64,000 nt of DNA from an uncultured Saprospiraceae bacterium (GTDB lineage Bacteria > Bacteroidota > Bacteroidia > Chitinophagales > Saprospiraceae): the NCBI GenBank assembly GCA_937929945.1, contig CALFUK010000048.1, forward strand, positions 1-64,000, written 5' to 3'. The translations under genes and the position numbers were made by a program. Below are positions 1 to 64,000 of the stretch, one piece after another (positions within the stretch are counted from its first letter, which is position 1; every line of letters starts with the position of its first letter). The notes below the pieces were generated by a model, which was given only the letters and a program-made list of their open reading frames with translations, was not told where the DNA came from and ran no database searches.

Positions 1-681
1 CAGATCATTCTGGATGATGAACCTCCAGTGATAGAAGCCTTCTTAAATACCTTAGACTTCAAGTCTGGTGACCGAGTCAGTGCTAATCCATTGCTACTGG
101 TGCATCTCTCAGATGATAAGGGCATTAATTTCACGGGGACATCCATAGGTCATGACATCACCGCGATTATAGATGGCAATACCCAGAACACGATTATTCT
201 TAATGACTTCTACCTGAGCGACTTGGACAATGCAGCAGGAGGCAGCCTCAGCTTTCCCCTCCAGGATCTAAGCCCGGGAGAGCACACTATAGAGATACAG
301 GCTTTTGACGTTGCCAATAATCCAGCTCGCACATCAATCAGCTTCATCGTCATCGATGCTGCTGATGGTATGATAGCGGAACTGACGGCGACGCCGAATC
401 CGACAAATGAAAGAACGTCATTCAGCTTTTCGCATCCACGCTTCAATCAGAATGTCAGCATCGAGCTATCGATCTATGATCTATCTGGTCGAAGGATCGC
501 ACTCCTAAATAGCAGGAGCGATGCAGGAATACCTGAAAATCAAGTGATAGCATGGGATGGCAGGGACAGCGCTGGTCATCTGGCCAATCCAGGTATTTAT
601 ATCTATCAAGTAAAAATATTTTCATCCTCACTAAATATTTCCATAGAGTCGTCGTTTGAGAAGATAGTTATGATAAAGTGA
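1..681 (+). CDS. porU: T9SS sortase PorU, C-terminal fragment
   Basis: Reading frame 1 is open from the first base to the stop at 679-681, so this is the 3' end of a gene that starts outside the window. The visible 226 residues hold a beta-rich Ig-like segment (about residues 8-118) and then a T9SS C-terminal sorting-like domain (about 125-226) with the typical 'TPNPTNE', 'YDLSGR' and 'NPGIYIYQVK' blocks. PorU is the cell-surface cysteine protease that removes the sorting domain from T9SS cargo and attaches the cargo to the surface; it keeps its own C-terminal domain. The catalytic Cys/His region is not in the window. The call rests on this C-terminus and on porV lying 52 bp downstream, the usual porU-porV order. 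Another T9SS-sorted protein would look similar at this end, so the adjacency carries much of the weight. Confidence 0.85.
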   Translation, partial: QIILDDEPPVIEAFLNTLDFKSGDRVSANPLLLVHLSDDKGINFTGTSIGHDITAIIDGNTQNTIILNDFYLSDLDNAAGGSLSFPLQDLSPGEHTIEIQAFDVANNPARTSISFIVIDAADGMIAELTATPNPTNERTSFSFSHPRFNQNVSIELSIYDLSGRRIALLNSRSDAGIPENQVIAWDGRDSAGHLANPGIYIYQVKIFSSSLNISIESSFEKIVMIK

Positions 682-733
682 TTTAACTATCCTATAACGT
701 TTATCTTTACCGAATCAAATTATAAACCCTCGC

Positions 734-1987
734 ATGAGCTTATTTTATAGATTAAGTGCCTTACTATTATTCTGTTCAGCCACAACTTTCAGCACCCAAT
801 TATCAGCACAGGTCTTCGACCCCACCACAGGTTGTGTCATTGATGTCAATGGTGACTGTATCCCTAATACCTTACTGACTGCAGTACCGTTCCTAAAAAT
901 TGCTCCAGATGCCAGATCAGGTGCCATGGGTGATGCTGGCCTCGCCACCTCCGCTGATGCTAACTCAATGCATTTTAACGCATCTAAATTAGCTTTTGCT
1001 GATCAGGATTTTTCTTTATCTGCGACCTATACTCCTTGGCTAAGAGAGTTAGGCCTGACGGATGTATACCTAGCCTATTTATCTGGTTATAAGAAGCTCA
1101 GCGAATTCGAAGCCGTAGGTGTCAGTCTTAAGTTTTTCTCTTTGGGAGACATACAGTTCAGAGATATCAATGGCAATCCGACAGGAAATGGTCGTCCACG
1201 AGAATTTGAGCTCGCAGCTGGCTACACCAGAAAGCTGACAGACAATTTCTCTGCTGCACTATCAGCTAAGTACATCTACTCTAATCTAGCATCCGGGCAG
1301 GCAGTACAGGGTATCGATATCACTACAGCCAATGCTTTCGCTGCGGATATCTCTCTGACCTACCAAAGAGAACTTAATAACGACAATGAATTCACCTTCG
1401 GTGCAGCCTTGTCTAATCTTGGCTCTAAGATTTCATATACGAATAGCGCGGATGTGAAGGACTTCCTACCCGGAAATATTGGAATTGGAGGTGCGTATAA
1501 AATGAATTTTGATGAGTACAATAGTTTGACTGTAACCTTAGACATCAATAAGCTGCTGGTACCGACACCCGTCCCGTTCAGACTTATCGAAGAAGATGAT
1601 GCTGGAAATCGGACAGAAATAGCAAATCCAAGATTTGACACCGATGGAAATGGCATAGGTGACTACCGTGAAAAAGCACTATTCTCAGGTATCTTAGGTT
1701 CATTCACTGATGCTGAGGGTGGTCTGGGTGAAGAGCTGAAAGAGCTGACTATGTCTTTCGGTGTAGAGTACTGGTACAATGATCAGTTCGCCGTCAGGAC
1801 CGGCTACTACTTTGAAAATCAATTAAAGGGAGATCGACAATACTTGACACTTGGTCTTGGTTTAAAATATAATGTCGCATCAATCAATCTGTCCTACCTG
1901 ATCCCGACGACAAGCAGAAGAAGCCCGCTAGATAACACGATTCGATTCTCCTTTATCTTCGACTCATCTGTATTTCAGACAAGATAA
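734..1987 (+). CDS. porV: T9SS outer-membrane protein PorV (LptO)
   Basis: This 417-residue protein has an N-terminal signal peptide (about residues 1-25, ending near 'LSAQ') and then the family hallmark 'FLKIAPDARSGAMGDAG', which is typical of PorV. The rest alternates short beta strands and turns, as expected for a FadL-like 14-strand outer-membrane barrel, and it ends in a strand with an aromatic residue near the C-terminus ('FIFDSSVFQTR'). PorV carries T9SS cargo from the translocon to the PorU sortase. It lies 52 bp after porU and is probably cotranscribed. A TATCTTTA box at 702-709 resembles the Bacteroidota -7 element but lacks a clear -33 partner. The gene converges on icmF with only 26 bp between them. 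Confidence 0.93.
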   Translation: MSLFYRLSALLLFCSATTFSTQLSAQVFDPTTGCVIDVNGDCIPNTLLTAVPFLKIAPDARSGAMGDAGLATSADANSMHFNASKLAFADQDFSLSATYTPWLRELGLTDVYLAYLSGYKKLSEFEAVGVSLKFFSLGDIQFRDINGNPTGNGRPREFELAAGYTRKLTDNFSAALSAKYIYSNLASGQAVQGIDITTANAFAADISLTYQRELNNDNEFTFGAALSNLGSKISYTNSADVKDFLPGNIGIGGAYKMNFDEYNSLTVTLDINKLLVPTPVPFRLIEEDDAGNRTEIANPRFDTDGNGIGDYREKALFSGILGSFTDAEGGLGEELKELTMSFGVEYWYNDQFAVRTGYYFENQLKGDRQYLTLGLGLKYNVASINLSYLIPTTSRRSPLDNTIRFSFIFDSSVFQTR

Positions 1988-2013
1988 CCCAGCAACAATA
2001 GTATAATACGCGC

Positions 2014-5000
2014 CTACATATTCCTGCGGTACTGCCCACCTACGCTAAATAAAGCATGGGTGATCTGACCAAGAGTACAATATTTAGTCGTCTCCATTAA
2101 CTGGGTAAATACATTTTCTTGCTGTAGAGCAGCCTGCTTGAGTAGTTTTAATTGATGAACTGCGATAGACCCATGCAGCTCATGCAGCTCCTTTAGGTTC
2201 TTAATCTGGATCTCTTTTTCCTCCTCACTTGATCTGATGACTTCTTCAGGTATGACCGTCGGAGACCCCTTAGATGACAAGAAGGTGTTCACACCGATGA
2301 TGGGATACTCCCCCGTGTGCTTCAGCATCTCGTAGTGCATGCTCTCTTCTTGAATCTTACCTCGCTGGTACATGGTCTCCATCGCTCCCAGGACACCACC
2401 CCGCTCAGATATCTTATCAAATTCGGCCATTACGGCTTCCTCTACCAGATCTGTCAGCTCCTCGATGATGAAGCTACCTTGCAGCGGATTTTCGTTTCTA
2501 GCTAAGCCTAACTCATGATTGATGATCATCTGGATAGCGACTGCTCTGCGCACACTATCCTCCGTAGGAGTCGTGATGGCTTCATCATACGCATTCGTAT
2601 GTAGCGAATTACAATTATCGTAGATAGCGTACAGAGCCTGGAGCGTCGTCCTGATATCATTAAAATCGATCTCCTGTGCGTGGAGTGACCTTCCCGAAGT
2701 CTGTATGTGGTATTTCAGCTTTTGTGCTCTTTCGTTAGCACCGTACTGGTATTTCAGTGCCTTGGCCCAGATTCTCCGCGCTACCCTTCCGATGACCGCA
2801 TATTCTGGGTCTACTCCATTAGAAAAGAAGAAAGACAGATTGGGCGCGAAGTCATTGATATCCATGCCTCTGGATAGATAGTACTCGATAAAGGTGAAGC
2901 CATTAGACAAAGTGAAGGCCAGCTGCGAGATCGGATTGGCCCCAGCCTCGGCAATGTGATATCCAGAAATAGATACTGAATAAAAATTCTTCACCCGATG
3001 ATCAATGAAATACTGCTGCACATCGCCCATCAGCTGTAGAGAAAACTCAGTCGAGAATATACAGGTATTCTGTGCCTGATCCTCTTTGAGAATATCCGCC
3101 TGTACTGTACCTCTGACAGCTGCCAGCGCTTTGGCCTTAAGTTCTTCGTAGACAGCAGCATCCAGCACCTGATCACCGGTGAGCCCGAGTAAGAGCAAGC
3201 CAAGTCCTTCATTCCCATCTGGAAGAGAGCCCTCATATCTTGGTCTTATCAGCCCTTGATCATCGTATACTTCTTTTAGCTTTTGCTCTACTCTCGATTC
3301 TAATCCCTGCTCCTTGATATACAGCTCACACTGTTGATCTATGGCCGCATTCATATAGTAAGCACAGATGATCGCTGCTGGACCGTTGATCGTCATAGAC
3401 ACGGAGGTGCTTGGATGGCACAGATCAAAACCTGAATAAAGCTTCTTGGCATCATTGAGCGAGCTGATATTCACCCCTGAGTTACCCACCTTGCCATAGA
3501 TATCAGGCCGATGATCAGGATCAAAGCCGTATAAGGTGACTGAGTCAAAGGCAGTGGAGAGCCGCTTAGCAGGCATGTCCTGAGAGAGATAGTGAAAGCG
3601 CTTGTTTGTCCTCTCGGGTCCACCTTCACCAGCGAACATTCTGGTCGGATCTTCTCCTTTCCTCTTAAAAGGAAAAACACCCGCTGTGAAGGGAAATTCT
3701 CCTGGTACATTCTCCTGTGCGCACCACTCCAGTATCTCGCCCCAGTCTCGGTATCGTGGCAGTGCCACTTTAGGTATCTTGGACTGTGACAGAGAGGTGG
3801 TATAATTCTCTACTTTGATGTCCTTATTCCTGACCTGATAGGTAAAATACTCTTCTTGATAGGCAGCTTTCTTAGTTTCCCAGTTGTCGAGAGTATCAAT
3901 GCTTTCTTTACTAAGCTGCTGGCGGAGTTCGCCTTGAAGCTTCTTTAGTTCTTCCTGCGTAGTAGGCTCAGCGGTGATCTCCATCACATTATGAATGCTG
4001 TACAGCTGGCTAGCGATATTCGCCTGTGCTAGCTGTGACTTATTGTAGGCCCTGATACGATCGGTGATCTCTGAGAGGTATCTCACTCGAGCAGGCGGTA
4101 TGATGTACTGCTTCTCGCTCAATGCTGAATCGATATCAGAACTGACATCATTCAAAGATGGGAAAAGCTCTTTCATCAGGCGATTAAAAACCACATTCAC
4201 ACCTGGATCATTGAACTGTGAGGCGATGGTGCCAAAGACTGGCATCTCCTTCAGCTCAGTCTCCCACAGATCATTATTTCGCTGGTATTGCTTCTGCACA
4301 GCTTTTTGAGCATCCTGCGAACCTCTCTTGTCAAACTTATTGATGACGATTAGATCAGCAAAGTCTATCATATCAATCTTCTCCAGCTGTGAAGCTGCTC
4401 CAAACTCTGGTGTCATGACGTATACCGAGTAGTCTGCGTGATCCACTATCTCACTGTCAGACTGCCCTATTCCTGAGGTTTCGAGTATGATCAAATCAAA
4501 GCCAGCGTGCTTCAGTATGGTGATGGCATGATTGATATCTTTAGAAAGCGCAAGGTTATACTGGCGAGTGGCCAGCGAACGCATATACACGCGGTCATCC
4601 GAGATGGCATTCATCCTGATTCGATCGCCCAGCAGCGCACCGCCCGTCTTTCGCTTGGATGGGTCTACGGAGATGATCCCCAAGGTTTTTTCAGGATAGG
4701 CTGCTAGGTAGCGCAGGACTATCTCGTCGACCAGACTGCTCTTACCAGCTCCCCCTGTACCCGTGATGCCGAGTACTTTAATCTCGCTCTCAGCTGTATC
4801 TGATGAGAGCTTTGCTAACCAGGATTCACTCTCTTTTGGGTAATTCTCCGCTGCCGAAATAGTCCTGGCAATGCCGAAGTCATCTTTAGCTTTGACTTGA
4901 GCGAGCTGACCGTTAAGATGCTCACCTACTGGAAAATCGCTTTGACGGAGAAGATCATTGATCATACCCTGTAGCCCCATCGAGCGTCCATCGTCAGGTG

Positions 5001-5367
5001 AATAGATGCGAGTGATGCCATACTCGTGCAGCTCATTTATCTCCTGAGGTAGGATGGTACCACCGCCACCACCAAAAATCTTGATGTGTCCTGCACCTTT
5101 CTCTTGAAGTAGGTCGTAAGCATATTTAAAAAATTCATTGTGCCCCCCTTGGTAAGAAGTGATGGCTATCGCCTGCACATCCTCCTGTATAGCAGCAGTG
5201 ACTATCTCCAGCACTGACCTATTATGCCCCAGATGGATGACCTCAGCTCCACTGCGCTGGATGATTCTACGCATGATATTTATAGCAACATCATGACCAT
5301 CAAAAAGGGATCCCGCTGTCAGTACTCTTATTTTATATTTGGACTTGTATGTTTCAGTGCTTTGCAT
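2014..5367 (-). CDS. icmF: Fused isobutyryl-CoA mutase (IcmF): B12 domain, G-protein chaperone and mutase
   Basis: One polypeptide joins three parts. The first is an N-terminal B12-binding Rossmann domain (about residues 10-140) with the DGHD base-off ligand motif near residue 23. The second is a MeaB-like P-loop GTPase (about 180-430) with Walker A 'GTGGAGKSS' near residue 203 and an 'NKFDKRG' base-specificity motif. The third is a TIM-barrel acyl-CoA mutase (about 540-1117). This is the IcmF architecture, which interconverts isobutyryl-CoA and n-butyryl-CoA, or isovaleryl-CoA and pivalyl-CoA, with adenosylcobalamin. The segment '[19 protein letters not shown]' and the 'AQNTCIF' segment (Gln where methylmalonyl-CoA mutases carry Arg) favour a non-carboxylated substrate. 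I chose the Met at 5367 ('MQSTETYK') because the 14 residues from the upstream ATG at 5409 look non-coding. A BtuF-like gene and a DUF5522 gene lie just upstream on the same strand. Confidence 0.93.
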
Positions 5368-5450
5368 AGATAAAGATTTGATGCGCTTTGAAATTACAAT
5401 AATAATCACCTTGAGTCTATCCCGATGTCATTTTATTGACCACCAACAAT

Positions 5451-6763
<1,313 letters not shown>

Positions 6764-6781
6764 GCCAACCAACATGTTGGC
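6764..6781. promoter_or_regulatory. Palindrome over the -33 element (operator-like)
   Basis: GCCAACCAACATGTTGGC forms outer arms GCCAAC/GTTGGC and contains the perfect 12-bp palindrome CCAACATGTTGG at 6769-6780. The TGTTG that fits the -33 position lies inside it, so a bound regulator would block or reposition polymerase. The binding protein is unknown. Confidence 0.5.
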
Positions 6782-6807
6782 GAGCCAGATATTCAGACCT
6801 AACTTTG
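6775..6807 (+). promoter_or_regulatory. Bacteroidota-type promoter for the first secreted paralogue
   Basis: TGTTG (6775-6779), 20 bp, then TAACTTTG (6800-6807) fits the -33/-7 consensus TTG-N19-21-TAnnTTTG. The start codon is 32 bp after the -7 box. A TTAATAT box lies exactly 56 bp upstream of the -7 TA, the same offset as at the second paralogue. Confidence 0.7.
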
Positions 6808-6839
6808 ATCCAGAATTTATTTATTCACTTAAACATTTT

Positions 6840-7418
6840 ATGATGAAGTATACGTTATTGTTAATTGCAATTTGCTGCTCTGCACTTACACTATCTGCAT
6901 CAGATAGTAAGCCAGATCACACCACTGTCACTGGAAAAACAATTACAATTGGTTTTAACCAATCAATAAATTCGCCCGTCGAAGTTGTCCTGATAGACGC
7001 TTCGGGCTATCAGCTTCTGCGAGAATCACTACAGATTCAGCATGTAGATAAGAGAAAGTACAATCTCAAAAACCTACCTGCCGGAAAGTACTACCTGAAA
7101 GTACACCAGGGCTACAGGATGACCTCACGAACTATAATAGTCAAAAATAATTCTGCTATAATTACCAAAGAAAAGGTCATATTCAAACCTGCCTGTTCTC
7201 AAAAAGATGATCACTGGAATGTCAACCTCCTGCTTCTGAACAAAGACGCTGAGATGCATCTTTATGACGCCAAGTCCGATTTAGTTTATGCCGAGAGCTA
7301 TACCGATCAGAAAAAAGTTGCCAAAAGCTTTAATCTATCCAAGCTAAAGCCAGGAGCATACCGAGCCGTATTCAACATAGATGGTGATGTATTTAGTGAG
7401 ACCATCAAATTGGACTAG
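6840..7418 (+). CDS. Small secreted two-domain beta protein, paralogue 1
   Basis: A 192-residue protein with an N-terminal signal peptide (MMKYTLLLIAICCSALTLSAS). The start at 6840 (ATGATG) is preferred to the upstream frame opening at 6702 because it puts the signal peptide at the N-terminus and matches the ATGATG start of the neighbouring paralogue. The mature part has two similar beta-sandwich-like units. Each has a 'V.(V/L).DA.....' strand, a 'YNLKNLPAGKYYLKV' or 'FNLSKLKPGAYRAVF' strand and a closing strand, so each resembles a T9SS type A sorting-domain fold. It is not a normal cargo protein because almost nothing precedes these units. The function is unknown. It is 1,059 bp upstream of a close paralogue and is transcribed alone, with its own promoter and terminator. 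Confidence 0.8.
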   Translation: MMKYTLLLIAICCSALTLSASDSKPDHTTVTGKTITIGFNQSINSPVEVVLIDASGYQLLRESLQIQHVDKRKYNLKNLPAGKYYLKVHQGYRMTSRTIIVKNNSAIITKEKVIFKPACSQKDDHWNVNLLLLNKDAEMHLYDAKSDLVYAESYTDQKKVAKSFNLSKLKPGAYRAVFNIDGDVFSETIKLD

Positions 7419-7449
7419 CTAATAAAAATACCTCACCCAAGCAAATGTC

Positions 7450-7482
7450 AAGGCGCTCCGATTTTCTCTGAGCGCCTTTTTT
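7450..7482 (+). terminator. Rho-independent terminator after paralogue 1
   Basis: AAGGCGCTC (7450-7458) pairs perfectly with GAGCGCCTT (7470-7478) across an 11-nt loop and is followed by T residues to 7482. It ends the paralogue 1 transcript. Confidence 0.9.
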
Positions 7483-7763
7483 CATAAACAAAACTATCTA
7501 ATACGGCAAAACCAATAACAGTAAACCACCCTTCTGTCACAAATCGTAAGAATCAGAGTTTAATTATGGAGAATTATAAGATCTCAGCACATCTATTCCA
7601 TTAAGCTTATCACCTTCCATAACCACACCTCAGGCGGGTACATTCTAAACCAACTTGAAGTTCTGAAGTCTTCGACAGGACAATCCACACTCGTTTTAAT
7701 TCTGCACAAGACCATATACACCCTATAAAACAAATTATATTTTGTGTGAAACATAAAATAGGG
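7483..7763. other. Intergenic region between the paralogues, upstream part
   Basis: No credible coding frame or RNA is visible here. A weak TATATTTTG at 7737-7744 resembles a -7 box with wrong spacing. The regulatory elements of paralogue 2 start just to the right. Confidence 0.4.
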
Positions 7764-7830
7764 CCTATATTAACCATTAATGTGTCAATAATTTACATAA
7801 AGGTTAATATAGGACACATAATGGTTAACC
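7764..7830. repeat. Interleaved inverted repeats upstream of paralogue 2
   Basis: Two inverted repeats interlock. CCTATATTAACC (7764-7775) is the exact reverse complement of GGTTAATATAGG (7802-7813). TTAACCATTAATGTGTC (7770-7786) matches the reverse complement of GACACATAATGGTTAA (7813-7828) except for one extra base. The order A-B-A'-B' allows alternative hairpins or an H-type pseudoknot if transcribed, or paired operator sites if read as DNA. The palindrome GGTTAACC lies at 7823-7830. The whole element is upstream of the predicted -33 box. Confidence 0.6.
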
Positions 7831-7834
7831 GTAA

Positions 7835-7867
7835 TGTGGACTGAAGCCTTAAGGCAACATAGCTTTG
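7835..7867 (+). promoter_or_regulatory. Bacteroidota-type promoter for paralogue 2
   Basis: TAGCTTTG at 7860-7867 is an exact TAnnTTTG -7 box. TGTGG (7835-7839) is in the -33 position but is a poor match, which suggests dependence on an activator or on the repeats just upstream. The sequence AATTTATT follows the -7 box here and at paralogue 1. Confidence 0.65.
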
Positions 7868-7898
7868 CATTGAATTTATTACCCAATTAAAATATCAA

Positions 7899-8480
7899 AT
7901 GATGAAAAACACATTATTACTCATAAGCACGTTAATTCTTGCAATCGGAAGTCTTTTCGCTTCAGAAATGAAACCTAACGTCACGACTACAACAGATAAG
8001 ACAATCACGGTCAACTTTGATCAAACCACTAATGCACCTGTAGATGTCATACTTAAAGACGCAGCGGGATTTCGCCTATTGGAAGAATCTCTTAACTCAC
8101 AAGATGCTCAAAGAAGAAAGTACAACCTTAAGAATCTTCCTGCTGGCAATTACACCTTAGAAATCCATGAAGATTTCAGAATCACGACAGAGTCAATCTC
8201 AATCGACAATAACACGATCGAAGTCACAAATGAAGAAGTGACATTCAAGCCTGTCTGCTCTCAGACTCAGGATCACTGGAACATCAACCTTCTTTTATTA
8301 AAGAAGGATGCTGACATTACGATATACAATGCAGATGATAAGCCTGTATACACAGCTAAATTCAGAGGCGAACAAAATATTTCAAAAAGCTACGATATCT
8401 CAAATCTGGAAATTGGTAACTACAAAGCTGTCATCCAAGTCGATGGTAAGTCATTTAGTGAGCCTGTATTCGTCAGATAA
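7899..8480 (+). CDS. Small secreted two-domain beta protein, paralogue 2
   Basis: A 193-residue protein beginning MMKNTLLLISTLILAIGSLFAS, a clear signal peptide. It matches paralogue 1 along its whole length, with shared 'RRKYNLKNLPAGNY' (about residues 68-81), 'V.FKPVCSQTQDHWNINLLLLKKDA' (about 118-142) and a C-terminal 'GKSFSEPV' strand. One Cys in the CSQ segment of the mature protein is conserved in both copies. As in paralogue 1, two sorting-domain-like beta units make up the whole mature protein. It is probably exported to the periplasm or surface; its function is unknown. It is monocistronic and ends at a strong terminator shared with rnpB on the other strand. Confidence 0.8.
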   Translation: MMKNTLLLISTLILAIGSLFASEMKPNVTTTTDKTITVNFDQTTNAPVDVILKDAAGFRLLEESLNSQDAQRRKYNLKNLPAGNYTLEIHEDFRITTESISIDNNTIEVTNEEVTFKPVCSQTQDHWNINLLLLKKDADITIYNADDKPVYTAKFRGEQNISKSYDISNLEIGNYKAVIQVDGKSFSEPVFVR

Positions 8481-8514
8481 TTGACTCGATAGGCAGTCTG
8501 CCTCAACCAAAAAC

Positions 8515-8556
8515 ACACAAAAAAGGTGATCTCGATATGAGGTCACCTTTTTTTTA
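8515..8556. terminator. Bidirectional terminator between paralogue 2 and rnpB
   Basis: A stem GGTGATCTC/GAGGTCACC (one G-T wobble) with loop GATAT is flanked by an A-run on the left and a T-run on the right. It can therefore end the plus-strand paralogue 2 transcript and the minus-strand rnpB transcript. Confidence 0.9.
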
Positions 8557-8565
8557 TGTGATAAA

Positions 8566-8946
8566 ATGTATTCGCGTAAGCCGGATTCTGTTATTCGCCC
8601 GAAGGCAAATCTCTATCATTTATCTGGCCTCAGCTTCGCAGCTGAGATCTAGCTGCCTACCCCTTTAGATAGAATCCGAAGATTCTGCGACCGAGCAAGT
8701 CTTACTCTAAATATACGTGGCATTTCAGTCCATGAGGTTTATCCCAATCGACAGTTACCTGCCTATTGCGTGAGCTCTTACCTCACGTTTTCACCCTTAT
8801 CACACCAAAGGCGTGACGGTCTAGCTTTCTGTGATACTTTCTGTATGACGCCAAGGCGTCACCCCATCCGTTAGATGGCATGGTGCTCTACACTGTCCGG
8901 ACTTTCCTCCCCGACCATAGGTCAGAGCGATAGAGTCTGAATACGA
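8566..8946 (-). ncRNA. rnpB: RNase P RNA (bacterial type A-like)
   Basis: The minus strand carries the conserved 5' block GAGGAAAGTCCGGAC (reverse complement at about 8894-8908) and the conserved 3' block ACAGAATCCGGCTTACG (about 8575-8591). GTATTC at 8944-8939 pairs with GAATAC at 8573-8568 and gives helix P1, which fixes the ends to within a few bases and a length near 380 nt. The RNA is the catalytic subunit that matures tRNA 5' ends. It is transcribed divergently from the histidine kinase gene and ends in the shared terminator at 8515-8556. Confidence 0.93.
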
Positions 8947-9018
8947 TGTAAATCTACAAAGGATTATTCAATGCCATAATATCATTCATATTATACATAT
9001 TTTTAATATGTAAATGAT

Positions 9019-9026
9019 TAAATTTG
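9019..9026 (+). promoter_or_regulatory. Probable -7 box of the histidine kinase gene
   Basis: TAAATTTG matches TAnnTTTG exactly and lies 16 bp before the ATG. No convincing -33 TTG is seen at the right distance. Confidence 0.45.
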
Positions 9027-9042
9027 AATTTATTACATTCTT

Positions 9043-11679
9043 ATGAAGGCATATAGTTATGCGTTATCCTACTTTTCTCTCTTAGGTGCATTAGCGATAC
9101 TAATCTCCTGCTTACAGGTACCTCTCTATGGGCACATCAATATAGAGCGGGTATTCGCTACTGACGCTATGGGCATCCTACTGCTGATGGGCCTGGTGAT
9201 GGTATTCGTCTTACTTTTTGGGATCCAGCTGCGCCTCTATCAGAGACTCGTGGATATAGCGCCTGACATCAGGTCACGTGTCATTCATGTCACAATGGCC
9301 TTGCTGACTATCTCACCGCTACTTTACCTCATTGAACTACCTATCATACCGAGTGTGATCGCGCTGATATCATACACACTTTTCTTCGACCTCTTTATCG
9401 ATACGAAGAAGCTATCCCTGACCTGGTGTATCTGGTGGATGATCATTTTAGGCGCCTTCCTGTCGCTGCTCGTCTTTAATCGCGTGGTGAATCAACAAGA
9501 CAAAAAGATCAAAGAAAATCTGGATACTGCTTACCAGCTGCCATCTGCGAGCTATAGCTCATTAGCACGACGGACAAAAAAGAGAGTCAATCAACTAGAC
9601 CTACAGCAACTCAGCACGATACCCTACCCGTCAATGATAGCCTCCTTTGACATAGAGGCCTTCTACGCTGAGGACATCGCATCTATACAGCGTGAGCTGG
9701 CAGCTGACTACCGCCACTTCTATTGTTTCGATAATGAGGGTAAATCTCTCATCCAAGACTCTGAATATCTGCTCAGTGAGGTCAGAGTCAGACTGGGCCG
9801 ATCTATTAAATTAGGAGATCAGATACTCTACGACCCCTTCACTGCCAGCACCTACTACCAGTACGAACTGGATAACAGTGAGCATCCTGGCAGCCCATTT
9901 CAATTCTTTATCGAATTCAATTCTTCCGATGGCCAGCCACTCACCTCTGACTATCAGCTTTATCGGGATCATAGCGCCTATGGACCACTGCTCAATGGTT
10001 ATCCAGAGACCTTCGTAGCAGATATAGAAGAGTCAAGCTACGTCAGCCAGGGTAAGAAATTCATCACCAGTAGCTATCCTGCTGGATTCAGCTCCCTGTC
10101 GATCCATAATGTAGTCGACCTGATCAAGCCAATATCACTCTTCTCCTATATATTCGTCTTATTAATCCTGAGCTCTTTGATTCTGCTTGGGGCTAATAGA
10201 ATCAAACAATTTCTACCTAAATCGATCAACACTAATTTTTTCACTGGCTCGCTGCAGAATAAAATACAGCTGACGATCATCATGCTGATCGTTTCTTCCT
10301 TCATTTTGATCGGCTTCATCACGATCTACTATTTTAATCAGATCTCTGATAAATACGCCAGAGTAGCGCTGGAACGAAAACTAGATCTGGCCACCAAAAT
10401 GTTTCAAAAAGATGACTTTAACTATAATGAACTACAGAACACCATCAATGATCTGCACCACTCCGAGACCATCGATATCTACCTGATTAATGAAGCATCA
10501 CAAATCATAGCGTCTAATTATCGAGCGAAAGGACTGGAGGAAGACATACTCAGCTTAGACACCTTAGAGACCTTTAGGCGGTTTGAGTTAGATGGCCTGA
10601 GCTATCAGTCCATGACCGCCCAACTGGCCGTCGTGGATGACTCTCCTGTATACTTGAAGATCATTGCAAATAGCCAGTCTAACAGTGTATCATACGTCAG
10701 TGACTTCATCGGTACCTTGATTAATATCTATGTGTTCTTATTCATCATAGCTGGCGCCATTGCCATATTTATATCTAAGCCGATCACTGACCCGATCAGT
10801 GCAATCGGAGAGCGGATGCGGCAGCTGAAGCTGGGTAAGCGAAACGAACCTCTGGACTACAGCAGTGAGGACGAACTGGGTGCTTTGGTCAAAGAGTATA
10901 ATGCCATGATCAGCAAGCTAGAGGACAGCACCAAGATGATCGCCCAGACCGAACGAGATAATGCCTGGAGAGAGATGGCTAAACAAGTGGCTCATGAAAT
11001 CAAAAACCCGCTGACGCCCATGAAGCTCAGCATCCAGTATCTGCAGCGAGCCATCGGTATGGCTGATGCTGATCCGCACGTACTGATCGACAGGATATCC
11101 AATACCCTCATAGAGCAAATAGACAATCTCACTCAGATAGCTAATGAATTTTCCAACTTTGGTACGCTGCCAAAAGGAAGCAACGAAAAGGTCATCCTCA
11201 ATGAAGTGGTAGAAGCGATCCACGATCTATTCAGAAAAAGAGATGATATGGATATCATGCTGGAAGAACCCATCGATGATGTCGTGGTCTTCGCTGATAA
11301 GAATCACCTGATAAGGATCCTGAATAACTTATTGAAGAATGCCATGCAGGCTATCCCCGAACAAAAGAGAGGCAGAATCAATCTGCGCCTTTACACGGGT
11401 AAGAATCGGGCTATCATCAAGGTCTCTGATAATGGCACCGGGATTCCTAGCTCTATGCGGGATAAGATATTCACGCCTAACTTCACCACTAAAAGCTCTG
11501 GCACGGGATTAGGCCTAGCCATATCAGCGACGATGCTGGAGACATTCAATGGTAAGATCTACTTCGAAACAGAAGAAAATATCGGGACGGACTTCTACAT
11601 AGAAATACCTCTAATGAGGACTGAAGAAGTATCAGTAAATGAATATGAGAAAATAGAAAATAGAGTATATTTGGATTAG
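9043..11679 (+). CDS. NtrY-like membrane sensor histidine kinase
   Basis: An 878-residue sensor kinase. The N-terminus has a cluster of hydrophobic helices (about residues 8-155), then an extracytoplasmic stretch, further transmembrane helices near 365-385, 410-430 and 555-577, a HAMP domain (about 578-632, 'PITDPISAIGERM'), a HisKA domain with the phosphoacceptor His at residue 651 in 'VAHEIKNPLTPMKL', and an ATPase domain with N box 'NNLLKNAMQA', G1 'DNGTGIP' and G2 'GTGLGLAI'. The combination of multi-helix N-terminus, HAMP and the 'HEIKNPLTPMKLSIQYL' box is typical of NtrY-type kinases. No response regulator gene is near, so the partner is encoded elsewhere. crtZ-like and kinase genes are 35 bp apart and probably cotranscribed. 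The signal sensed is unknown. Confidence 0.9.
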   Translation: MKAYSYALSYFSLLGALAILISCLQVPLYGHINIERVFATDAMGILLLMGLVMVFVLLFGIQLRLYQRLVDIAPDIRSRVIHVTMALLTISPLLYLIELPIIPSVIALISYTLFFDLFIDTKKLSLTWCIWWMIILGAFLSLLVFNRVVNQQDKKIKENLDTAYQLPSASYSSLARRTKKRVNQLDLQQLSTIPYPSMIASFDIEAFYAEDIASIQRELAADYRHFYCFDNEGKSLIQDSEYLLSEVRVRLGRSIKLGDQILYDPFTASTYYQYELDNSEHPGSPFQFFIEFNSSDGQPLTSDYQLYRDHSAYGPLLNGYPETFVADIEESSYVSQGKKFITSSYPAGFSSLSIHNVVDLIKPISLFSYIFVLLILSSLILLGANRIKQFLPKSINTNFFTGSLQNKIQLTIIMLIVSSFILIGFITIYYFNQISDKYARVALERKLDLATKMFQKDDFNYNELQNTINDLHHSETIDIYLINEASQIIASNYRAKGLEEDILSLDTLETFRRFELDGLSYQSMTAQLAVVDDSPVYLKIIANSQSNSVSYVSDFIGTLINIYVFLFIIAGAIAIFISKPITDPISAIGERMRQLKLGKRNEPLDYSSEDELGALVKEYNAMISKLEDSTKMIAQTERDNAWREMAKQVAHEIKNPLTPMKLSIQYLQRAIGMADADPHVLIDRISNTLIEQIDNLTQIANEFSNFGTLPKGSNEKVILNEVVEAIHDLFRKRDDMDIMLEEPIDDVVVFADKNHLIRILNNLLKNAMQAIPEQKRGRINLRLYTGKNRAIIKVSDNGTGIPSSMRDKIFTPNFTTKSSGTGLGLAISATMLETFNGKIYFETEENIGTDFYIEIPLMRTEEVSVNEYEKIENRVYLD

Positions 11680-11714
11680 AACATTTTAGCCATTAAAAGG
11701 TTATTACCATATAT

Positions 11715-12191
11715 ATGAGTCCTATCCTAATTAACATATCCATCGTCATCCTGACAGTAGTCATGATGGAATTCGTAGCCTGGTTCGCTCACAAATACTT
11801 GATGCACGGGCTGCTCTGGTCGTGGCACGAAGATCACCACAAGCCCCATGAGAATGAAGGATTCTTCGAAAAGAACGATCGATTTTTCTTGATTTTTGCT
11901 GTGCCCAGCTTCTTGTGCTATTTATTTGGCAGTTTTGGTGGAGGATTTGGGTTTTTACTCTTTGTCGGAATCGGAATTTCTATCTATGGATTGATCTACT
12001 TCTTGATTCACGATGTGTACATCCACCAGCGCTTCAAATGGTTTAGACAGCTGGATTCTAAATACTCGCGCGCCATACTAAGAGCTCACGGCGCCCATCA
12101 TGCCAAGCAAACGAAGGAAGACTGCGAATCCTTTGGGCTCCTTGTCGTCGATAATAAATTCTTCAAAAAGAGGAAAAAGAAGGGCCAATAA
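11715..12191 (+). CDS. crtZ: Beta-carotene hydroxylase-like membrane di-iron enzyme
   Basis: A 158-residue membrane protein of the fatty acid hydroxylase/CrtZ superfamily. The histidine clusters are 'HKYLMHG' (about residues 26-32), 'WHEDHHKPH' (about 38-46), 'HDVYIHQRF' (about 99-107) and 'HGAHHAK' (about 124-130), which together make the di-iron site. Hydrophobic segments lie at about 1-22, 56-72 and 78-96. Family members hydroxylate the beta-ionone ring of beta-carotene to give zeaxanthin; the length and motif spacing match CrtZ better than sterol desaturases. It follows the histidine kinase by 35 bp. No other carotenoid genes are in the window. Confidence 0.85.
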   Translation: MSPILINISIVILTVVMMEFVAWFAHKYLMHGLLWSWHEDHHKPHENEGFFEKNDRFFLIFAVPSFLCYLFGSFGGGFGFLLFVGIGISIYGLIYFLIHDVYIHQRFKWFRQLDSKYSRAILRAHGAHHAKQTKEDCESFGLLVVDNKFFKKRKKKGQ

Positions 12192-12267
12192 GCCTAATTG
12201 AACACTTCAATTCAAAACTCAATTACACTATAGTCAGATCTGATTGGCAATTGCCTTCAGGCTTTAA

Positions 12268-12298
12268 TTGGTATAACCCTTTGACTTAACTACTTTTG
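12268..12298 (+). promoter_or_regulatory. Promoter of the unknown gene-era-der operon
   Basis: TTG (12268-12270), 20 bp, TACTTTTG (12291-12298) is a good -33/-7 pair. The ATG is only 7 nt past the -7 box, so the transcript would be leaderless or nearly so. Confidence 0.7.
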
Positions 12299-12305
12299 TA
12301 CACAG

Positions 12306-12890
12306 ATGCACGATATAGAGCCATATCATAAATGGAGAGAACATTATACCTCATCAGAAGACGAGAGATCTCCCTTCTATGGTCGGATCTATGATGAGTT
12401 TAAATTTACGAATAAGGTATATAATTACTTTATCCATCCGCAGTGGGATGAATTTGGCTCACCTACGCTCTATGCAAAGATTATCTACGCAGACTATCAC
12501 AAAGGCGTGGCCTGTATAGAGCTGATCGGAGAGTGGAATGACTGCATCTCTAACGATATCATGTTTCTCAAAAGAGAAATCATCGACGATATGATGAATC
12601 ATGATGTACACAAATATGTGGTGCTGTGTGACAATGTTCTGAATTTTCATAGCTCTGATGACAGCTACTATGAAGAGTGGTATGATGATGTGAAGGATGA
12701 GAATGGATGGATCGTCTTTCTGAACACCTTGGAGCATGTCATGGCTGAGATGGAATCAGTCAGACTACAGCACTACGTGAATTTTGGCCCACAGTATAAT
12801 GGCATCAACTGGAGAAAACTCAAACCATCAGTCATCGCAGACTACATCGAGGATATACAGTCCAACGAAATAAAGCAACTCTCTTATTAA
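12306..12890 (+). CDS. Conserved-type hypothetical protein upstream of era
   Basis: A 194-residue acidic, aromatic-rich soluble protein with no signal peptide or transmembrane segment. I do not recognise a named family. The core (about 58-150) alternates strands and helices: 'KGVACIELIGEW', 'FLKREIIDDMM', 'HKYVVLCDNVLNF', 'GWIVFLNTLEHVMAEME'. This pattern is loosely like a STAS or anti-anti-sigma fold, but that is only an impression. It is the first gene of an operon with era (11 bp gap) and der, and a promoter lies directly upstream. A role linked to ribosome assembly or stress is possible from position only. Confidence 0.8.
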   Translation: MHDIEPYHKWREHYTSSEDERSPFYGRIYDEFKFTNKVYNYFIHPQWDEFGSPTLYAKIIYADYHKGVACIELIGEWNDCISNDIMFLKREIIDDMMNHDVHKYVVLCDNVLNFHSSDDSYYEEWYDDVKDENGWIVFLNTLEHVMAEMESVRLQHYVNFGPQYNGINWRKLKPSVIADYIEDIQSNEIKQLSY

Positions 12891-12901
12891 CCAAACGGCA
12901 C

Positions 12902-13792
12902 ATGCATAAATCAGGATTTGTAAATATCATAGGAGAACCTAATGTAGGCAAGTCCACACTCATGAATGCGCTGGTGGGTGATAAGATGTCCATCATCAAT
13001 AGTAAGCCACAGACGACTCGTCACAGGATCATCGGGATCTTCAATGATGATCATCACCAGATCGTATTCTCAGATACACCTGGCTGGATCGAGGAGGCAC
13101 ACTATAAGATGCAGGAGGTGATGAATAAATTCGCTTATTCTACCTTCGAAGATGGAGATGTCCAACTGCTGATCATAGACGTACTGCGTACACCAGACCT
13201 GGACAATCGGCTCATCAATAAGATGAAGCAATCATCCGATAGTAAGGTACTCGTCCTCAATAAGATAGATGAAGCCACCCCAGAAAAAGTAGCCGAAATC
13301 AGAAAGCTGTGGGAAGATACCTTAGTCTTCGATCACGTCTTTGAGATATCAGCTAAACTGAAGACTGGTGTGGATGCATTATTTGATCATATCAAGGCCG
13401 GACTGCCTGAAGGACCAGCCTACTATCCGAAAGACCAGCTCACAGATAAACCAGAACGATTCTTCGTGAGTGAGATGATCAGAGGGAATATCTTAGAGCT
13501 ATATCATCAAGAAATACCATACTCAGCAGAAGTAGAGATAGAAGAATTCAAAGAGTCACTGCTCAGAGGAGAGGACTTTGTCAGAATTAGAGCTAATATC
13601 TATGTAAATCGTAAAACGCAGAAATCAATTATCATCGGTAAAGGAGGATCAGCCATCAAGCAATTAGGTATAGCCTCCCGAAAAGATATCGAAGAGTTTC
13701 TGGGTAAAAGAATACATCTCGAGCTATTTGTCAAAGTAGCAGAGGGATGGAGAGACAATCAGTCTAAACTTAATCAATTCGGATACAAATAA
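12902..13792 (+). CDS. era: GTPase Era
   Basis: A 296-residue GTPase with G1 'GEPNVGKST' (about residues 11-19), G3 'DTPG' (about 59-62) and G4 'NKID' (about 120-123), followed by a C-terminal KH domain with 'IIIGKGGSAIKQLG' (about 240-253). Era binds the 3' end of 16S rRNA and helps 30S subunit maturation. The length matches the family. The stop overlaps the der start by one base (TAATG), so translation of the two GTPases is probably coupled. Confidence 0.97.
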   Translation: MHKSGFVNIIGEPNVGKSTLMNALVGDKMSIINSKPQTTRHRIIGIFNDDHHQIVFSDTPGWIEEAHYKMQEVMNKFAYSTFEDGDVQLLIIDVLRTPDLDNRLINKMKQSSDSKVLVLNKIDEATPEKVAEIRKLWEDTLVFDHVFEISAKLKTGVDALFDHIKAGLPEGPAYYPKDQLTDKPERFFVSEMIRGNILELYHQEIPYSAEVEIEEFKESLLRGEDFVRIRANIYVNRKTQKSIIIGKGGSAIKQLGIASRKDIEEFLGKRIHLELFVKVAEGWRDNQSKLNQFGYK

Positions 13793-15102
13793 TGTCAGAA
13801 GTAGTCGCGATCGTCGGTAGACCTAATGTAGGCAAATCGACCCTATTCAACCGCCTCATAGGGGCCAGAACAGCCATTATTGATGACGTCAGTGGTGTCA
13901 CCAGAGATCGAATCTATGGATTCTCCGATTGGAATGGTCGAGAATTCACTGTGATCGATACCGGAGGCTTTGTCACAGGTAGTGAGGATGTCTTCGAAAA
14001 AGCTATCCGCCATCAGGTCAAGCTAGCCATGGACGAAGCTGATATCATCATCTTTCTGACTGATGTCACCACAGGCATCACGGACCTGGATGCAGATGTA
14101 TCTGACATGCTGCGTAAGACTGATAAGCACGTCATTCTGGCTGTGAATAAAGTAGATAACAATACCAGGCTGCTATCGGCCAATGAATTCTGGGCCCTTG
14201 GTTTTGAAAATACGACCTTCCTCTCCTCCATGACGGGGAGCGGGTCAGGAGAGCTCCTGGACTTAGTGACTGAGCTACTCCCACCTAAGCAAGAGCAAGA
14301 TGAAGACAAAAAGGAAGTACCTAGACTCGCAGTCGTAGGCCGTCCAAATGTAGGTAAGTCATCATTCGTCAATAGCCTACTGGATGAAGAACGAAATATT
14401 GTAACGGATATCGCTGGCACGACCAGAGACTCCATCCACTCCTACTATCAGAAATATGGGATGGAATTCATCCTGATCGATACAGCCGGTATCAGAAAGA
14501 AGAAAAAAGTCCACGAAGACTTAGAATTCTATTCTGTCATCAGAGCGGTAAAATCCATAGACGAAGCGGATGTCTGCCTCCTCTTAATAGACTCGACCCT
14601 CGGTGTAGAAGCTCAGGATATGAATATCCTCAATCTGGTTCTGAAACGTAAAAAAGGGCTGGTCATCCTGGTTAATAAATGGGATCTGGTAGAAAAGGAC
14701 ACCCATACAGCCAAAGAATATGAGCAGATGATCAAGCAAAAAATAGCCCCATTCAATGATGTCCCAGTGCTCTTCATCTCAGCAATGGAAAAACAGAGAA
14801 TCTTCAAAGCGCTCGAGATCGCTAAGGAAGTACACCTGAGAAGAAGTAATAAGATCAAGACCTCGGAGCTGAATGAACGAATGCTGCCGATCTTAGAGAA
14901 GAATCCTCCTCCGAGTCATAGAGGTCGATTTATCAAGATAAAATTCATCACTCAGCTACCTACATACTATCCGAGTTTCGCCTTCTTCTGTAATCACCCT
15001 AAGCACGTCAAGAGAGAATACAGGAATTTCATTGAAAATAAAATGAGGGAGCTGTTCGACTTCACGGGTGTACCGATCAGCATCTATTTCAGAGAAAAGT
15101 AA
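13792..15102 (+). CDS. der: GTPase Der (EngA)
   Basis: A 436-residue protein with two tandem G domains and a C-terminal KH-like domain, the architecture unique to Der. Domain 1 has 'GRPNVGKSTLFNRL' (about residues 8-21), 'DTGG' and 'NKVD'; domain 2 has 'GRPNVGKSSFVNSL' (about 183-196), 'DTAG' and 'NKWD'. Der acts in 50S subunit assembly. It is the last gene of the operon with era; no clear terminator follows in the 100-bp gap before rfbD. Confidence 0.97.
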   Translation: MSEVVAIVGRPNVGKSTLFNRLIGARTAIIDDVSGVTRDRIYGFSDWNGREFTVIDTGGFVTGSEDVFEKAIRHQVKLAMDEADIIIFLTDVTTGITDLDADVSDMLRKTDKHVILAVNKVDNNTRLLSANEFWALGFENTTFLSSMTGSGSGELLDLVTELLPPKQEQDEDKKEVPRLAVVGRPNVGKSSFVNSLLDEERNIVTDIAGTTRDSIHSYYQKYGMEFILIDTAGIRKKKKVHEDLEFYSVIRAVKSIDEADVCLLLIDSTLGVEAQDMNILNLVLKRKKGLVILVNKWDLVEKDTHTAKEYEQMIKQKIAPFNDVPVLFISAMEKQRIFKALEIAKEVHLRRSNKIKTSELNERMLPILEKNPPPSHRGRFIKIKFITQLPTYYPSFAFFCNHPKHVKREYRNFIENKMRELFDFTGVPISIYFREK

Positions 15103-15202
15103 TATTGTAAAAACAGCATCAGTGCCATAAATCAATAGGGCAGGCAAATGGTTGATCGATCTCAATTATTTCTGATGGCCGTCGAGTAAAAAACATTCAT
15201 CT

Positions 15203-16069
15203 ATGAAAATCATAGTCACTGGAGCAACAGGACAAGTGGGCTCAGAGCTTCAAGCCTTGAGTCAAGAACAAGACAGACATGAGTACACATTCTTAAGCAG
15301 AGCAGACTTAGACATATCAGACGCTGCTGCAGTGCAGCAGCTCTTCCATCAGCACAGTCCAGATGCGTGCATCAACTGTGCAGCGTACACGGCGGTAGAT
15401 AAAGCCGAGACTGAACCAGAAGCCAGTTATGCGATCAATGTGAAAGGTGTAAAACATCTGGCAGAAGCCTGCTCCGAACACCAAGCTTTATTTTTACACT
15501 ACTCCAGCGACTATGTGTATCACTCTGAGAATAGCCGCCCGATAAAAGAATCAGACCCCACCACCCCGCAGGGCATCTATGCCAAACATAAATTAGAAGG
15601 AGAAAGAGCAGCACTCCAGGCCTACCAGCGATGCATTATCTTACGGACATCGTGGGTCTATTCCGTCTTTGGACATAACTTTGTCAAAACCATGCTAAAG
15701 CTTGGTAAAGACAGAGCCGAACTCTCTATCGTGGCAGATCAAGTGGGAGCTCCGACCTACGCCCGTGACATAGCTACTGTCAGCGTGAGCCTCCTGGACA
15801 AGATCCAAGAGTTACAAGACCCAGAATCAATCTATGGCATCTATAACTTCAGTAATGCAGGCCAGACGAACTGGGCTGACTTCGCTAAAGCGATATTCGA
15901 CATAAAAGGCATCACCTGTCAGGTCAAACAGACTACGACAGCAGCATACGGTGCACCAGCACCCCGCCCTCTATGGAGTGTCCTCTCTCATGACAAGCTC
16001 AAAGCTGCATTCGGTATTGAACCAAGGCATTGGCAGTTGAGTTTAGAAGAGTGTCTGGAGAGCTTGTGA
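15203..16069 (+). CDS. rfbD: dTDP-4-dehydrorhamnose reductase
   Basis: A 288-residue extended short-chain dehydrogenase. It has the N-terminal NAD(P)-binding 'GATGQVGSEL' (about residues 7-16), the 'NCAAYTAVDKAE' segment (about 58-69), and the catalytic Tyr-x-x-x-Lys in 'YAKHK' (about 130-134). It makes the last step of dTDP-L-rhamnose synthesis for surface polysaccharide. The other rml genes are not in the window. A deoxysugar reductase of the same family with another substrate cannot be excluded from sequence alone. Confidence 0.92.
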   Translation: MKIIVTGATGQVGSELQALSQEQDRHEYTFLSRADLDISDAAAVQQLFHQHSPDACINCAAYTAVDKAETEPEASYAINVKGVKHLAEACSEHQALFLHYSSDYVYHSENSRPIKESDPTTPQGIYAKHKLEGERAALQAYQRCIILRTSWVYSVFGHNFVKTMLKLGKDRAELSIVADQVGAPTYARDIATVSVSLLDKIQELQDPESIYGIYNFSNAGQTNWADFAKAIFDIKGITCQVKQTTTAAYGAPAPRPLWSVLSHDKLKAAFGIEPRHWQLSLEECLESL

Positions 16070-16192
16070 CATCTACACTTCTGCCTCCGGCACTAATCCC
16101 ACCTTGGAGAAGACCGCAGCAGTAGATAAGTCAGTTAATTTAAATAGCGGCGACTTTTTAAATCGAGGATTTTGTGTAATTTATCACTTGAT

Positions 16193-18907
16193 ATGAAGTT
16201 AGTAACCATATTCAGCTTATTGATCTTGATTTGCTTCTCTGTAGAGAGCTACGCCACGCACAATAGAGCGGGTGAAATCACCTACGAGCAGATAGATGAG
16301 CTGACGATCAGAGCCACGATTACCACCTATACTAAGACCAGTAGCTCTGCTGCAGATCGGGATAGCATAGAGATATTTTGGGGCGATGGTACTAATGAGT
16401 GGGTCCTGCGATCCAATGGACAGGGGGACCCCCTACCTAATGACATTAAAGTCAATCGCTACATCGCAGAACATACATATCCAGGAAGAGGTACCTACAC
16501 GATCTCCATGACGGATCCTAATCGGGTGGCATCGATACTCAATGTAAACTTCCCTAACTCTGTGAATGTCCCCTTCTATTTAGAGACCACCTTCACGCTG
16601 CTCAACCCCTTGTTTCAAGGTAGAAATAACTCTGTGACGCTGCTACAGCCACCCATTGATTTCTCATGTGTCGGTCAGGTATTCGTCCATAACCCGAATG
16701 CATTTGACGCAGATGGTGATAGCCTCGCTTATGAATTCACAATCCCCAGATTTGAGAGAGATCAGGCTGTACCAGAATATTTATTCCCAAATGAAATCAG
16801 CCCTGGAGAGAATAATCAAATTAGCCTAGACCCCGTCACTGGCACGTTCACATGGGACGCGCCTCAGCGACCGGGTGAATATAACATTGCATTTAAAATT
16901 AAGGAATTTAGGTCGGGCGTCCTCATCAATAGCACCGTCAGAGACATGCAGGTATTCGTCAGAAATTGCGATGATGCGCCGCCTGTGATTGAGCTCGTCG
17001 AATCAATCTGTGTAGTGGCTGGAGAATTGGTCAACATTGACCTATTGGTTAATGATCCAGATTCCTTTGATCTGGTATCTGTGAGTGCCACGGGTGGACC
17101 ATTCGAATTCGAAGAGAGCAGCGCCATGATCTCTAATTCTAATGTATTTCAGTCGACGCCTATCGAATCTACTTTTAGCTGGCAGACCACCTGCGACCAT
17201 ATCTCACAGGCAGAATACCAGGTGGTATTCAGAGCTGTCGATAATTCATTTGGTGATACCACTGGTCTAGCTGACCTGAAAACACTTCGAATAAAAGTCA
17301 TCGGACCTCAGCCTCAGGATCTGCAAGCTATTGGAACGCAGGATCGGGTGGATCTCAATTGGGAATTCCCCTATGAATGCCAAGAGACTGACATCATTGA
17401 ATTTTTAGGGTTCTCGGTGTGGCGTAAGGTAGGCTCATCCGAGATCAATCAAGATAGCTGCTATAATGGACTGGACGGAACTGGCTATCAAGAAGTCATC
17501 TTCATCACTAATGAGGATGATGGATCACGGTACAATGTCAGTGATACGAATGTAGAGTCTGGCGTTATTTATTGTTATCGAATACTGGCAGAGTTCTCCC
17601 AATTGACCGATTCTGGCAATCCATTTAATCGGGTATCATCTATAGCCAGTGATGAGGTATGTATGATTCTAAATCAAGACTTCCCCCTACTCACCAAAGT
17701 GTCAGTCATAGAGACTGGCCAGACTAATGGGGTCATTGATGTCTCTTGGACGAAACCCTCTTCTTTGGATCTGGATACGATTCAGAATCCTGGACCTTAT
17801 AGATATCAGCTACTTCGATCCGATGGCAGTTTTGCATACGAAGAGGTACCAGATGCCAATTTCATCATTCAAAATTTTGGTGATTCTGTCGATACGTTCT
17901 TTACAGATACGAATCTCAATACCACCGACAATCAATACGACTATCAAGTCGCATTCTACGATACCGACATCACTGATAACAGCAGAAACTCATTCAATGC
18001 GACTTCTGTCTTCCTGAATGTATCTCCCACCGATCAGGCTAATAATCTATCATGGTCCTTCGATGTGCCCTGGCAGAATATGAATTATGTCATCTATAGA
18101 GTCAATGGAAACACCTTAGACTCCATAGGCGCAGTAACCAGTACTAGCTTCACAGATGTAGGACTCACGAACGAAGAAGAATATTGCTATGCAGTGACGG
18201 CCTTTGGCTCATACGGATTAGACAATGTACCGCAGCAGCTGGTGAATGATTCTCAGGTCGCCTGTGGAATACCAGGTGATGACGTAGCACCATGCGCTCC
18301 TGCTGTCACCGTAGATAATGTGTGTACTGTCCCAAATCTCTTCGATGATGCAGACGAACTCTTTAATATCATCAGATGGGAAGTCGATGATGAGTGCGAG
18401 ACAGTGAGTGACTTAGCAGGCTATCAGGTTTACTTCAGCACATCACCTGATGATATCGGTTCTATAGTAGCTTCTTTAGATGGAGCGGATAATCAAGTAT
18501 TCGAGCACAGCCCCTCCTTCGGTGTGGCTGGCTGCTACTCTGTCACGAGTTTAGATGACAAAGGCAATGAAAGTGATCCAAGCGTCATCATCTGCACAGA
18601 AAACTGTCCCTCATACCAATTACCTAATACTTTTACGCCAAATTCAGATGGTGCTAATGATCTCTTCAAACCCATTAGCTCACAGTTCATCGCGAGAGTA
18701 GAAATGGAAATATATAACAGGTGGGGTCAAAAAATATTCGAGACGGATGATCCTGATATCGATTGGGATGGGACTAATCTGAGTGGGAAGTCTCTGGAGG
18801 ATGGGGTGTACTACTACACCTGCGTTGTCTTCGAGCAGAAACTAAATGAAATAGTAGAAAGAAGCGAAATCCTCAATGGATTCATACACCTCATAAAAGG
18901 AGAATAA
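16193..18907 (+). CDS. Large secreted protein with fibronectin III-like domains and T9SS type B (gliding-motility) C-terminal domain
   Basis: The product is 904 residues. I chose the ATG at 16193 because it begins a clean signal peptide (MKLVTIFSLLILICFSVESYA). The mature N-terminus 'THNRAGEITYEQ' and the following roughly 240 residues resemble a domain common in Bacteroidota gliding-associated surface proteins. Fibronectin-III-like or Ig-like segments follow (about 370-800), with repeated 'CYRI', 'YCYAVTAFGS' and 'CYSVTSLDDKGN' strands. The last roughly 90 residues, from 'LPNTFTPNSDGANDLF' on with 'IYNRWGQKIFET', 'WDG' and 'DGVYYYTC', are the type B sorting domain (CHU_C/gliding motility-associated). 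It is a likely cell-surface adhesin or structural protein exported by T9SS. The stop is 2 bp from the ribE start. Confidence 0.9.
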   Translation: MKLVTIFSLLILICFSVESYATHNRAGEITYEQIDELTIRATITTYTKTSSSAADRDSIEIFWGDGTNEWVLRSNGQGDPLPNDIKVNRYIAEHTYPGRGTYTISMTDPNRVASILNVNFPNSVNVPFYLETTFTLLNPLFQGRNNSVTLLQPPIDFSCVGQVFVHNPNAFDADGDSLAYEFTIPRFERDQAVPEYLFPNEISPGENNQISLDPVTGTFTWDAPQRPGEYNIAFKIKEFRSGVLINSTVRDMQVFVRNCDDAPPVIELVESICVVAGELVNIDLLVNDPDSFDLVSVSATGGPFEFEESSAMISNSNVFQSTPIESTFSWQTTCDHISQAEYQVVFRAVDNSFGDTTGLADLKTLRIKVIGPQPQDLQAIGTQDRVDLNWEFPYECQETDIIEFLGFSVWRKVGSSEINQDSCYNGLDGTGYQEVIFITNEDDGSRYNVSDTNVESGVIYCYRILAEFSQLTDSGNPFNRVSSIASDEVCMILNQDFPLLTKVSVIETGQTNGVIDVSWTKPSSLDLDTIQNPGPYRYQLLRSDGSFAYEEVPDANFIIQNFGDSVDTFFTDTNLNTTDNQYDYQVAFYDTDITDNSRNSFNATSVFLNVSPTDQANNLSWSFDVPWQNMNYVIYRVNGNTLDSIGAVTSTSFTDVGLTNEEEYCYAVTAFGSYGLDNVPQQLVNDSQVACGIPGDDVAPCAPAVTVDNVCTVPNLFDDADELFNIIRWEVDDECETVSDLAGYQVYFSTSPDDIGSIVASLDGADNQVFEHSPSFGVAGCYSVTSLDDKGNESDPSVIICTENCPSYQLPNTFTPNSDGANDLFKPISSQFIARVEMEIYNRWGQKIFETDDPDIDWDGTNLSGKSLEDGVYYYTCVVFEQKLNEIVERSEILNGFIHLIKGE

Positions 18908-18909
18908 AC

Positions 18910-19506
18910 ATGTTTTCAGGAATCGTAGAGGCCCTCGGGCAAGTAAAGAAAATAGAGATCGAAGGCACCAATAAAAGCTTTCATATAGCATCACCAATAT
19001 CTACTGAGCTCTACATAGATCAGAGTGTCTCTCATAATGGAGTCTGCCTCACCGTAGTCCAGATGTATGAAGGTGTCCATGTGGTCACGGCAGTGGAGGA
19101 GACGCTCATCAAAGCCAATCTTCATAACCTCAATGAAGGAAGCTTAGTCAATCTGGAAAGATCCGTCTCACTAAATACCAGACTGGATGGGCACATGGTG
19201 CAAGGCCATGTAGACAGCACCATAGAGTGCGTCCACAAAGAAGATAAGGACGGCAGCTGGATCTTTGAGTTCAGCTATGATCACAAAGACGATGCTCTAC
19301 TCGTCGATAAAGGAAGCATCTGCATCAATGGTGTCAGCCTAACGCTCATTGATCCTTCTGATGGCACCTTTGCCGTGACCATCATTCCCTATACCTATGA
19401 GCACACCATCTTCAAGCAAATCGAAGTCGGCCACAGAGCCAATGTCGAATTCGATATCATCGGCAAATATGTCCATAAGTATCTGAGTAAGGTAAAGGCC
19501 GTCTGA
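18910..19506 (+). CDS. ribE: Riboflavin synthase alpha chain
   Basis: A 198-residue protein with two tandem lumazine-binding barrels (about residues 1-95 and 96-195). The N-terminal 'MFSGIVEALGQV' and 'VSHNGVCLTVV' (about 40-50) and the second repeat's 'GHVDSTIECV' (about 99-108) and 'SICINGVSLTLID' (about 138-150) are the family motifs. It converts two 6,7-dimethyl-8-ribityllumazine molecules to riboflavin. It is only 2 bp after the large T9SS protein gene, an unexpected operon partner. It ends at a hairpin terminator that faces rpoC. Confidence 0.96.
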   Translation: MFSGIVEALGQVKKIEIEGTNKSFHIASPISTELYIDQSVSHNGVCLTVVQMYEGVHVVTAVEETLIKANLHNLNEGSLVNLERSVSLNTRLDGHMVQGHVDSTIECVHKEDKDGSWIFEFSYDHKDDALLVDKGSICINGVSLTLIDPSDGTFAVTIIPYTYEHTIFKQIEVGHRANVEFDIIGKYVHKYLSKVKAV

Positions 19507-19559
19507 CTTATAAGATGTCGGGACCCTTTTTGTTCCATTGAAGGAAAAGAGCCAGGAAT

Positions 19560-19597
19560 AAAAAAAGGCTTCGTGGATAATTCCACGAAACCTTTCA
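19560..19597. terminator. Bidirectional terminator between ribE and rpoC
   Basis: AAAGGCTTCGTGGAA pairs with TTCCACGAAACCTTT with one mismatch and a very short loop. An A-run precedes it, and the converging genes on both sides could use it. Confidence 0.85.
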
Positions 19598-19625
19598 ATT
19601 CTGTATCTAAATAATTAGATGATTC

Positions 19626-22600
19626 TTATTCGCTGGCTGCTGGTGCAGCGGCTTCTTCTAACTCTCCCTCCTCTACTTCAGGTTGAAGAATTTCCTTCGG
19701 TACGACTTTCATCTCTCTATAATCTTTGATTCCTGTACCCGCTGGTATTAATTTACCGACGATGACATTCTCCTTCAGACCATTGAGAAAATCTCTCTTA
19801 GCGCCTATGGCTGCCGTACTGAGGACCTTAGTCGTCTCTTGGAAAGAGGCAGCTGATATCCAGCTTTCCACTCCGAGTGATGACTTGGTGATACCTTGTA
19901 GGATTGGCTTAGCTGTAGCTGGTACTGCATCTCTGAACTGAGTGATCTTCTTGTCATTTCGCTTGAGGAAAGAGTTCTCCTCCCTTAGCTGCCTGATAGA
20001 AACTAACTGTCCTGCTCTGAGTACTTCTGATTCAGCTGCATCAGTGATGAATTTCTTATCAAAAATCCAATCGTTCATTTCATTGAAATTCACCTTCTCT
20101 ACCGCCTCTCCTTCTAAGAAGATTGTATCTCCCGGATCCTCGATCTCGACTCGTCTCATCATCTGTCTAACGATGACCTCGATGTGCTTATCATTAATCG
20201 TAATACCTTGACTACGGTAGACTTCTTGGATACCATTCACTAAGTACTGCTGTACTGCGAACGGGCCTTTGATACTCAGAATGTCGATCGGTGCAGTAGC
20301 TCCGTCGGAAAGCTGCGTACCAGCTCTTACGAAGTCACCTTCTTGCATCAGCAAGTGCTTAGACAAGCCGACAAGATACTTGCGCTTCTGCTCTGTCTTC
20401 TCATCTTCTACGAATACCTCTCTGTTACCTCTCTTGATCTTACCAAAGGATACGATACCATCGATCTCAGATGTCACTGCAGGGTTAGACGGATTACGCG
20501 CTTCGAAAAGCTCTGTGACCCGCGGCAGACCACCGGTAATATCCTGAATCGATCCCAGCTTACGCGGTATCTTTGCAATCTTGTCACCAGAGTTGACCTC
20601 AACTCCATTCTCGACTGAGATATATGCCCCCACAGGAAGGTTATAGCTTTTCAACTCTTTACCCTTTGCATTGACGATTTTCAGTGTAGGTATCTTTTTC
20701 TTATTCTTGGATTCCATCACGACCTTCTCTACATAGCCAGTCTGGTCATCTCTCTCCGTTCTGAAAGTGACACCTTCTTCGATGTCTTCGTACTGGATGA
20801 GACCACCAAATTCTGATATGATCACGGCGTTAAATGGATCCCACTCACAGAGTACTTCACCCTTGCCGATATTCTTCTTATCCTTCACGAATAGTGTCGC
20901 ACCATATGGGATGTGTAGTGTACCGAATACTTTACGCGTTTCTGGATCTACAATTCTGATTTCACCAGATCTGGATAGGACGACTTCCGATTTTTTTCCA
21001 TCCTCTATCGCCGTGGTGGTCTTGATGTTATCAAATTCCATCACACCATCAAACTTGGAAACAAGCTGATTCTCTGCTTTAGTCACAGATGCGATACCCC
21101 CTACGTGGAAGGTACGAAGTGTCAGCTGTGTACCAGGCTCCCCAATACTCTGAGCGGCAATGATACCGACACTATCTCCTATATTGGCAATTCTACCAGA
21201 TGCCAGGTTTTTACCATAGCACTTAGCACAGACACCAGTGGCAGATTCACAGGTCAGAACTGATCTGATCTTCACCATCTCAACACCTATGTCATCTATT
21301 TCTTTAGCTTTCTTTAGAGTGATGTATTCTGCTGATCCAAGGAGGACTTCGTCCGTCACTGGATGTAGAATATCTCTAAGAGCATATCTTCCTGTAATTC
21401 TTTCGAAGAGTGGCTGTACGATGTTCTCGTTGTCATCCTTCAGTGCAGTCGTATTGATGCCTCTGAGGGTCATACAGTCCTGCTCTGTGATGATCACATC
21501 CTGAGATACATCCACCAGTCTTCTGGTCAAATAACCCGCATCCGCCGTCTTCAATGCTGTATCGGCAAGTCCTTTACGCGCACCGTGAGTAGAGATGAAA
21601 TATTCGAGTACTGACAGTCCCTCTAAGAAGTTAGAAAGGATCGGATTCTCAATGATTGATCCTCCAGTATCTCCTGACTTACGCGGTTTAGCCATCAGCC
21701 CCCTTAGTCCACACAGCTGCTTAATCTGCTGCTTAGAACCCCTTGCTCCAGAATCAAGCATCATGTACACAGAGTTGAATCCGTCTTTGTGCTCAGCTAA
21801 TTCTTTCATTAGATTATCGGTAATCCGATTATCCGCAAAAGTCCACTTATCAATAATCTGATTGTATCGCTCATTGTTCGTAATGAGACCCATGTTATAA
21901 TTATCCCAGACTTCATCAACTTCGGTATTAGCCTCCGCCAATGTCTTCTCTTTGATGGTCGGATTGATTAGATCTCCCAAGTTAAAGGATAGTCCTCCCT
22001 TGAATGACCAGTAGAACCCTAATGTCTTAATCTCATCCAGCAGCGTGGCTGTCACACTGAAGTTAGTCCTGTTGATGATATCACCAATAATCCGCTTCAG
22101 GTTACGCTTCGTCAATAGATCATTGATGAAAGGAATGGTATCAGGCACCGCCTCATTGAAGATCACTCTACCTACAGTAGTCTCGACGATTCCCGTGATC
22201 ATTTCACCTTCATCATTCTCGACTCTGGTTCTGACCTTGATCGCTGCGTGAAGATCCACTCGGCCTTCATTAAAAGCGATAATCACTTCTTCTGGTGAGT
22301 AGAAAATGGACAGCTTCACTGACTCATCTCTGGATCTCTCCTTTGTCAAATAATATAAGCCAAGTACCATATCCTGTGAAGGCAGGGTAATCGGCGATCC
22401 ATCTTGTGGATTTAGCATGTTATGTGAAGACAGTAACAATACTTGCGCCTCTAAAATAGCCGCCTGACTTAGGGGTACGTGTACCGCCATCTGGTCACCA
22501 TCAAAATCCGCATTGAATGCACCACAAACCAAAGGGTGAAGCTGGATGGCCTTTCCTTCGACTAACTTAGGCTGGAAAGCCTGAATGGATAGTCTGTGCA

Positions 22601-23930
22601 GTGTCGGTGCCCGGTTAAGCATGATGGGGTGACCCTTCAATATATTTTCTAAGATTTCCCAAATGACTGGCTCTTTTCGATCGACTAATTTCTTAGCTGA
22701 TTTTACCGTCTTTACGATACCTCTTTCGATTAGCTTTCTGATGACGAATGGCTTAAATAGCTCAGCCGCCATTGCTTTAGGTAATCCACACTCATGAAGT
22801 TTCAGATTCGGTCCTACGACGATCACTGATCTTCCTGAATAATCTACCCTTTTTCCAAGAAGGTTTTGACGGAATCGACCTTGCTTACCCTTGAGTATAT
22901 CACTCAAAGATTTTAGAGATCGTCCACCCTCTGCTTTTACTGCATTGGACTTTCTGGAGTTATCAAATAGTGAATCCACTGCTTCCTGGAGCATCCGCTT
23001 TTCATTACGCAAGATGACTTCAGGTGCCTTAATCTCGAGTAATCTCTTCAGTCGGTTGTTTCTGATGATCACTCTTCTGTATAGATCATTAAGATCAGAA
23101 CTTGCGAATCTACCACCATCCAAGGGCACTAATGGCCTTAGCTCTGGCGGTATGACTGGCAAGTATTGGATGACAGCCCATTTAGGTTCATTCACCATTC
23201 TGGTATGTCCATCTCTGAATGCCTCTACGACTCTGAGTCTCTTGAGTGCTTCAGACTTACGCTGCTGAGATGTCTCGGTCGCGGCCTGGTGTCTCAGATC
23301 ATAGGATAATTGATCCAGATCCAATAAATCCAGTAGATCACTGACTGACTCAGCTCCCATCTTAGCGATGAATTTCTGCGGATCAGTATCTTCCAGCATC
23401 TGATTGCCCTCTGGCAGAGAGTCCAGCACTTCGAAGTACTCTTCCTCTGTCAATAGATCTTTAATATTAAGGTCCTCTTCTTTCACACCTGGCTGAATCA
23501 CCACGTATCTCTCGTAGTAGATGATGGTCTCCAGCTTCTTAGATGACAGACCTAAGAGGTATCCTATTTTATTCGGGAGCGACTTAAAAAACCAGATGTG
23601 TACCACTGGTACGACCAGCTTGATGTGCCCCATTCTCTCTCTTCTGACCTTCTTCTCAGTCACCTCTACCCCACATCTGTCACAGACGATTCCCTTATAT
23701 CTTATTCTCTTGTACTTACCACAGTAGCACTCATAATCTTTCACTGGACCGAAGATCCGCTCACAGAAGAGACCATCTCTTTCTGGCTTATAAGATCTAT
23801 AGTTGATCGTTTCAGGCTTCAGTACTTCACCGTATGATCTCTCTAAGATATCATCAGGCGAGCAGAGGCTGATCGTGATTGAGTTAAAATTTGACGTGGT
23901 TCTATTTGCAATATTCTTTTTGAATGGCAT
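19626..23930 (-). CDS. rpoC: RNA polymerase subunit beta'
   Basis: A 1,434-residue beta' subunit. The N-terminal zinc ribbon has Cys at 68, 70, 83 and 86. The catalytic 'NADFDGDQM' loop, which carries the three Asp residues for the Mg ion, lies near residue 475, and the second zinc cluster contains '[13 protein letters not shown]' near 905. The C-terminal tail is Glu/Ala-rich. It is the last gene of the rplKAJL-rpoBC cluster, 33 bp after rpoB, and is followed by the terminator at 19560-19597. The length agrees with Bacteroidota homologues. Confidence 0.99.
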
Positions 23931-23963
23931 TGGCTATAGATTCTAAATTTTAATTAAAACTGA

Positions 23964-26900
23964 CTACTCGAATTTGATATCAAGCGCTAATCCTCTTAGT
24001 TCGTGTACCAGTACATTGAATGATTCTGGTATGTTCGGTAACGGTAGATTGTCTCCTTTGACAATGGCTTCGTATGCTTTCGCTCTTCCTACGATATCAT
24101 CAGACTTAATCGTCAGTAATTCTCTCAGGATATTAGATGCGCCGAATGCCTCAAGTGCCCACACTTCCATCTCTCCAAAACGCTGACCACCAAACTGTGC
24201 TTTACCACCGAGCGGCTGCTGCGTAATCAATGAGTATGGTCCGATAGACCTCGCGTGCATCTTATCATCTACCATGTGAGATAACTTCAGCATGTAGATC
24301 ACACCGACTGTCGCCTCTTGGTGGAAACGATCTCCTGTCTCTCCATCAGATAGGTAGGCTTGTCCAAGACTTGGAAGATCACACTTCTGTATGTACTCCT
24401 CGATCTCACCCATACTCGCTCCGTCAAATATCGGCGTCGCGAACTTCATACCCATCTTCTCACCAGCCCATCCGAGTACCGTCTCGAATATCTGTCCTAG
24501 GTTCATCCTTGATGGTACACCCAGTGGATTCAATACAATGTCTACAGGTGTTCCATCCTCTAAAAATGGCATATCCTCGAGTCTTACGATTCTGGATACA
24601 ATACCCTTATTACCGTGCCTTCCGGCTAATTTATCCCCCACTTTCAGCTTACGCTTCTTAGCCAGATAGACCTTAGCCAGCTTCAATACACCCGCTGGAA
24701 GTTCATCTCCAATGCTGATATTGAATTTCTCTCTTTTATACTTACCTACTTCTTCATTCGTCTTGATGGAGTAGTTATGCAGTAGTGTAGCGATCAGCTT
24801 ATTGATGTTCGCATCCGTCGTCCAGTTAGAATAATCCACTTGCGAGAAGTTGATGTTCTTCAGGACCTTATTGCTGAACTTAGTCCCCTTAGGAATCAGC
24901 TCTTCATTATAGATACTTGATACACCTTGGGAGACTCTTCCCTTAAGCAGTACCATTAACTTATCTATGAGGATGGTCTTCAGCTCATTCAGCGTCACCT
25001 CGTGTCTGTCATCCAGCTTAGAGAGGATTTCTTTCTCCTGTACCTTCTGAAATTTATCTTTCTTCGCTCTGGCGAATAGTTGCTTATTGATGATGACACC
25101 CTTAGTAGATGGTGGTGCTTTCAGTGATGCATCTTTTACATCACCAGCTTTATCACCGAAGATGGCTCTCAGAAGTTTTTCTTCTGGTGTCGGATCAGAC
25201 TCACCTTTTGGTGTGATCTTACCGATCAGAATGTTTCCTTCATTAATCCAGGCTCCAACGCGGATGACACCATTTTCATCAAGATCCTTGGTCGCCTCTT
25301 CACTGACATTCGGTATGTCATTCGTCAGCTCCTCTTCGCCCAGCTTAGTATCTCTTACATCCAGCTCAAAGTTCTCAATGTGCAGTGAAGTGAAGACATC
25401 ATCTCGTACGACACGCTCAGAGAGTACGATGGCATCCTCAAAGTTATATCCCTTCCAAGGCATGAATGCCACTTTCAGGTTTTGACCTAAGGCCAATTCT
25501 CCTTTTTCAGTCGCATAACCATCACAAAGTAAGCTACCACGCTTCACTCTGTCGCCCTTCTTAACAATCGGCTTAAGGTTTATACAGGTACCCTGATTCG
25601 TTCTTCTGAACTTGATCAGGCTGTATGACTTGATGTTATCCTCAAATGAGACTAACTGCTCCTCCTCCGTACGATCGTACTTGATCACAATCTCGTTGGC
25701 ATCTACATATTCTACTACGCCTTCGCCTTCTGCATTGATCAGCATCCGCGAATCCTCTGCTACTTTACCCTCAAGGCCTGTCCCCACAATCGGAGATGCC
25801 GGCTTCACAAGTGGTACCGCCTGACGCTGCATGTTAGATCCCATGAGGGCCCTGTTAGCATCATCATTTTCTAAGAATGGTATCATGGACGCAGATACAC
25901 CGACAATCTGATTCGGAGCGACATCCATATATTCTATCTCCTTAGGTGCAAGAACAGGGAAATCACCGTGCTCTCTACACTTAATTTTATCAGTGACGAA
26001 GGTTCCCTTATCAGTCAGTCCAGCATTTGCCTGGGCTATCTTTTTGAAATCTTCACCCTCTGCTGAGAGGTATTGTGCTTGATTCTTTATGTCTACGACA
26101 CCATTCTCAACCTTTCTATAGGGTGTCTCTAAGAAACCCATCTTATTCACCTTAGCGTGGACGCACAGGGTGGATATCAGTCCAATATTAGGACCCTCAG
26201 GTGTCTCAATGGTACAAAGTCTACCGTAGTGAGAATAGTGTACATCTCTGACTTCAAAGCCAGCTCGCTCTCTGGATAAACCTCCAGGTCCGAGAGCTGA
26301 GATTCTTCTCTTGTGTGTGATCTCAGATAGAGGATTCGTCTGATCTAAGAACTGTGATAACTGAGATGTTCCGAAGAATGAGTTAATCACGGAAGACAGC
26401 GTCCTCGCATTGATCAAATCAATCGGTGTAAAGACTTCGTTATCCCTGACATTCATTCTCTCTCTGATGGTTCTTGCCATTCTGGCTAGACCTACACCAA
26501 ACTGAGCATAGAGCTGCTCCCCTACTGTCCGGACACGTCTGTTACTTAGGTGATCTATATCATCAAGCTCTGCTTTCTGGTTGATCAGACTTACTAAGTA
26601 CTTCACTATTTCGATGATATCATCTTTAGTCAGTACCAGTAGCTCACGATCGACATCTAGTCCAAGCTTTCTGTTGATCTTATATCGGCCTACTTCTCCA
26701 AGATTGTATCTCTTGTCTGAGAAGAATAATTTATCAATGATGCCACGTGCTGTCTCTTCATCTGGTGGATCAGTCCCTCTCAGCTGTCTGTAGATGTGGA
26801 CCACAGCCTCCATTTCAGAACTGGTAGGATCTTTCTGCAGCGTATTATAGATAATGCTGTAATCCTCTGTAACATTCTCTTTCTGAAGAATGACTGTCTC

Positions 26901-27776
26901 GGTCTCAGCGTCTAATATTAGCTGCGTGTTAGTCTCATCCAGAATAACATCACGTTCGAGTATGATCTCATTTCTCTCGATGGTAACCACCTCACCTGTA
27001 TCCTCATCCACAAAATCTTCGGTCCACTTACGCAGTACTCTCGCTGCCAGCTTACGGCCAATTGATTTCTTCAGGGTCTTCTTGTCCGCAGTGATCTCAT
27101 CAGCGAGTTCGAATAGATTCAGAATTTCACGATCTGAATCATAACCGATGGCTCTTAATAATGTAGTGACCGGGAATTTTTTCTTTCTGTCAATGTAAGC
27201 GTACATCACAGTATTAATATCTGTAGCGAATTCCATCCAGGCTCCCTTGAAAGGAATGACTCTCGCAGAATACAGTTTTGATCCATTAGGGTGGTAACTC
27301 TGGCTGAAAAATACACCCGGAGATCTGTGCAGTTGTGATACGATGACTCTCTCGGCACCATTCACCACGAATGTTCCTTTAGGCGTCATGTATGGGATGT
27401 TTCCTAAGAAAACATCCTGTACAATCGTCTGAAAATCGACGTGTTCTTCGTCATTACATGACAGTCTAAGCTTAGCCTTCAGAGGGACACTGTGAGTCAA
27501 TCCTCTCTGCATACACTCCTCGATGCTGTATCGTGGAGGATCGATGAAGTAATCCAAGAATTCTAATACAAAGATGTTTCTGGCATCTGTGATCGGAAAG
27601 TTCTCTTGAAAAACTCGGTATAGACCCTCAGCATTTCGATTTTCCGGAGTCGTCTCCAACTGGAAGAATTCTTGAAATGACTTAAGCTGTATCTCGAGTA
27701 AATCAGGATATTGGGATGGTAATTGGATTTTACCAAAGTTCACTCTTTGCAGAGCGGCTGAAGTATTAGCTGCCAT
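23964..27776 (-). CDS. rpoB: RNA polymerase subunit beta
   Basis: A 1,270-residue beta subunit. The rifampicin-region motif '[19 protein letters not shown]' is present near residue 465 and is wild-type in appearance, with '[12 protein letters not shown]' just after. The C-terminal region has 'GRHGNKG', '[22 protein letters not shown]' in part, and a final '[11 protein letters not shown]'. It follows rplL by 163 bp, a gap that contains a strong hairpin, and precedes rpoC by 33 bp. Confidence 0.99.
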
Positions 27777-27849
27777 TAGTAAATTTTAAGTTTATGTACT
27801 TGCAGGTTAGAAATCGTTATTCCCATAGAACTGCGTAAAAATAACCATA

Positions 27850-27880
27850 GGCCTAACCAGTGCAATGCACTAGCTAAGCC
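27850..27880 (-). promoter_or_regulatory. Hairpin in the rplL-rpoB gap
   Basis: On the minus strand the segment GGCTTAGCTAGTGC pairs with GCACTGGTTAGGCC through a 14-bp stem with three wobble pairs and a 3-nt loop. No T-run follows, so it is more likely a processing site or partial attenuator between rplL and rpoB than a full terminator. Confidence 0.6.
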
Positions 27881-27939
27881 ACTTGATTATATTTTATTTA
27901 GAAACGGAATCAATATAGATAATTGGATCAGAGTTAGAA

Positions 27940-28320
27940 TTACTTTAATTCTACTTCTGCTCCAGCTGCCTCTAAGGCACTCTTCATTGATTCGGCGTCA
28001 GCTTTAGGTACACCTTCTTTGATTGCTCCAGGTGCTCCATCCACTAATTCCTTAGCTTCTTTCAAGCCTACTCCTAAAAGGTTCTTTACTTCTTTGACTA
28101 CTGCTAACTTAGCAGCGCCAGCTGAATTCAAGATAACATCGAACTCTGACTTCTCCTCTGCAGCGCCAGCGTCTCCGCCACCAGCTGCTGGAGCGGCCAT
28201 TGCTACAGCTGCTGCTGCAGGCTCTATTCCATGCTCGTCCTTTAGTATATCAGCTAATTCACTAACCTCTTTTACGGTCAATCCGACTAACTGATCGGCT
28301 AATGCTTTCAAATCTGCCAT
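27940..28320 (-). CDS. rplL: Ribosomal protein bL12 (L7/L12)
   Basis: A 126-residue acidic protein: N-terminal dimerisation helices (about 1-35), an Ala/Gly-rich hinge '[16 protein letters not shown]' (about 37-52), and a globular C-terminal domain with '[20 protein letters not shown]' (about 59-78). It forms the ribosomal stalk that recruits translation GTPases. It lies 66 bp after rplJ, the universal order. Confidence 0.98.
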
Positions 28321-28386
28321 TTTTAAATGGTTTTAATAGTTATATAATATAAGTCAACAAAATATGTTGGGCTTGGAAGCCAATTT

Positions 28387-28917
28387 TTATGATTCACCCC
28401 TCTCTTCTAATGCTTTTAGCAAGCCGGATAGGGTATTCCCACCAGATTGAAGAGCTCCAAGAACGTTCTTGATTGGTGACTGAAGTAGTAACACCACTTC
28501 ACCGATCAGATCTTCTTTGGACTTGAGTGATTTTAGCGTATCTAACTGGTCATCGCCAGTGAAGATGTCGCTGTCTATGTAAGCAGCCTTGAGGACTGGC
28601 TTTTCGTGCTTTTTTCTGAATTCGCTGATGATCTTCGCTGGAAGATTGGCATTGCTGGAGAACATCAAGGTCGTAGGACCTTTGAATGCTTCAATTAAGT
28701 CACCATATCCCTTCTCCTCACCTGAAGCCTCCAATGCCTTGATCGCCAAGGTATTTTTGACCACTTTCATCTCCACATCATTCTCAAAACACTTTCTACG
28801 CAGGTCATTCACTTCCTCTACTGTGAGAGCTGAAGAATCCGTGACGTAGAAGAAATTATTATTGTCAAATTTATCTTTGAGCGCAGCGATTTCTGCTGTT
28901 TTTTCTGTTTTAATCAT
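28387..28917 (-). CDS. rplJ: Ribosomal protein uL10
   Basis: A 176-residue protein that anchors the bL12 stalk. It has the N-terminal 'AEIAALKDKFDNNNFFYVTD' region, 'NDLRRKCFENDVEMKVVKNTLA' around residues 37-58, and a C-terminal helix that binds bL12 dimers. It is 8 bp downstream of rplA and upstream of rplL. In many bacteria L10 represses its own operon; a leader structure is not obvious here because the gap is so short. Confidence 0.98.
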   Translation of the reverse strand: MIKTEKTAEIAALKDKFDNNNFFYVTDSSALTVEEVNDLRRKCFENDVEMKVVKNTLAIKALEASGEEKGYGDLIEAFKGPTTLMFSSNANLPAKIISEFRKKHEKPVLKAAYIDSDIFTGDDQLDTLKSLKSKEDLIGEVVLLLQSPIKNVLGALQSGGNTLSGLLKALEERGES

Positions 28918-28925
28918 GGTCTATC

Positions 28926-29618
28926 TTATTTAATTGACTTAGGATCGATCTTAATTCCTGGGCTCATAGTACTGGCTCCAGTCACTGATTTCATGTAAAT
29001 ACCCTTAGCAGAAGATGGCTTCATCTTCACTAATGTGCCGAGTAGTTCTTGTGCATTCTCAGTCAGCTTCTCAGCAGAGAATGACACTCTTCCGATGGAT
29101 GAGTGAATGATACCAAACTTGTCAACTCTGAAAGCAATCTTTCCACCCTTCACATCCTGCACTGCAGCACCGATATTCGGCGTCACTGTGCCAGTCTTGG
29201 GATTTGGCATAAGACCTCTTGGACCGAGTATACGTCCTACCTTACCCACTTGAGCCATGACACTTGGACTAGCAATGACGACGTCTACGTCTGTCCATCC
29301 GCCCTGGATCTTCGTGATGAATTCGTCTAAGCCGACAAAATCAGCTCCCGCCTCCTTTGCTTCTGCCTCCTTATCAGGAGTACACAGTACAAGCACTTTT
29401 TTAGATTTCCCTGTCCCATTGGGTAGAGTCACTGTACCTCTTATCGCCTGGTCAGCTTTACGAGGATCTACACCAAGTCTGATGTGTAAATCGACAGAAG
29501 CGTCAAATTTAGCGGTATTTACCTGCTTGATGATTTCCATTGCATTTGACAGAGGATAAAGTGTCTCAGCGTCGAACTTTTCGAGGCCTTTGCGCCTCGC
29601 TTTGGATAATTTAGCCAT
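28926..29618 (-). CDS. rplA: Ribosomal protein uL1
   Basis: A 230-residue uL1 protein with the conserved '[16 protein letters not shown]' start, '[18 protein letters not shown]' (about residues 60-77), and the signature '[19 protein letters not shown]' (about 127-145). It forms the mobile L1 stalk near the E site. It is separated from rplK by 88 bp, which contains only a small GTTTTA/TAAAAC hairpin (29644-29658). Confidence 0.98.
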
Positions 29619-29706
29619 TGATCATTGTTTTTGAGGTATTAGCGTTTTACTATAAAACTCCCTCTATTTGAAATATGTATTCTCTTACGAGATTATTTTG
29701 TACTAA

Positions 29707-30162
29707 CTAAGCTTCAGCGGTCGTCGGCCAAGGTGCTTCTCCTTTAATGACAATACCCATGCTTCTTGCAGTACCCGCTACCATTTTCATAGCTGATTCT
29801 ACTTTGAATGCATTGAGGTCTACCATTTTGCTCTCGGCTATCGCCCTGACTTGGTCCCAAGTCACATTTCCTACTTTATCTCTGTTAGATTCTGGTGAGC
29901 CCTTTTTGAGCTTAGCAGCTTCTAATAATTGTACAGCAGCAGGAGGTGTCTTAATGACAAACTCAAAGGACTTATCCTTAAATACTGTGATGACAACTGG
30001 TATGACCTGACCTTGCTTATCCTGCGTCTTAGCGTTGAATCGCTTACAGAATTCCATGATATTGACTCCTTTCGCACCAAGTGCTGGACCCACCGGTGGA
30101 GCTGGATTCGCTTGACCACCTTTTACTTGTAACTTTATAAAGCCACCAATCTCTTTTGCCAT
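29707..30162 (-). CDS. rplK: Ribosomal protein uL11
   Basis: A 151-residue protein with the N-terminal '[20 protein letters not shown]' (about 9-28) and '[10 protein letters not shown]', the usual L11 signatures, and a C-terminal rRNA-binding domain ending '[12 protein letters not shown]'. It contacts the GTPase-associated centre of 23S rRNA. It starts 6 bp after the nusG stop. Confidence 0.98.
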
Positions 30163-30168
30163 GAGTTA

Positions 30169-30744
30169 TTATTGTTTTTCTACTTGCATAAAATTCAACT
30201 CCACTTCTGTCCCTCTGCCGAATATCTTTACGATCACTTTTAATTTCTTTTTCTCTTCATTCACCTCTTTGATATCACCGACAAAATCTTTGAATGGTCC
30301 GTCGATAATCTTCACTGTCTCTCCGATAATGAATGGTTCAATCAGTGCTTCGCCTTCGTCTTGTGACTGATCTACTTTACCTAACATCCGATTTGCTTCT
30401 GACTGCTGCATCGGTATAGGAGTATTCTTGCCTAAGAAATGAATCACATTGGTCATACCCGCGATCCCTTGTACGATTTCTGATGTAAACTTCTTGGCTA
30501 CTGCTTCAACTAAGATGTAGCCAGGAATCATATTTTTTTCCAAAATGACCTTTTTGCCATTTCTGATCTTGTATACTTTCTCTGATGGGACTAATATCTG
30601 TCTGACTACGTGATCCCACTTATTACGCTGCACTTCTAATTCGATTCTCTCTTTGATCTTTCTCTCTTTACCACTTATCACTCTGAGTGAATACCATTTA
30701 GTCTCTGATGTCTCTTCTCGGGTTGTCTCTATTGTCTCTTCCAT
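30169..30744 (-). CDS. nusG: Transcription termination/antitermination factor NusG
   Basis: A 191-residue protein with an NGN domain (about 15-120, 'KWYSLRVISGKERKIKERIE' near the start, 'MIPGYILVEA' near 71-80) and a C-terminal KOW domain (about 138-185, 'GETVKIIDGPFKDFVGDIKEV'). It links RNA polymerase to Rho or to the ribosome. Its start overlaps the secE stop by one base (TAATG). Confidence 0.97.
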   Translation of the reverse strand: MEETIETTREETSETKWYSLRVISGKERKIKERIELEVQRNKWDHVVRQILVPSEKVYKIRNGKKVILEKNMIPGYILVEAVAKKFTSEIVQGIAGMTNVIHFLGKNTPIPMQQSEANRMLGKVDQSQDEGEALIEPFIIGETVKIIDGPFKDFVGDIKEVNEEKKKLKVIVKIFGRGTEVELNFMQVEKQ

Positions 30745-30935
30745 TATCCTAAGTTATAAATGAAAGTCAAGGCATTTTTAGAGATACCATCCATGACGAA
30801 AATAACCAGTGCAATCATAATAGAGGCTACGATAACCAGAACTGAGCTACTCGTCAACTTAGGCCAACTCGGCCAAGTCACTTTGTGCACCAATTCGTTA
30901 TAACTTTCCTTTATGTACAATATCACACTTTCCAT
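30744..30935 (-). CDS. secE: Preprotein translocase subunit SecE
   Basis: A 63-residue single-span protein: an amphipathic N-terminal segment 'YIKESYNELVHKVTWPSWPKL' in part (about residues 7-27), then one transmembrane helix (about 32-52). This is the minimal SecE form found in most bacteria. It stabilises the SecY channel. It sits between tRNA-Trp and nusG, its usual place. Confidence 0.95.
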   Translation of the reverse strand: MESVILYIKESYNELVHKVTWPSWPKLTSSSVLVIVASIMIALVIFVMDGISKNALTFIYNLG

Positions 30936-31001
30936 CAGTATAAATTTGTGTTAGCATTAATGATTGTAAAACATCAGTCAGACTGATCTCTACATAAATA
31001 G

Positions 31002-31074
31002 CAGGGGAGACAGGAATCGAACCCGCGGCCTAAGGTTTTGGAGACCTTCGCTCTACCAATTGAGCTACTCCCCT
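31002..31074 (-). tRNA. tRNA-Trp (CCA)
   Basis: A 73-nt cloverleaf with acceptor AGGGGAG/CTCCCCT, discriminator G, T arm GGGTTCGATTCC, and anticodon loop CTCCAAA. CCA is not encoded at the 3' end. It lies between tuf and secE, a common Bacteroidota arrangement. Confidence 0.97.
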
Positions 31075-31165
31075 ATAGATATCTGGAGAAGGAATGACTC
31101 TCGACTCCCGATATACATTTTATTGAAGAAGAACTACTGTTAGCTCTTATATTCTCTAAGACAAG

Positions 31166-31200
31166 TTAAGCACCTCACGAAAATGAGGTGCTTAGCTTAA
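31166..31200 (-). terminator. Hairpin after tuf
   Basis: AAGCACCTCA (31168-31177) pairs perfectly with TGAGGTGCTT (31184-31193) across a 6-nt loop, 27 bp past the tuf stop. The following minus-strand sequence is only moderately T-rich, so it may be a partial terminator or a processing site that sets the high tuf level apart from secE. Confidence 0.65.
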
Positions 31201-31226
31201 TAGTATTTATGTCTAAAATTGAAACT

Positions 31227-32423
31227 TTATTCAATTATCTCAGTCACTTGACCTGCACCTACAGTTCTACCACCCTCTCTAATCGCAAATCGTAAACCTT
31301 TCTCCATCGCAATAGGATTGATCAGCTTCACGACTAATGATACATTGTCACCAGGCATAACCATCTCTACTCCATCAGGAAGACTTACATCACCAGTGAC
31401 ATCTGTCGTTCTGAAATAAAACTGAGGTCTGTATCCGTTGAAGAATGGAGTGTGACGTCCACCTTCATCTTTACCAAGTACGTATACTTCACACTTGAAG
31501 TGAGAGTGAGGTGTAACTGAGCCAGGCTTCACGATAACCATACCTCTCTTGATATCAGTCTTCTCGATACCTCTAAGTAGGATACCAGCGTTATCACCAG
31601 CTTCTCCTCTCTCTAATATCTTTCTGAACATCTCAACTCCTGTGACAGTAGAAGTCAGTGGCTTTTCGTCAGCAGCCTGCATTCCTACGATCTCTACAGG
31701 ATCACCAGTATTGATGACACCTCTTTCGATTCTACCAGTCGCTACAGTACCTCTACCTGTGATTGAGAATACATCCTCAATAGGCATAAGGAAATCTTTA
31801 TCGACATCTCTTACTGGCTCAGGGATTTCTGAATCCACAGCAGCCATAAGCTCCATGATTTTGTCCTTAGCACCTTGGTCTCCTTCTAATGCTTTAAGCG
31901 CAGAACCTTGGATGATTTTAGAGTTATCACCATCGAACTCATATTGCTCGAGTAGCTCTCTAACTTCCATCTCTACTAGTTCTAACATCTCCTCATCATC
32001 TACAAGGTCTACCTTGTTCATGAATACGACGATCTTAGGAACACCTACCTGACGACATAATAAGATGTGTTCTCTTGTCTGAGGCATTGGGCCATCAGTG
32101 GCAGCGACAACGAGTATCGCACCGTCCATCTGAGCAGCACCCGTCACCATATTCTTTACATAATCCGCGTGACCAGGACAATCAACGTGAGCATAGTGTC
32201 TATTCTCCGTTTCATATTCAACGTGGGCTGTATTAATGGTGATACCTCTTTCTTTTTCTTCAGGGGCACCATCAATATCATCATAAGCTTTTTTCTCAGA
32301 TAAACCAGCGTCTGCCAGTACACTAGTTATTGCTGCTGTAAGTGTCGTCTTGCCGTGGTCTACGTGACCTATCGTACCAATGTTTACGTGCGGCTTGTTA
32401 CGTTGAAACGTTTCCTTGGCCAT
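31227..32423 (-). CDS. tuf: Elongation factor Tu
   Basis: A 398-residue EF-Tu with P-loop '[10 protein letters not shown]' (about residues 19-28), '[12 protein letters not shown]' (about 81-92) and 'NKVD' (about 136-139), then domains 2 and 3. It delivers aminoacyl-tRNA to the ribosome. It is preceded by four tRNA genes and followed by tRNA-Trp, secE and nusG, the same order as the E. coli thrU-tyrU-glyT-thrT-tufB region. Confidence 0.99.
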
Positions 32424-32578
32424 TTAAATAAGTTTTTAATTCGTTAAATAAATTATAATCTAAAAGTATTTCGATTCAATAGTGCAAAATCGCCAGTGCG
32501 AAATTGATAAGCTATAAGGTCTGACAAATACGATCAATGACCCTATATTTTTTCATTCTTCAATGAATTGTTTAGTAG

Positions 32579-32650
<72 letters not shown>

Positions 32651-32708
32651 TTATGACAATTAAGCTGAAGATGTATTTCTTTTGTGAAAATGAGTTAAAA
32701 CTAAATTG

Positions 32709-32781
32709 AGCGGGAGACGAGACTCGAACCCGCGACCCTCAGCTTGGAAGGCTGATGCTCTACCAACTGAGCTACTCCCGC
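32709..32781 (-). tRNA. tRNA-Gly (TCC)
   Basis: A 73-nt cloverleaf with acceptor GCGGGAG/CTCCCGC, discriminator T, T arm GGGTTCGAGTCTC and anticodon loop CTTCCAA. Confidence 0.96.
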
Positions 32782-32843
32782 AAAAAATGTAAACCTTAGT
32801 TTCATTTCAATATTCAATGCCATAAGAATCCCCAATAAATTTG

Positions 32844-32926
32844 TGGGGGTGATAGGAATCGAACCTATTCAGTCGTAGACACCAGATTTACAGTCTGGCC
32901 CGGCTCTCCAACTCCGGCGCACCCCC
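32844..32926 (-). tRNA. tRNA-Tyr (GTA)
   Basis: An 83-nt class II tRNA with acceptor GGGGGTG, discriminator A, a long variable arm (GTGTCTACGACTGAA region) and anticodon loop CTGTAAA. Confidence 0.96.
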
Positions 32927-32957
32927 TTCAAATTATTTCGATTCTTCTCTTATTCAG

Positions 32958-33031
32958 AGCCGATGGAGGGATTCGAACCCCCGACCCGCTGATTACAAAT
33001 CAGCTGCTCTGGCCAACTGAGCTACATCGGC
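32958..33031 (-). tRNA. tRNA-Thr (TGT)
   Basis: A 74-nt cloverleaf with acceptor GCCGATG/CATCGGC, discriminator T, T arm GGGTTCGAATCCC and anticodon loop TTTGTAA. It is the first transcribed gene of the tRNA-tuf cluster. Confidence 0.96.
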
Positions 33032-33071
33032 ATCTCATTTCACGTATTCGGGGACTTTTCCCAAAAGACTG

Positions 33072-33079
33072 CAAAAATA
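33072..33079 (-). promoter_or_regulatory. -7 box for the tRNA-tuf cluster
   Basis: The minus strand reads TATTTTTG, an exact TAnnTTTG match, 40 bp upstream of the first tRNA base and after the xerC stop. The -33 region has only a weak match (TGTT). Confidence 0.55.
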
Positions 33080-33115
33080 TAACTTTTAAATGAATTAGAA
33101 AACAGTAATTTCAAT

Positions 33116-34006
33116 TTATTTTTCAGAACGTGGATGTGCCCGTTTATGGGCCTTTTTTAGGCGTTCTACGCTGTTATGGGTGTAAATCTGGGTCGCAGCA
33201 AGACTCGAATGGCCTAAAAGTGCTTTGATTGCGTTCAGCTCAGCTCCATGATTTGATAGATGAGTGGCGAAACTATGGCGCAAAATGTGAGGACTTTTTT
33301 TGTCATTACTAGTGATCAAGCCCAAATAGTGAGTCACTTTATTATACACATACTTCGGATACATGACCTTCGCTTTGTCCGTCAGTAAGAAAGCAGGGTG
33401 AGTTTCGGTCTCGAATTCTTCATCTCGAGCAGTCAAATAATCACGACAAATCTGGAGCAAATTATCCTGTAAAGGGATCATTCTCTGCTTATTCCCCTTT
33501 CCTGTCACCTTCAAAGTCTTATTAGAAAAGTCGATATCAGCATCCTGAATGGAAATTAACTCTGCACGCCTGATACCTGTCCGATATAATATCTCGATTA
33601 TCGTATAGTCTCGAATGCCCGAAAAATCTTGAGTAAACAAGTCAGCCGTCAGCAGTACATTCATATTCTCCTCTCTGACGAAGCTTGGCAGCCGTTTCTT
33701 CAGCTTTGGAGCTACGACGCGACTCATTGGGCTATGCTGGACATTGCCCTTCCGCTTGTGGTATTTAAAGAATGATTTAAGGCTGGATATTTTACGATTG
33801 ATGCTCTTAGCCCCAATGCCATTCTGAGACATGTGGACGATCCACGACCTGACATGGATGTGAGTGCTCAGTAGAATGTCGTCAAGCTCATACTGCAGCT
33901 GGCAGTACTGTCTGTACTGATTCAGATCATTCTCGTAGGATGTGATGGTATGCTTAGAATATCTCCGCTCGTGAGTGATGTAGTCTAAGAAGGATTCGAT
34001 ATTCAT
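33116..34006 (-). CDS. xerC: Tyrosine recombinase, XerC-like
   Basis: A 296-residue recombinase with an N-terminal SAM-like core-binding domain (about 1-85) and a C-terminal catalytic domain. The catalytic residues are visible: Arg in 'YRTGIRRAELIS' (near 150), Lys in 'VTGKGNKQR' (near 173), 'HILRHSFATHL' (near 243), 'LLGHSSLAATQIYTH' with the last His and the nucleophile Tyr (near 265-277). The size and the position next to the tRNA-tuf cluster fit the housekeeping dimer-resolution XerC/XerD of Bacteroidota rather than a mobile integrase. C versus D cannot be separated by eye. Confidence 0.87.
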   Translation of the reverse strand: MNIESFLDYITHERRYSKHTITSYENDLNQYRQYCQLQYELDDILLSTHIHVRSWIVHMSQNGIGAKSINRKISSLKSFFKYHKRKGNVQHSPMSRVVAPKLKKRLPSFVREENMNVLLTADLFTQDFSGIRDYTIIEILYRTGIRRAELISIQDADIDFSNKTLKVTGKGNKQRMIPLQDNLLQICRDYLTARDEEFETETHPAFLLTDKAKVMYPKYVYNKVTHYLGLITSNDKKSPHILRHSFATHLSNHGAELNAIKALLGHSSLAATQIYTHNSVERLKKAHKRAHPRSEK

Positions 34007-34122
34007 ATTATAAAAATACGTAATATGATAAACATATTCTTCATAATCTTTTTTGGTTCGGGATATGCTACCTGATTCATAAGATCAAGCTGACTCATGT
34101 GGCAGTACGACTAATGGGACGA

Positions 34123-35796
34123 TTACAATTTTATAAATTTAGAGACTGCTGTTTGCTCAATTCCCAGCTTCAGCCAATATAATCCTGGATGTAGTTCTGA
34201 GACATCGAGAGTGTTGATCCCTGCGACTGCCTCAGACTGCATGACAGTACGTCCATGCATATCTATCAGATGTAGCTGCACAGCTTGTTCATTGTTTTCT
34301 ATATATAGACTATGCTGTGTAGCTGTCGGATACACGATTATATCGTGGCTTCCCACTTGAGTCTCATTCGTCGTCGTCAGGGTACAGAAAGCGATGTTTG
34401 GATTGATTTCGATATAGGATTCTGTGTCGGTATCCACATTGGAGAATGGCGGATAATCTAAGGGGTATCGCTCACACCTGAATGTAATGTTGTCCACGAT
34501 GGACAGCTCTGCCCCTTGCTCTACCATTCGTCCACTTTTCAGTGGGACTAAATATTCCCATACTAGCTCATCTTCTGGAGTGAGTTCAAATAAATAGCCC
34601 CATCGACCCGAGCAGATTAGGGCATTCCCATTGTCTAAGATTTGAGCACCTGAAAGCGCACTGGATGATGCACGTATGTTTGACCCAAAATCATAGGTCT
34701 TAGTGAATTCCGCTGGTAAATAGCTCCCTTGATCACTGACTGAAAAATCACCGTCATCTGTTAGCGAAGGCATAGTCAGGACATTGACCGTGGATGTAGA
34801 ATTTGTCACACGGTTATTATACAGAGATATCATACTGCAGGCATCATCATCTTCACTGGAAGTACAGTCAGTCCATTTTGCGTCATGTTGAAAAAATAAA
34901 AATTGTGTGCTATCAGTCGGATTATAGGCCTTCGCATTTCCCCATCTCCACAGTAGGTCACCTCCTTTACCATATATACCTCCCGTATGACTCCGAGCTT
35001 CTTCAGTGGTGGTACTGTGGTCGATGACCCACAGCTCATTGAAATACGGGACGCTCAAGAGAATTTGATCAGTCACTGGATTATAATCTATCGAGTTAAT
35101 ATGAAGCCAGTCTGGATGTCCATTGTGCTCGTCATAATTAAAGTCTATCAGTTCTGGATGATCTGATGGCACGCCAAAATTTTCGGCTCGCTCTGAGTAG
35201 TCTTGGATCAAGTGATCGATGGCATGCCACTCCCACACAATAGAATCAAGCTCTATATCCCACTCTAATATCATATCAGGCCATAACTCATCGCTGGCGA
35301 GCGTAGAACTATCTCGACCCATTGCGATTGCTTCTGCATCACTGAGACGCTCCCACGCGATCATAAGTACATTTCCATTAGGTAGTGGCGCTACATCGTG
35401 ATGAAGGCGCGCATTTTCGGTATTAAGAGCAAATGAATGGAGTAATTCATTGTCCCACGATAAGACCTCTACCATGCCACCAGCTCCACCTGCCCAAATT
35501 GGGTCATTAGGTCCATTTTGAGTTCTCTTACATTTGATCAGATTTCCGTTCTCCAGTAGATAGACACTGTTGCCAGGCCTAAATTCTTCTGAGTCCGTCC
35601 ATTCATGTATGATTGCTCCACACTTATCTAATAGGTATACACTTGACTGATTATGGGGATAGATGAGGGTGTACCCTTCTACAGATTTATCCGGATCAAA
35701 TGAAAGTAGCCCTACGGTATTAGCTTGAGCAAAGGTGCCCTGAATACTCCAGCATATGATAGCGATCAATAGCAATAGTTCAGAAGACTTTATCAT
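34123..35796 (-). CDS. Secreted arylsulfotransferase-like protein with T9SS type A sorting domain
   Basis: A 557-residue protein with a signal peptide (about 1-23, ending 'GTFAQA') and a six-bladed beta-propeller of the arylsulfotransferase (ASST) family. Diagnostic blocks are 'GYTLIYPHNQSSVYLLD', 'ARLHHDVAPLPNGNVLMI' (about residues 130-147), 'EWHAIDHL' and 'HPDWLHINSIDYN', and 'FFQHDAKWT' (about 300). The His of these blocks correspond to the family's active-site region. The final roughly 80 residues ('VYPTATQHSLYIENN', 'LIDMHGRTVM', 'LHPGLYWLKL') are a type A sorting domain. Many Bacteroidota members may not be active sulfotransferases, so the activity is uncertain. A TATGTTTG -7 box lies at 35848..35841. 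Confidence 0.85.
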   Translation of the reverse strand: MIKSSELLLLIAIICWSIQGTFAQANTVGLLSFDPDKSVEGYTLIYPHNQSSVYLLDKCGAIIHEWTDSEEFRPGNSVYLLENGNLIKCKRTQNGPNDPIWAGGAGGMVEVLSWDNELLHSFALNTENARLHHDVAPLPNGNVLMIAWERLSDAEAIAMGRDSSTLASDELWPDMILEWDIELDSIVWEWHAIDHLIQDYSERAENFGVPSDHPELIDFNYDEHNGHPDWLHINSIDYNPVTDQILLSVPYFNELWVIDHSTTTEEARSHTGGIYGKGGDLLWRWGNAKAYNPTDSTQFLFFQHDAKWTDCTSSEDDDACSMISLYNNRVTNSTSTVNVLTMPSLTDDGDFSVSDQGSYLPAEFTKTYDFGSNIRASSSALSGAQILDNGNALICSGRWGYLFELTPEDELVWEYLVPLKSGRMVEQGAELSIVDNITFRCERYPLDYPPFSNVDTDTESYIEINPNIAFCTLTTTNETQVGSHDIIVYPTATQHSLYIENNEQAVQLHLIDMHGRTVMQSEAVAGINTLDVSELHPGLYWLKLGIEQTAVSKFIKL

Positions 35797-36107
35797 GGTT
35801 GTATTATGAATAAAATTTATCTACGTACAGATGATTAAGACAAACATAGAGTGCTTAAACTTAAAAAAATATTATCGGTCATTCCGTCCTGAGCTATATA
35901 AGAAGTGAAATACTGTGATAAGACGCATCAATGACGCAGATAACTACGACAAGCAAAAGTGGATGATGAAACGGAGTTATGCTGATAGTCATTCAGATCT
36001 AAAATTTGAACTTCAGAAAACCCTTTGGGGTGATTGGCAAATATCGAAAGGCCATTTTCTTAGCTACACTATTGGCAGCAGTATTACCTCAGTATTCTAC
36101 CAATGTA
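35797..36107. other. Intergenic region
   Basis: It holds a TATGTTTG -7 box (minus, 35841-35848) for the arylsulfotransferase-like gene. An open frame at 35915-36130 runs into the next terminator and has no protein-like features. I see no RNA gene. Confidence 0.45.
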
Positions 36108-36141
36108 AAAAGCCATGCTCAATTAATTGAACATGGCTTTA
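36108..36141 (-). terminator. Terminator of the SusCD operon 2
   Basis: AAAGCCATGCTCAATT and AATTGAACATGGCTTT form a long, near-perfect palindrome with one C-A mismatch, 28 bp past the stop of the downstream lipoprotein gene, with T residues on the minus strand. Confidence 0.88.
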
Positions 36142-36168
36142 CTAATTTTATATAAATCTATATTTATA

Positions 36169-37086
36169 TTATTCCGCTAAGGTGAATGGTACACCGCCTG
36201 GGAATGTAATGGTGCTGTTACCAGATTCACCATATGTATTTACCCAATTCAGTATCCACTTATCACCTTCTATTCTGGTGTCAAAAGTCCATGTGTCACC
36301 GTAGTTATCTACTAATCCAGTAAATGAGACGATACTACACTCTTCCTTAAAGCCTAAGACTCCCCAGTTAGAACCAGCACCACCATAGCATACACCATAG
36401 GCTCCATGAGACCAATCAGCGAATCCGTAACTCACACCACCAGTAGATACGATCGAAGTCGTACCAGTAGCAGTACTACCATTACACCAAACATCAGTCG
36501 TCACGACCTCGTAGTCTCCAGCTAATGATGTAGGACAAGTCGCATTCAGATCAAAAGCAAAGTGCCCTTGGAATGCAGATCCGTTAACAGCAGCTGATGA
36601 ATTACCCGCTCTAAATGAGCTACCATCATTAAGCACGACCTCTCCGTCGATTTGGAAGACATCACCTAATGCCAGATCAGCTTCTGTGTATCCAAATGCA
36701 GCCAAAAGGTCAGTTAGCTTAATCTCAATATTATCCAGCGCTTTGAATCCTGTAGGTCCTTCAGTAAACTCACTTGCTGGAATAGATCTAAATCTAACTG
36801 GTCCAGCAGACTGATCACCATTACCTGGAGTGTTATCATCAAAATTTACATCGATATTGTATTCAGCTACGAGATCTCCTTCTTCCAAGTCTACGAACTC
36901 TACTGAATAGTTATAGGCTGCGCCAGGAATATTAGAAAGATCCAAGATTCTTGAGCCTTCGTCAATTAGCTTGACATAAGCACCTTTACCTGACTGATCA
37001 AAAGTCAAGATAGGCTGCTTATTCTCATCCGCACATGATGCCAGGAGAAAAGCAAAGCCAATTAGTATATATATTATATTCTTCAT
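36169..37086 (-). CDS. SusCD-associated outer-membrane lipoprotein of unknown type
   Basis: A 305-residue lipoprotein: signal peptide with lipobox 'LLASC' (Cys at residue 18). The rest is beta-rich with a first Ig-like half (about 25-150) and a second half (about 170-305) that contains four spaced Cys, including 'DVWCNGST', 'GVCYGG' and 'EECSIV'. It is third in the operon susC-susD-this, 21 bp after susD, the place often held by SusE/SusF-like surface glycan-binding proteins. I see no specific family match, so SusE-like is an inference from position and lipoprotein nature. Confidence 0.8.
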   Translation of the reverse strand: MKNIIYILIGFAFLLASCADENKQPILTFDQSGKGAYVKLIDEGSRILDLSNIPGAAYNYSVEFVDLEEGDLVAEYNIDVNFDDNTPGNGDQSAGPVRFRSIPASEFTEGPTGFKALDNIEIKLTDLLAAFGYTEADLALGDVFQIDGEVVLNDGSSFRAGNSSAAVNGSAFQGHFAFDLNATCPTSLAGDYEVVTTDVWCNGSTATGTTSIVSTGGVSYGFADWSHGAYGVCYGGAGSNWGVLGFKEECSIVSFTGLVDNYGDTWTFDTRIEGDKWILNWVNTYGESGNSTITFPGGVPFTLAE

Positions 37087-37107
37087 TTCAATTTATTAAT
37101 TTAAAGA

Positions 37108-38820
37108 TTAACGTAATGTGGCTGAACTATTATCCCAGAAAGTAGGCGTACTTAAGTCTGCCTTTTGTGTCACGTTACCATTTCTGTTAACGAATACTGC
37201 TGGATATAAGAGCGTACGTGGAAAACCTTCGTTACCAGTGATAATGGTTTGATTATCTACACCTGGCTGAATGTTACTTGGTAATCCAGTCCTTCTGTAC
37301 ATATTAAAGAACTCTCCACCATTACCCCACATTGCGATCATAGCTTCTTTCACGACGACATCAAGCTTGTCACCTGCATCATATCGTGCGAGAACGACAT
37401 CAACATACTCATCGACATCACTGTCTGAAGGCCAAAATCTGTCTCTCAAGTTAATGTCACCATCTCGACCTTCTCTGGTAGAATTGATATTGGCAGCGTC
37501 AATTGATTCTAAACTCAAGGCTTTAGCTATAGAAGCTCTAACACCACTCTCCAAAAGAGCTCTGGCATCTTCGCCAGAATTAGCCGTAAGAGCTGCTTCT
37601 GCTCTCATAAAGTCCACAAAAGACGAGAGTAAGATAGGCTGGATACCTTGACCCAGACCACCAGTCGTACCATTTGATTGGGAGAATTCGAAGAAGTCAC
37701 CATCCCAGCGGCCACCGCCTGGATAGAGTCCATAGACAGTTCTGACAGGCCCATCTGGTGGTATACCTGATCCATTACCATGATCTCTACCATACCAGCC
37801 ATTAGGAGATGCCGTACAATAAGGTAGATTAGCATCTACATCCTCATAATGATCCGGATATAAATCAGTAGGTAGATCAGATAAGTGACATGAATAAACT
37901 TCTAAGTCTTGCGTATTAGAATTATCAACTTGTCGGTAGAAATACAGTCTTGTACGAGGATCTTGCACTTCTTTTTCACAACATAGTGACCATAAGAAAT
38001 AGTTACTAATGTAAGGAGCATCCGCTGCTTCGTAAGCTAAAGTATAATATGGGTGACGTGAATTCGGGTTCACCCTATTATTACCATATCTAAACACTAA
38101 GTCCTCTTCTGGTGTATCAATAATGTTAGCACTACTAACTATTGCTGCAATCTTGCTACCAGCAGCACCATCAACTAATCTTGTATTATTATACAATTTG
38201 ATTTTAATCGAGTTAGCCGCTGCGATCCACTTCTCCTTATCGCCACCGTAGTATAGATCACTGGAAGGAGCTCCTGCATTCGTGCTAGTCAATTGAGCAA
38301 TCGCTTCGTCTAATAAGGCTTCAGCTGCTGCATACACTGATGCACCATCATCCAACTTAGGTGAAATCACATCAGTACCCTGACCAGCTTCTGAAAATGG
38401 AACATCTCCAAATAGGTCAACCAGCATCATCATGGAGTACGCCTTCATGATTTTAGCTGATCCTGCGTGAATGTCAAAGCCATTAGCGGCTGATAAATCA
38501 AGAAGAACATCAATGTCAGGGAACAGCGTAGAGTATGCACCTAACCATGCGCCATTTCCAACATTCTCGCCCATAGCATTCAGGTAGGTAAATGCACCAA
38601 GGTCCATTTGCCTTACTAATCCTGATGTATTGAAATCCAGAGTAGACACAATATTTCTAAATGTTAATTGAACATTAGTGTAGACAAAGTCAATACCCGC
38701 ATTTTCCGGAGTAACAACATTTGGGTTCACTAAGAATTCATCGAGTTCTACTAAATCACTACAAGCTGTAGTGAATGCGAAACACGCAAGTAGAATATAT
38801 AATTTTGTTATTTTCTTCAT
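37108..38820 (-). CDS. SusD/RagB-family nutrient-binding lipoprotein (SusD-like_2 type)
   Basis: A 570-residue lipoprotein with lipobox 'FAFTTAC' (Cys near residue 20). The helical TPR-like SusD fold is indicated by 'AGSAKIMKAYSMMMLVDLFGDVPFSEA' in part (about 120-146), 'SVYAAAEALLDEAIAQL' and 'KEKWIAAANSIKIKLYNNTRL' in part; these are typical of the SusD-like_2 subfamily. It caps the SusC barrel and binds the substrate outside. It lies 28 bp after its SusC partner and 21 bp before the third lipoprotein gene. Confidence 0.93.
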   Translation of the reverse strand: MKKITKLYILLACFAFTTACSDLVELDEFLVNPNVVTPENAGIDFVYTNVQLTFRNIVSTLDFNTSGLVRQMDLGAFTYLNAMGENVGNGAWLGAYSTLFPDIDVLLDLSAANGFDIHAGSAKIMKAYSMMMLVDLFGDVPFSEAGQGTDVISPKLDDGASVYAAAEALLDEAIAQLTSTNAGAPSSDLYYGGDKEKWIAAANSIKIKLYNNTRLVDGAAGSKIAAIVSSANIIDTPEEDLVFRYGNNRVNPNSRHPYYTLAYEAADAPYISNYFLWSLCCEKEVQDPRTRLYFYRQVDNSNTQDLEVYSCHLSDLPTDLYPDHYEDVDANLPYCTASPNGWYGRDHGNGSGIPPDGPVRTVYGLYPGGGRWDGDFFEFSQSNGTTGGLGQGIQPILLSSFVDFMRAEAALTANSGEDARALLESGVRASIAKALSLESIDAANINSTREGRDGDINLRDRFWPSDSDVDEYVDVVLARYDAGDKLDVVVKEAMIAMWGNGGEFFNMYRRTGLPSNIQPGVDNQTIITGNEGFPRTLLYPAVFVNRNGNVTQKADLSTPTFWDNSSATLR

Positions 38821-38848
38821 TTCTAAGAAATTTTTTAAATCAGTTTGA

Positions 38849-41800
38849 TTAGAATGTCAAGTTAAGAGTAAGACCCATCTTCTTAGAAGTAGGAGCGGTT
38901 CTGAAGTCAAAACCTCTACCATTACCTACACCTACAGATAATACTTCTGGATCGAAGTTAGTACCCGCTGGAAAGTTAGGAGCTCTGAAGAATAAGTTCT
39001 CACCTGCTAAGGTTAACCCAGCAGAACCAAAAGGCGTATTCTCTAATAATTTCTTAGGAAGTGCGTATGAAAGTGAGACCTCTCTCAATCTCACGACTGT
39101 TCCGTCAAAAATACCACCCTCATTCGCAAAGAAATAAGCATTAAAGAAGACATCACCTATGTAAGCCTGAACATCATTAGGTGTCGTGCCATCTCCTGAC
39201 TTTACACCTGGAACAACGATAGGTAAGAATCGATTGACATCTGTATCAACAGTATTACCCCTTGCTAAAAGTGATTGAATGGTAGAAGAGAAAATATCTC
39301 CACCATCAATGTATTGCCATTGGAAACCAAATGACAAGCCTTTATAAGAGAAATTGTTAATCCAGTTAGCAGTGTAATTAGGGTTAGGATTTCCTATGAT
39401 TTCAATACCAGAACCTGGTACATATCTACCATCAGAAGCGACTAACAGTTCACCATTATCATTCTTGGTGAAAGATGTACCCTGGATAACACCATACTGC
39501 TCTCCTGGGATAGCATAGTTACCAAGACCCCCACCGAATCCCTCGATTTGGATCTGATCTACACCTTCGAAAATAGAATTGACTTCACTGATATTCTTTG
39601 TGAAATTAAGAGTGAAATCCCATCCAAAATCACCTCTAAAAGGTGTGATGTTAAGACCTAATTCGATTCCATTATTCTCCAGCTCAGCAGCATTTACAGT
39701 GGTATTGGTAAATCCTGTAGATGGATCCAGATCTAAATCGATGATCAAATCAGAAGATATCTTATTATATAAGGATAAATCGATTCCGATTCTGTTATCA
39801 AGTAATCTTGCTTCTAATCCAAATTCTAATTCTCTGTGCTTTTCTGCAGCTAGGTTTCTGTTTCCTAATCTACTTGATACACTATTAATGTTAAGACCAT
39901 TTCCACCAGCTGGTACGAATACATTAGTTGTCGTGTTCAATGTATTACGAGTCTGGTAAGGATCTGGATAACCAGCAGATGTACCGTAACCGACTCTCAT
40001 TTTCAAGTAGTTAAGTACATTGTTATTTTGAAGGCTTGGTATTGCTTCAGTAGGTATGAACGAGACAGATGCAGATGGATAGAATACTGATCTATTCTCA
40101 GGCTCCAATGTAGAAGTCCAGTCATTTCTTCCTTGCAGGTTGACATAGAAGAAATTTCTAAAACCTAAAGTAGCTGTCGTGTAAGCTCCAATCGTATTCT
40201 CTTCAAATCTATTTGAGAATGCAATGTGATCTATGAAGTTATTATTTGTAAATAACCCATAAACAAACTGATTTGTACTGCTTGTGAACGTGCCTTCTGA
40301 AGACTCTTTTCTGAAGTTAGCTCCTACTGTCACGTCAAAGCTCATGTCTTCATTAAGCTGATCTTGGTAAGTCAAGTTAATCACGTGATCAGCAGTCTTA
40401 GCTAAAGTCTGGCCTACCTGTCTGTTACCATCTGGATTTCTTGGTCCACCTTTATTAGTCTCTCTTAAATCACTTTCTGAATACTGATCGACACCGGTTC
40501 TGTACATTAAACCTAATTTGTCAGTCAGCTGATAGTCTACAGTGATTGATCCAAAGAATCTCTTAATGTCTTCATAATCTGCTGTGTTGTGCAGGGTCCA
40601 TAGCGGATTTTGAATCGCACCACCTCTTCTGTAGTAGATATTAGAGCCATCAATCGGTGATTGATAAGGCAGATTCATTAGATCAACTGATCTTGGTGTG
40701 AACAATACAGCTGCGAATAATCCTTCGCCGTCACCACCAAACGCAGGACCTGCGGGAGGTATTCTACTTTCAGACTCGATGTAATTAAATGAGCCTCTGA
40801 TTCCGATGCCATTGCTGAGCTTAGTCGCTCCACCAAGACCGAAATTGTGCTTTCTCAAATAGTTACTCGCTCCACCGTCTCCTAAGAAAGAGTTAGGCTC
40901 TGCATCAAGCGGCAGTGTAAATCCTTCATCAGACAAGTAGCTATAAGATGCTGAGAATGAGTTTCCATTCCCTAAATTATTAGATACTGAGATAGAGGTA
41001 TTACTTGTCAGACCCTGTCCGAAAAAGTTTTCAACACTTTCGTAAGGCTGATATGGGTATCGTGCACCAATAAATTCTGGTACATCATCATTGTACTGAC
41101 CTTGATCCAATGGGTGAGTGATGATCACTTGGCCATTCTCTTCTCCTTGGTATGAACCAGGGTAGTTAGCAGGATTCGTGTTAGCGAATGCTGGTCCCCA
41201 GTTAGAGAAGAACCATCCAAAACTTCCTGAGAATCCGTTACCGTAAGTATTCTGGTATTCTGGAAGGTTAGCTACCTCAGTGGTAGATAAGTTTTGGGAG
41301 ACTGATACTTCAAAGCCTTTGTCTGTGTCAGCGCCAGCAGTACCATTTTTAGTGGTTACTAAGACAACACCATTTCTACCAGCTTCTCCATATAATACGG
41401 TAGCTGAAAGACCTTTAAGTATTGAAATCTCTGCAATCGTGTTTGGATCTAAATCCAAGAAACGACTGGATGAGGTAGATCCACCTGTAGCGAATCCTCT
41501 GTCAGATGATCCTTCAATATTGAAAGGAACACCATCGACGACAAATAAAGGCTGATTCGTACCCGTAATGGAAGAATAGCCTCTAATGATGACACTGGTA
41601 CCTGTACCTGCCATTCCTGAAGTCTGTGTGATATCGACACCTGTCGCCTTACCACGTAGAATTCTGGCAACGTCAGCCTCAGAGCGACCCTGGACTTCAT
41701 CACTGGCAATGGTAGATACACCATAACCTAATGCCTTTTTTTCTCTTTTGATACCGAGACCGGTAACGACGATCTCATCTAACATTTCACCTTCGGATAG

Positions 41801-42076
41801 TGAAATTGCAACGTTATTGATTCCGAAGATATTAATGTCTTGATCTTGGAAACCAGTATAACTGATTGATAGCTCCTGAGTGTCTTCAGGGACTTGTAGA
41901 GAAAAGCTTCCATCGATATCCGTGATTGTACCTGTTGTCGATCCTTTGACAAGTACATTCGCACCGATGAGTGCCTCCCCATTGACATCTGTGACTGAAC
42001 CAGTCACTGTTCTTTGAGAGAAGGCATAGCCGACTACAAAAAGAACCATAAACAATAGTAACGAGAGTTTTTTCAT
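38849..42076 (-). CDS. SusC/RagA-family TonB-dependent outer-membrane transporter 2
   Basis: A 1,075-residue transporter with a signal peptide (about 1-20), an N-terminal carboxypeptidase-regulatory-like beta sandwich (about 23-100, 'VTGSVTDVNGEALIGANVLV'), a plug domain (about 110-230, with 'GEMLDEIVVTGLG' and 'EISILKGLSATVLYGEAGRNGVVLVTTK' in part) and a C-terminal 22-strand barrel ending in Phe ('LTLNLTF'). It imports a substrate in pair with the SusD downstream. The upstream region is rich in palindromes. No carbohydrate-active enzyme is nearby, so the substrate is unknown. Confidence 0.95.
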   Translation of the reverse strand: MKKLSLLLFMVLFVVGYAFSQRTVTGSVTDVNGEALIGANVLVKGSTTGTITDIDGSFSLQVPEDTQELSISYTGFQDQDINIFGINNVAISLSEGEMLDEIVVTGLGIKREKKALGYGVSTIASDEVQGRSEADVARILRGKATGVDITQTSGMAGTGTSVIIRGYSSITGTNQPLFVVDGVPFNIEGSSDRGFATGGSTSSSRFLDLDPNTIAEISILKGLSATVLYGEAGRNGVVLVTTKNGTAGADTDKGFEVSVSQNLSTTEVANLPEYQNTYGNGFSGSFGWFFSNWGPAFANTNPANYPGSYQGEENGQVIITHPLDQGQYNDDVPEFIGARYPYQPYESVENFFGQGLTSNTSISVSNNLGNGNSFSASYSYLSDEGFTLPLDAEPNSFLGDGGASNYLRKHNFGLGGATKLSNGIGIRGSFNYIESESRIPPAGPAFGGDGEGLFAAVLFTPRSVDLMNLPYQSPIDGSNIYYRRGGAIQNPLWTLHNTADYEDIKRFFGSITVDYQLTDKLGLMYRTGVDQYSESDLRETNKGGPRNPDGNRQVGQTLAKTADHVINLTYQDQLNEDMSFDVTVGANFRKESSEGTFTSSTNQFVYGLFTNNNFIDHIAFSNRFEENTIGAYTTATLGFRNFFYVNLQGRNDWTSTLEPENRSVFYPSASVSFIPTEAIPSLQNNNVLNYLKMRVGYGTSAGYPDPYQTRNTLNTTTNVFVPAGGNGLNINSVSSRLGNRNLAAEKHRELEFGLEARLLDNRIGIDLSLYNKISSDLIIDLDLDPSTGFTNTTVNAAELENNGIELGLNITPFRGDFGWDFTLNFTKNISEVNSIFEGVDQIQIEGFGGGLGNYAIPGEQYGVIQGTSFTKNDNGELLVASDGRYVPGSGIEIIGNPNPNYTANWINNFSYKGLSFGFQWQYIDGGDIFSSTIQSLLARGNTVDTDVNRFLPIVVPGVKSGDGTTPNDVQAYIGDVFFNAYFFANEGGIFDGTVVRLREVSLSYALPKKLLENTPFGSAGLTLAGENLFFRAPNFPAGTNFDPEVLSVGVGNGRGFDFRTAPTSKKMGLTLNLTF

Positions 42077-42097
42077 ACAATATGGTTTAGTTTGATT

Positions 42098-42143
42098 GAA
42101 TACAGTGTATTCGCAAAAAATGCGAATTTAACACATTGTTAAA
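42098..42143. repeat. Palindrome cluster upstream of susC 2
   Basis: Three overlapping or adjacent inverted repeats: GAATACAGTGTATTC (42098-42112), ATTCGCA/TGCGAAT (42109-42115 and 42121-42127, loop of five A) and TTTAACA/TGTTAAA (42127-42133 and 42137-42143). They lie 22-67 bp upstream of the susC start, in the expected promoter or leader. Confidence 0.7.
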
Positions 42144-42512
42144 CAATAATGATGCACAACTTAGCAGAAATTTAAAGTCTTACCCAAGAATGGCACCAAA
42201 ACATTGTTAAAACAAGTATTATCATCAGTACGCTGCTTACAATTGTTAATTAATTTAACAGCTAAAGCTGCTAATCTTGCACAACAATCAATGCTTACAT
42301 AATGGTGTGCATTGATTGAGATGCATAAAATATGCCATGATAAAGCACAACAACGCACGAGGTATGAGTAAGCAATAAAAATTATATAAATAATTGATTA
42401 CCAGATATCTGTGAATGAAACATGTATGAAAATCTTATACTTGCTACATAGTGAAATTGGACCTGTTATCAGATGACCTGCAGTCAATGCTGGCAAAACG
42501 CTTATGTGAAGG
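42144..42512. other. Intergenic region between the two SusCD operons
   Basis: No gene is visible. Further TGTTAA-type sites occur: TTGTTAAA (42204-42211), and the palindrome TGTTAATTAATTTAACA (42244-42260). An ACATTGTTAAA(A)CAA sequence occurs twice (42133-42146 and 42201-42215). Confidence 0.5.
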
Positions 42513-42547
42513 CAAAAAAATAGAGGACCAAGTGGCCCTCTATGTAT
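42513..42547 (-). terminator. Terminator of the SusCD operon 1
   Basis: TAGAGG-ACC-AAGT-GG-CCCTCTA forms a stem with a small interruption, and on the minus strand it is followed by seven T residues (A-run at 42514-42520). It ends the transcript of the upstream SusC-SusD pair. Confidence 0.85.
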
Positions 42548-42570
42548 ATTATATATGTAGTCTTCGATAA

Positions 42571-43896
42571 TTAACAATTACAACACGCATTCTGTGTCAG
42601 ATTCGGATTACGATCTACATCTCTCTGTGGAATAGGCCAGACTGCATCACATGCGTCATATCCTATCGGGCTTAAAATGGTTTCTGCTTGGCCTTTTCTT
42701 CTTAAATCAATAAGTCTAAACGGGCCTTCAAAAGCAAACTCCAGAAACCTCTCTTGTAAGATGGCGTCGACGAAATTATCACTGTCCAGATCTATGGAGC
42801 TCAGACCAGCTCTACTCCGCACTTGATTCAAGTAAGAAGATGCAGTACCAAAGTCACCCATTTCGGCAGCAGCTTCGGCAGCAATAAGGACCATCTCCGC
42901 ATGACGCACAAAGAATATTGGGTCAGTCGCCGTGCCTGAGATACCAGCGTCAAAGCTCGGGTACTTCAGTCCAAAGGGGACACTTGCAGAAGTCACATCT
43001 ACCGTAGCTGCAAACCGTGCATCATCAGGCTCAAATGAATTGATCAAGGTCTGAGACGGTCCGATGGAATATCTTCCGCCAAAATCAGCAGGCCCATAGA
43101 AAAAATTCAAGGTATTGCCATCAGTACTCGTGAAACCAAGGCTGTATATCTGATCCTCTAAGAATGGTACAGCAGTCAAATCAAAATCAGCACCTAAGAT
43201 GGATTCGGAAATGGACAGGGCCTCTGACCAGCGGCCTTGATAGAGTGCGACTCTGGCTAAGAGCGCATTGGCAGCCTGCTTACTCGCTCCAGTAGGTCCT
43301 GTCTCTGCTAATAGATTAGTCGTTGCCTCTGTCAGATCTGCGATAATCTGTGTGTACACCGCATTGGCATCTGACTTAGCAATATTAAGAACTTCTCCTA
43401 CATCAGAAGTAGGTGTCAAGACCAAAGGCACTTCTTGCCATAGGGTCACTAAATGAAGATACTGCTGAGCTCTGATGAATTTGGCCTGAGCGATAAAGTC
43501 AGCCTTGTCCTCTGCTGTAAAAGATACGTCTTCTACACCTGGGACCAGTGCAATAATGTTATTCGCATTATTGATCGTCTGATACACTGAAGTAAATGCT
43601 GTAGCCATGGTACCATTAGCAGGGAATACATTCAAATTACCAAATTCTAGTCTGGTAGGAAATGTACCTGTAAAATCAGCCTCATCAGTAAAATATTGTG
43701 GTAATGACAACCACTTGTCAAATGAATCATCCTGCATGGAGCTATAGACACCATTGAGCGCAGCCGCAGCAGAAGCTAAGTTCGTGATCGCCTCACTTGT
43801 CGGTATTGAATTAATAGGTGCTAAAGTATCTAACTCAGCACACGACGAATAGCTGAGTGCAGCCGCCGTCAAAATTATATATTTTAAAAATTTCAT
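42571..43896 (-). CDS. RagB/SusD-family nutrient-binding lipoprotein
   Basis: A 441-residue lipoprotein with lipobox 'LSYSSC' (Cys near residue 19). It has the classical RagB/SusD layout: N-terminal 'LDTLAPINSIPTSEAI' region, helices 'ADFIAQAKFIRAQQYLHLVTLW' in part (about 131-152), and a C-terminal part with 'ILQERFLEFAFEGPFRLIDLRR' in part (about 389-410). This subclass differs from the SusD-like_2 protein of the neighbouring operon. It starts 23 bp after the SusC stop. Confidence 0.94.
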   Translation of the reverse strand: MKFLKYIILTAAALSYSSCAELDTLAPINSIPTSEAITNLASAAAALNGVYSSMQDDSFDKWLSLPQYFTDEADFTGTFPTRLEFGNLNVFPANGTMATAFTSVYQTINNANNIIALVPGVEDVSFTAEDKADFIAQAKFIRAQQYLHLVTLWQEVPLVLTPTSDVGEVLNIAKSDANAVYTQIIADLTEATTNLLAETGPTGASKQAANALLARVALYQGRWSEALSISESILGADFDLTAVPFLEDQIYSLGFTSTDGNTLNFFYGPADFGGRYSIGPSQTLINSFEPDDARFAATVDVTSASVPFGLKYPSFDAGISGTATDPIFFVRHAEMVLIAAEAAAEMGDFGTASSYLNQVRSRAGLSSIDLDSDNFVDAILQERFLEFAFEGPFRLIDLRRKGQAETILSPIGYDACDAVWPIPQRDVDRNPNLTQNACCNC

Positions 43897-43919
43897 ATTG
43901 TCTTTATTTGAGTTGATAA

Positions 43920-46900
43920 TTAGAGTCCGACTTTGATCCCAAAGACGATTGATCTTGGCTGCGGAAATGTCAAGAAGTCAGTACCTAAGGCTGTATTATT
44001 ACCATCGAAAATATTCACCTCTGGATCAAACCATGAATACCCTGTAGCCGTCCAAAGGTTATAGCCTGACGCATACACTTTCAAGCTACTAACACCTATG
44101 TTACCAAGTATGGATGTGGGGACATTATACCCTACTGTCAATGTCTTCAATCTGATGTAGTCTCCATCCTCCGTATATCGATCAGAATCTCTTCTATTAT
44201 TATTCGGATCACCTGATGCGATACGTGGGATGAAAGTGTCGTCTCCTTCTTCTCTCCAAGAATTTTCCCATGCTCTGACCGTAGGTGCGAATACACTATT
44301 CAGTCCCTCTGCAAATGCAAGATTGTTATTGTAGATCTGGAATCCTGTAGCAAACTGGAAGAACGCTGATACTTCGACGCCAAACACATTAATGTTATTC
44401 GTAATTCCACCTGTGAAATCTGGTAATGCTTTTCCGATATAAGTCCGATCATCATCATTGATGACTCCATCAGGAGCTACATCATCAGCCGTCGCTAAGA
44501 TACCGTCAGGTCCTGCTCCGCCACCTACATCTACGAATCTGATATCACCAGGCTCTGCTGAAGACTGTGTCGCATGAGCTTCTATCTCTGCTTGGTTCTG
44601 GAATAATCCATCCGTACGATGTCCAAAGAATGATCCAATAGGCTGACCTTCCGCAATTCGATTGGCGAATCCTGCATCGAATGGAATGCCATCAACTAAC
44701 TTTTTCACTTCATTTTTCAGGTAGCCCACATTAAATGTCGTCGACCAGGATACATTTTTGCTTTCGACCAAAATACCAGTCAAACTAAGATCAATACCCG
44801 TATTCTGCACTTCTCCTACATTCTGGACTACTGTGGTAAAACCAGAAGTCGTCGGTATCGGTCTATCAAGTAAAAGATCAGTCGTATTCTTAATGTAATA
44901 ATCTACAGACCCAGAAAACCGATTATTGAATAATCCGAAATCTAAACCGACATTCGTCTGAGTCGTCGTCTCCCACTTCAAATCAGGGTTACCGATCTGA
45001 GAAGGTGCTGTACCTGGACTGTCTAAGTAGTTTTCTCCACCACCAAATAATTGACGGGATAAAAAGTTACCAATCGTACTGTTACCAGTCTGACCATAAC
45101 TCGCTCTTATCTTGAACAGATCGAAAGGACCATCTTTTAAGAAGGATTCATTAGATGCATTCCAAGCCACAGCTAAACCTGGGAAATAACCCCACTGATT
45201 GTTTACAAATCTAGAAGAGCCATCAGCTCTAAAGGTACCAGTGATATAGTATCTGTCATTGAAATTATAATTAAAACTACCAAAGTAGGATCTTAAGTTA
45301 TCTCCATCAAAAAATCCATTAGTCGTGACTGGCTCAGCACCTGAAGATAGTCCAGTAAAGGCATCCGTTGGGAAGTTAACGGCCTCCGAGAATGTGACAT
45401 TAATTTTGTCTTCTTGAAAACTTGTACCTGCGACAACGGATAAGTTACCACCTCCCAATTTATCATTAAAACTTAATACATAATCATGGATGACTCTGTA
45501 ATCAGTGATGTTAGATACGACCGCTCTACCATTATTAGATGATTGTAGTAGTCGTGGCTCGAATACATTCTCTGACTGATTGATCAAGTCTGTACCCAGA
45601 GAGGCCTTAAAGCTTAAGTTGTCAAGAATATTATAAGTAGCACCTACATTACCAATCAGTCTGCCTCTGTTAATGTTATTCTTGTATTCTGACACAGCGG
45701 CTACAGGATTCTCCAGACCGAATGCTGATCCATATGATCCATCCTCATTTCTGATAGGTACTACTGGTGGTAGCAGTATGGCTGTAGAGAGTGCCCCAAA
45801 TATGTTGTTATCATTCTGGATTTGCTGGGTATTAGAATTAGTATAACCCATGTTCATTTTGAAGCCAAGCTTCTCTGTTGCAATGTGATTCACATTGAGT
45901 CTACCACTGTATCTGTTAAATCCAGAATTGACCATGATACCCTCATCATCAGTGAATCCTAATGATCCATAGTATTGAGTGCTTTCACTTCCACCAGAGA
46001 TACTTCCTGTGTACTCTTGTACAGCACCTGTCTGAAAGATCTCATCTTGCCACTTGCTGTTGGCCTCAGTTCCAACGATGTTAGCCCCAAATACCTGAGT
46101 GATGTACTCGATGTAGGTAGGTCCATCCACAGTCGCAATTTGCTTAGGCAGCCACTGCGGTCCATACGAAGCATTCAGTGTGATCTTGGTACCAGTCTTG
46201 GATCCACTCTTCGTGGTGATGAGGACGACACCATTAGCAGCACGTGAGCCATATATAGCTGCTGATGCTGCATCTTTCAGTACCTCTATTGATTCTATCT
46301 GGTCCGGATTGATATCAGATAGTACGCTGATACCACTTCCACCTGTTCCTTCTCGGGAAAAATCTAAGTTGTCACCAGAGACGATGGGGACTCCATCTAT
46401 CACATAAAGTGGCTGATTAGATGCTGTGATCGAGGTTCTACCTCTGACATTCACATTGATCCCCCCACCTGGCTTACCTGAGTTCTTAGTGACCTGCACA
46501 CCAGAGATTCTACCCTGTAGTGCTGTCTCTAATGAGGGCAGCTGTACATCAGCGATGTCTTCTGTCTTCACTGATGAAACCGAGCCTGTGAGGTCTTTTC
46601 TCCGTTGTGGGGCATAGCCGACGACGATGATGTCTTCCAGACCTACTGCGTCGAAACTCATGGATAAGTCCATGACTGATGCTTCACCAACGGTAATTTC
46701 TTGTGTGTTGTATCCAGTGTAGGATACTTCCAGGACATCTCCTGCTGATGCCATTAGGCTGTACCGACCATCAATGTCAGTAATCGTGCCATCACCCGTT
46801 CCTTTAATTAAAATGTTAGCGCCTATTAGGGGCTGTCCGTCGGTGTCTGTAATGAGACCCGTTACGGATTTTTGGGCAGACATCATTGCGATAGATAGTA

Positions 46901-46934
46901 ATGATGCCAGCACCACATAAAATAGCTTATTCAT
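43920..46934 (-). CDS. SusC/RagA-family TonB-dependent outer-membrane transporter 1
   Basis: A 1,004-residue transporter with signal peptide (about 1-20), a carboxypeptidase-like beta-sandwich extension ('SVTGLITDTDGQPLIGAN', about 23-40), a plug domain with 'IIVVGYAPQRRKDLTGSVSS' (about 103-122) and 'VLKDAASAAIYGSRAANGVV' (the SusC plug signature, near 218), and a C-terminal barrel. It pairs with the RagB-type lipoprotein 23 bp downstream. It is close to, but not the same subfamily as, the next SusC, so the two pairs probably import different substrates. Confidence 0.96.
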   Translation of the reverse strand: MNKLFYVVLASLLSIAMMSAQKSVTGLITDTDGQPLIGANILIKGTGDGTITDIDGRYSLMASAGDVLEVSYTGYNTQEITVGEASVMDLSMSFDAVGLEDIIVVGYAPQRRKDLTGSVSSVKTEDIADVQLPSLETALQGRISGVQVTKNSGKPGGGINVNVRGRTSITASNQPLYVIDGVPIVSGDNLDFSREGTGGSGISVLSDINPDQIESIEVLKDAASAAIYGSRAANGVVLITTKSGSKTGTKITLNASYGPQWLPKQIATVDGPTYIEYITQVFGANIVGTEANSKWQDEIFQTGAVQEYTGSISGGSESTQYYGSLGFTDDEGIMVNSGFNRYSGRLNVNHIATEKLGFKMNMGYTNSNTQQIQNDNNIFGALSTAILLPPVVPIRNEDGSYGSAFGLENPVAAVSEYKNNINRGRLIGNVGATYNILDNLSFKASLGTDLINQSENVFEPRLLQSSNNGRAVVSNITDYRVIHDYVLSFNDKLGGGNLSVVAGTSFQEDKINVTFSEAVNFPTDAFTGLSSGAEPVTTNGFFDGDNLRSYFGSFNYNFNDRYYITGTFRADGSSRFVNNQWGYFPGLAVAWNASNESFLKDGPFDLFKIRASYGQTGNSTIGNFLSRQLFGGGENYLDSPGTAPSQIGNPDLKWETTTQTNVGLDFGLFNNRFSGSVDYYIKNTTDLLLDRPIPTTSGFTTVVQNVGEVQNTGIDLSLTGILVESKNVSWSTTFNVGYLKNEVKKLVDGIPFDAGFANRIAEGQPIGSFFGHRTDGLFQNQAEIEAHATQSSAEPGDIRFVDVGGGAGPDGILATADDVAPDGVINDDDRTYIGKALPDFTGGITNNINVFGVEVSAFFQFATGFQIYNNNLAFAEGLNSVFAPTVRAWENSWREEGDDTFIPRIASGDPNNNRRDSDRYTEDGDYIRLKTLTVGYNVPTSILGNIGVSSLKVYASGYNLWTATGYSWFDPEVNIFDGNNTALGTDFLTFPQPRSIVFGIKVGL

Positions 46935-47038
46935 GCATATACGTTAAGGTTAATAAAAATTCTTTCTTTATCGATCGTTAGTTGTGCACTAATGATCAGA
47001 CCTTAAAGTAACGACATGAAAATTAAAACGTTGACTGC

Positions 47039-47057
47039 TGTTAAGTTTTTTTTAACA
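47039..47057. promoter_or_regulatory. TGTTAA/TTAACA inverted repeat upstream of susC 1
   Basis: TGTTAA (47039-47044), 7 bp, TTAACA (47052-47057). The same arms occur upstream of the other susC gene. It lies about 105 bp before the susC 1 start and about 50 bp past the end of the metalloprotease gene on the same strand, where it could also act in transcription end. Confidence 0.5.
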
Positions 47058-47108
47058 AATCGGGAATACTAAAGGCATCATGATAGCCTTCGTCGGCCTA
47101 CCTGCAAT

Positions 47109-49586
47109 TTATTGCTTTATGAAGGACTGAGTGCTGTATCCCGATCTATTCCTAAGCTGTACAGTATAGTATCCAGTGGCTAAGTTAGCAGTGTCGATGC
47201 GTTTGGCAATTCGATCATTGTTGGTGAAATTTTCTGAAAGAAGCGTTTGCCCCAGCTGATTCACTAAGGTAAAAGTCCCCGTGAATGGCTGTAAAAATGT
47301 GACATCGACTTTCAGAAGTTGGTCCGCTACAGGATTAGGTGATAGTACGAAGCTGCTGATGTATTCTTCGTCAAGCGTATTTGTCATAAGCTGAGGCTGA
47401 ATCTCCAGATCATCAATGGACCAGCCCCAACCAACGGCGAAGGGGTCAGAGAAAAGTCTAAATCTGATGAAGACTTCATCGCCAATATTAAAGTTACCAC
47501 TGTTAGTCAGATTGATGGTGCGACGGCGGTACAAGCCTGGTATTCCAGGTGCATTATTGGAGTAGGCATTAGAGAACCCTGCATTCCCCCGAGAATCATA
47601 TCCGTTTAAAAAAGGCCTCCAAGTAGCCTCTCCGACTCTTTGACCTTCGACAATGACGTAATCCCAAAACTCCAAATCACAATCTGATCCATCACAGGTA
47701 GCGCCCACCTCTCCTGGCTCTACGATAACAATTTCTCGATACTTCATAATGGGATTAGACTCATCTATGATGATTGGCTGATTAAGTTCGTAGACAAAAT
47801 TTAAGGTATTTCCCTCTCCAGCATTACGGTATGGATGTTCACTGTGAATGGCTGCATCTTCAAATCCAGTAGGTTGGGTGATGCTGAAGCCATTACCAGT
47901 AAAGTCTGAAGACCTGGCATTGAAGTCATTCTCGTATGAGATCACAGCAGCTGATACAGCCTGCACTTCTACGTCAAAAAACCCATCCACTGGAAGAGTC
48001 CCTTGATTCTCACTGATACTCTTATCACTGATGATGATTCTGTAAGCCAAGTCATCATCTATATCAAATCCTGAGGTCACATAAGCAGCCCGAAAGAAAC
48101 TCCCAAATTCATTGGACGTCTCCTCGAATGGGATGGACTTTAATAAGTCACCATTGAGCATGACCTCGAGAGCAAAAGTGCTGGTGTCTACTCCGCTGAA
48201 GAAATCCGAAATGTCATTCACCTCCACTTCAAATCCTACATCAGAGGTTTTGACACTGGTCACTGGCACATGACCTGCGATGGTCGGAGGTATCGTGTCA
48301 AGACCATAATTATATGTGTAGTATACCTGATCGGCCCTAGCAGGCACTAATCTTTTTGTTCCTGATAACTCTGTGACTTCGAAGTAGTATTGGTATTGAA
48401 AATTTTCGCCTCTGGCTGGAAGTGTATAGCTGAACTCATCTTTGGCAGTATCATAGTCCAATGAGACTATTTCTTCTGTCTGAAAAGAGTCCGTGGAGAT
48501 ATGCAAGCTTAGGGAGGTCGTATCAAATCCAGAGTCGGTCCTAAGTGTCGCGATCACGGGATAGTCCAAATCCACATCTTCTGAGAAGAATTCGGCCTCA
48601 TGAATAATGCTGGTCGTATTCCATCCCATGTCGTATAACATTTGGATTGCTATGCCAGGATCATAATTCGTATCTCCCCCGCTGATGGATGGTGTCATCA
48701 ACCTGTCTTCTGTGCCTCGGTAGACGATCTGATCCAGATGAGCTATGCTGGATCCAGGACTATATGATCTCGGTGCATGTACCCTGACTCGATTTGACTC
48801 ATCGAAGCTCACTCCATTAAAGAATAAGGCATTACCTCGGATAAGGTCTCCCATTTCCATAGAAGGGTTAGCGTATGTCTCTAATACATTGTCTCCATCT
48901 GCATCTTCCAGCTGTCGGTTATACAAAGTTGCCGACAGAAAGCCGATGTCCTCATCTTCATTATAGCCGCTGCCTCCTATGAATCCCAAGCCATGAATGA
49001 CCTCATGCAGGAGAACAGTCGCTAGGTCTGATCGCGTCCCAATGTTCTCATTATTTGGCGTGACATTGAAGAAAGTATTTTCATTGCTGTTTATGGTTAT
49101 GTTGATATCAGCTTGTCCTGGTGCATTGAACTCACGACCGGCCAGCTTTTCAGCAAGAGCAATCGGATATCCCGTATTAAAGAATGCAGTCCCTGGAAAA
49201 TTAGAGGGAAATGCTGACGCTCCTGCCTGCGCTAAGGTCAGACCACCGCCTGCCTGTACACCTAAGTCTCTATAGTCGACAAATACATTGATCGGTATAT
49301 CACTGGACAAGTAATCTTCAAGCACATCAAAGACAAACTCTACCGTATTCTGAAAATTGGCTGGTACATTATTATATGTCGCCACAAAATTCGCTGCCTT
49401 AGACTTCTTTTGGTTTCTGCCTTCGGGAAATTCTCTGGGCGTAAACTGACTGACAGTATGTCCAGAATGTGGACAGACGACATAGTCTTTATCCGTAGCC
49501 TTACGCATGTGGTAGCGCATAGGATGCATCGACTGTGCATAAAAAATAGAAGGTAAAACGATCAGGACAAAGACTAATATTCTCAT
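47109..49586 (-). CDS. Secreted zincin metalloprotease with T9SS type A sorting domain
   Basis: The product is 825 residues. The Met at 49586 is chosen because it starts a clean signal peptide (MRILVFVLIVLPSIFYAQ). The protease region (about residues 45-330) holds 'HEVIHGLGF', an HExxH zinc-binding helix followed by a Gly as in metzincins. The usual third His of HExxHxxGxxH is replaced by Gly; the later 'SIAHLDQIVY...LMTP' segment may give the third ligand and the Met turn. A beta-sandwich region with 'WGWSIDDLEI' (MAM/jelly-roll-like) follows, and the last roughly 80 residues ('LSPNPVADQLLKVDV', 'LVNQLGQTLLSE', 'LATGYYTVQL') are a type A sorting domain. It is likely a cell-surface or secreted protease. 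Confidence 0.85.
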   Translation of the reverse strand: MRILVFVLIVLPSIFYAQSMHPMRYHMRKATDKDYVVCPHSGHTVSQFTPREFPEGRNQKKSKAANFVATYNNVPANFQNTVEFVFDVLEDYLSSDIPINVFVDYRDLGVQAGGGLTLAQAGASAFPSNFPGTAFFNTGYPIALAEKLAGREFNAPGQADINITINSNENTFFNVTPNNENIGTRSDLATVLLHEVIHGLGFIGGSGYNEDEDIGFLSATLYNRQLEDADGDNVLETYANPSMEMGDLIRGNALFFNGVSFDESNRVRVHAPRSYSPGSSIAHLDQIVYRGTEDRLMTPSISGGDTNYDPGIAIQMLYDMGWNTTSIIHEAEFFSEDVDLDYPVIATLRTDSGFDTTSLSLHISTDSFQTEEIVSLDYDTAKDEFSYTLPARGENFQYQYYFEVTELSGTKRLVPARADQVYYTYNYGLDTIPPTIAGHVPVTSVKTSDVGFEVEVNDISDFFSGVDTSTFALEVMLNGDLLKSIPFEETSNEFGSFFRAAYVTSGFDIDDDLAYRIIISDKSISENQGTLPVDGFFDVEVQAVSAAVISYENDFNARSSDFTGNGFSITQPTGFEDAAIHSEHPYRNAGEGNTLNFVYELNQPIIIDESNPIMKYREIVIVEPGEVGATCDGSDCDLEFWDYVIVEGQRVGEATWRPFLNGYDSRGNAGFSNAYSNNAPGIPGLYRRRTINLTNSGNFNIGDEVFIRFRLFSDPFAVGWGWSIDDLEIQPQLMTNTLDEEYISSFVLSPNPVADQLLKVDVTFLQPFTGTFTLVNQLGQTLLSENFTNNDRIAKRIDTANLATGYYTVQLRNRSGYSTQSFIKQ

Positions 49587-49672
49587 ACAATTGAAGTAAA
49601 ATTGGCTACTATAACTTAATATCATTATGCATTATTGGTTCATTCGCTCTTAATGAATCTTTAAAGCTGTCG

Positions 49673-50383
49673 TCAAAGTAACCTTTTATAGAGTTGAATG
49701 GTATTCTGGATTCCAAAATAGAGGGCATCCGAGATAAGCGCGTGACCGATAGATACCTCCAATAACCTGGGTATTTCTGCCGCATAGTACTTAAGGTTAT
49801 GCAAATTAAGATCGTGTCCTGCATTGATTCCTACACTAAGCGCGTTAGCTCGTTTAGCTGCCAGAACATGATGCTCAATCGCTGCCTCAGGATTCGCCTG
49901 ATACTGCTTAGCGAAGTCTCCTGTGTAAAATTCGATCCTGTCCGTCCCCGTCTCTACAGCCGCTTCCACCTGGCTGACTTCAGCATTAAGAAATAGGGAG
50001 ACTCTGATGCCTTTAGCCTGGAGCCTGGTGATGACCTCCGCTAAGAATGCTCGATGAGTAACTGTATCCCATCCCGAGCTGGATGTCAGCACACCTGGCG
50101 GATCTGGCACTAAGGTACACTGATGTGGTACGGCCTCCTCCACCATCTTGAGAAAGCGTTCGTTTGGATAGCCTTCGATATTGAGCTCTGTCTGGACCAC
50201 GGCTTTCAGCTTAGGTATGTCGTCATAGCGGATGTGGCGCTCGTCTGGCCGCGGATGCACTGTGATCCCATCAGCTCCATAGGCCTCGCAGTCTTGAGCA
50301 AATTTGACCAAGTCAGGCAGATCCTCCCCTCTCGCATTTCTGATAAGCGCTACTTTATTGATGTTGACACTTAGTTTTGTCAT
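49673..50383 (-). CDS. pdxJ: Pyridoxine 5'-phosphate synthase
   Basis: A 236-residue TIM-barrel enzyme that makes pyridoxine 5'-phosphate from 1-deoxyxylulose 5-phosphate and 3-amino-1-hydroxyacetone phosphate. It shows 'LSVNINKVALIRNARG' (about 4-19), 'GADGITVHPRPDERHI' (about 34-49), 'CTLVPDPPGVLTSSSGWD' (about 94-111) and 'INAGHDLNLHNL' (about 192-203), all PdxJ motifs. The start overlaps the stop of the upstream VCBS/UnbV gene by 4 bp (ATGA). Confidence 0.96.
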   Translation of the reverse strand: MTKLSVNINKVALIRNARGEDLPDLVKFAQDCEAYGADGITVHPRPDERHIRYDDIPKLKAVVQTELNIEGYPNERFLKMVEEAVPHQCTLVPDPPGVLTSSSGWDTVTHRAFLAEVITRLQAKGIRVSLFLNAEVSQVEAAVETGTDRIEFYTGDFAKQYQANPEAAIEHHVLAAKRANALSVGINAGHDLNLHNLKYYAAEIPRLLEVSIGHALISDALYFGIQNTIQLYKRLL

Positions 50384-53300
50384 TTGTTATGTTCTATGAT
50401 TTGAATAAGCGATTGATTTTTGCCCGCTATGATCAGTTCTTTTCCACTGTCTAATCTGATCGATACGAGTGACTTCACATCTCCTTCGATGCTGAGGCCT
50501 GATTCGAGCATACTCTGGGCCTCAAAGGCTCCTTGTCCATCACCGAGCATGACAAGTCCACCGCCACTATCCAGCCTTGGCGTCTCTACTTCAGTCTGGT
50601 ATATATTACCCGCTAGGATAAGATCTTCGTGCCCATCTTGATTCACGTCCATAGTGAGGATGCCCATGATGGGAAACTCCTGAGCAGCTCTGGGCAGCAC
50701 TTTGACCTCAAAACCCTCAGCTGATTGCTGGAGCAAGATTGATTCGAAGGTGTTCACCTCTTTATTGAGTGATGAGCTGAGCTTAGAGCCATATATATCG
50801 ATCACAGAGGCATTAGCAAATTCCTCATAGCTCGGATATTTCTCATTGATGAATGGCATCTGCTGAGAGGAACATTCTTTACCTCGCAGCGGCACATATT
50901 CATCTTTATACTGATTACTGAGGACGATGTCATGCGTACCATTATCATCAAAATCATCAGCATAGACTCTGAAGGGCTGATCTGGAGTGGCCTTATACTT
51001 AGAGTTCAATCCCAGATTACCGATGACGTAGTCTGGATAGTTATCTCCATCAGCATTCACCTCAGCGACACTGTACCACCAACCTCGATGCTCATCGAGT
51101 CCATACTGCTCACTGACATTCTGTAGGACTCCATCGTCATTGCGAAATAAGCCTATGGATGTCCACTCCCCTACGGCGATCAGATCAGCGTCGCCATCTT
51201 GATCAAAATCTGTCACAATTAGATCATTGATGATCCCAAAAGTCTCTAAGTCAGGGGCTATCTTACTGGTCACATCTTGCAGCTTACCGTCTTCATATTG
51301 ATAGATGATCGAGGCAGCGTGTGCAGGGTATTGACGAGCTTTGATGCGATTCGCTACGATGATTTCTGCTCTGCCATCACCATCCAGATCGCTTGCTACT
51401 GCAGTGGAGCTACTCGCACTATTCTGAGAGAGTACGGACCCATTAGACTTCTTATATTGACCAGATCCGTCATTCAGGTACAGCCTATTCTGATAGTTCT
51501 GACTGGACGGCTCGAAGGCATTTCCCCCACTCGTGATAAATAGATCTTCGTCACCATCAGCATCGATATCCAGCACTAAGACACCCATGTCTTCATAGGC
51601 GGCATCAGCTTCTAAGACTGGCACTGATCGCTTCTCGAATGCTTGACCGGACTGAAGATATATGGTCGTCGCATAGCCTGCTGCTCCTCCGATGATCAGG
51701 TCCTGTGCTCCATCACCATTGAGATCTCCAGTGGCTAATTTTGGTCCTAGTGTAGACTGCCTCATCGGGAGTAATACTTCCTGTGCAAAATCATCAAAAT
51801 CATTCTCACGGTGGATGTAGTTCAAGCCATATTGGCCATTCGGTATGGTCTTGAAGTAAGTGCTCGCTTGGCTCACTGCTGGCTCCATATCTCTCGCTTC
51901 AGATGCCCTGATGCTGACAGTCTGATCTACGGTGAGGCCATACTTTTTGGTCACTTGACCACCAGGCCATAATACGATGAGAGAGTCAATACCCTCATCC
52001 GTCTGCATACCAAAATGGGCCGTAGGACTGACTGCACTGCGGTAGCCTCTGACTCGTTTGACCTCTGCGACTTGCACAGGCTTACCTGCTTGATGTAAAT
52101 AGACTTTAGCCATTGATTCTGAATTGTCTCCTTCCACATTCACCTGAAGATAGTGCCCCAGAGCGCGATCAGCTGCCAGATTGCGGTACAGACTCATTTC
52201 TTGATCTATGTTGTTAATGATGATGTCCAGATCTCCGTCTTGATCCAGGTCAGCCATGGCGGCCCCATTAGAGTAGGTAGAGTCTGTCAGGCCCCATTGA
52301 GAGGCTACATTTTTAAAGTGCAGCTCACCCTTATTTTTGTACATCGCATTGGGCAATTGACCTTCTGGCATGGAGTAGTACAGCTCTTTTTTGATGTCCA
52401 GAGGCACCTGGTTTTGGTAGCGTAGCTTAGCTGCTCTGACGCGCTGTTTGAAGTCATTATCCAGGCCATACCTGCGGTAGCCATTCGTCACGAATATATC
52501 CTTCTTCCCATCTAAATCATAGTCAGCTATCAGCCCTGCCCAGCTCCAGTCAGTTTTGGCGATACCGGCCATCTGTGACAGATTTTTGAATTTGGCTGTG
52601 CCGTCATTTACCTGCAGCGCATTATACATATACTGGTGCTGGAATCTCAGCCGATCCACCAGCAGGCTGAACTGTCTGGTATCCATGGATGCCATGAGCG
52701 TCTTGGATCTGATATGATCAGCTGCTGCCATATCCAGCACAAAGATGTCTTGCTTACCATCCTGGCTGATGTCATCAATATCCACTCCCATACCAAACAT
52801 AGAGACCTGATTCGTACGCTGCTTGGTCTCATCTTTAAAACTGCCATCCTGCTGGTTAATGTACATGACGTCTGGAAGGTAGTAGTCATTAGCGATGTAG
52901 ATGTCGGGGTAGCCGTCATCATTAATGTCGGACACTGACAGACCCAGCCCATAGGTGGGCTTAGTGATTCCACTGGTCAGGCTGACATCTGTATATTTAC
53001 CGTTGATATTCTCATACAGTCTGCTGATGCTCTGCAACTTATCAGCCTCATGAGTCGCTATACGCTGCAGGAATGCGATGGGATCGTAGCCATAGAGCAC
53101 GCTTTCATTCATGACGATGCAGTCCAGATCACCATCCAGATCGTAGTCAAAAAATGCCGACTGGGTAGAGATGCCATCATCAGCCAGTCCATATGCTTCT
53201 GCGGACTCTGTGAAACTTAGGTCTTGATTGTTGATGTAGAGGAGATTTTTCCGATCCGCTTGGGTATGTGGGCCTCCCTGCGAGATGTAGATGTCCAGCC

Positions 53301-53700
53301 AGCCATCGCCATTGACATCTGCGAATGTCACGCCATTGGACCAATGCTTATTCACATTGATGCCTGAAGTAGCTGTCACATCTTCAAATTTTAAGTCACC
53401 TTGATTTACGAATAGTTTGTTATCCACCATATTAGCCGTCATCACCACATCATCCAGACCATCATTATTAAGATCTGCGACACCGACTCCAGCTCCATTA
53501 TAGAAATAATCAAAGTCAAGTAGGTTAAACTTACTGGAGAGATCTTCCTCTAAAGTGTTAGAGAAATGGAGTCCTGATGCTGAGGCCTCTATCTTTTCAA
53601 AGAGGGGATCAGCTGCAGTGGACAATTGGCCTGACTCTGATGATTCTGGCTGGCAGGATATCAGGACGGCGAATAAGATGACACAGTATAGTACTCTCAT
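50380..53700 (-). CDS. Giant VCBS/FG-GAP repeat lipoprotein with UnbV (ASPIC) domain
   Basis: The product is 1,106 residues. The Met at 53700 is chosen because it gives a lipoprotein signal 'MRVLYCVILFAVLISC' with Cys at residue 16. Many FG-GAP/VCBS beta-propeller repeats follow, each with a Ca-binding-like 'D.N.DG..D' or 'D.DQDGDLD' motif (for example 'VADLNNDGLDDVV', 'FDYDLDGDLDCIV', 'VLDIDADGDEDLFI'). An UnbV/ASPIC domain lies in the middle (about 520-610, 'YLQVNVEGDN', 'HFGMQTDEGIDSLIVLWPGG'). Such proteins are common surface lipoproteins in Bacteroidota, often near SusCD genes; the function is not defined. It may be integrin-like in fold. A TAATTTTG -7 box lies at 53719..53712. Confidence 0.88.
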   Translation of the reverse strand: MRVLYCVILFAVLISCQPESSESGQLSTAADPLFEKIEASASGLHFSNTLEEDLSSKFNLLDFDYFYNGAGVGVADLNNDGLDDVVMTANMVDNKLFVNQGDLKFEDVTATSGINVNKHWSNGVTFADVNGDGWLDIYISQGGPHTQADRKNLLYINNQDLSFTESAEAYGLADDGISTQSAFFDYDLDGDLDCIVMNESVLYGYDPIAFLQRIATHEADKLQSISRLYENINGKYTDVSLTSGITKPTYGLGLSVSDINDDGYPDIYIANDYYLPDVMYINQQDGSFKDETKQRTNQVSMFGMGVDIDDISQDGKQDIFVLDMAAADHIRSKTLMASMDTRQFSLLVDRLRFQHQYMYNALQVNDGTAKFKNLSQMAGIAKTDWSWAGLIADYDLDGKKDIFVTNGYRRYGLDNDFKQRVRAAKLRYQNQVPLDIKKELYYSMPEGQLPNAMYKNKGELHFKNVASQWGLTDSTYSNGAAMADLDQDGDLDIIINNIDQEMSLYRNLAADRALGHYLQVNVEGDNSESMAKVYLHQAGKPVQVAEVKRVRGYRSAVSPTAHFGMQTDEGIDSLIVLWPGGQVTKKYGLTVDQTVSIRASEARDMEPAVSQASTYFKTIPNGQYGLNYIHRENDFDDFAQEVLLPMRQSTLGPKLATGDLNGDGAQDLIIGGAAGYATTIYLQSGQAFEKRSVPVLEADAAYEDMGVLVLDIDADGDEDLFITSGGNAFEPSSQNYQNRLYLNDGSGQYKKSNGSVLSQNSASSSTAVASDLDGDGRAEIIVANRIKARQYPAHAASIIYQYEDGKLQDVTSKIAPDLETFGIINDLIVTDFDQDGDADLIAVGEWTSIGLFRNDDGVLQNVSEQYGLDEHRGWWYSVAEVNADGDNYPDYVIGNLGLNSKYKATPDQPFRVYADDFDDNGTHDIVLSNQYKDEYVPLRGKECSSQQMPFINEKYPSYEEFANASVIDIYGSKLSSSLNKEVNTFESILLQQSAEGFEVKVLPRAAQEFPIMGILTMDVNQDGHEDLILAGNIYQTEVETPRLDSGGGLVMLGDGQGAFEAQSMLESGLSIEGDVKSLVSIRLDSGKELIIAGKNQSLIQIIEHNK

Positions 53701-53711
53701 ATTTAGAAAGA

Positions 53712-53719
53712 CAAAATTA
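53712..53719 (-). promoter_or_regulatory. -7 box for the VCBS/UnbV gene
   Basis: The minus strand reads TAATTTTG, an exact TAnnTTTG match, 11 nt before the ATG at 53700. No -33 match is seen. The divergent cdsA start is only 53 bp away, and TACCTTG (53741-53747) just before the cdsA ATG could be its own -7 element. Confidence 0.5.
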
Positions 53720-53753
53720 ACCAATCCCCTGTATATCTCTTACCTTGCGCGCG

Positions 53754-54575
53754 ATGGATGCAAATCTGAGGCAAAGAATCATTTCTGGGGTCATAATGGC
53801 TGGGCTAGTGCTCTCTTTATTACTCTACAGTGCAGGTACGGCTCAGGCCTTATTCATTATCATTATGCTGGCCATGCTGTATGAATTTTCGGCTATCAGT
53901 CTGGCTGGTGTATCGGGTGCATTCTCCTATGTATTCTGGTCTATTTTTGGGTCCCTCGCTATGGTCTTGCTGCTGGTATACAAATACCCAGATCGGCAAT
54001 ATATGGACCTAATAAGCTATTTATCAGTCGCTTACATCAGCATCAATATCCTCATGCTTCTGGTGCAGAAGAAGACTCTCCTGCCCCTTGTGCCACTTAT
54101 CCAGTCATATCTCTATATTACCATCCCGAGCGTGATCCTTTTATTTTGGATCAGATTCAATGATGATTATGGTCTGACTTTACTTGGAGTCTTTTTCATG
54201 ATCTGGGGCAGCGATGTATTCGCCTATTTTGCAGGCAGACAGTTTGGCAAGCGAAAATTATTTCCCGCCATATCACCTAAAAAGACCTGGGCTGGCTTCA
54301 TTGGAGCTGGGATCGGGACGCTTATTTTAGCTGCAGTTTTCAGTCAAGTATTAGTTCATCTACCACTGATTCAGTGGCTCATCATGGGTCTATTGATTTG
54401 GCTGTTTGGGAGTCTGGGAGATCTGGTAGAGTCTTCGTTCAAGCGTCATTTTAACATCAAAGACTCGGGGACCATCCTGGCGGGTCACGGTGGATTCTTG
54501 GACAGATTAGACAGTTTTATTTTTGCCATCCCCGTGGTCATTCTTTATCTAAATCTTGTATCACATGCTTCATAA
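53754..54575 (+). CDS. cdsA: Phosphatidate cytidylyltransferase
   Basis: A 273-residue integral membrane enzyme from the ATG at 53754 (a TTG nine bases upstream is also open but less likely). It has about eight hydrophobic segments and the family signature near the C-terminus: 'SPKKTWAGFIGAGIGT' (about 177-192) followed by 'GSLGDLVESSFKRHFNIKDSG' in part (about 219-238). It makes CDP-diacylglycerol from phosphatidate and CTP. It overlaps the psd gene downstream by 11 bp, so the two phospholipid genes form one unit. Confidence 0.95.
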   Translation: MDANLRQRIISGVIMAGLVLSLLLYSAGTAQALFIIIMLAMLYEFSAISLAGVSGAFSYVFWSIFGSLAMVLLLVYKYPDRQYMDLISYLSVAYISINILMLLVQKKTLLPLVPLIQSYLYITIPSVILLFWIRFNDDYGLTLLGVFFMIWGSDVFAYFAGRQFGKRKLFPAISPKKTWAGFIGAGIGTLILAAVFSQVLVHLPLIQWLIMGLLIWLFGSLGDLVESSFKRHFNIKDSGTILAGHGGFLDRLDSFIFAIPVVILYLNLVSHAS

Positions 54576-55218
54576 AGAAGGAAAATCCATTTTCGCTATA
54601 CTCATCGGAGCGCTCGTCCTTCTCATCTGGGCTGTAGGTTCCACCACAGGCATCATCAGCATCTTGATGTGGGTACTACTCGCCTTTGTGGTCTTCATGC
54701 TCATCTTCAGCATCCAGTTCTTCAGAAACCCTACACGTGTGATCCCTCAGCTCGATGACCGCAAGATCTATGCGCCAGCTGATGGTAAAGTCGTGGTGAT
54801 CGAAGAAGCTGTAGAAAGCGAATATTTTAAAGATAAGCGCCTGATGGTCTCCATCTTCATGTCGCCTCTAAATGTACATGCTAATCGAGTGCCTGTCAGT
54901 GGTAGCGTGACCTATGCCAAGTACCACAAAGGCAAATACCTGGTGGCGTGGCACCCTAAGTCATCCACCGAGAATGAGCGTACGACCACAGTCATCCAAT
55001 CAGACGGAAAAGAGATCTTAGTCCGACAGATCGCTGGAGCCGTCGCCAGACGCATCAAAAACTATATGAGCGAAGGCCAATCCGTAACGCAAGGCCAAGA
55101 GCTGGGCTTCATCAAGTTTGGCTCCAGGTCAGATATATTCTTGCCGCTGGGCACCAAAATCAATGTGACGATGGACCAGATGGTGAAGGGGAATATTGAT
55201 GTAATAGCGGAGTGGTAA
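54565..55218 (+). CDS. psd: Phosphatidylserine decarboxylase-family proenzyme
   Basis: A 217-residue protein from the ATG at 54565 with two N-terminal transmembrane segments (about 9-28 and 32-52). It has 'FFRNPTRVIP', 'YAPADGKVVVIEE', 'MSPLNVHANRVPVSG' and the C-terminal 'IKFGSRSDIFLP' (about 189-200). The Gly-Ser of the last motif is the self-cleavage site that makes the pyruvoyl cofactor. It is the short, PSD-A-like form. With cdsA it completes two steps to phosphatidylethanolamine (the middle enzyme, phosphatidylserine synthase, is not in the window). Confidence 0.93.
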   Translation: MLHKEGKSIFAILIGALVLLIWAVGSTTGIISILMWVLLAFVVFMLIFSIQFFRNPTRVIPQLDDRKIYAPADGKVVVIEEAVESEYFKDKRLMVSIFMSPLNVHANRVPVSGSVTYAKYHKGKYLVAWHPKSSTENERTTTVIQSDGKEILVRQIAGAVARRIKNYMSEGQSVTQGQELGFIKFGSRSDIFLPLGTKINVTMDQMVKGNIDVIAEW

Positions 55219-55297
55219 TTAGCTCAACTGGTTTTAGTGAAAATCTTAATAGCTAATCATTATCCCGTTTCATTCTCTTAAGCTTAATGCGAAGGAC

Positions 55298-56299
55298 TTA
55301 CGACCGCACCATATTAGCTATCGCCTTGATCCAGGCGGGATCATCATTCAGACTGGCTACCAGATCCAGCTTCTCCCCGCCCTCTTCCTCAAACTCTTCT
55401 CGATACTCATAGCCGATCTCGATCGTGGTCTCTAAGCAGTCAGCGACGAATGCAGGGGAAAATACCAATAAGTTCTTATTTCCTTTTTCGACCTGCTCTT
55501 TAATCATGTAGTCCGTATAGGGCTCCACCCATTTTTCTGGACCAAACCTGGACTGATAACACACGGTAAATTTGTCTCTGGGTATGCCCAGCTTTTCCGC
55601 GATGGCGAAGGCAGTGGCGTGGCATTGGGCAGAATAACAAAGGCTGTTTTCTGGTACAATGCTCTGGCAGCAGTCAGGGCCGCACTGACAGTAGTCGTTC
55701 TCTTTTTTGAGATAGCGCACGGGCACCCCATGAAATGAAAACAGAAAATGATCATACGCAGCCAAATCGTACTGTCGCGCATTCTTGCAATAGATATCGA
55801 TCACCTCAGGATTGTCATAGTATGATCCGATGAATCTGATGCCTGGCAGCAGCTCTCTGCGCCTCATGATGTCCATCACCTCTTCGAATACGGACCCTGT
55901 AGTGGCAGAAGCATACTGAGGAAAGAGCGGCAAGATGGTCAGCTCCGTCACATGATGCTCGCGCATCCGCTTCAGGGCAGACTCTATGGATGGATTCTGA
56001 TACCTCATGGCTAGCTCCACGTGATAGTCATCTCCCAGTTCTACTTGGACACCCTCTGCGACTCGCTGTCCATAGACTTTAAGCGGCGAGCCTTCTTTCA
56101 TCCAGAGTCGGTCGTAGAGTTTCGCCACTCTGCCAGACCGTATGGGTACTACGATGCCTTGGAAGAGGGCATAGCGAAATGGCCAGACCAGGTCAATCAC
56201 TCGCCTGTCAGTCAGAAACTGATTGAGGTAAGTCTTGAGCCCTTTTCTTGTGGGGGCATCTGGGGTACCGAGATTGACTAAGAGGATTCCTTTCTTCAT
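55298..56299 (-). CDS. hemH: Ferrochelatase
   Basis: A 333-residue enzyme from the ATG at 56299, which starts 'MKKGILLVNLGTPDAP', the usual N-terminus. The catalytic His is in 'FSFHGVP' (near residue 187) and the metal-path Glu is in 'CLETTIEIG' (near 285). A Cys-rich insertion (about 199-226, with 'YCQCGPDCC') follows, reminiscent of forms with metal or Fe-S binding. It inserts iron into protoporphyrin IX. The promoter is only a few bases upstream. It converges on psd. Confidence 0.95.
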   Translation of the reverse strand: MKKGILLVNLGTPDAPTRKGLKTYLNQFLTDRRVIDLVWPFRYALFQGIVVPIRSGRVAKLYDRLWMKEGSPLKVYGQRVAEGVQVELGDDYHVELAMRYQNPSIESALKRMREHHVTELTILPLFPQYASATTGSVFEEVMDIMRRRELLPGIRFIGSYYDNPEVIDIYCKNARQYDLAAYDHFLFSFHGVPVRYLKKENDYCQCGPDCCQSIVPENSLCYSAQCHATAFAIAEKLGIPRDKFTVCYQSRFGPEKWVEPYTDYMIKEQVEKGNKNLLVFSPAFVADCLETTIEIGYEYREEFEEEGGEKLDLVASLNDDPAWIKAIANMVRS

Positions 56300-56305
56300 G
56301 ATGCG

Positions 56306-56336
56306 CAAAAGTAAAGTCGTACAACGGCACCACAAA
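56306..56336 (-). promoter_or_regulatory. hemH promoter
   Basis: On the minus strand TTTG (56336..56333), 19 bp, TACTTTTG (56313..56306) matches the Bacteroidota consensus exactly. The ATG is only 6 nt after the -7 box, so the transcript must be leaderless or nearly so. Confidence 0.8.
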
Positions 56337-56411
56337 TACATAGTTTAAATAATTACAGATTAAATCATATGCCTCTGAAGGCAGCACCTCTTCCATAATC
56401 TGGAAAAAAGA

Positions 56412-56419
56412 TAGATTTG
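56412..56419 (+). promoter_or_regulatory. -7 box for surE
   Basis: TAGATTTG matches TAnnTTTG and lies 18 nt before the surE ATG; no -33 match is clear. Confidence 0.45.
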
Positions 56420-56437
56420 TGCTCAAATAAGAATGAA

Positions 56438-57211
56438 ATGACAAAACCTAACATACTGATCGTCAATGATGATGGCATCCTCGCTCCTGGTATAGCTGCT
56501 CTGATCGAAGCCGTGAAAACCATCGGTACACCCTACGTCATGGCACCTGATAAGCCCCAGTCCGGACAGGGCCACGCCATCACCATACATGATCCGATTA
56601 AGGTCAAAGAGGTATTTCATTTTACGGGCCTGAAAGCCTACAAGTGCTCAGGGACACCAGTAGACTGTGTCAAAATCGCGCGGCACGTGATGTATAAGGA
56701 CATTGACTTTGATCTCTGTGTATCTGGTATCAATCATGGCTCTAACGCCGCCATCAATATCATCTACTCAGGGACCATGTCAGCAGCAATGGAGGCGAGC
56801 CTGGAGGGCATTCCCGCCATCGGATTCTCGCTCTGTGATATATCGATGGAGGCTGACTTCACAGCAGCGACTCACTATGCCGCGAAGATGATCAGGTGGG
56901 CCTTGGATCATGAGTTCAAGAAGAGCCTGCTGCTCAACGTGAATATCCCCAAGCTACCCATCGAAGAAATTAAAGGCATCAAGGTCTGCCGGCAAGGAAA
57001 GTCAGGGTGGAAAGAAGACTTCATGGAAGTGAAGAATCCGCGAGGAGAGTCCTACTACTGGATGACCGGTGAATTCGTCCTCTATGAAGAAGCAGAAGAC
57101 ACTGACATCAATGCTCTGGGTAATGGCTATATCTCCGTCGTCCCCTCCATGCACGATCTTACGGCCCATCCCGCGCTGGAAGAATTCAGATATTTAGAGG
57201 ACAGCCAGTAA
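56438..57211 (+). CDS. surE: 5'-nucleotidase SurE
   Basis: A 257-residue nucleotidase from the ATG at 56438. The metal-binding 'NDDG' (about residues 9-12 in 'ILIVNDDGILAPG') and 'SGINHGSNAA' (about 93-102) and 'YSGTMSAAMEA' (about 106-116) are SurE signatures. It removes phosphate from nucleoside 5'-monophosphates, in stationary-phase maintenance in other bacteria. It is followed, after a 240-bp gap, by a small membrane protein gene and lpxB, a neighbourhood often seen in Bacteroidota. Confidence 0.95.
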   Translation: MTKPNILIVNDDGILAPGIAALIEAVKTIGTPYVMAPDKPQSGQGHAITIHDPIKVKEVFHFTGLKAYKCSGTPVDCVKIARHVMYKDIDFDLCVSGINHGSNAAINIIYSGTMSAAMEASLEGIPAIGFSLCDISMEADFTAATHYAAKMIRWALDHEFKKSLLLNVNIPKLPIEEIKGIKVCRQGKSGWKEDFMEVKNPRGESYYWMTGEFVLYEEAEDTDINALGNGYISVVPSMHDLTAHPALEEFRYLEDSQ

Positions 57212-57451
57212 ACATTTTTTAAGCTAATTGCTCTAAGAGCCAGATAAGCTGAGCAGAATCGTTGGGTGATTCCATTTTATCGCTGGTATAAATAGTTAAT
57301 GTTACCTGACCACTGCCAGCTACTCTTGACTATTTAATGCCTGTGGCATCCTGACTCGATCATTTTGTGAAACACACTAATTCTAATTAGCACATACACA
57401 TTTAAAAATCTTAGCTTAACTTATGGATTCAATAACTAAAGCAATACATCA

Positions 57452-57763
57452 TTGAGAATTCAAAGAGGAAATGTTTTCATTGCATTTATGATCGGTATAT
57501 TTCTGCCCTGTGCAGGCTTCTACCTATTAAAGTGGTTATTTCAGACAGCGGAAGTCTCAGGCCTGATCGATGCTGCTGACTATGCGATGAACAGCCGCCG
57601 TGTGCGCACCATCACCATCATAGCTATCTGTATGAATCTGATACCACTGCAAGTCTTTCAGAGGCGGAAGGAAGGCAATAGCATCAGAGGCATAGCCATA
57701 GCTACTGTGCTCATGGCAGGCGTTTGGTTTTATTGGTTTTTCGACTCGCTGTACCCCGCATGA
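57452..57763 (+). CDS. Small membrane protein between surE and lpxB
   Basis: A 103-residue protein with three hydrophobic segments (about 8-30, 52-66 and 80-98) and a polar, Arg-rich middle ('MNSRRVRTITI', 'FQRRKEGNS'). The start is a TTG at 57452, because no earlier in-frame ATG fits; the ATG at 57488 would remove 12 residues of the first segment. The stop overlaps the lpxB ATG (ATGA), so the two are probably translated together. I do not recognise a named family; its place suggests a role in lipid A or envelope work. Confidence 0.75.
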   Translation: MRIQRGNVFIAFMIGIFLPCAGFYLLKWLFQTAEVSGLIDAADYAMNSRRVRTITIIAICMNLIPLQVFQRRKEGNSIRGIAIATVLMAGVWFYWFFDSLYPA

Positions 57764-58878
57764 GTCAGAAGATATTTATGATTGCTGGAGAGGCCTCGGG
57801 CGATCTATATGGTGCACAGCTGGCTAAGAAGCTCCTGGCTCAGCGTCCAGATATCCAGCTCAGTGGCTGGGGAGGCGATCAGATGGAGGCTGCAGGCGTA
57901 GAAGTGCTAAGACATATCTCCAGCCTCTCTTTTATGGGTTTTGCCGAAGTACTGCAAAAGGCCATCAGTATCCAGAAGCTTTTTAAAGAATGTCGACATA
58001 CCATCTCAACGAGGAGATATGATGCGATCATCTTTATCGATTTTCCAGGATTTAACCTGAGGATGGCTAAGTGGGTCAAAGGACATCTCCAAGCGCATAC
58101 CATCCAATACATATCGCCTAAAATCTGGGCTTGGAAAGAGAGCCGGGTGCATGACATACGCAAGTACATTGATACGCTCATCTGCATCTTTCCCTTTGAA
58201 GTAGAGCTATACCGCTCACATGGCATCACAGCCTACTACTGTGGCCATCCACTCGTGGCTCATCTCGACAGAGCTAGAGAGCAATCTCTCTCCACAAAGG
58301 ACAAAAAACGGGAGCACCTCGATATAGCTCTGATGCCGGGCAGTCGTAAACAAGAGATCGATAAGATCTTACCCGTCATGCTAGAATTTAGCCAATTCTT
58401 TCCCGAGCATGACTTCACCATAGGAGGCATGTCTCTGCACGGACCGACATATTATCAGTCCATCATTGATCAGTCTGGTGTGATAAATATACAGCTCAGC
58501 ATGGATGAGAATCACAGCCTACTCGCCCAGTCAGACATAGCCATCAATACATCTGGCACTGTCACCTTAGAGGCAGCTCTACTGCAAACACCGCAGATAG
58601 TCCTCTACAAGGCAAATCCCGTGAGCTATCTTATCGGAAAATCAATCTTGAACATAAAATACATCAGTCTTCCTAATATCTTACTCAGCCAAGAATTGGT
58701 CCCAGAGCTTATACAATCTGAGTGTCACGCTGATCAAATCAGAGAATCAATGATTCATATCATACAAAATCAATCCATTCAGATGACTGGCTATCAAAAA
58801 ATTAGGGAGATTCTTAAGAATTCTCAGAATGAGAGAGGAGTTGTAGATCTAATCTTAGATCGAATAAGCCTAATATAA
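57760..58878 (+). CDS. lpxB: Lipid-A-disaccharide synthase
   Basis: A 372-residue glycosyltransferase (GT19) from the ATG at 57760. It begins 'MSQKIFMIAGEASGDLYGA', the LpxB N-terminal signature, and has 'ISPKIWAWKESRVHDIRKYID' in part (about 112-132), 'GHPLVAH' (about 162-168), 'ALMPGSRKQEI' (about 189-199) and 'SGTVTLEAAL' (about 265-274). It joins UDP-2,3-diacylglucosamine and lipid X at the inner membrane. It overlaps the small membrane protein gene by 4 bp. Confidence 0.95.
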   Translation: MSQKIFMIAGEASGDLYGAQLAKKLLAQRPDIQLSGWGGDQMEAAGVEVLRHISSLSFMGFAEVLQKAISIQKLFKECRHTISTRRYDAIIFIDFPGFNLRMAKWVKGHLQAHTIQYISPKIWAWKESRVHDIRKYIDTLICIFPFEVELYRSHGITAYYCGHPLVAHLDRAREQSLSTKDKKREHLDIALMPGSRKQEIDKILPVMLEFSQFFPEHDFTIGGMSLHGPTYYQSIIDQSGVINIQLSMDENHSLLAQSDIAINTSGTVTLEAALLQTPQIVLYKANPVSYLIGKSILNIKYISLPNILLSQELVPELIQSECHADQIRESMIHIIQNQSIQMTGYQKIREILKNSQNERGVVDLILDRISLI

Positions 58879-58882
58879 AGCG

Positions 58883-58910
58883 AGGTTACCCAATTTTCAC
58901 TGAGTAACCT
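58883..58910. terminator. Weak hairpin after lpxB
   Basis: AGGTTACCCA pairs with TGAGTAACCT with one mismatch and an 8-nt loop, just past the lpxB stop. No T-run follows, so intrinsic termination is doubtful. Confidence 0.45.
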
Positions 58911-59373
58911 TCACATAAATTAACACCTTTTAACTATGACTCAAAGATATACAATGAGTCGCTTGAGGACACCTACATAAGGCAGACAGATTTCTACAGA
59001 TCATCTACAAAAAGTAATCAAATGTTAACTTTATTTTTCCATAAAACCATTTAAAACTGACTAAAAATGCGCATAGCAATAGACGGTCAATTAAATGCGA
59101 AAGCATGTCCTATAAGTATAGTTACCAGCAGCAGTCGTTGAAAACTCTATGCGCAAGAATCCGATTCAACTTTACTTATATAATAGTGTAGACTGTAAAT
59201 TTTTACCCAGCTAATATGCTCTACAGATTTTCGTTGATTCGATGACCATAGCCGAAGCATGACATTGATCATCCATAGCAAGACAGATCAACAAAATATA
59301 TCTGTGGTAATATGCATTATAGTTGAGCTGTGCTGAGCGATTCACTTATATTTGAAGCATATAATCATTCTAC
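58911..59373. other. Intergenic region with a possible structured RNA
   Basis: No coding gene is seen in this 463-bp stretch. At 59068-59155 a perfect 9-bp inverted repeat (TGCGCATAG/CTATGCGCA) closes an 88-nt stretch that contains ATGC-GAAA-GCAT and CTATA-AG-TATAG hairpins. On the minus strand the closing stem is followed by five T residues. The promoter of the desaturase gene is at the right end. Confidence 0.4.
59323..59354 (+). promoter_or_regulatory. Promoter of the fatty acid desaturase gene
   Basis: TTG (59323-59325), 21 bp, TATATTTG (59347-59354) fits the Bacteroidota -33/-7 pattern. The ATG is 19 nt after the -7 box. Confidence 0.65.
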
Positions 59374-60417
59374 ATGACAAATTTTTCTGAGCAAGAGATC
59401 AAGGAAGCTTTAAACAACTGGAAAGTGATCATTTCCCAGTACCAGATGCCTGATGCTAAGAAAGCGGTGATTCAAATCTTTAACTCGTTTGGTCCTTTTT
59501 TCGCGCTCTGGGTTCTGATGTATTTTACTTATGACTACTCTTACTGGCTGACGTTGGGATTAGCTGTGATTAATGCTTTTTTCCTGGTCCGCATCTTCAT
59601 CATTCAGCACGACTGTGGGCACCAGTCCTTCTTCAAGTCAAAGCGCCTAAATAATCTCATCGGCCTATTCTGTAGCTTTTTTAGCTCCATCCCTTTCAAA
59701 TATTGGGCTAAGGTGCACAATCATCATCACGGCCATAGTGGCCAGTTAGAGATGGCCAATCGAGATATTGGAGACATCAAATTTTTGACGGTAAAAGAAT
59801 ATGCCTCTCTGCCTTGGCGTAAGCGGGTATCTTATCGCATATTCAGAAGCCCATTCGTCTTATTTGGCTTAGCGCCCTTCATTTACTTGACCTTCTCTAA
59901 TCGGCTGCCGACATTCAATCTGAAGGGCTGGTCTAACGTCAGACGATCACAAGTCATCAATAATATTTTGATGGCAGGTCTGTATGCTTTATTAGGGTAT
60001 TTCATCGGGTGGCAAAAATTCTTTTTGTTACAGATACCCATCATTTTCATTTTCAGCATCATCGCCTTTTGGTTCTTCTACGTCCAGCATCAGCATGAAG
60101 AGACCTATAAGGAATGGAAACATAACTGGGACTTCGTCGTCTCTGCGCTCAGAGGAGCGACACATTACAGACTGCCTAAGCTCTTTCAGTGGCTGACTGG
60201 TAATATAGGCTTCCATCATATCCATCACCTCAGCTCCTTGATCCCGAATTACCATTTAGAAAAATGCTACAAAGAGAATCCGGTGCTGAATAAATTTGTC
60301 ACTTCGATCACCTTCAAAGAAAGCCTCAAGTGCATTCACAATAATCTTTGGGATCAGGACCAAAAAAAAATGATCTCCTTCCAAGAATATAGAAGGCAAT
60401 ATAAACGAGCAAGCTAA
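59374..60417 (+). CDS. Membrane fatty acid desaturase
   Basis: A 347-residue membrane di-iron desaturase. The three His boxes are 'HDCGHQSFF' (about residues 74-82), 'HNHHHGHSG' (about 113-121) and 'HHIHHLSS' (about 284-291). Hydrophobic pairs lie at about 32-75, 165-180 and 205-240. The box pattern fits acyl-lipid (DesA-like) desaturases that introduce a double bond in membrane lipid acyl chains, for example in the cold. Regiospecificity cannot be told. It has its own promoter and is followed by the FGE-like gene after 178 bp. Confidence 0.88.
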   Translation: MTNFSEQEIKEALNNWKVIISQYQMPDAKKAVIQIFNSFGPFFALWVLMYFTYDYSYWLTLGLAVINAFFLVRIFIIQHDCGHQSFFKSKRLNNLIGLFCSFFSSIPFKYWAKVHNHHHGHSGQLEMANRDIGDIKFLTVKEYASLPWRKRVSYRIFRSPFVLFGLAPFIYLTFSNRLPTFNLKGWSNVRRSQVINNILMAGLYALLGYFIGWQKFFLLQIPIIFIFSIIAFWFFYVQHQHEETYKEWKHNWDFVVSALRGATHYRLPKLFQWLTGNIGFHHIHHLSSLIPNYHLEKCYKENPVLNKFVTSITFKESLKCIHNNLWDQDQKKMISFQEYRRQYKRAS

Positions 60418-60595
60418 ACCGACATGTAAATGAGTTGGCACAAGAAGTGAGATAAACATCAGGCACAAGTAGAATGCTCGATATCAAATGATAAAATTTA
60501 AACTGATGAACGCGGACATAGATAATTACAACACTCAAGCAAATATGTAAGCTTAGTTATTTACAGAAATTCATTCAGCTCTAAAATCTAATACT

Positions 60596-61738
60596 ATGAA
60601 GTCCTGCTGCTATTTTCTTCTGCTATGTCTCTCCATTGCATCATGCGGATCAGATCATCCCAAAGAGGCGCATGAGCACCACGATCACGCGGACCATGAC
60701 CACAGCCATCATGAGCTACCAGTCTCCCCCAAAGGCCACAATGCATTAATCGAGAAGTACCTGAATGAGATTGGTCAGATACCTGTAGATAGTATAGAGC
60801 GCAGCCGTACAGACTACATGAGCCTCATAAAAGGTGGTACTTTCGAAATGGGAGCAGAAGGCAAGGCCGCTATGGAGGATGAATTCCCAAAACATACAGT
60901 GACGGTGGATAGCTTTTGGATGGATCATACAGAAGTGACCAACGAAGATTTTGCCGCCTTTACTAAGGCGACTGGCTATAAGACGACTGCAGAAAGAGAG
61001 CTCGACGTTAATGAAATATTAGCACAGCTGCCAGCAGGATATCAGCTACCTCCAGACTTTGATACCAGCCCCATGTCTCTGGTCTTTGAGCAAGTACAAA
61101 AAGGACAGCCCGCATCCCCTAATACCTGGTGGAAACCCATAAGCAATGCAAACTGGAGACATCCTCAAGGCCCTGGGAGTGATGCCACTGCTAAGCCGTA
61201 TCATCCCGCTGTGCATTTATCATGGTTTGATGCCTCAGCCTACTGCAGATGGAAAGGCAAAAGACTCCCCACAGAAAGCGAATGGGAATACGCCGCTCGA
61301 GGTAAGAGAACTAACCAAGTGTACCCCTGGGGTAATGACCCCATCAGTCCTCAACGAGCTAATTATTGGCAGGGCGAATTCCCCTTTGAGAATACAGGTA
61401 GCGATGGTCACGCCACTACCGCTCCAGTCAGATCATACGAAGCGAATGCACATGGCCTGTATGACATGGCGGGAAACGTCTGGGAATGGTGTTCTGACTG
61501 GTATAAGTATGGCCACTACGCAGAGAAAGTAGCCGATAAGGATACGCTCAACCCTGCAGGGCCTGATATCAGCTTCGACCCACAGGAGCCTACTATACCG
61601 AAGAAGGTCATCAGAGGAGGCTCCTTCTTATGCAATGACTCATACTGCAGCGGCTACAGGGTATCCGCCAGAATGAAGTCCAGCCCTGATACGGGATTAG
61701 AGCATACAGGCTGCCGCTGTGCCAGGTCTTTGCGATAA
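60596..61738 (+). CDS. Formylglycine-generating enzyme-like lipoprotein with His-rich N-terminus
   Basis: A 380-residue lipoprotein: lipobox 'LSIASC' with Cys near residue 17, then a His-rich stretch (about 26-41, 'HEHHDHADHDHSHH') likely to bind metal. The rest is a full FGE-sulfatase (SUMF1) domain (about 75-380) with 'GGTFEMGAE', 'DHTEVTNEDFAAF', 'RLPTESEWEYAARG', 'GNVWEWCSDW' and 'VIRGGSFLCNDSYCSGYR'. The two Cys at 346 and 351 have the same spacing as the copper-binding active-site Cys of true FGE (human C336/C341). It may therefore oxidise a Cys of a sulfatase to formylglycine outside the cytoplasm. No sulfatase gene is in the window. SUMF1-domain proteins with other roles exist, but those usually lack this Cys pair. 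Confidence 0.85.
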   Translation: MKSCCYFLLLCLSIASCGSDHPKEAHEHHDHADHDHSHHELPVSPKGHNALIEKYLNEIGQIPVDSIERSRTDYMSLIKGGTFEMGAEGKAAMEDEFPKHTVTVDSFWMDHTEVTNEDFAAFTKATGYKTTAERELDVNEILAQLPAGYQLPPDFDTSPMSLVFEQVQKGQPASPNTWWKPISNANWRHPQGPGSDATAKPYHPAVHLSWFDASAYCRWKGKRLPTESEWEYAARGKRTNQVYPWGNDPISPQRANYWQGEFPFENTGSDGHATTAPVRSYEANAHGLYDMAGNVWEWCSDWYKYGHYAEKVADKDTLNPAGPDISFDPQEPTIPKKVIRGGSFLCNDSYCSGYRVSARMKSSPDTGLEHTGCRCARSLR

Positions 61739-61781
61739 ATACTGGAACAAACAATAATATCTGAAAATAAGGATAAATGAC

Positions 61782-62900
61782 TTATCCCAAAGCTTGGCTC
61801 AGGTCCTCTATCAGATCGTCCACATGCTCCAGACCGATGGACAGCCGCAGTAGATTCTGAGGCGTCTTAGTCCCTTCCGCTTCTACAGAGTAGCGGTGCT
61901 CTATCAAGCTGTGTGTGCCTCCGAAGCTGGTGGCTCTGGTGATGAGTCCCAACCGGTTAGTCACATCAATGGCTTGCTGTGCGTCACCTCTCACTAAGAA
62001 GGACATCAAAATGCCATAATCTGACATCTGTCGAGAGGCGACTTCATAGCCCACTGACTCCGGGATACCTGGATACAGGACTGACTCTACCTGTGGATGC
62101 CCCTGTAAGAATGATACAATCTGCTTCGCATGGTCTGTCATGGCTCTGACCCGATAGCTCATGGTCTGGATACCTCTCAGTGTCAGCCAGCACTCAAAAG
62201 GTGATGGCACTGCTCCTCCCATCTTCTGGATGTATACTAACCTCTCCCATCGCTCATCTTCTACCTGAGTGACGATGGCTCCTCCCAGCACATCACTGTG
62301 CCCCGCTATGTATTTAGTGGTAGCATGGAGCACATAGTCAGCCCCTAGAGCCAGTGGCTGCTGTAATATGGGGGTCGCTATGGTATTATCCACAGCTACC
62401 TGAATGTCATGAGCATGGGCGATCTCGACTACTGCTTTTATATCTGTGACTGTGAGCTGAGGATTAGAGGGCGTCTCTACGATGATTAGTTTAGTCTCTG
62501 ATGAGATGTACTGCTCCACCTGATCCAATGATCTCATATCAATAAAATCAAAGCGAATGCCCATAGGAACGAATACCTTCTTCATCAGCTCCATGATCCC
62601 GAAGTATAAGATGTCTGGCGCTATCACATGATCTCCTGGCAGCAGGGTCTGTAATAAGGTCATCATAGCCGCTGAGCCAGATGAAAACGCAGCAGCAGCC
62701 ACCCCACCCTCCAAATCCGCTAAGCAATCTTCCAGTGATTTTCGATTGGGATTGGTATATCTAGAATACAGGTGACCTTTGGAATAAGCTCCATCTAAAT
62801 CACGCTCAAAAGTAGAGCTGAGGTGTATCGGGGACACGATAGCTCCCGTATTCGGATCGACGGACTGTCCTGTATGTATGGCTCTGGTCTCTGGTCTCAT
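61782..62900 (-). CDS. PLP-dependent trans-sulfuration enzyme (cystathionine gamma-synthase/lyase family)
   Basis: A 372-residue enzyme of the Cys/Met-metabolism PLP family. It begins 'MRPETRAIHTGQSVDPNTGA', with 'YSRYTNPNRKSLED' (about 46-59), 'AFSSGSAAMMTLLQ' (about 71-84), the pyridoxal Lys in 'HATTKYIAGHSDVLGG' (about 190-205), and 'GGTHSLIEHR' (about 322-331) near the C-terminus. Members act as MetB, MetC or methionine gamma-lyase, and the exact reaction cannot be read from sequence alone, so no symbol is given. It converges with the FGE-like gene. Confidence 0.92.
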   Translation of the reverse strand: MRPETRAIHTGQSVDPNTGAIVSPIHLSSTFERDLDGAYSKGHLYSRYTNPNRKSLEDCLADLEGGVAAAAFSSGSAAMMTLLQTLLPGDHVIAPDILYFGIMELMKKVFVPMGIRFDFIDMRSLDQVEQYISSETKLIIVETPSNPQLTVTDIKAVVEIAHAHDIQVAVDNTIATPILQQPLALGADYVLHATTKYIAGHSDVLGGAIVTQVEDERWERLVYIQKMGGAVPSPFECWLTLRGIQTMSYRVRAMTDHAKQIVSFLQGHPQVESVLYPGIPESVGYEVASRQMSDYGILMSFLVRGDAQQAIDVTNRLGLITRATSFGGTHSLIEHRYSVEAEGTKTPQNLLRLSIGLEHVDDLIEDLSQALG

Positions 62901-62993
62901 TGTTATTGTTTTTTATAAGTATAATGCCTGTCAGCATACAATTAGGCTAAATCAAAAAAATTGGACAGCTTAGTCATCTACCACAAAGACGTC

Positions 62994-63632
62994 TCATGTG
63001 TTTTGATCGATGATGTAATGGTCTAAGATGCCTTGCACAGCAGTGGTGCAGGCCTCTACAGGCACCCCAGCATCTATGATTTCGATCGGAAGGTCCAGAT
63101 GATGCGTTTTTAAGCTCAGGAGGTAGTTCTGCCTGATGCCTTGTAGTAACTCCAGCTTTTCGAATTTTTCTTGCTGCTCATTTCTTGCGGTGATCCTCTC
63201 CATGCTTTGCTCCGCTGTCAGATCAAGGTATATCGTGACATCAGGTGCTAACAGCTGATGACAGATGTCATTCATACCCACCACCCTCTCAATAGGCATG
63301 TGCAGGCCATGGTAGGCGTAGGATGACCAATAGTATCGATCTGAGATGACAGTGATGCCTTCCTCTAGCTTGGCCAGTAGCCCATCTGCATTATTCTGAA
63401 TGTGATCCAATCTGTCCGCCACAAAGAGTGCCGCAAGCGTCTCTTCGCTGACCGTTAGCTCATTTTTAAGGACGCTTCTGATCAATTTGCCAATTGGACG
63501 GGCTGTGGGTTCTGTTGTGATGTAGACCTTCAATCCATGATCTTCCAAATATTGCTGGGCAAACCGCAGCTGTGTGGACTTACCTGACCCATCAATTCCT
63601 TCAAATACAATAAATTTGCCCCTACTCGTCAT
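62994..63632 (-). CDS. tmk: Thymidylate kinase
   Basis: A 212-residue kinase from the Met at 63632 ('MTSRGKFIVFEGIDGSGKS'), which puts the P-loop 'GIDGSGKST' at about residues 12-20 as in other Tmk proteins; the longer frame opens 15 codons earlier and is less likely. 'DRYYWSSYAY' (about 95-104, the DRY/H motif) and 'YLDLTAEQSMERITAR' (about 132-147) fit the family. It makes dTDP from dTMP. It is divergent from the gene at the right end of the window, with 64 bp between starts. Confidence 0.94.
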   Translation of the reverse strand: MTSRGKFIVFEGIDGSGKSTQLRFAQQYLEDHGLKVYITTEPTARPIGKLIRSVLKNELTVSEETLAALFVADRLDHIQNNADGLLAKLEEGITVISDRYYWSSYAYHGLHMPIERVVGMNDICHQLLAPDVTIYLDLTAEQSMERITARNEQQEKFEKLELLQGIRQNYLLSLKTHHLDLPIEIIDAGVPVEACTTAVQGILDHYIIDQNT

Positions 63633-63696
63633 ATTATTTGTGATATTTACGCTTCCAACATAACTAATTACTAACAAAATAACTGATTAACTAGGA

Positions 63697-64000
63697 ATGG
63701 AAAAGTACACGGCCATTAAAGAAAAGGTGGAGAAGTATAAACACATGCTCGACAAGGTATTGACCTGGAGGACAGCTTGGGACGACTCTTTGAAAAAATT
63801 TATACTATCGGAACTTAAGAAACTACTCAAAACGACTGACATGGAAGCGACCTTCTCAGAAGAGGAGAAAATCAAAGGTCTCGAATCCATCTCTATCAAA
63901 TTAGGTAATCGGAAGAGCGGCATCTATGAGATAGCGGATGGTAATCAGCGCAAGGACTTTTTCAAAGAGTATGGGACAATGGTCTATAGCCAACTATTCA
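63697..64000 (+). CDS. Unknown conserved-type protein, N-terminal fragment
   Basis: An ATG at 63697 opens a frame that runs to the window edge (101 codons). The residues are strongly charged and helix-rich: 'MEKYTAIKEKVEKYKHMLDK', then 'LTWRTAWDDSLKKFILSELKKL' in part, and later 'SIKLGNRKSGIYEIADGNQRK' in part. There is no signal peptide. I do not recognise the family. The shorter minus-strand frame that overlaps it is rejected because this frame has a more protein-like composition and a normal start. It is incomplete at the 3' end. Confidence 0.65.
   Translation, partial: MEKYTAIKEKVEKYKHMLDKVLTWRTAWDDSLKKFILSELKKLLKTTDMEATFSEEEKIKGLESISIKLGNRKSGIYEIADGNQRKDFFKEYGTMVYSQLF

Follow-up and report, generated by a model that had tools for sequence, protein, structure and literature searches.

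The AraC/XylS-family regulons araBAD and rhaBAD are among the described systems with which the locus reported here is best compared. SgrR, of the SgrR-SgrS-SgrT-SetA system of enteric bacteria, is a regulator of a type other than AraC. Bacteroidota promoters are unlike the textbook type, and few activator sites of defined geometry are known from them. Novel AraC-family rhamnose regulators, among them those of Bacteroides, have been reported with a 21-bp direct repeat, and Bacteroides RhaR serves as our AraC/XylS-family example (PMC3870299). The system proposed here resembles such regulons in its type of regulator, in direct half-sites with a 21-bp period, in a proximal site that adjoins the promoter, and in a target that often lies next to the regulator. 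It differs in that the main target is a small exported beta-sandwich family rather than a catabolic operon, RNA-like units occur among the targets, the gene pair studied here (W1/W2) is unlinked to the regulator, and a fixed spacing of 56/57 bp to the Bacteroidota TAnnTTTG box is kept. A literature search at the level of titles and abstracts, with subscription papers mostly outside its reach, found no description of this regulon.

W1 (6840–7418, 192 aa) and W2 (7899–8480, 193 aa) lie in tandem on the forward strand of the window, the whole 64,000-nucleotide stretch that was analysed, and encode secreted two-domain paralogues with 49% identity (85/173 aligned residues). A previous inspection of the DNA letters (the sequence-only reading) had placed their ATGATG starts 1,059 bp apart, and the starts at 6840 and 7899 are read straight from the window; all its coordinates that were checked (starts, boxes, spacings) are correct. 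It had also claimed a strong terminator behind each copy, and hairpins at 7450–7478 (–16.9 kcal/mol, z –4.8) and 8519–8553 (–19.9 kcal/mol, z –7.5), each with a T run, form intrinsic terminators on the forward strand at 7450–7482 for W1 and 8519–8555 for W2. Immediately downstream of the W2 terminator lies the 3′ end of an RNase P RNA gene in convergent orientation. A generic terminator scan missed both. No family copies besides W1 and W2 were found in the host genome with W2 as query, and a contig search of genomes with the W1/W2 pair alone found no relative; relatives were recovered by searching genomes with an alignment of the regulator described below. Our preferred explanation, with a probability of about 0.75, is that a small exported protein made of two beta-sandwich domains was copied in tandem in this lineage, giving W1 and W2, and that they belong to a regulon of sigma-A promoters dependent on an AraC-type activator, encoded on another contig and triggered by a ligand.

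After the signal peptide each protein consists of only two beta units, which bears out the earlier statement that an effector domain is missing. In a VIA comparison, the AlphaFold2 model of W2 (pLDDT 80.5) matched first the DUF3244 structures 3d33 (N-terminal unit; Z 11.6, rmsd 1.4 over 81 residues), 3sd2 (Z 11.6, rmsd 4.5 over 85 residues) and 4g5a (Z 9.8), and with a lower score the RgpB tail 5ag8 (Z 9.0). The Foldseek ranking of the PDB placed fibronectin-type domains on top with low TM-scores; the FN3/Ig-like shape that they have in common is uninformative as to function. The domain fold is that of DUF3244, and W2 lies above the Pfam cut-off for this family (PF11589, 26.8 against 25 bits). 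Unlike DUF3244, W1 and W2 have two units, and W1 lies under the cut-off (19.3 bits). In the available parts of the papers naming DUF3244, no regulator or promoter is tied to it.

The two proteins also score above cut-off with TIGR04183 (30.0 and 26.8; cut-off 23) and PF18962 (Por_Secre_tail; 39.5 and 36.4; cut-off 27), the best PF18962 stretch being residues 33–101 and 34–97, in the N-terminal unit, with a second stretch besides. W1 and W2 might then be type IX secretion system (T9SS) cargo cut down to tails, with a sorting domain but no effector, located on the cell surface. The Por_Secre_tail matches, the beta-sandwich fold shared with the T9SS type A C-terminal sorting domain of RgpB and the presence of a gene for PorV within the same window favour this reading. 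We nevertheless consider it unlikely: the strongest tail match falls within the N-terminal unit, away from the C-terminus, and DUF3244 is what the C-terminal unit matches. Shorter versions, apparently of a single unit, occur, and the DUF3244 structures outscore the RgpB tail. Unlike type A proteins, W1 and W2 lack a cargo domain. The term sorting-domain-like, used in the sequence-only reading, holds for the fold, and T9SS secretion stays putative. An envelope or surface role for the two proteins would be the least certain part of our explanation.

The promoter elements, both on the forward strand, were scored with a model (R1) that has W1 and W2 among its training sequences: the W1 element at 6737–6817 reaches 34.5 bits (E 9.8e-8, whole genome) and the W2 element at 7797–7877 reaches 48.6 bits (E 3.4e-12, whole genome). 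In the host genome, R1 finds three sites above noise, and the next best has an E of 0.04. Exact TAnnTTTG –7 boxes stand at 6800–6807 (TAACTTTG) and 7860–7867 (TAGCTTTG), with transcription starts predicted at ~6812 and ~7872 by a position rule given in the available part of PMC9723704. The distal boxes are AGTTAATAT (6742–6750) in W1 and GGTTAATAT (7802–7810) in W2. As the sequence-only reading had described, TTAATAT at 6744 and 7804 lies exactly 56 bp ahead of each –7 TA, and AATTTATT follows at 6814–6821 and 7873–7880, 14 and 13 bp past the TA. Over the 100 bp upstream, W1 and W2 are only 38% identical without gaps (random window 100-mers average 25%, and 0.4% reach 38%), so the boxes are conspicuous against their surroundings. 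A genome search for the layout, which that reading had recommended, gave two matches to GTTAATAT-N44..54-TAnnTTTG in 5.07 Mb, W1 and W2 only, and the reversed control pattern gave none in the whole 5.07 Mb genome.

The element is composed of a pair of half-sites with a spacing of 21 bp, and its first half-site stands 56/57 bp ahead of the –7 box. In W2 the distal half-site GGTTAATATAG (7802–7812, forward strand) agrees with the consensus at 11/11 positions and the proximal half-site GGTTAACCG (7823–7831, forward strand) lies 21 bp downstream; in W1 the distal half-site AGTTAATATTA (6742–6752, forward strand) agrees at 8/11 and the proximal position (6763–6771, forward strand; TGCCAACCA) is degenerate. 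Among 16 elements, agreement with a second half-site peaks at +21 bp (6.62 of 9, compared with 1.9–4.9 at other offsets), and the 21-bp direct-repeat period is also present in the column profile of 78 sites. The W2 upstream region further contains a perfect inverted 12-mer (7764–7775 against 7802–7813), giving an inverted half-site on the reverse strand at 7764–7775 (CCTATATTAACC on the forward strand) with a gap of 26 bp to the distal half-site. Inverted half-sites matching at 9 of 11 positions occur in 7/16 elements, a modest excess over shuffles (mean 2.54, maximum 7); with the threshold lowered to 8 of 11 the excess disappears in the same 16 elements (12 versus 10.2 from shuffles). The 26-bp gap recurs in 5/16 elements.

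A candidate reader of the element is an AraC-type regulator. Its gene adjoins the secreted gene in 9/20 homologous loci, divergently in 8; the exact promoter layout is present in only four of these nine loci, a near match in three and no recognisable box in two (L030, L033). Among 80 named regulator loci, the element precedes the regulator in 63 and a secreted-family gene is present in 69, with both in 54. Across the host family (199 genomes, phylogenetically non-independent), the element (E 1e-4) was found in 62/82 genomes with the regulator (match at E 1e-60) and in 4/117 without it. No element was detected at E 1e-4 in the other 20/82 regulator-bearing genomes, and in four element-negative genomes the regulator has a family gene as its neighbour (G021, G026, G044, G053). 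In seven multi-copy loci of Flavobacterium, R1 finds a site at E 0.01 for only 2/24 gene copies. Zobellia amurskyensis, Formosa algae and Marivirga aurantiaca, not known to be pathogens, are examples of cultivable carriers.

The gene for the host regulator lies elsewhere in the genome, on the minus strand of a different contig (G000:C145:11569-12450). A third host element stands before it, reading CAnnTTTG instead of TAnnTTTG and facing a conserved putative small RNA (G000:C145, about 12577–12737). R1 sites directly before the regulator rank best in G001 and G002, both in the host genus, and third in the host (G000), all three being outside the training set. Since the regulator and W1/W2 are unlinked, they are connected by the identity of the element alone. 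The HTH domain (HTH_18/HTH_AraC) scores above cut-off in 6/6 relatives scanned and AraC_binding in four (L036, L030, L116, L119); in these six, AraC_binding is not above cut-off in L112 and L118, and Cupin_2 matches are below cut-off. The host regulator matches the DNA-binding part of the RhaS, MelR and AraC models, below the whole-protein cut-offs, as well as solved AraC-type HTH domains.

We propose that W1 and W2 form separate terminated transcription units, each with a sigma-A promoter requiring this regulator. A dimer would bind the two direct half-sites at about –70 to –58 and –49 to –33, counted from the predicted transcription start, and the proximal half-site, overlapping the –33 region, would aid recruitment of RNA polymerase; the upstream inverted half-site may serve autoregulation or cooperative binding. 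On binding its ligand, the regulator would switch on the exported proteins and the remaining members of the regulon. These would be the small RNA beside the regulator in the host genus, transporters of the MFS or SemiSWEET type in certain relatives and in some cases the regulator itself, into whose gene the element points in G036, L187, G106 and G131. The ligand is most likely a sugar or sugar derivative, as suggested by the transporter genes behind the element and by what is generally known of AraC proteins. The sequence-only reading had proposed a small family, surface or periplasmic, under one regulator: recurrence and linkage of the element fit this, the family in the host amounts to W1 and W2 only, and control by one regulator is a deduction from sequence. 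From DNA sequence one can read the element, how far it lies from the –7 box, which protein is likely to read it and a list of targets, all of them directly testable. The regulon would supply a regulator for DUF3244-like exported proteins, help to account for their duplication together with their promoters, and uncover candidate small RNAs.

Outside the secreted genes, the element precedes MFS and SemiSWEET transporter genes in some relatives and tandem RNA-like units elsewhere. The sequence of the putative small RNA in the host genus (G000, G001, G002) fits a divergent RNA whose core is conserved ahead of the terminator. The terminator detector also fires in 12/74 control windows, so the call of an RNA gene rests on sequence conservation and not on the hairpin. 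No compensatory changes were found for this RNA, and the host copy has no Rfam match. It may have originated as the 3′-terminal part of an mRNA for a secreted protein since lost; a search for a secreted-gene relic beside the regulator in the three genomes gave no convincing match (best E 0.30). The 3′ end of the G021 secreted gene resembles the host RNA with an E of 0.0021 among 15 chosen sources and 0.033 in the whole-genome search, in which seven hits located away from the three host-genus loci score better, and the resemblance may be due to chance. A crude target search looked for near-complements of the host RNA core, allowing up to 3 mismatches. It gave six non-self matches in the three genomes, none of them at a gene start, and their numbers were near those of the control.

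A broader reading is a stress circuit like SgrR-SgrS-SetA, widespread in Bacteroidota, in which an AraC-type sensor of a sugar that accumulates would drive small RNAs, mini-proteins, sugar transporters and a family of exported beta-sandwich proteins, duplicated many times over, to which W1 and W2 belong. As far as the available part of PMC4021124 describes it, the SgrR-SgrS-SgrT-SetA system is matched here by a putative small RNA before a regulator, a mini-ORF, an MFS gene and an RNA core conserved just ahead of a terminator. We find this reading rather doubtful. The corresponding parts come from different loci and were seen together in none, and the system differs from that of SgrR in that its regulator is AraC-type, its main output is a family of secreted proteins, its RNAs are unrelated and no RNA target was detected. 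At the host-genus regulator locus the putative small RNA occupies the position that the secreted gene has in relatives, and RNA-like units form tandem arrays in another genus.

The element could also be real but read by another conserved factor, the AraC-type regulator gene being just one more target. This would accommodate the four genomes with an element and no regulator match, the separation of W1/W2 from the regulator, and elements directed into the regulator gene (G036, L187, G106, G131). The strong linkage and co-occurrence with the regulator make it improbable, as does the 21-bp direct repeat, which suits AraC proteins (in the available part of PMC3870299). That the regulator is a repressor, relieved by its ligand, is comparably improbable. 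A protein sitting on the proximal half-site would cover part of the –33 region and might obstruct polymerase, but the aligned elements lack a conserved –33 TTG, as expected of an activator-dependent promoter. Most AraC proteins with such sites activate.

The sequence-only reading would have been undermined by unrelated upstream regions in other genomes; these were sought, and 11/20 homologues in other genera have the exact layout, with a near match in 3/20 and no recognisable box in 6/20. The layout is therefore not merely a by-product of tandem duplication and, judging from these homologues, is older than the W1/W2 pair. That the shared boxes are remnants of a recent duplication that took in the promoter, without regulatory meaning, is extremely improbable: W1 and W2 are adjacent paralogues with much diverged upstream DNA and some homologues lack the boxes, but boxes and 56/57-bp spacing recur in other genera and also precede unrelated genes. 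With the window included, 12/22 regions have a box of at least 9 of 11 and an exact TAnnTTTG at 56/57 bp (500 dinucleotide shuffles: mean 0.004, maximum 1), by a box consensus drawn after those regions had been inspected. A chance match of the boxes is rejected in view of these shuffle tests and of the two genome matches against none for the reversed control. When the pattern, then fixed, was later applied to the 80 named regulator loci, 53/69 box-to-TAnnTTTG pairs lay at 55–57 bp, compared with 0/3 in the same DNA reversed.

The upstream paralogue W1 (6840-7418, plus strand) and its downstream neighbour W2 (7899-8480, plus strand) share 49% identity over 173 residues of their open reading frames. 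Since the best match to W2 after W1, across 100 related genomes, shows only 34% identity, the pair looks like the product of a duplication inside the host lineage. The coordinates, promoter boxes and spacing assigned to the pair by the sequence-only reading all proved correct on re-reading of the window, and strong hairpin terminators are present at both 3' ends, as it had claimed; its proposed search of the host genome for further copies found the full box/-7 layout at these two places only. An RNase P RNA gene (8561-8947, minus strand) is convergent with W2 and starts just past the W2 terminator. Two minus-strand genes and the pair lie between this gene and that for PorV of the type IX secretion system (734-1987). 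Of the two other species of the host genus, G002 has a PorV-like gene (G002 genes named by eye) immediately before its RNase P RNA gene, and G001 has a short tandem repeat array, open in several frames, between its histidine kinase and RNase P RNA genes (L062 2892-3350).

Both proteins consist of an N-terminus resembling a signal peptide by eye, followed by two beta units. The Pfam family Por_Secre_tail matches the pair with 39.5 and 36.4 bits (cut-off 27), while DUF3244 (cut-off 25) scores 26.8 bits for W2 and 19.3 for W1. The AlphaFold2 model of W2 (pLDDT 80.5, from an alignment of only two sequences) shows two all-beta domains. The suggested comparison with type IX sorting domains, made using VIA, placed DUF3244 structures at the top (3d33, Z 11.6, rmsd 1.4; 3sd2, Z 11.6, rmsd 4.5; 4g5a, Z 9.8). 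The RgpB tail (5ag8, Z 9.0, rmsd 1.8, 64 residues) and PorU (6za2, Z 8.6) ranked lower, amid fibronectin-type and glycosidase domains; Foldseek's own ranking put fibronectin-type domains on top, with poor TM-scores. Neither protein showed a recognisable catalytic domain.

At E 1e-4, W2 has a match in 23 of the 100 related genomes, the host included, and in neither of the other two species of its genus. Twenty of the 25 matches outside the window, from 17 genomes, were examined, the other five being partial, interrupted by an internal stop or contained in larger frames. They constitute one protein family of ~185-210 residues (L045 was not included in the family HMM). An AraC-like gene of ~290 codons adjoins the family gene at nine of the 20 loci (eight divergent, one tail-to-tail), and both copies first scanned contain HTH_18 and AraC_binding domains. 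Unrelated upstream regions, which would have counted against a shared promoter architecture, were sought in these genomes; 11 of the 20 homologues instead have the exact layout. With the window included, the box and TAnnTTTG occur at constant distance in 12 of 22 upstream regions at ≥9/11 matches and in 13 at ≥8/11, compared to means of 0.004 and 0.08 regions in 500 dinucleotide shuffles, the 11-letter box consensus having been drawn after inspection of the 22 regions themselves. At L031, L038 and L043 the box is accompanied by a -7 box that differs at one position, and no acceptable pair was found upstream of the family gene at L030, L032, L033, L041, L045 and L046; even so, the regulator adjoins the family gene at L030 and L033.

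A later set of 80 named loci, the top-ranked among 571 confirmed candidates reached via the regulator, overlaps the homologue set in part (the L205 and L033 family proteins are the same). It contains 69 box/-7 pairs separated by under 120 bp, with a spacing of 56 bp in 45, 57 in six and 55 in two; the reversed DNA gave three scattered pairs. Seven of the 69 pairs have a spacing of 35 bp, which is 56 - 21 and corresponds to the second half-site, whose position peaks at +21 bp. The consensus of 78 aligned sites, picked at E 1e-5 with R1, a sequence-only model from 16 sites (W1 and W2 included), reads GG(T/G)TAA(A/T)ATAG(C/T)A ... GGnnAA ... GTAG ... TAnnTTTG. A report on novel AraC-family rhamnose regulators, Bacteroides included, likewise describes a 21-bp direct repeat (PMC3870299). 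With TA set at -12, as in the Flavobacterium psychrophilum sigma-A box (PMC9723704), the half-sites would span roughly -70 to -58 and -49 to -33, with predicted transcription starts at 6812 (W1) and 7872 (W2).

R1 was run over 60 genomes. Only three sites stand out in the host (E 3.4e-12, 9.8e-8 and 9.4e-7; next E 0.04): those of W2 and W1, and a third, ending in CAnnTTTG rather than TAnnTTTG, directly before the regulator gene (G000:C145:11569-12450; 69% identical to the G001 copy, 75% to that of G002) and pointing away from it. The best site in both G001 and G002 has the same placement, and none of these three regulator-side sites was used in training. Such a site (E up to 0.01) occurs in 63 of the 80 named loci, a family gene in 69 and both in 54; 12 have an additional site facing the regulator. 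Sites lie within ~420 bp of 64 of the 95 family genes in these loci (one doubtful). More than one family gene is present in 13 loci, and tandem duplication including the element is seen at L145 and L147 (2/2 copies with a site) and at L156 and L198 (3/3), the exception being seven multi-copy Flavobacterium loci (2/24 copies at E 0.01, the others weaker matches only). Across 199 host-family genomes, R3, the model from the 78 sites, found the element at E 1e-4 in 66, and the regulator was found at E 1e-60 in 82: both occur in 62, the regulator only in 20, the element only in four and neither in 113 (Fisher p 1e-28, a statistic that ignores the relatedness of genomes). In four of the 20 regulator-only genomes (G021, G026, G044 and G053) a family gene lies beside the regulator, so either R3 overlooks sites there or the element has been lost.

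The element also precedes other genes. Among the 11 named loci without a family match, reading revealed a short family-like gene at L149, and at L205 a family gene had been concealed by the ORF filter. The family gene's place is taken by an MFS-type gene at L182, L204 and L208, by a short RNA-like unit at L172 and L174, and at L142 and L162 by a conserved 37-codon frame just 3' of the element (MRA-I---MPTEARK-SFFS-FKDSKRVRWAAYRT-NR); none of these was found at L154 and L183. Of the 91 R3 sites listed, 74 were read downstream; they precede 48 family genes, four MFS, two SemiSWEET and two regulator genes, 11 RNA-like units and seven others. Two of the seven, in G001 and G002, correspond to the host-genus RNA, and a third (G229:C17) can be read as a family-like gene for a secreted protein. 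R1 sites precede MFS genes in G003, G022 and G032, and in G020 a family gene overlooked by the protein search at E 1e-4. SemiSWEET sugar transporter genes follow the element at L156 (2231-2567), L278 and L281, the latter two assigned by similarity to the L156 protein.

No recognised protein gene follows the element at the host regulator. A conserved putative small RNA lies there instead (with its element, G000:C145:12502-12737; L076 6503-6738): ~150-180 nt, closing with a 24-nt core, GTAGATATTTTTTCATGTGACTAA, that is the same in all three host-genus species, and then a terminator. Folding of the host copy beats 200 shuffles (z -4.6); Rfam gave nothing above the gathering score, RNAalifold no compensatory changes among three sequences, and a near-complement search no target. 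The terminator detector was also positive in 12 of 74 control windows, and a terminator call alone thus proves no RNA gene. Tandem RNA-like units, all with elements of their own, precede a secreted-family gene at L252 (three units; G207:C4:33062-33915) and L253 (two; G118:C61:16491-17108), and these two genomes of one genus have a common core different from that of the host genus. A third core is common to G229 and G153 (one genus), a fourth to G193 and G140 (two genera), and the single unit in G045 has no relative. The order in G002 is regulator, RNA, then GGGP-synthase-like and RsgA-like genes, again identified by eye. A secreted gene occupies the RNA's place in G044, and also in G021, with one further gene intervening. 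The 3' end of the G021 gene is weakly similar to the host core (E 0.0021 among chosen loci; E 0.033 in a genome search, where seven matches outside the host-genus loci score better). We only hypothesize that the host-genus RNA may be a remnant of a lost secreted-gene transcript.

In the working we propose, the AraC-type protein would sense a small molecule, bind both half-sites next to a promoter without a conserved -33 element, and turn on W1 and W2 from a distant genome position together with the putative small RNA beside its own gene. Our best guess for the molecule is a sugar, because the element precedes transporter genes (MFS, SemiSWEET) in relatives; the exported proteins are probably, again as a guess, envelope components with a binding or protective role. 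The regulator type, half-site spacing and protein fold are, taken singly, of known kinds; no description of their combination, the fixed geometry or the RNA-like outputs was found in the literature searched, mostly papers outside subscription. Two regulator-type genes lie at L187 (4516-5462 and 6001-6861), the element pointing straight into the first. In the host, a weak element within noise (L079, G000:C78:6864-6935, E 0.44) precedes a SusC-like gene that adjoins a paralogous AraC-type regulator and apparent sugar-acid genes, as named by eye.
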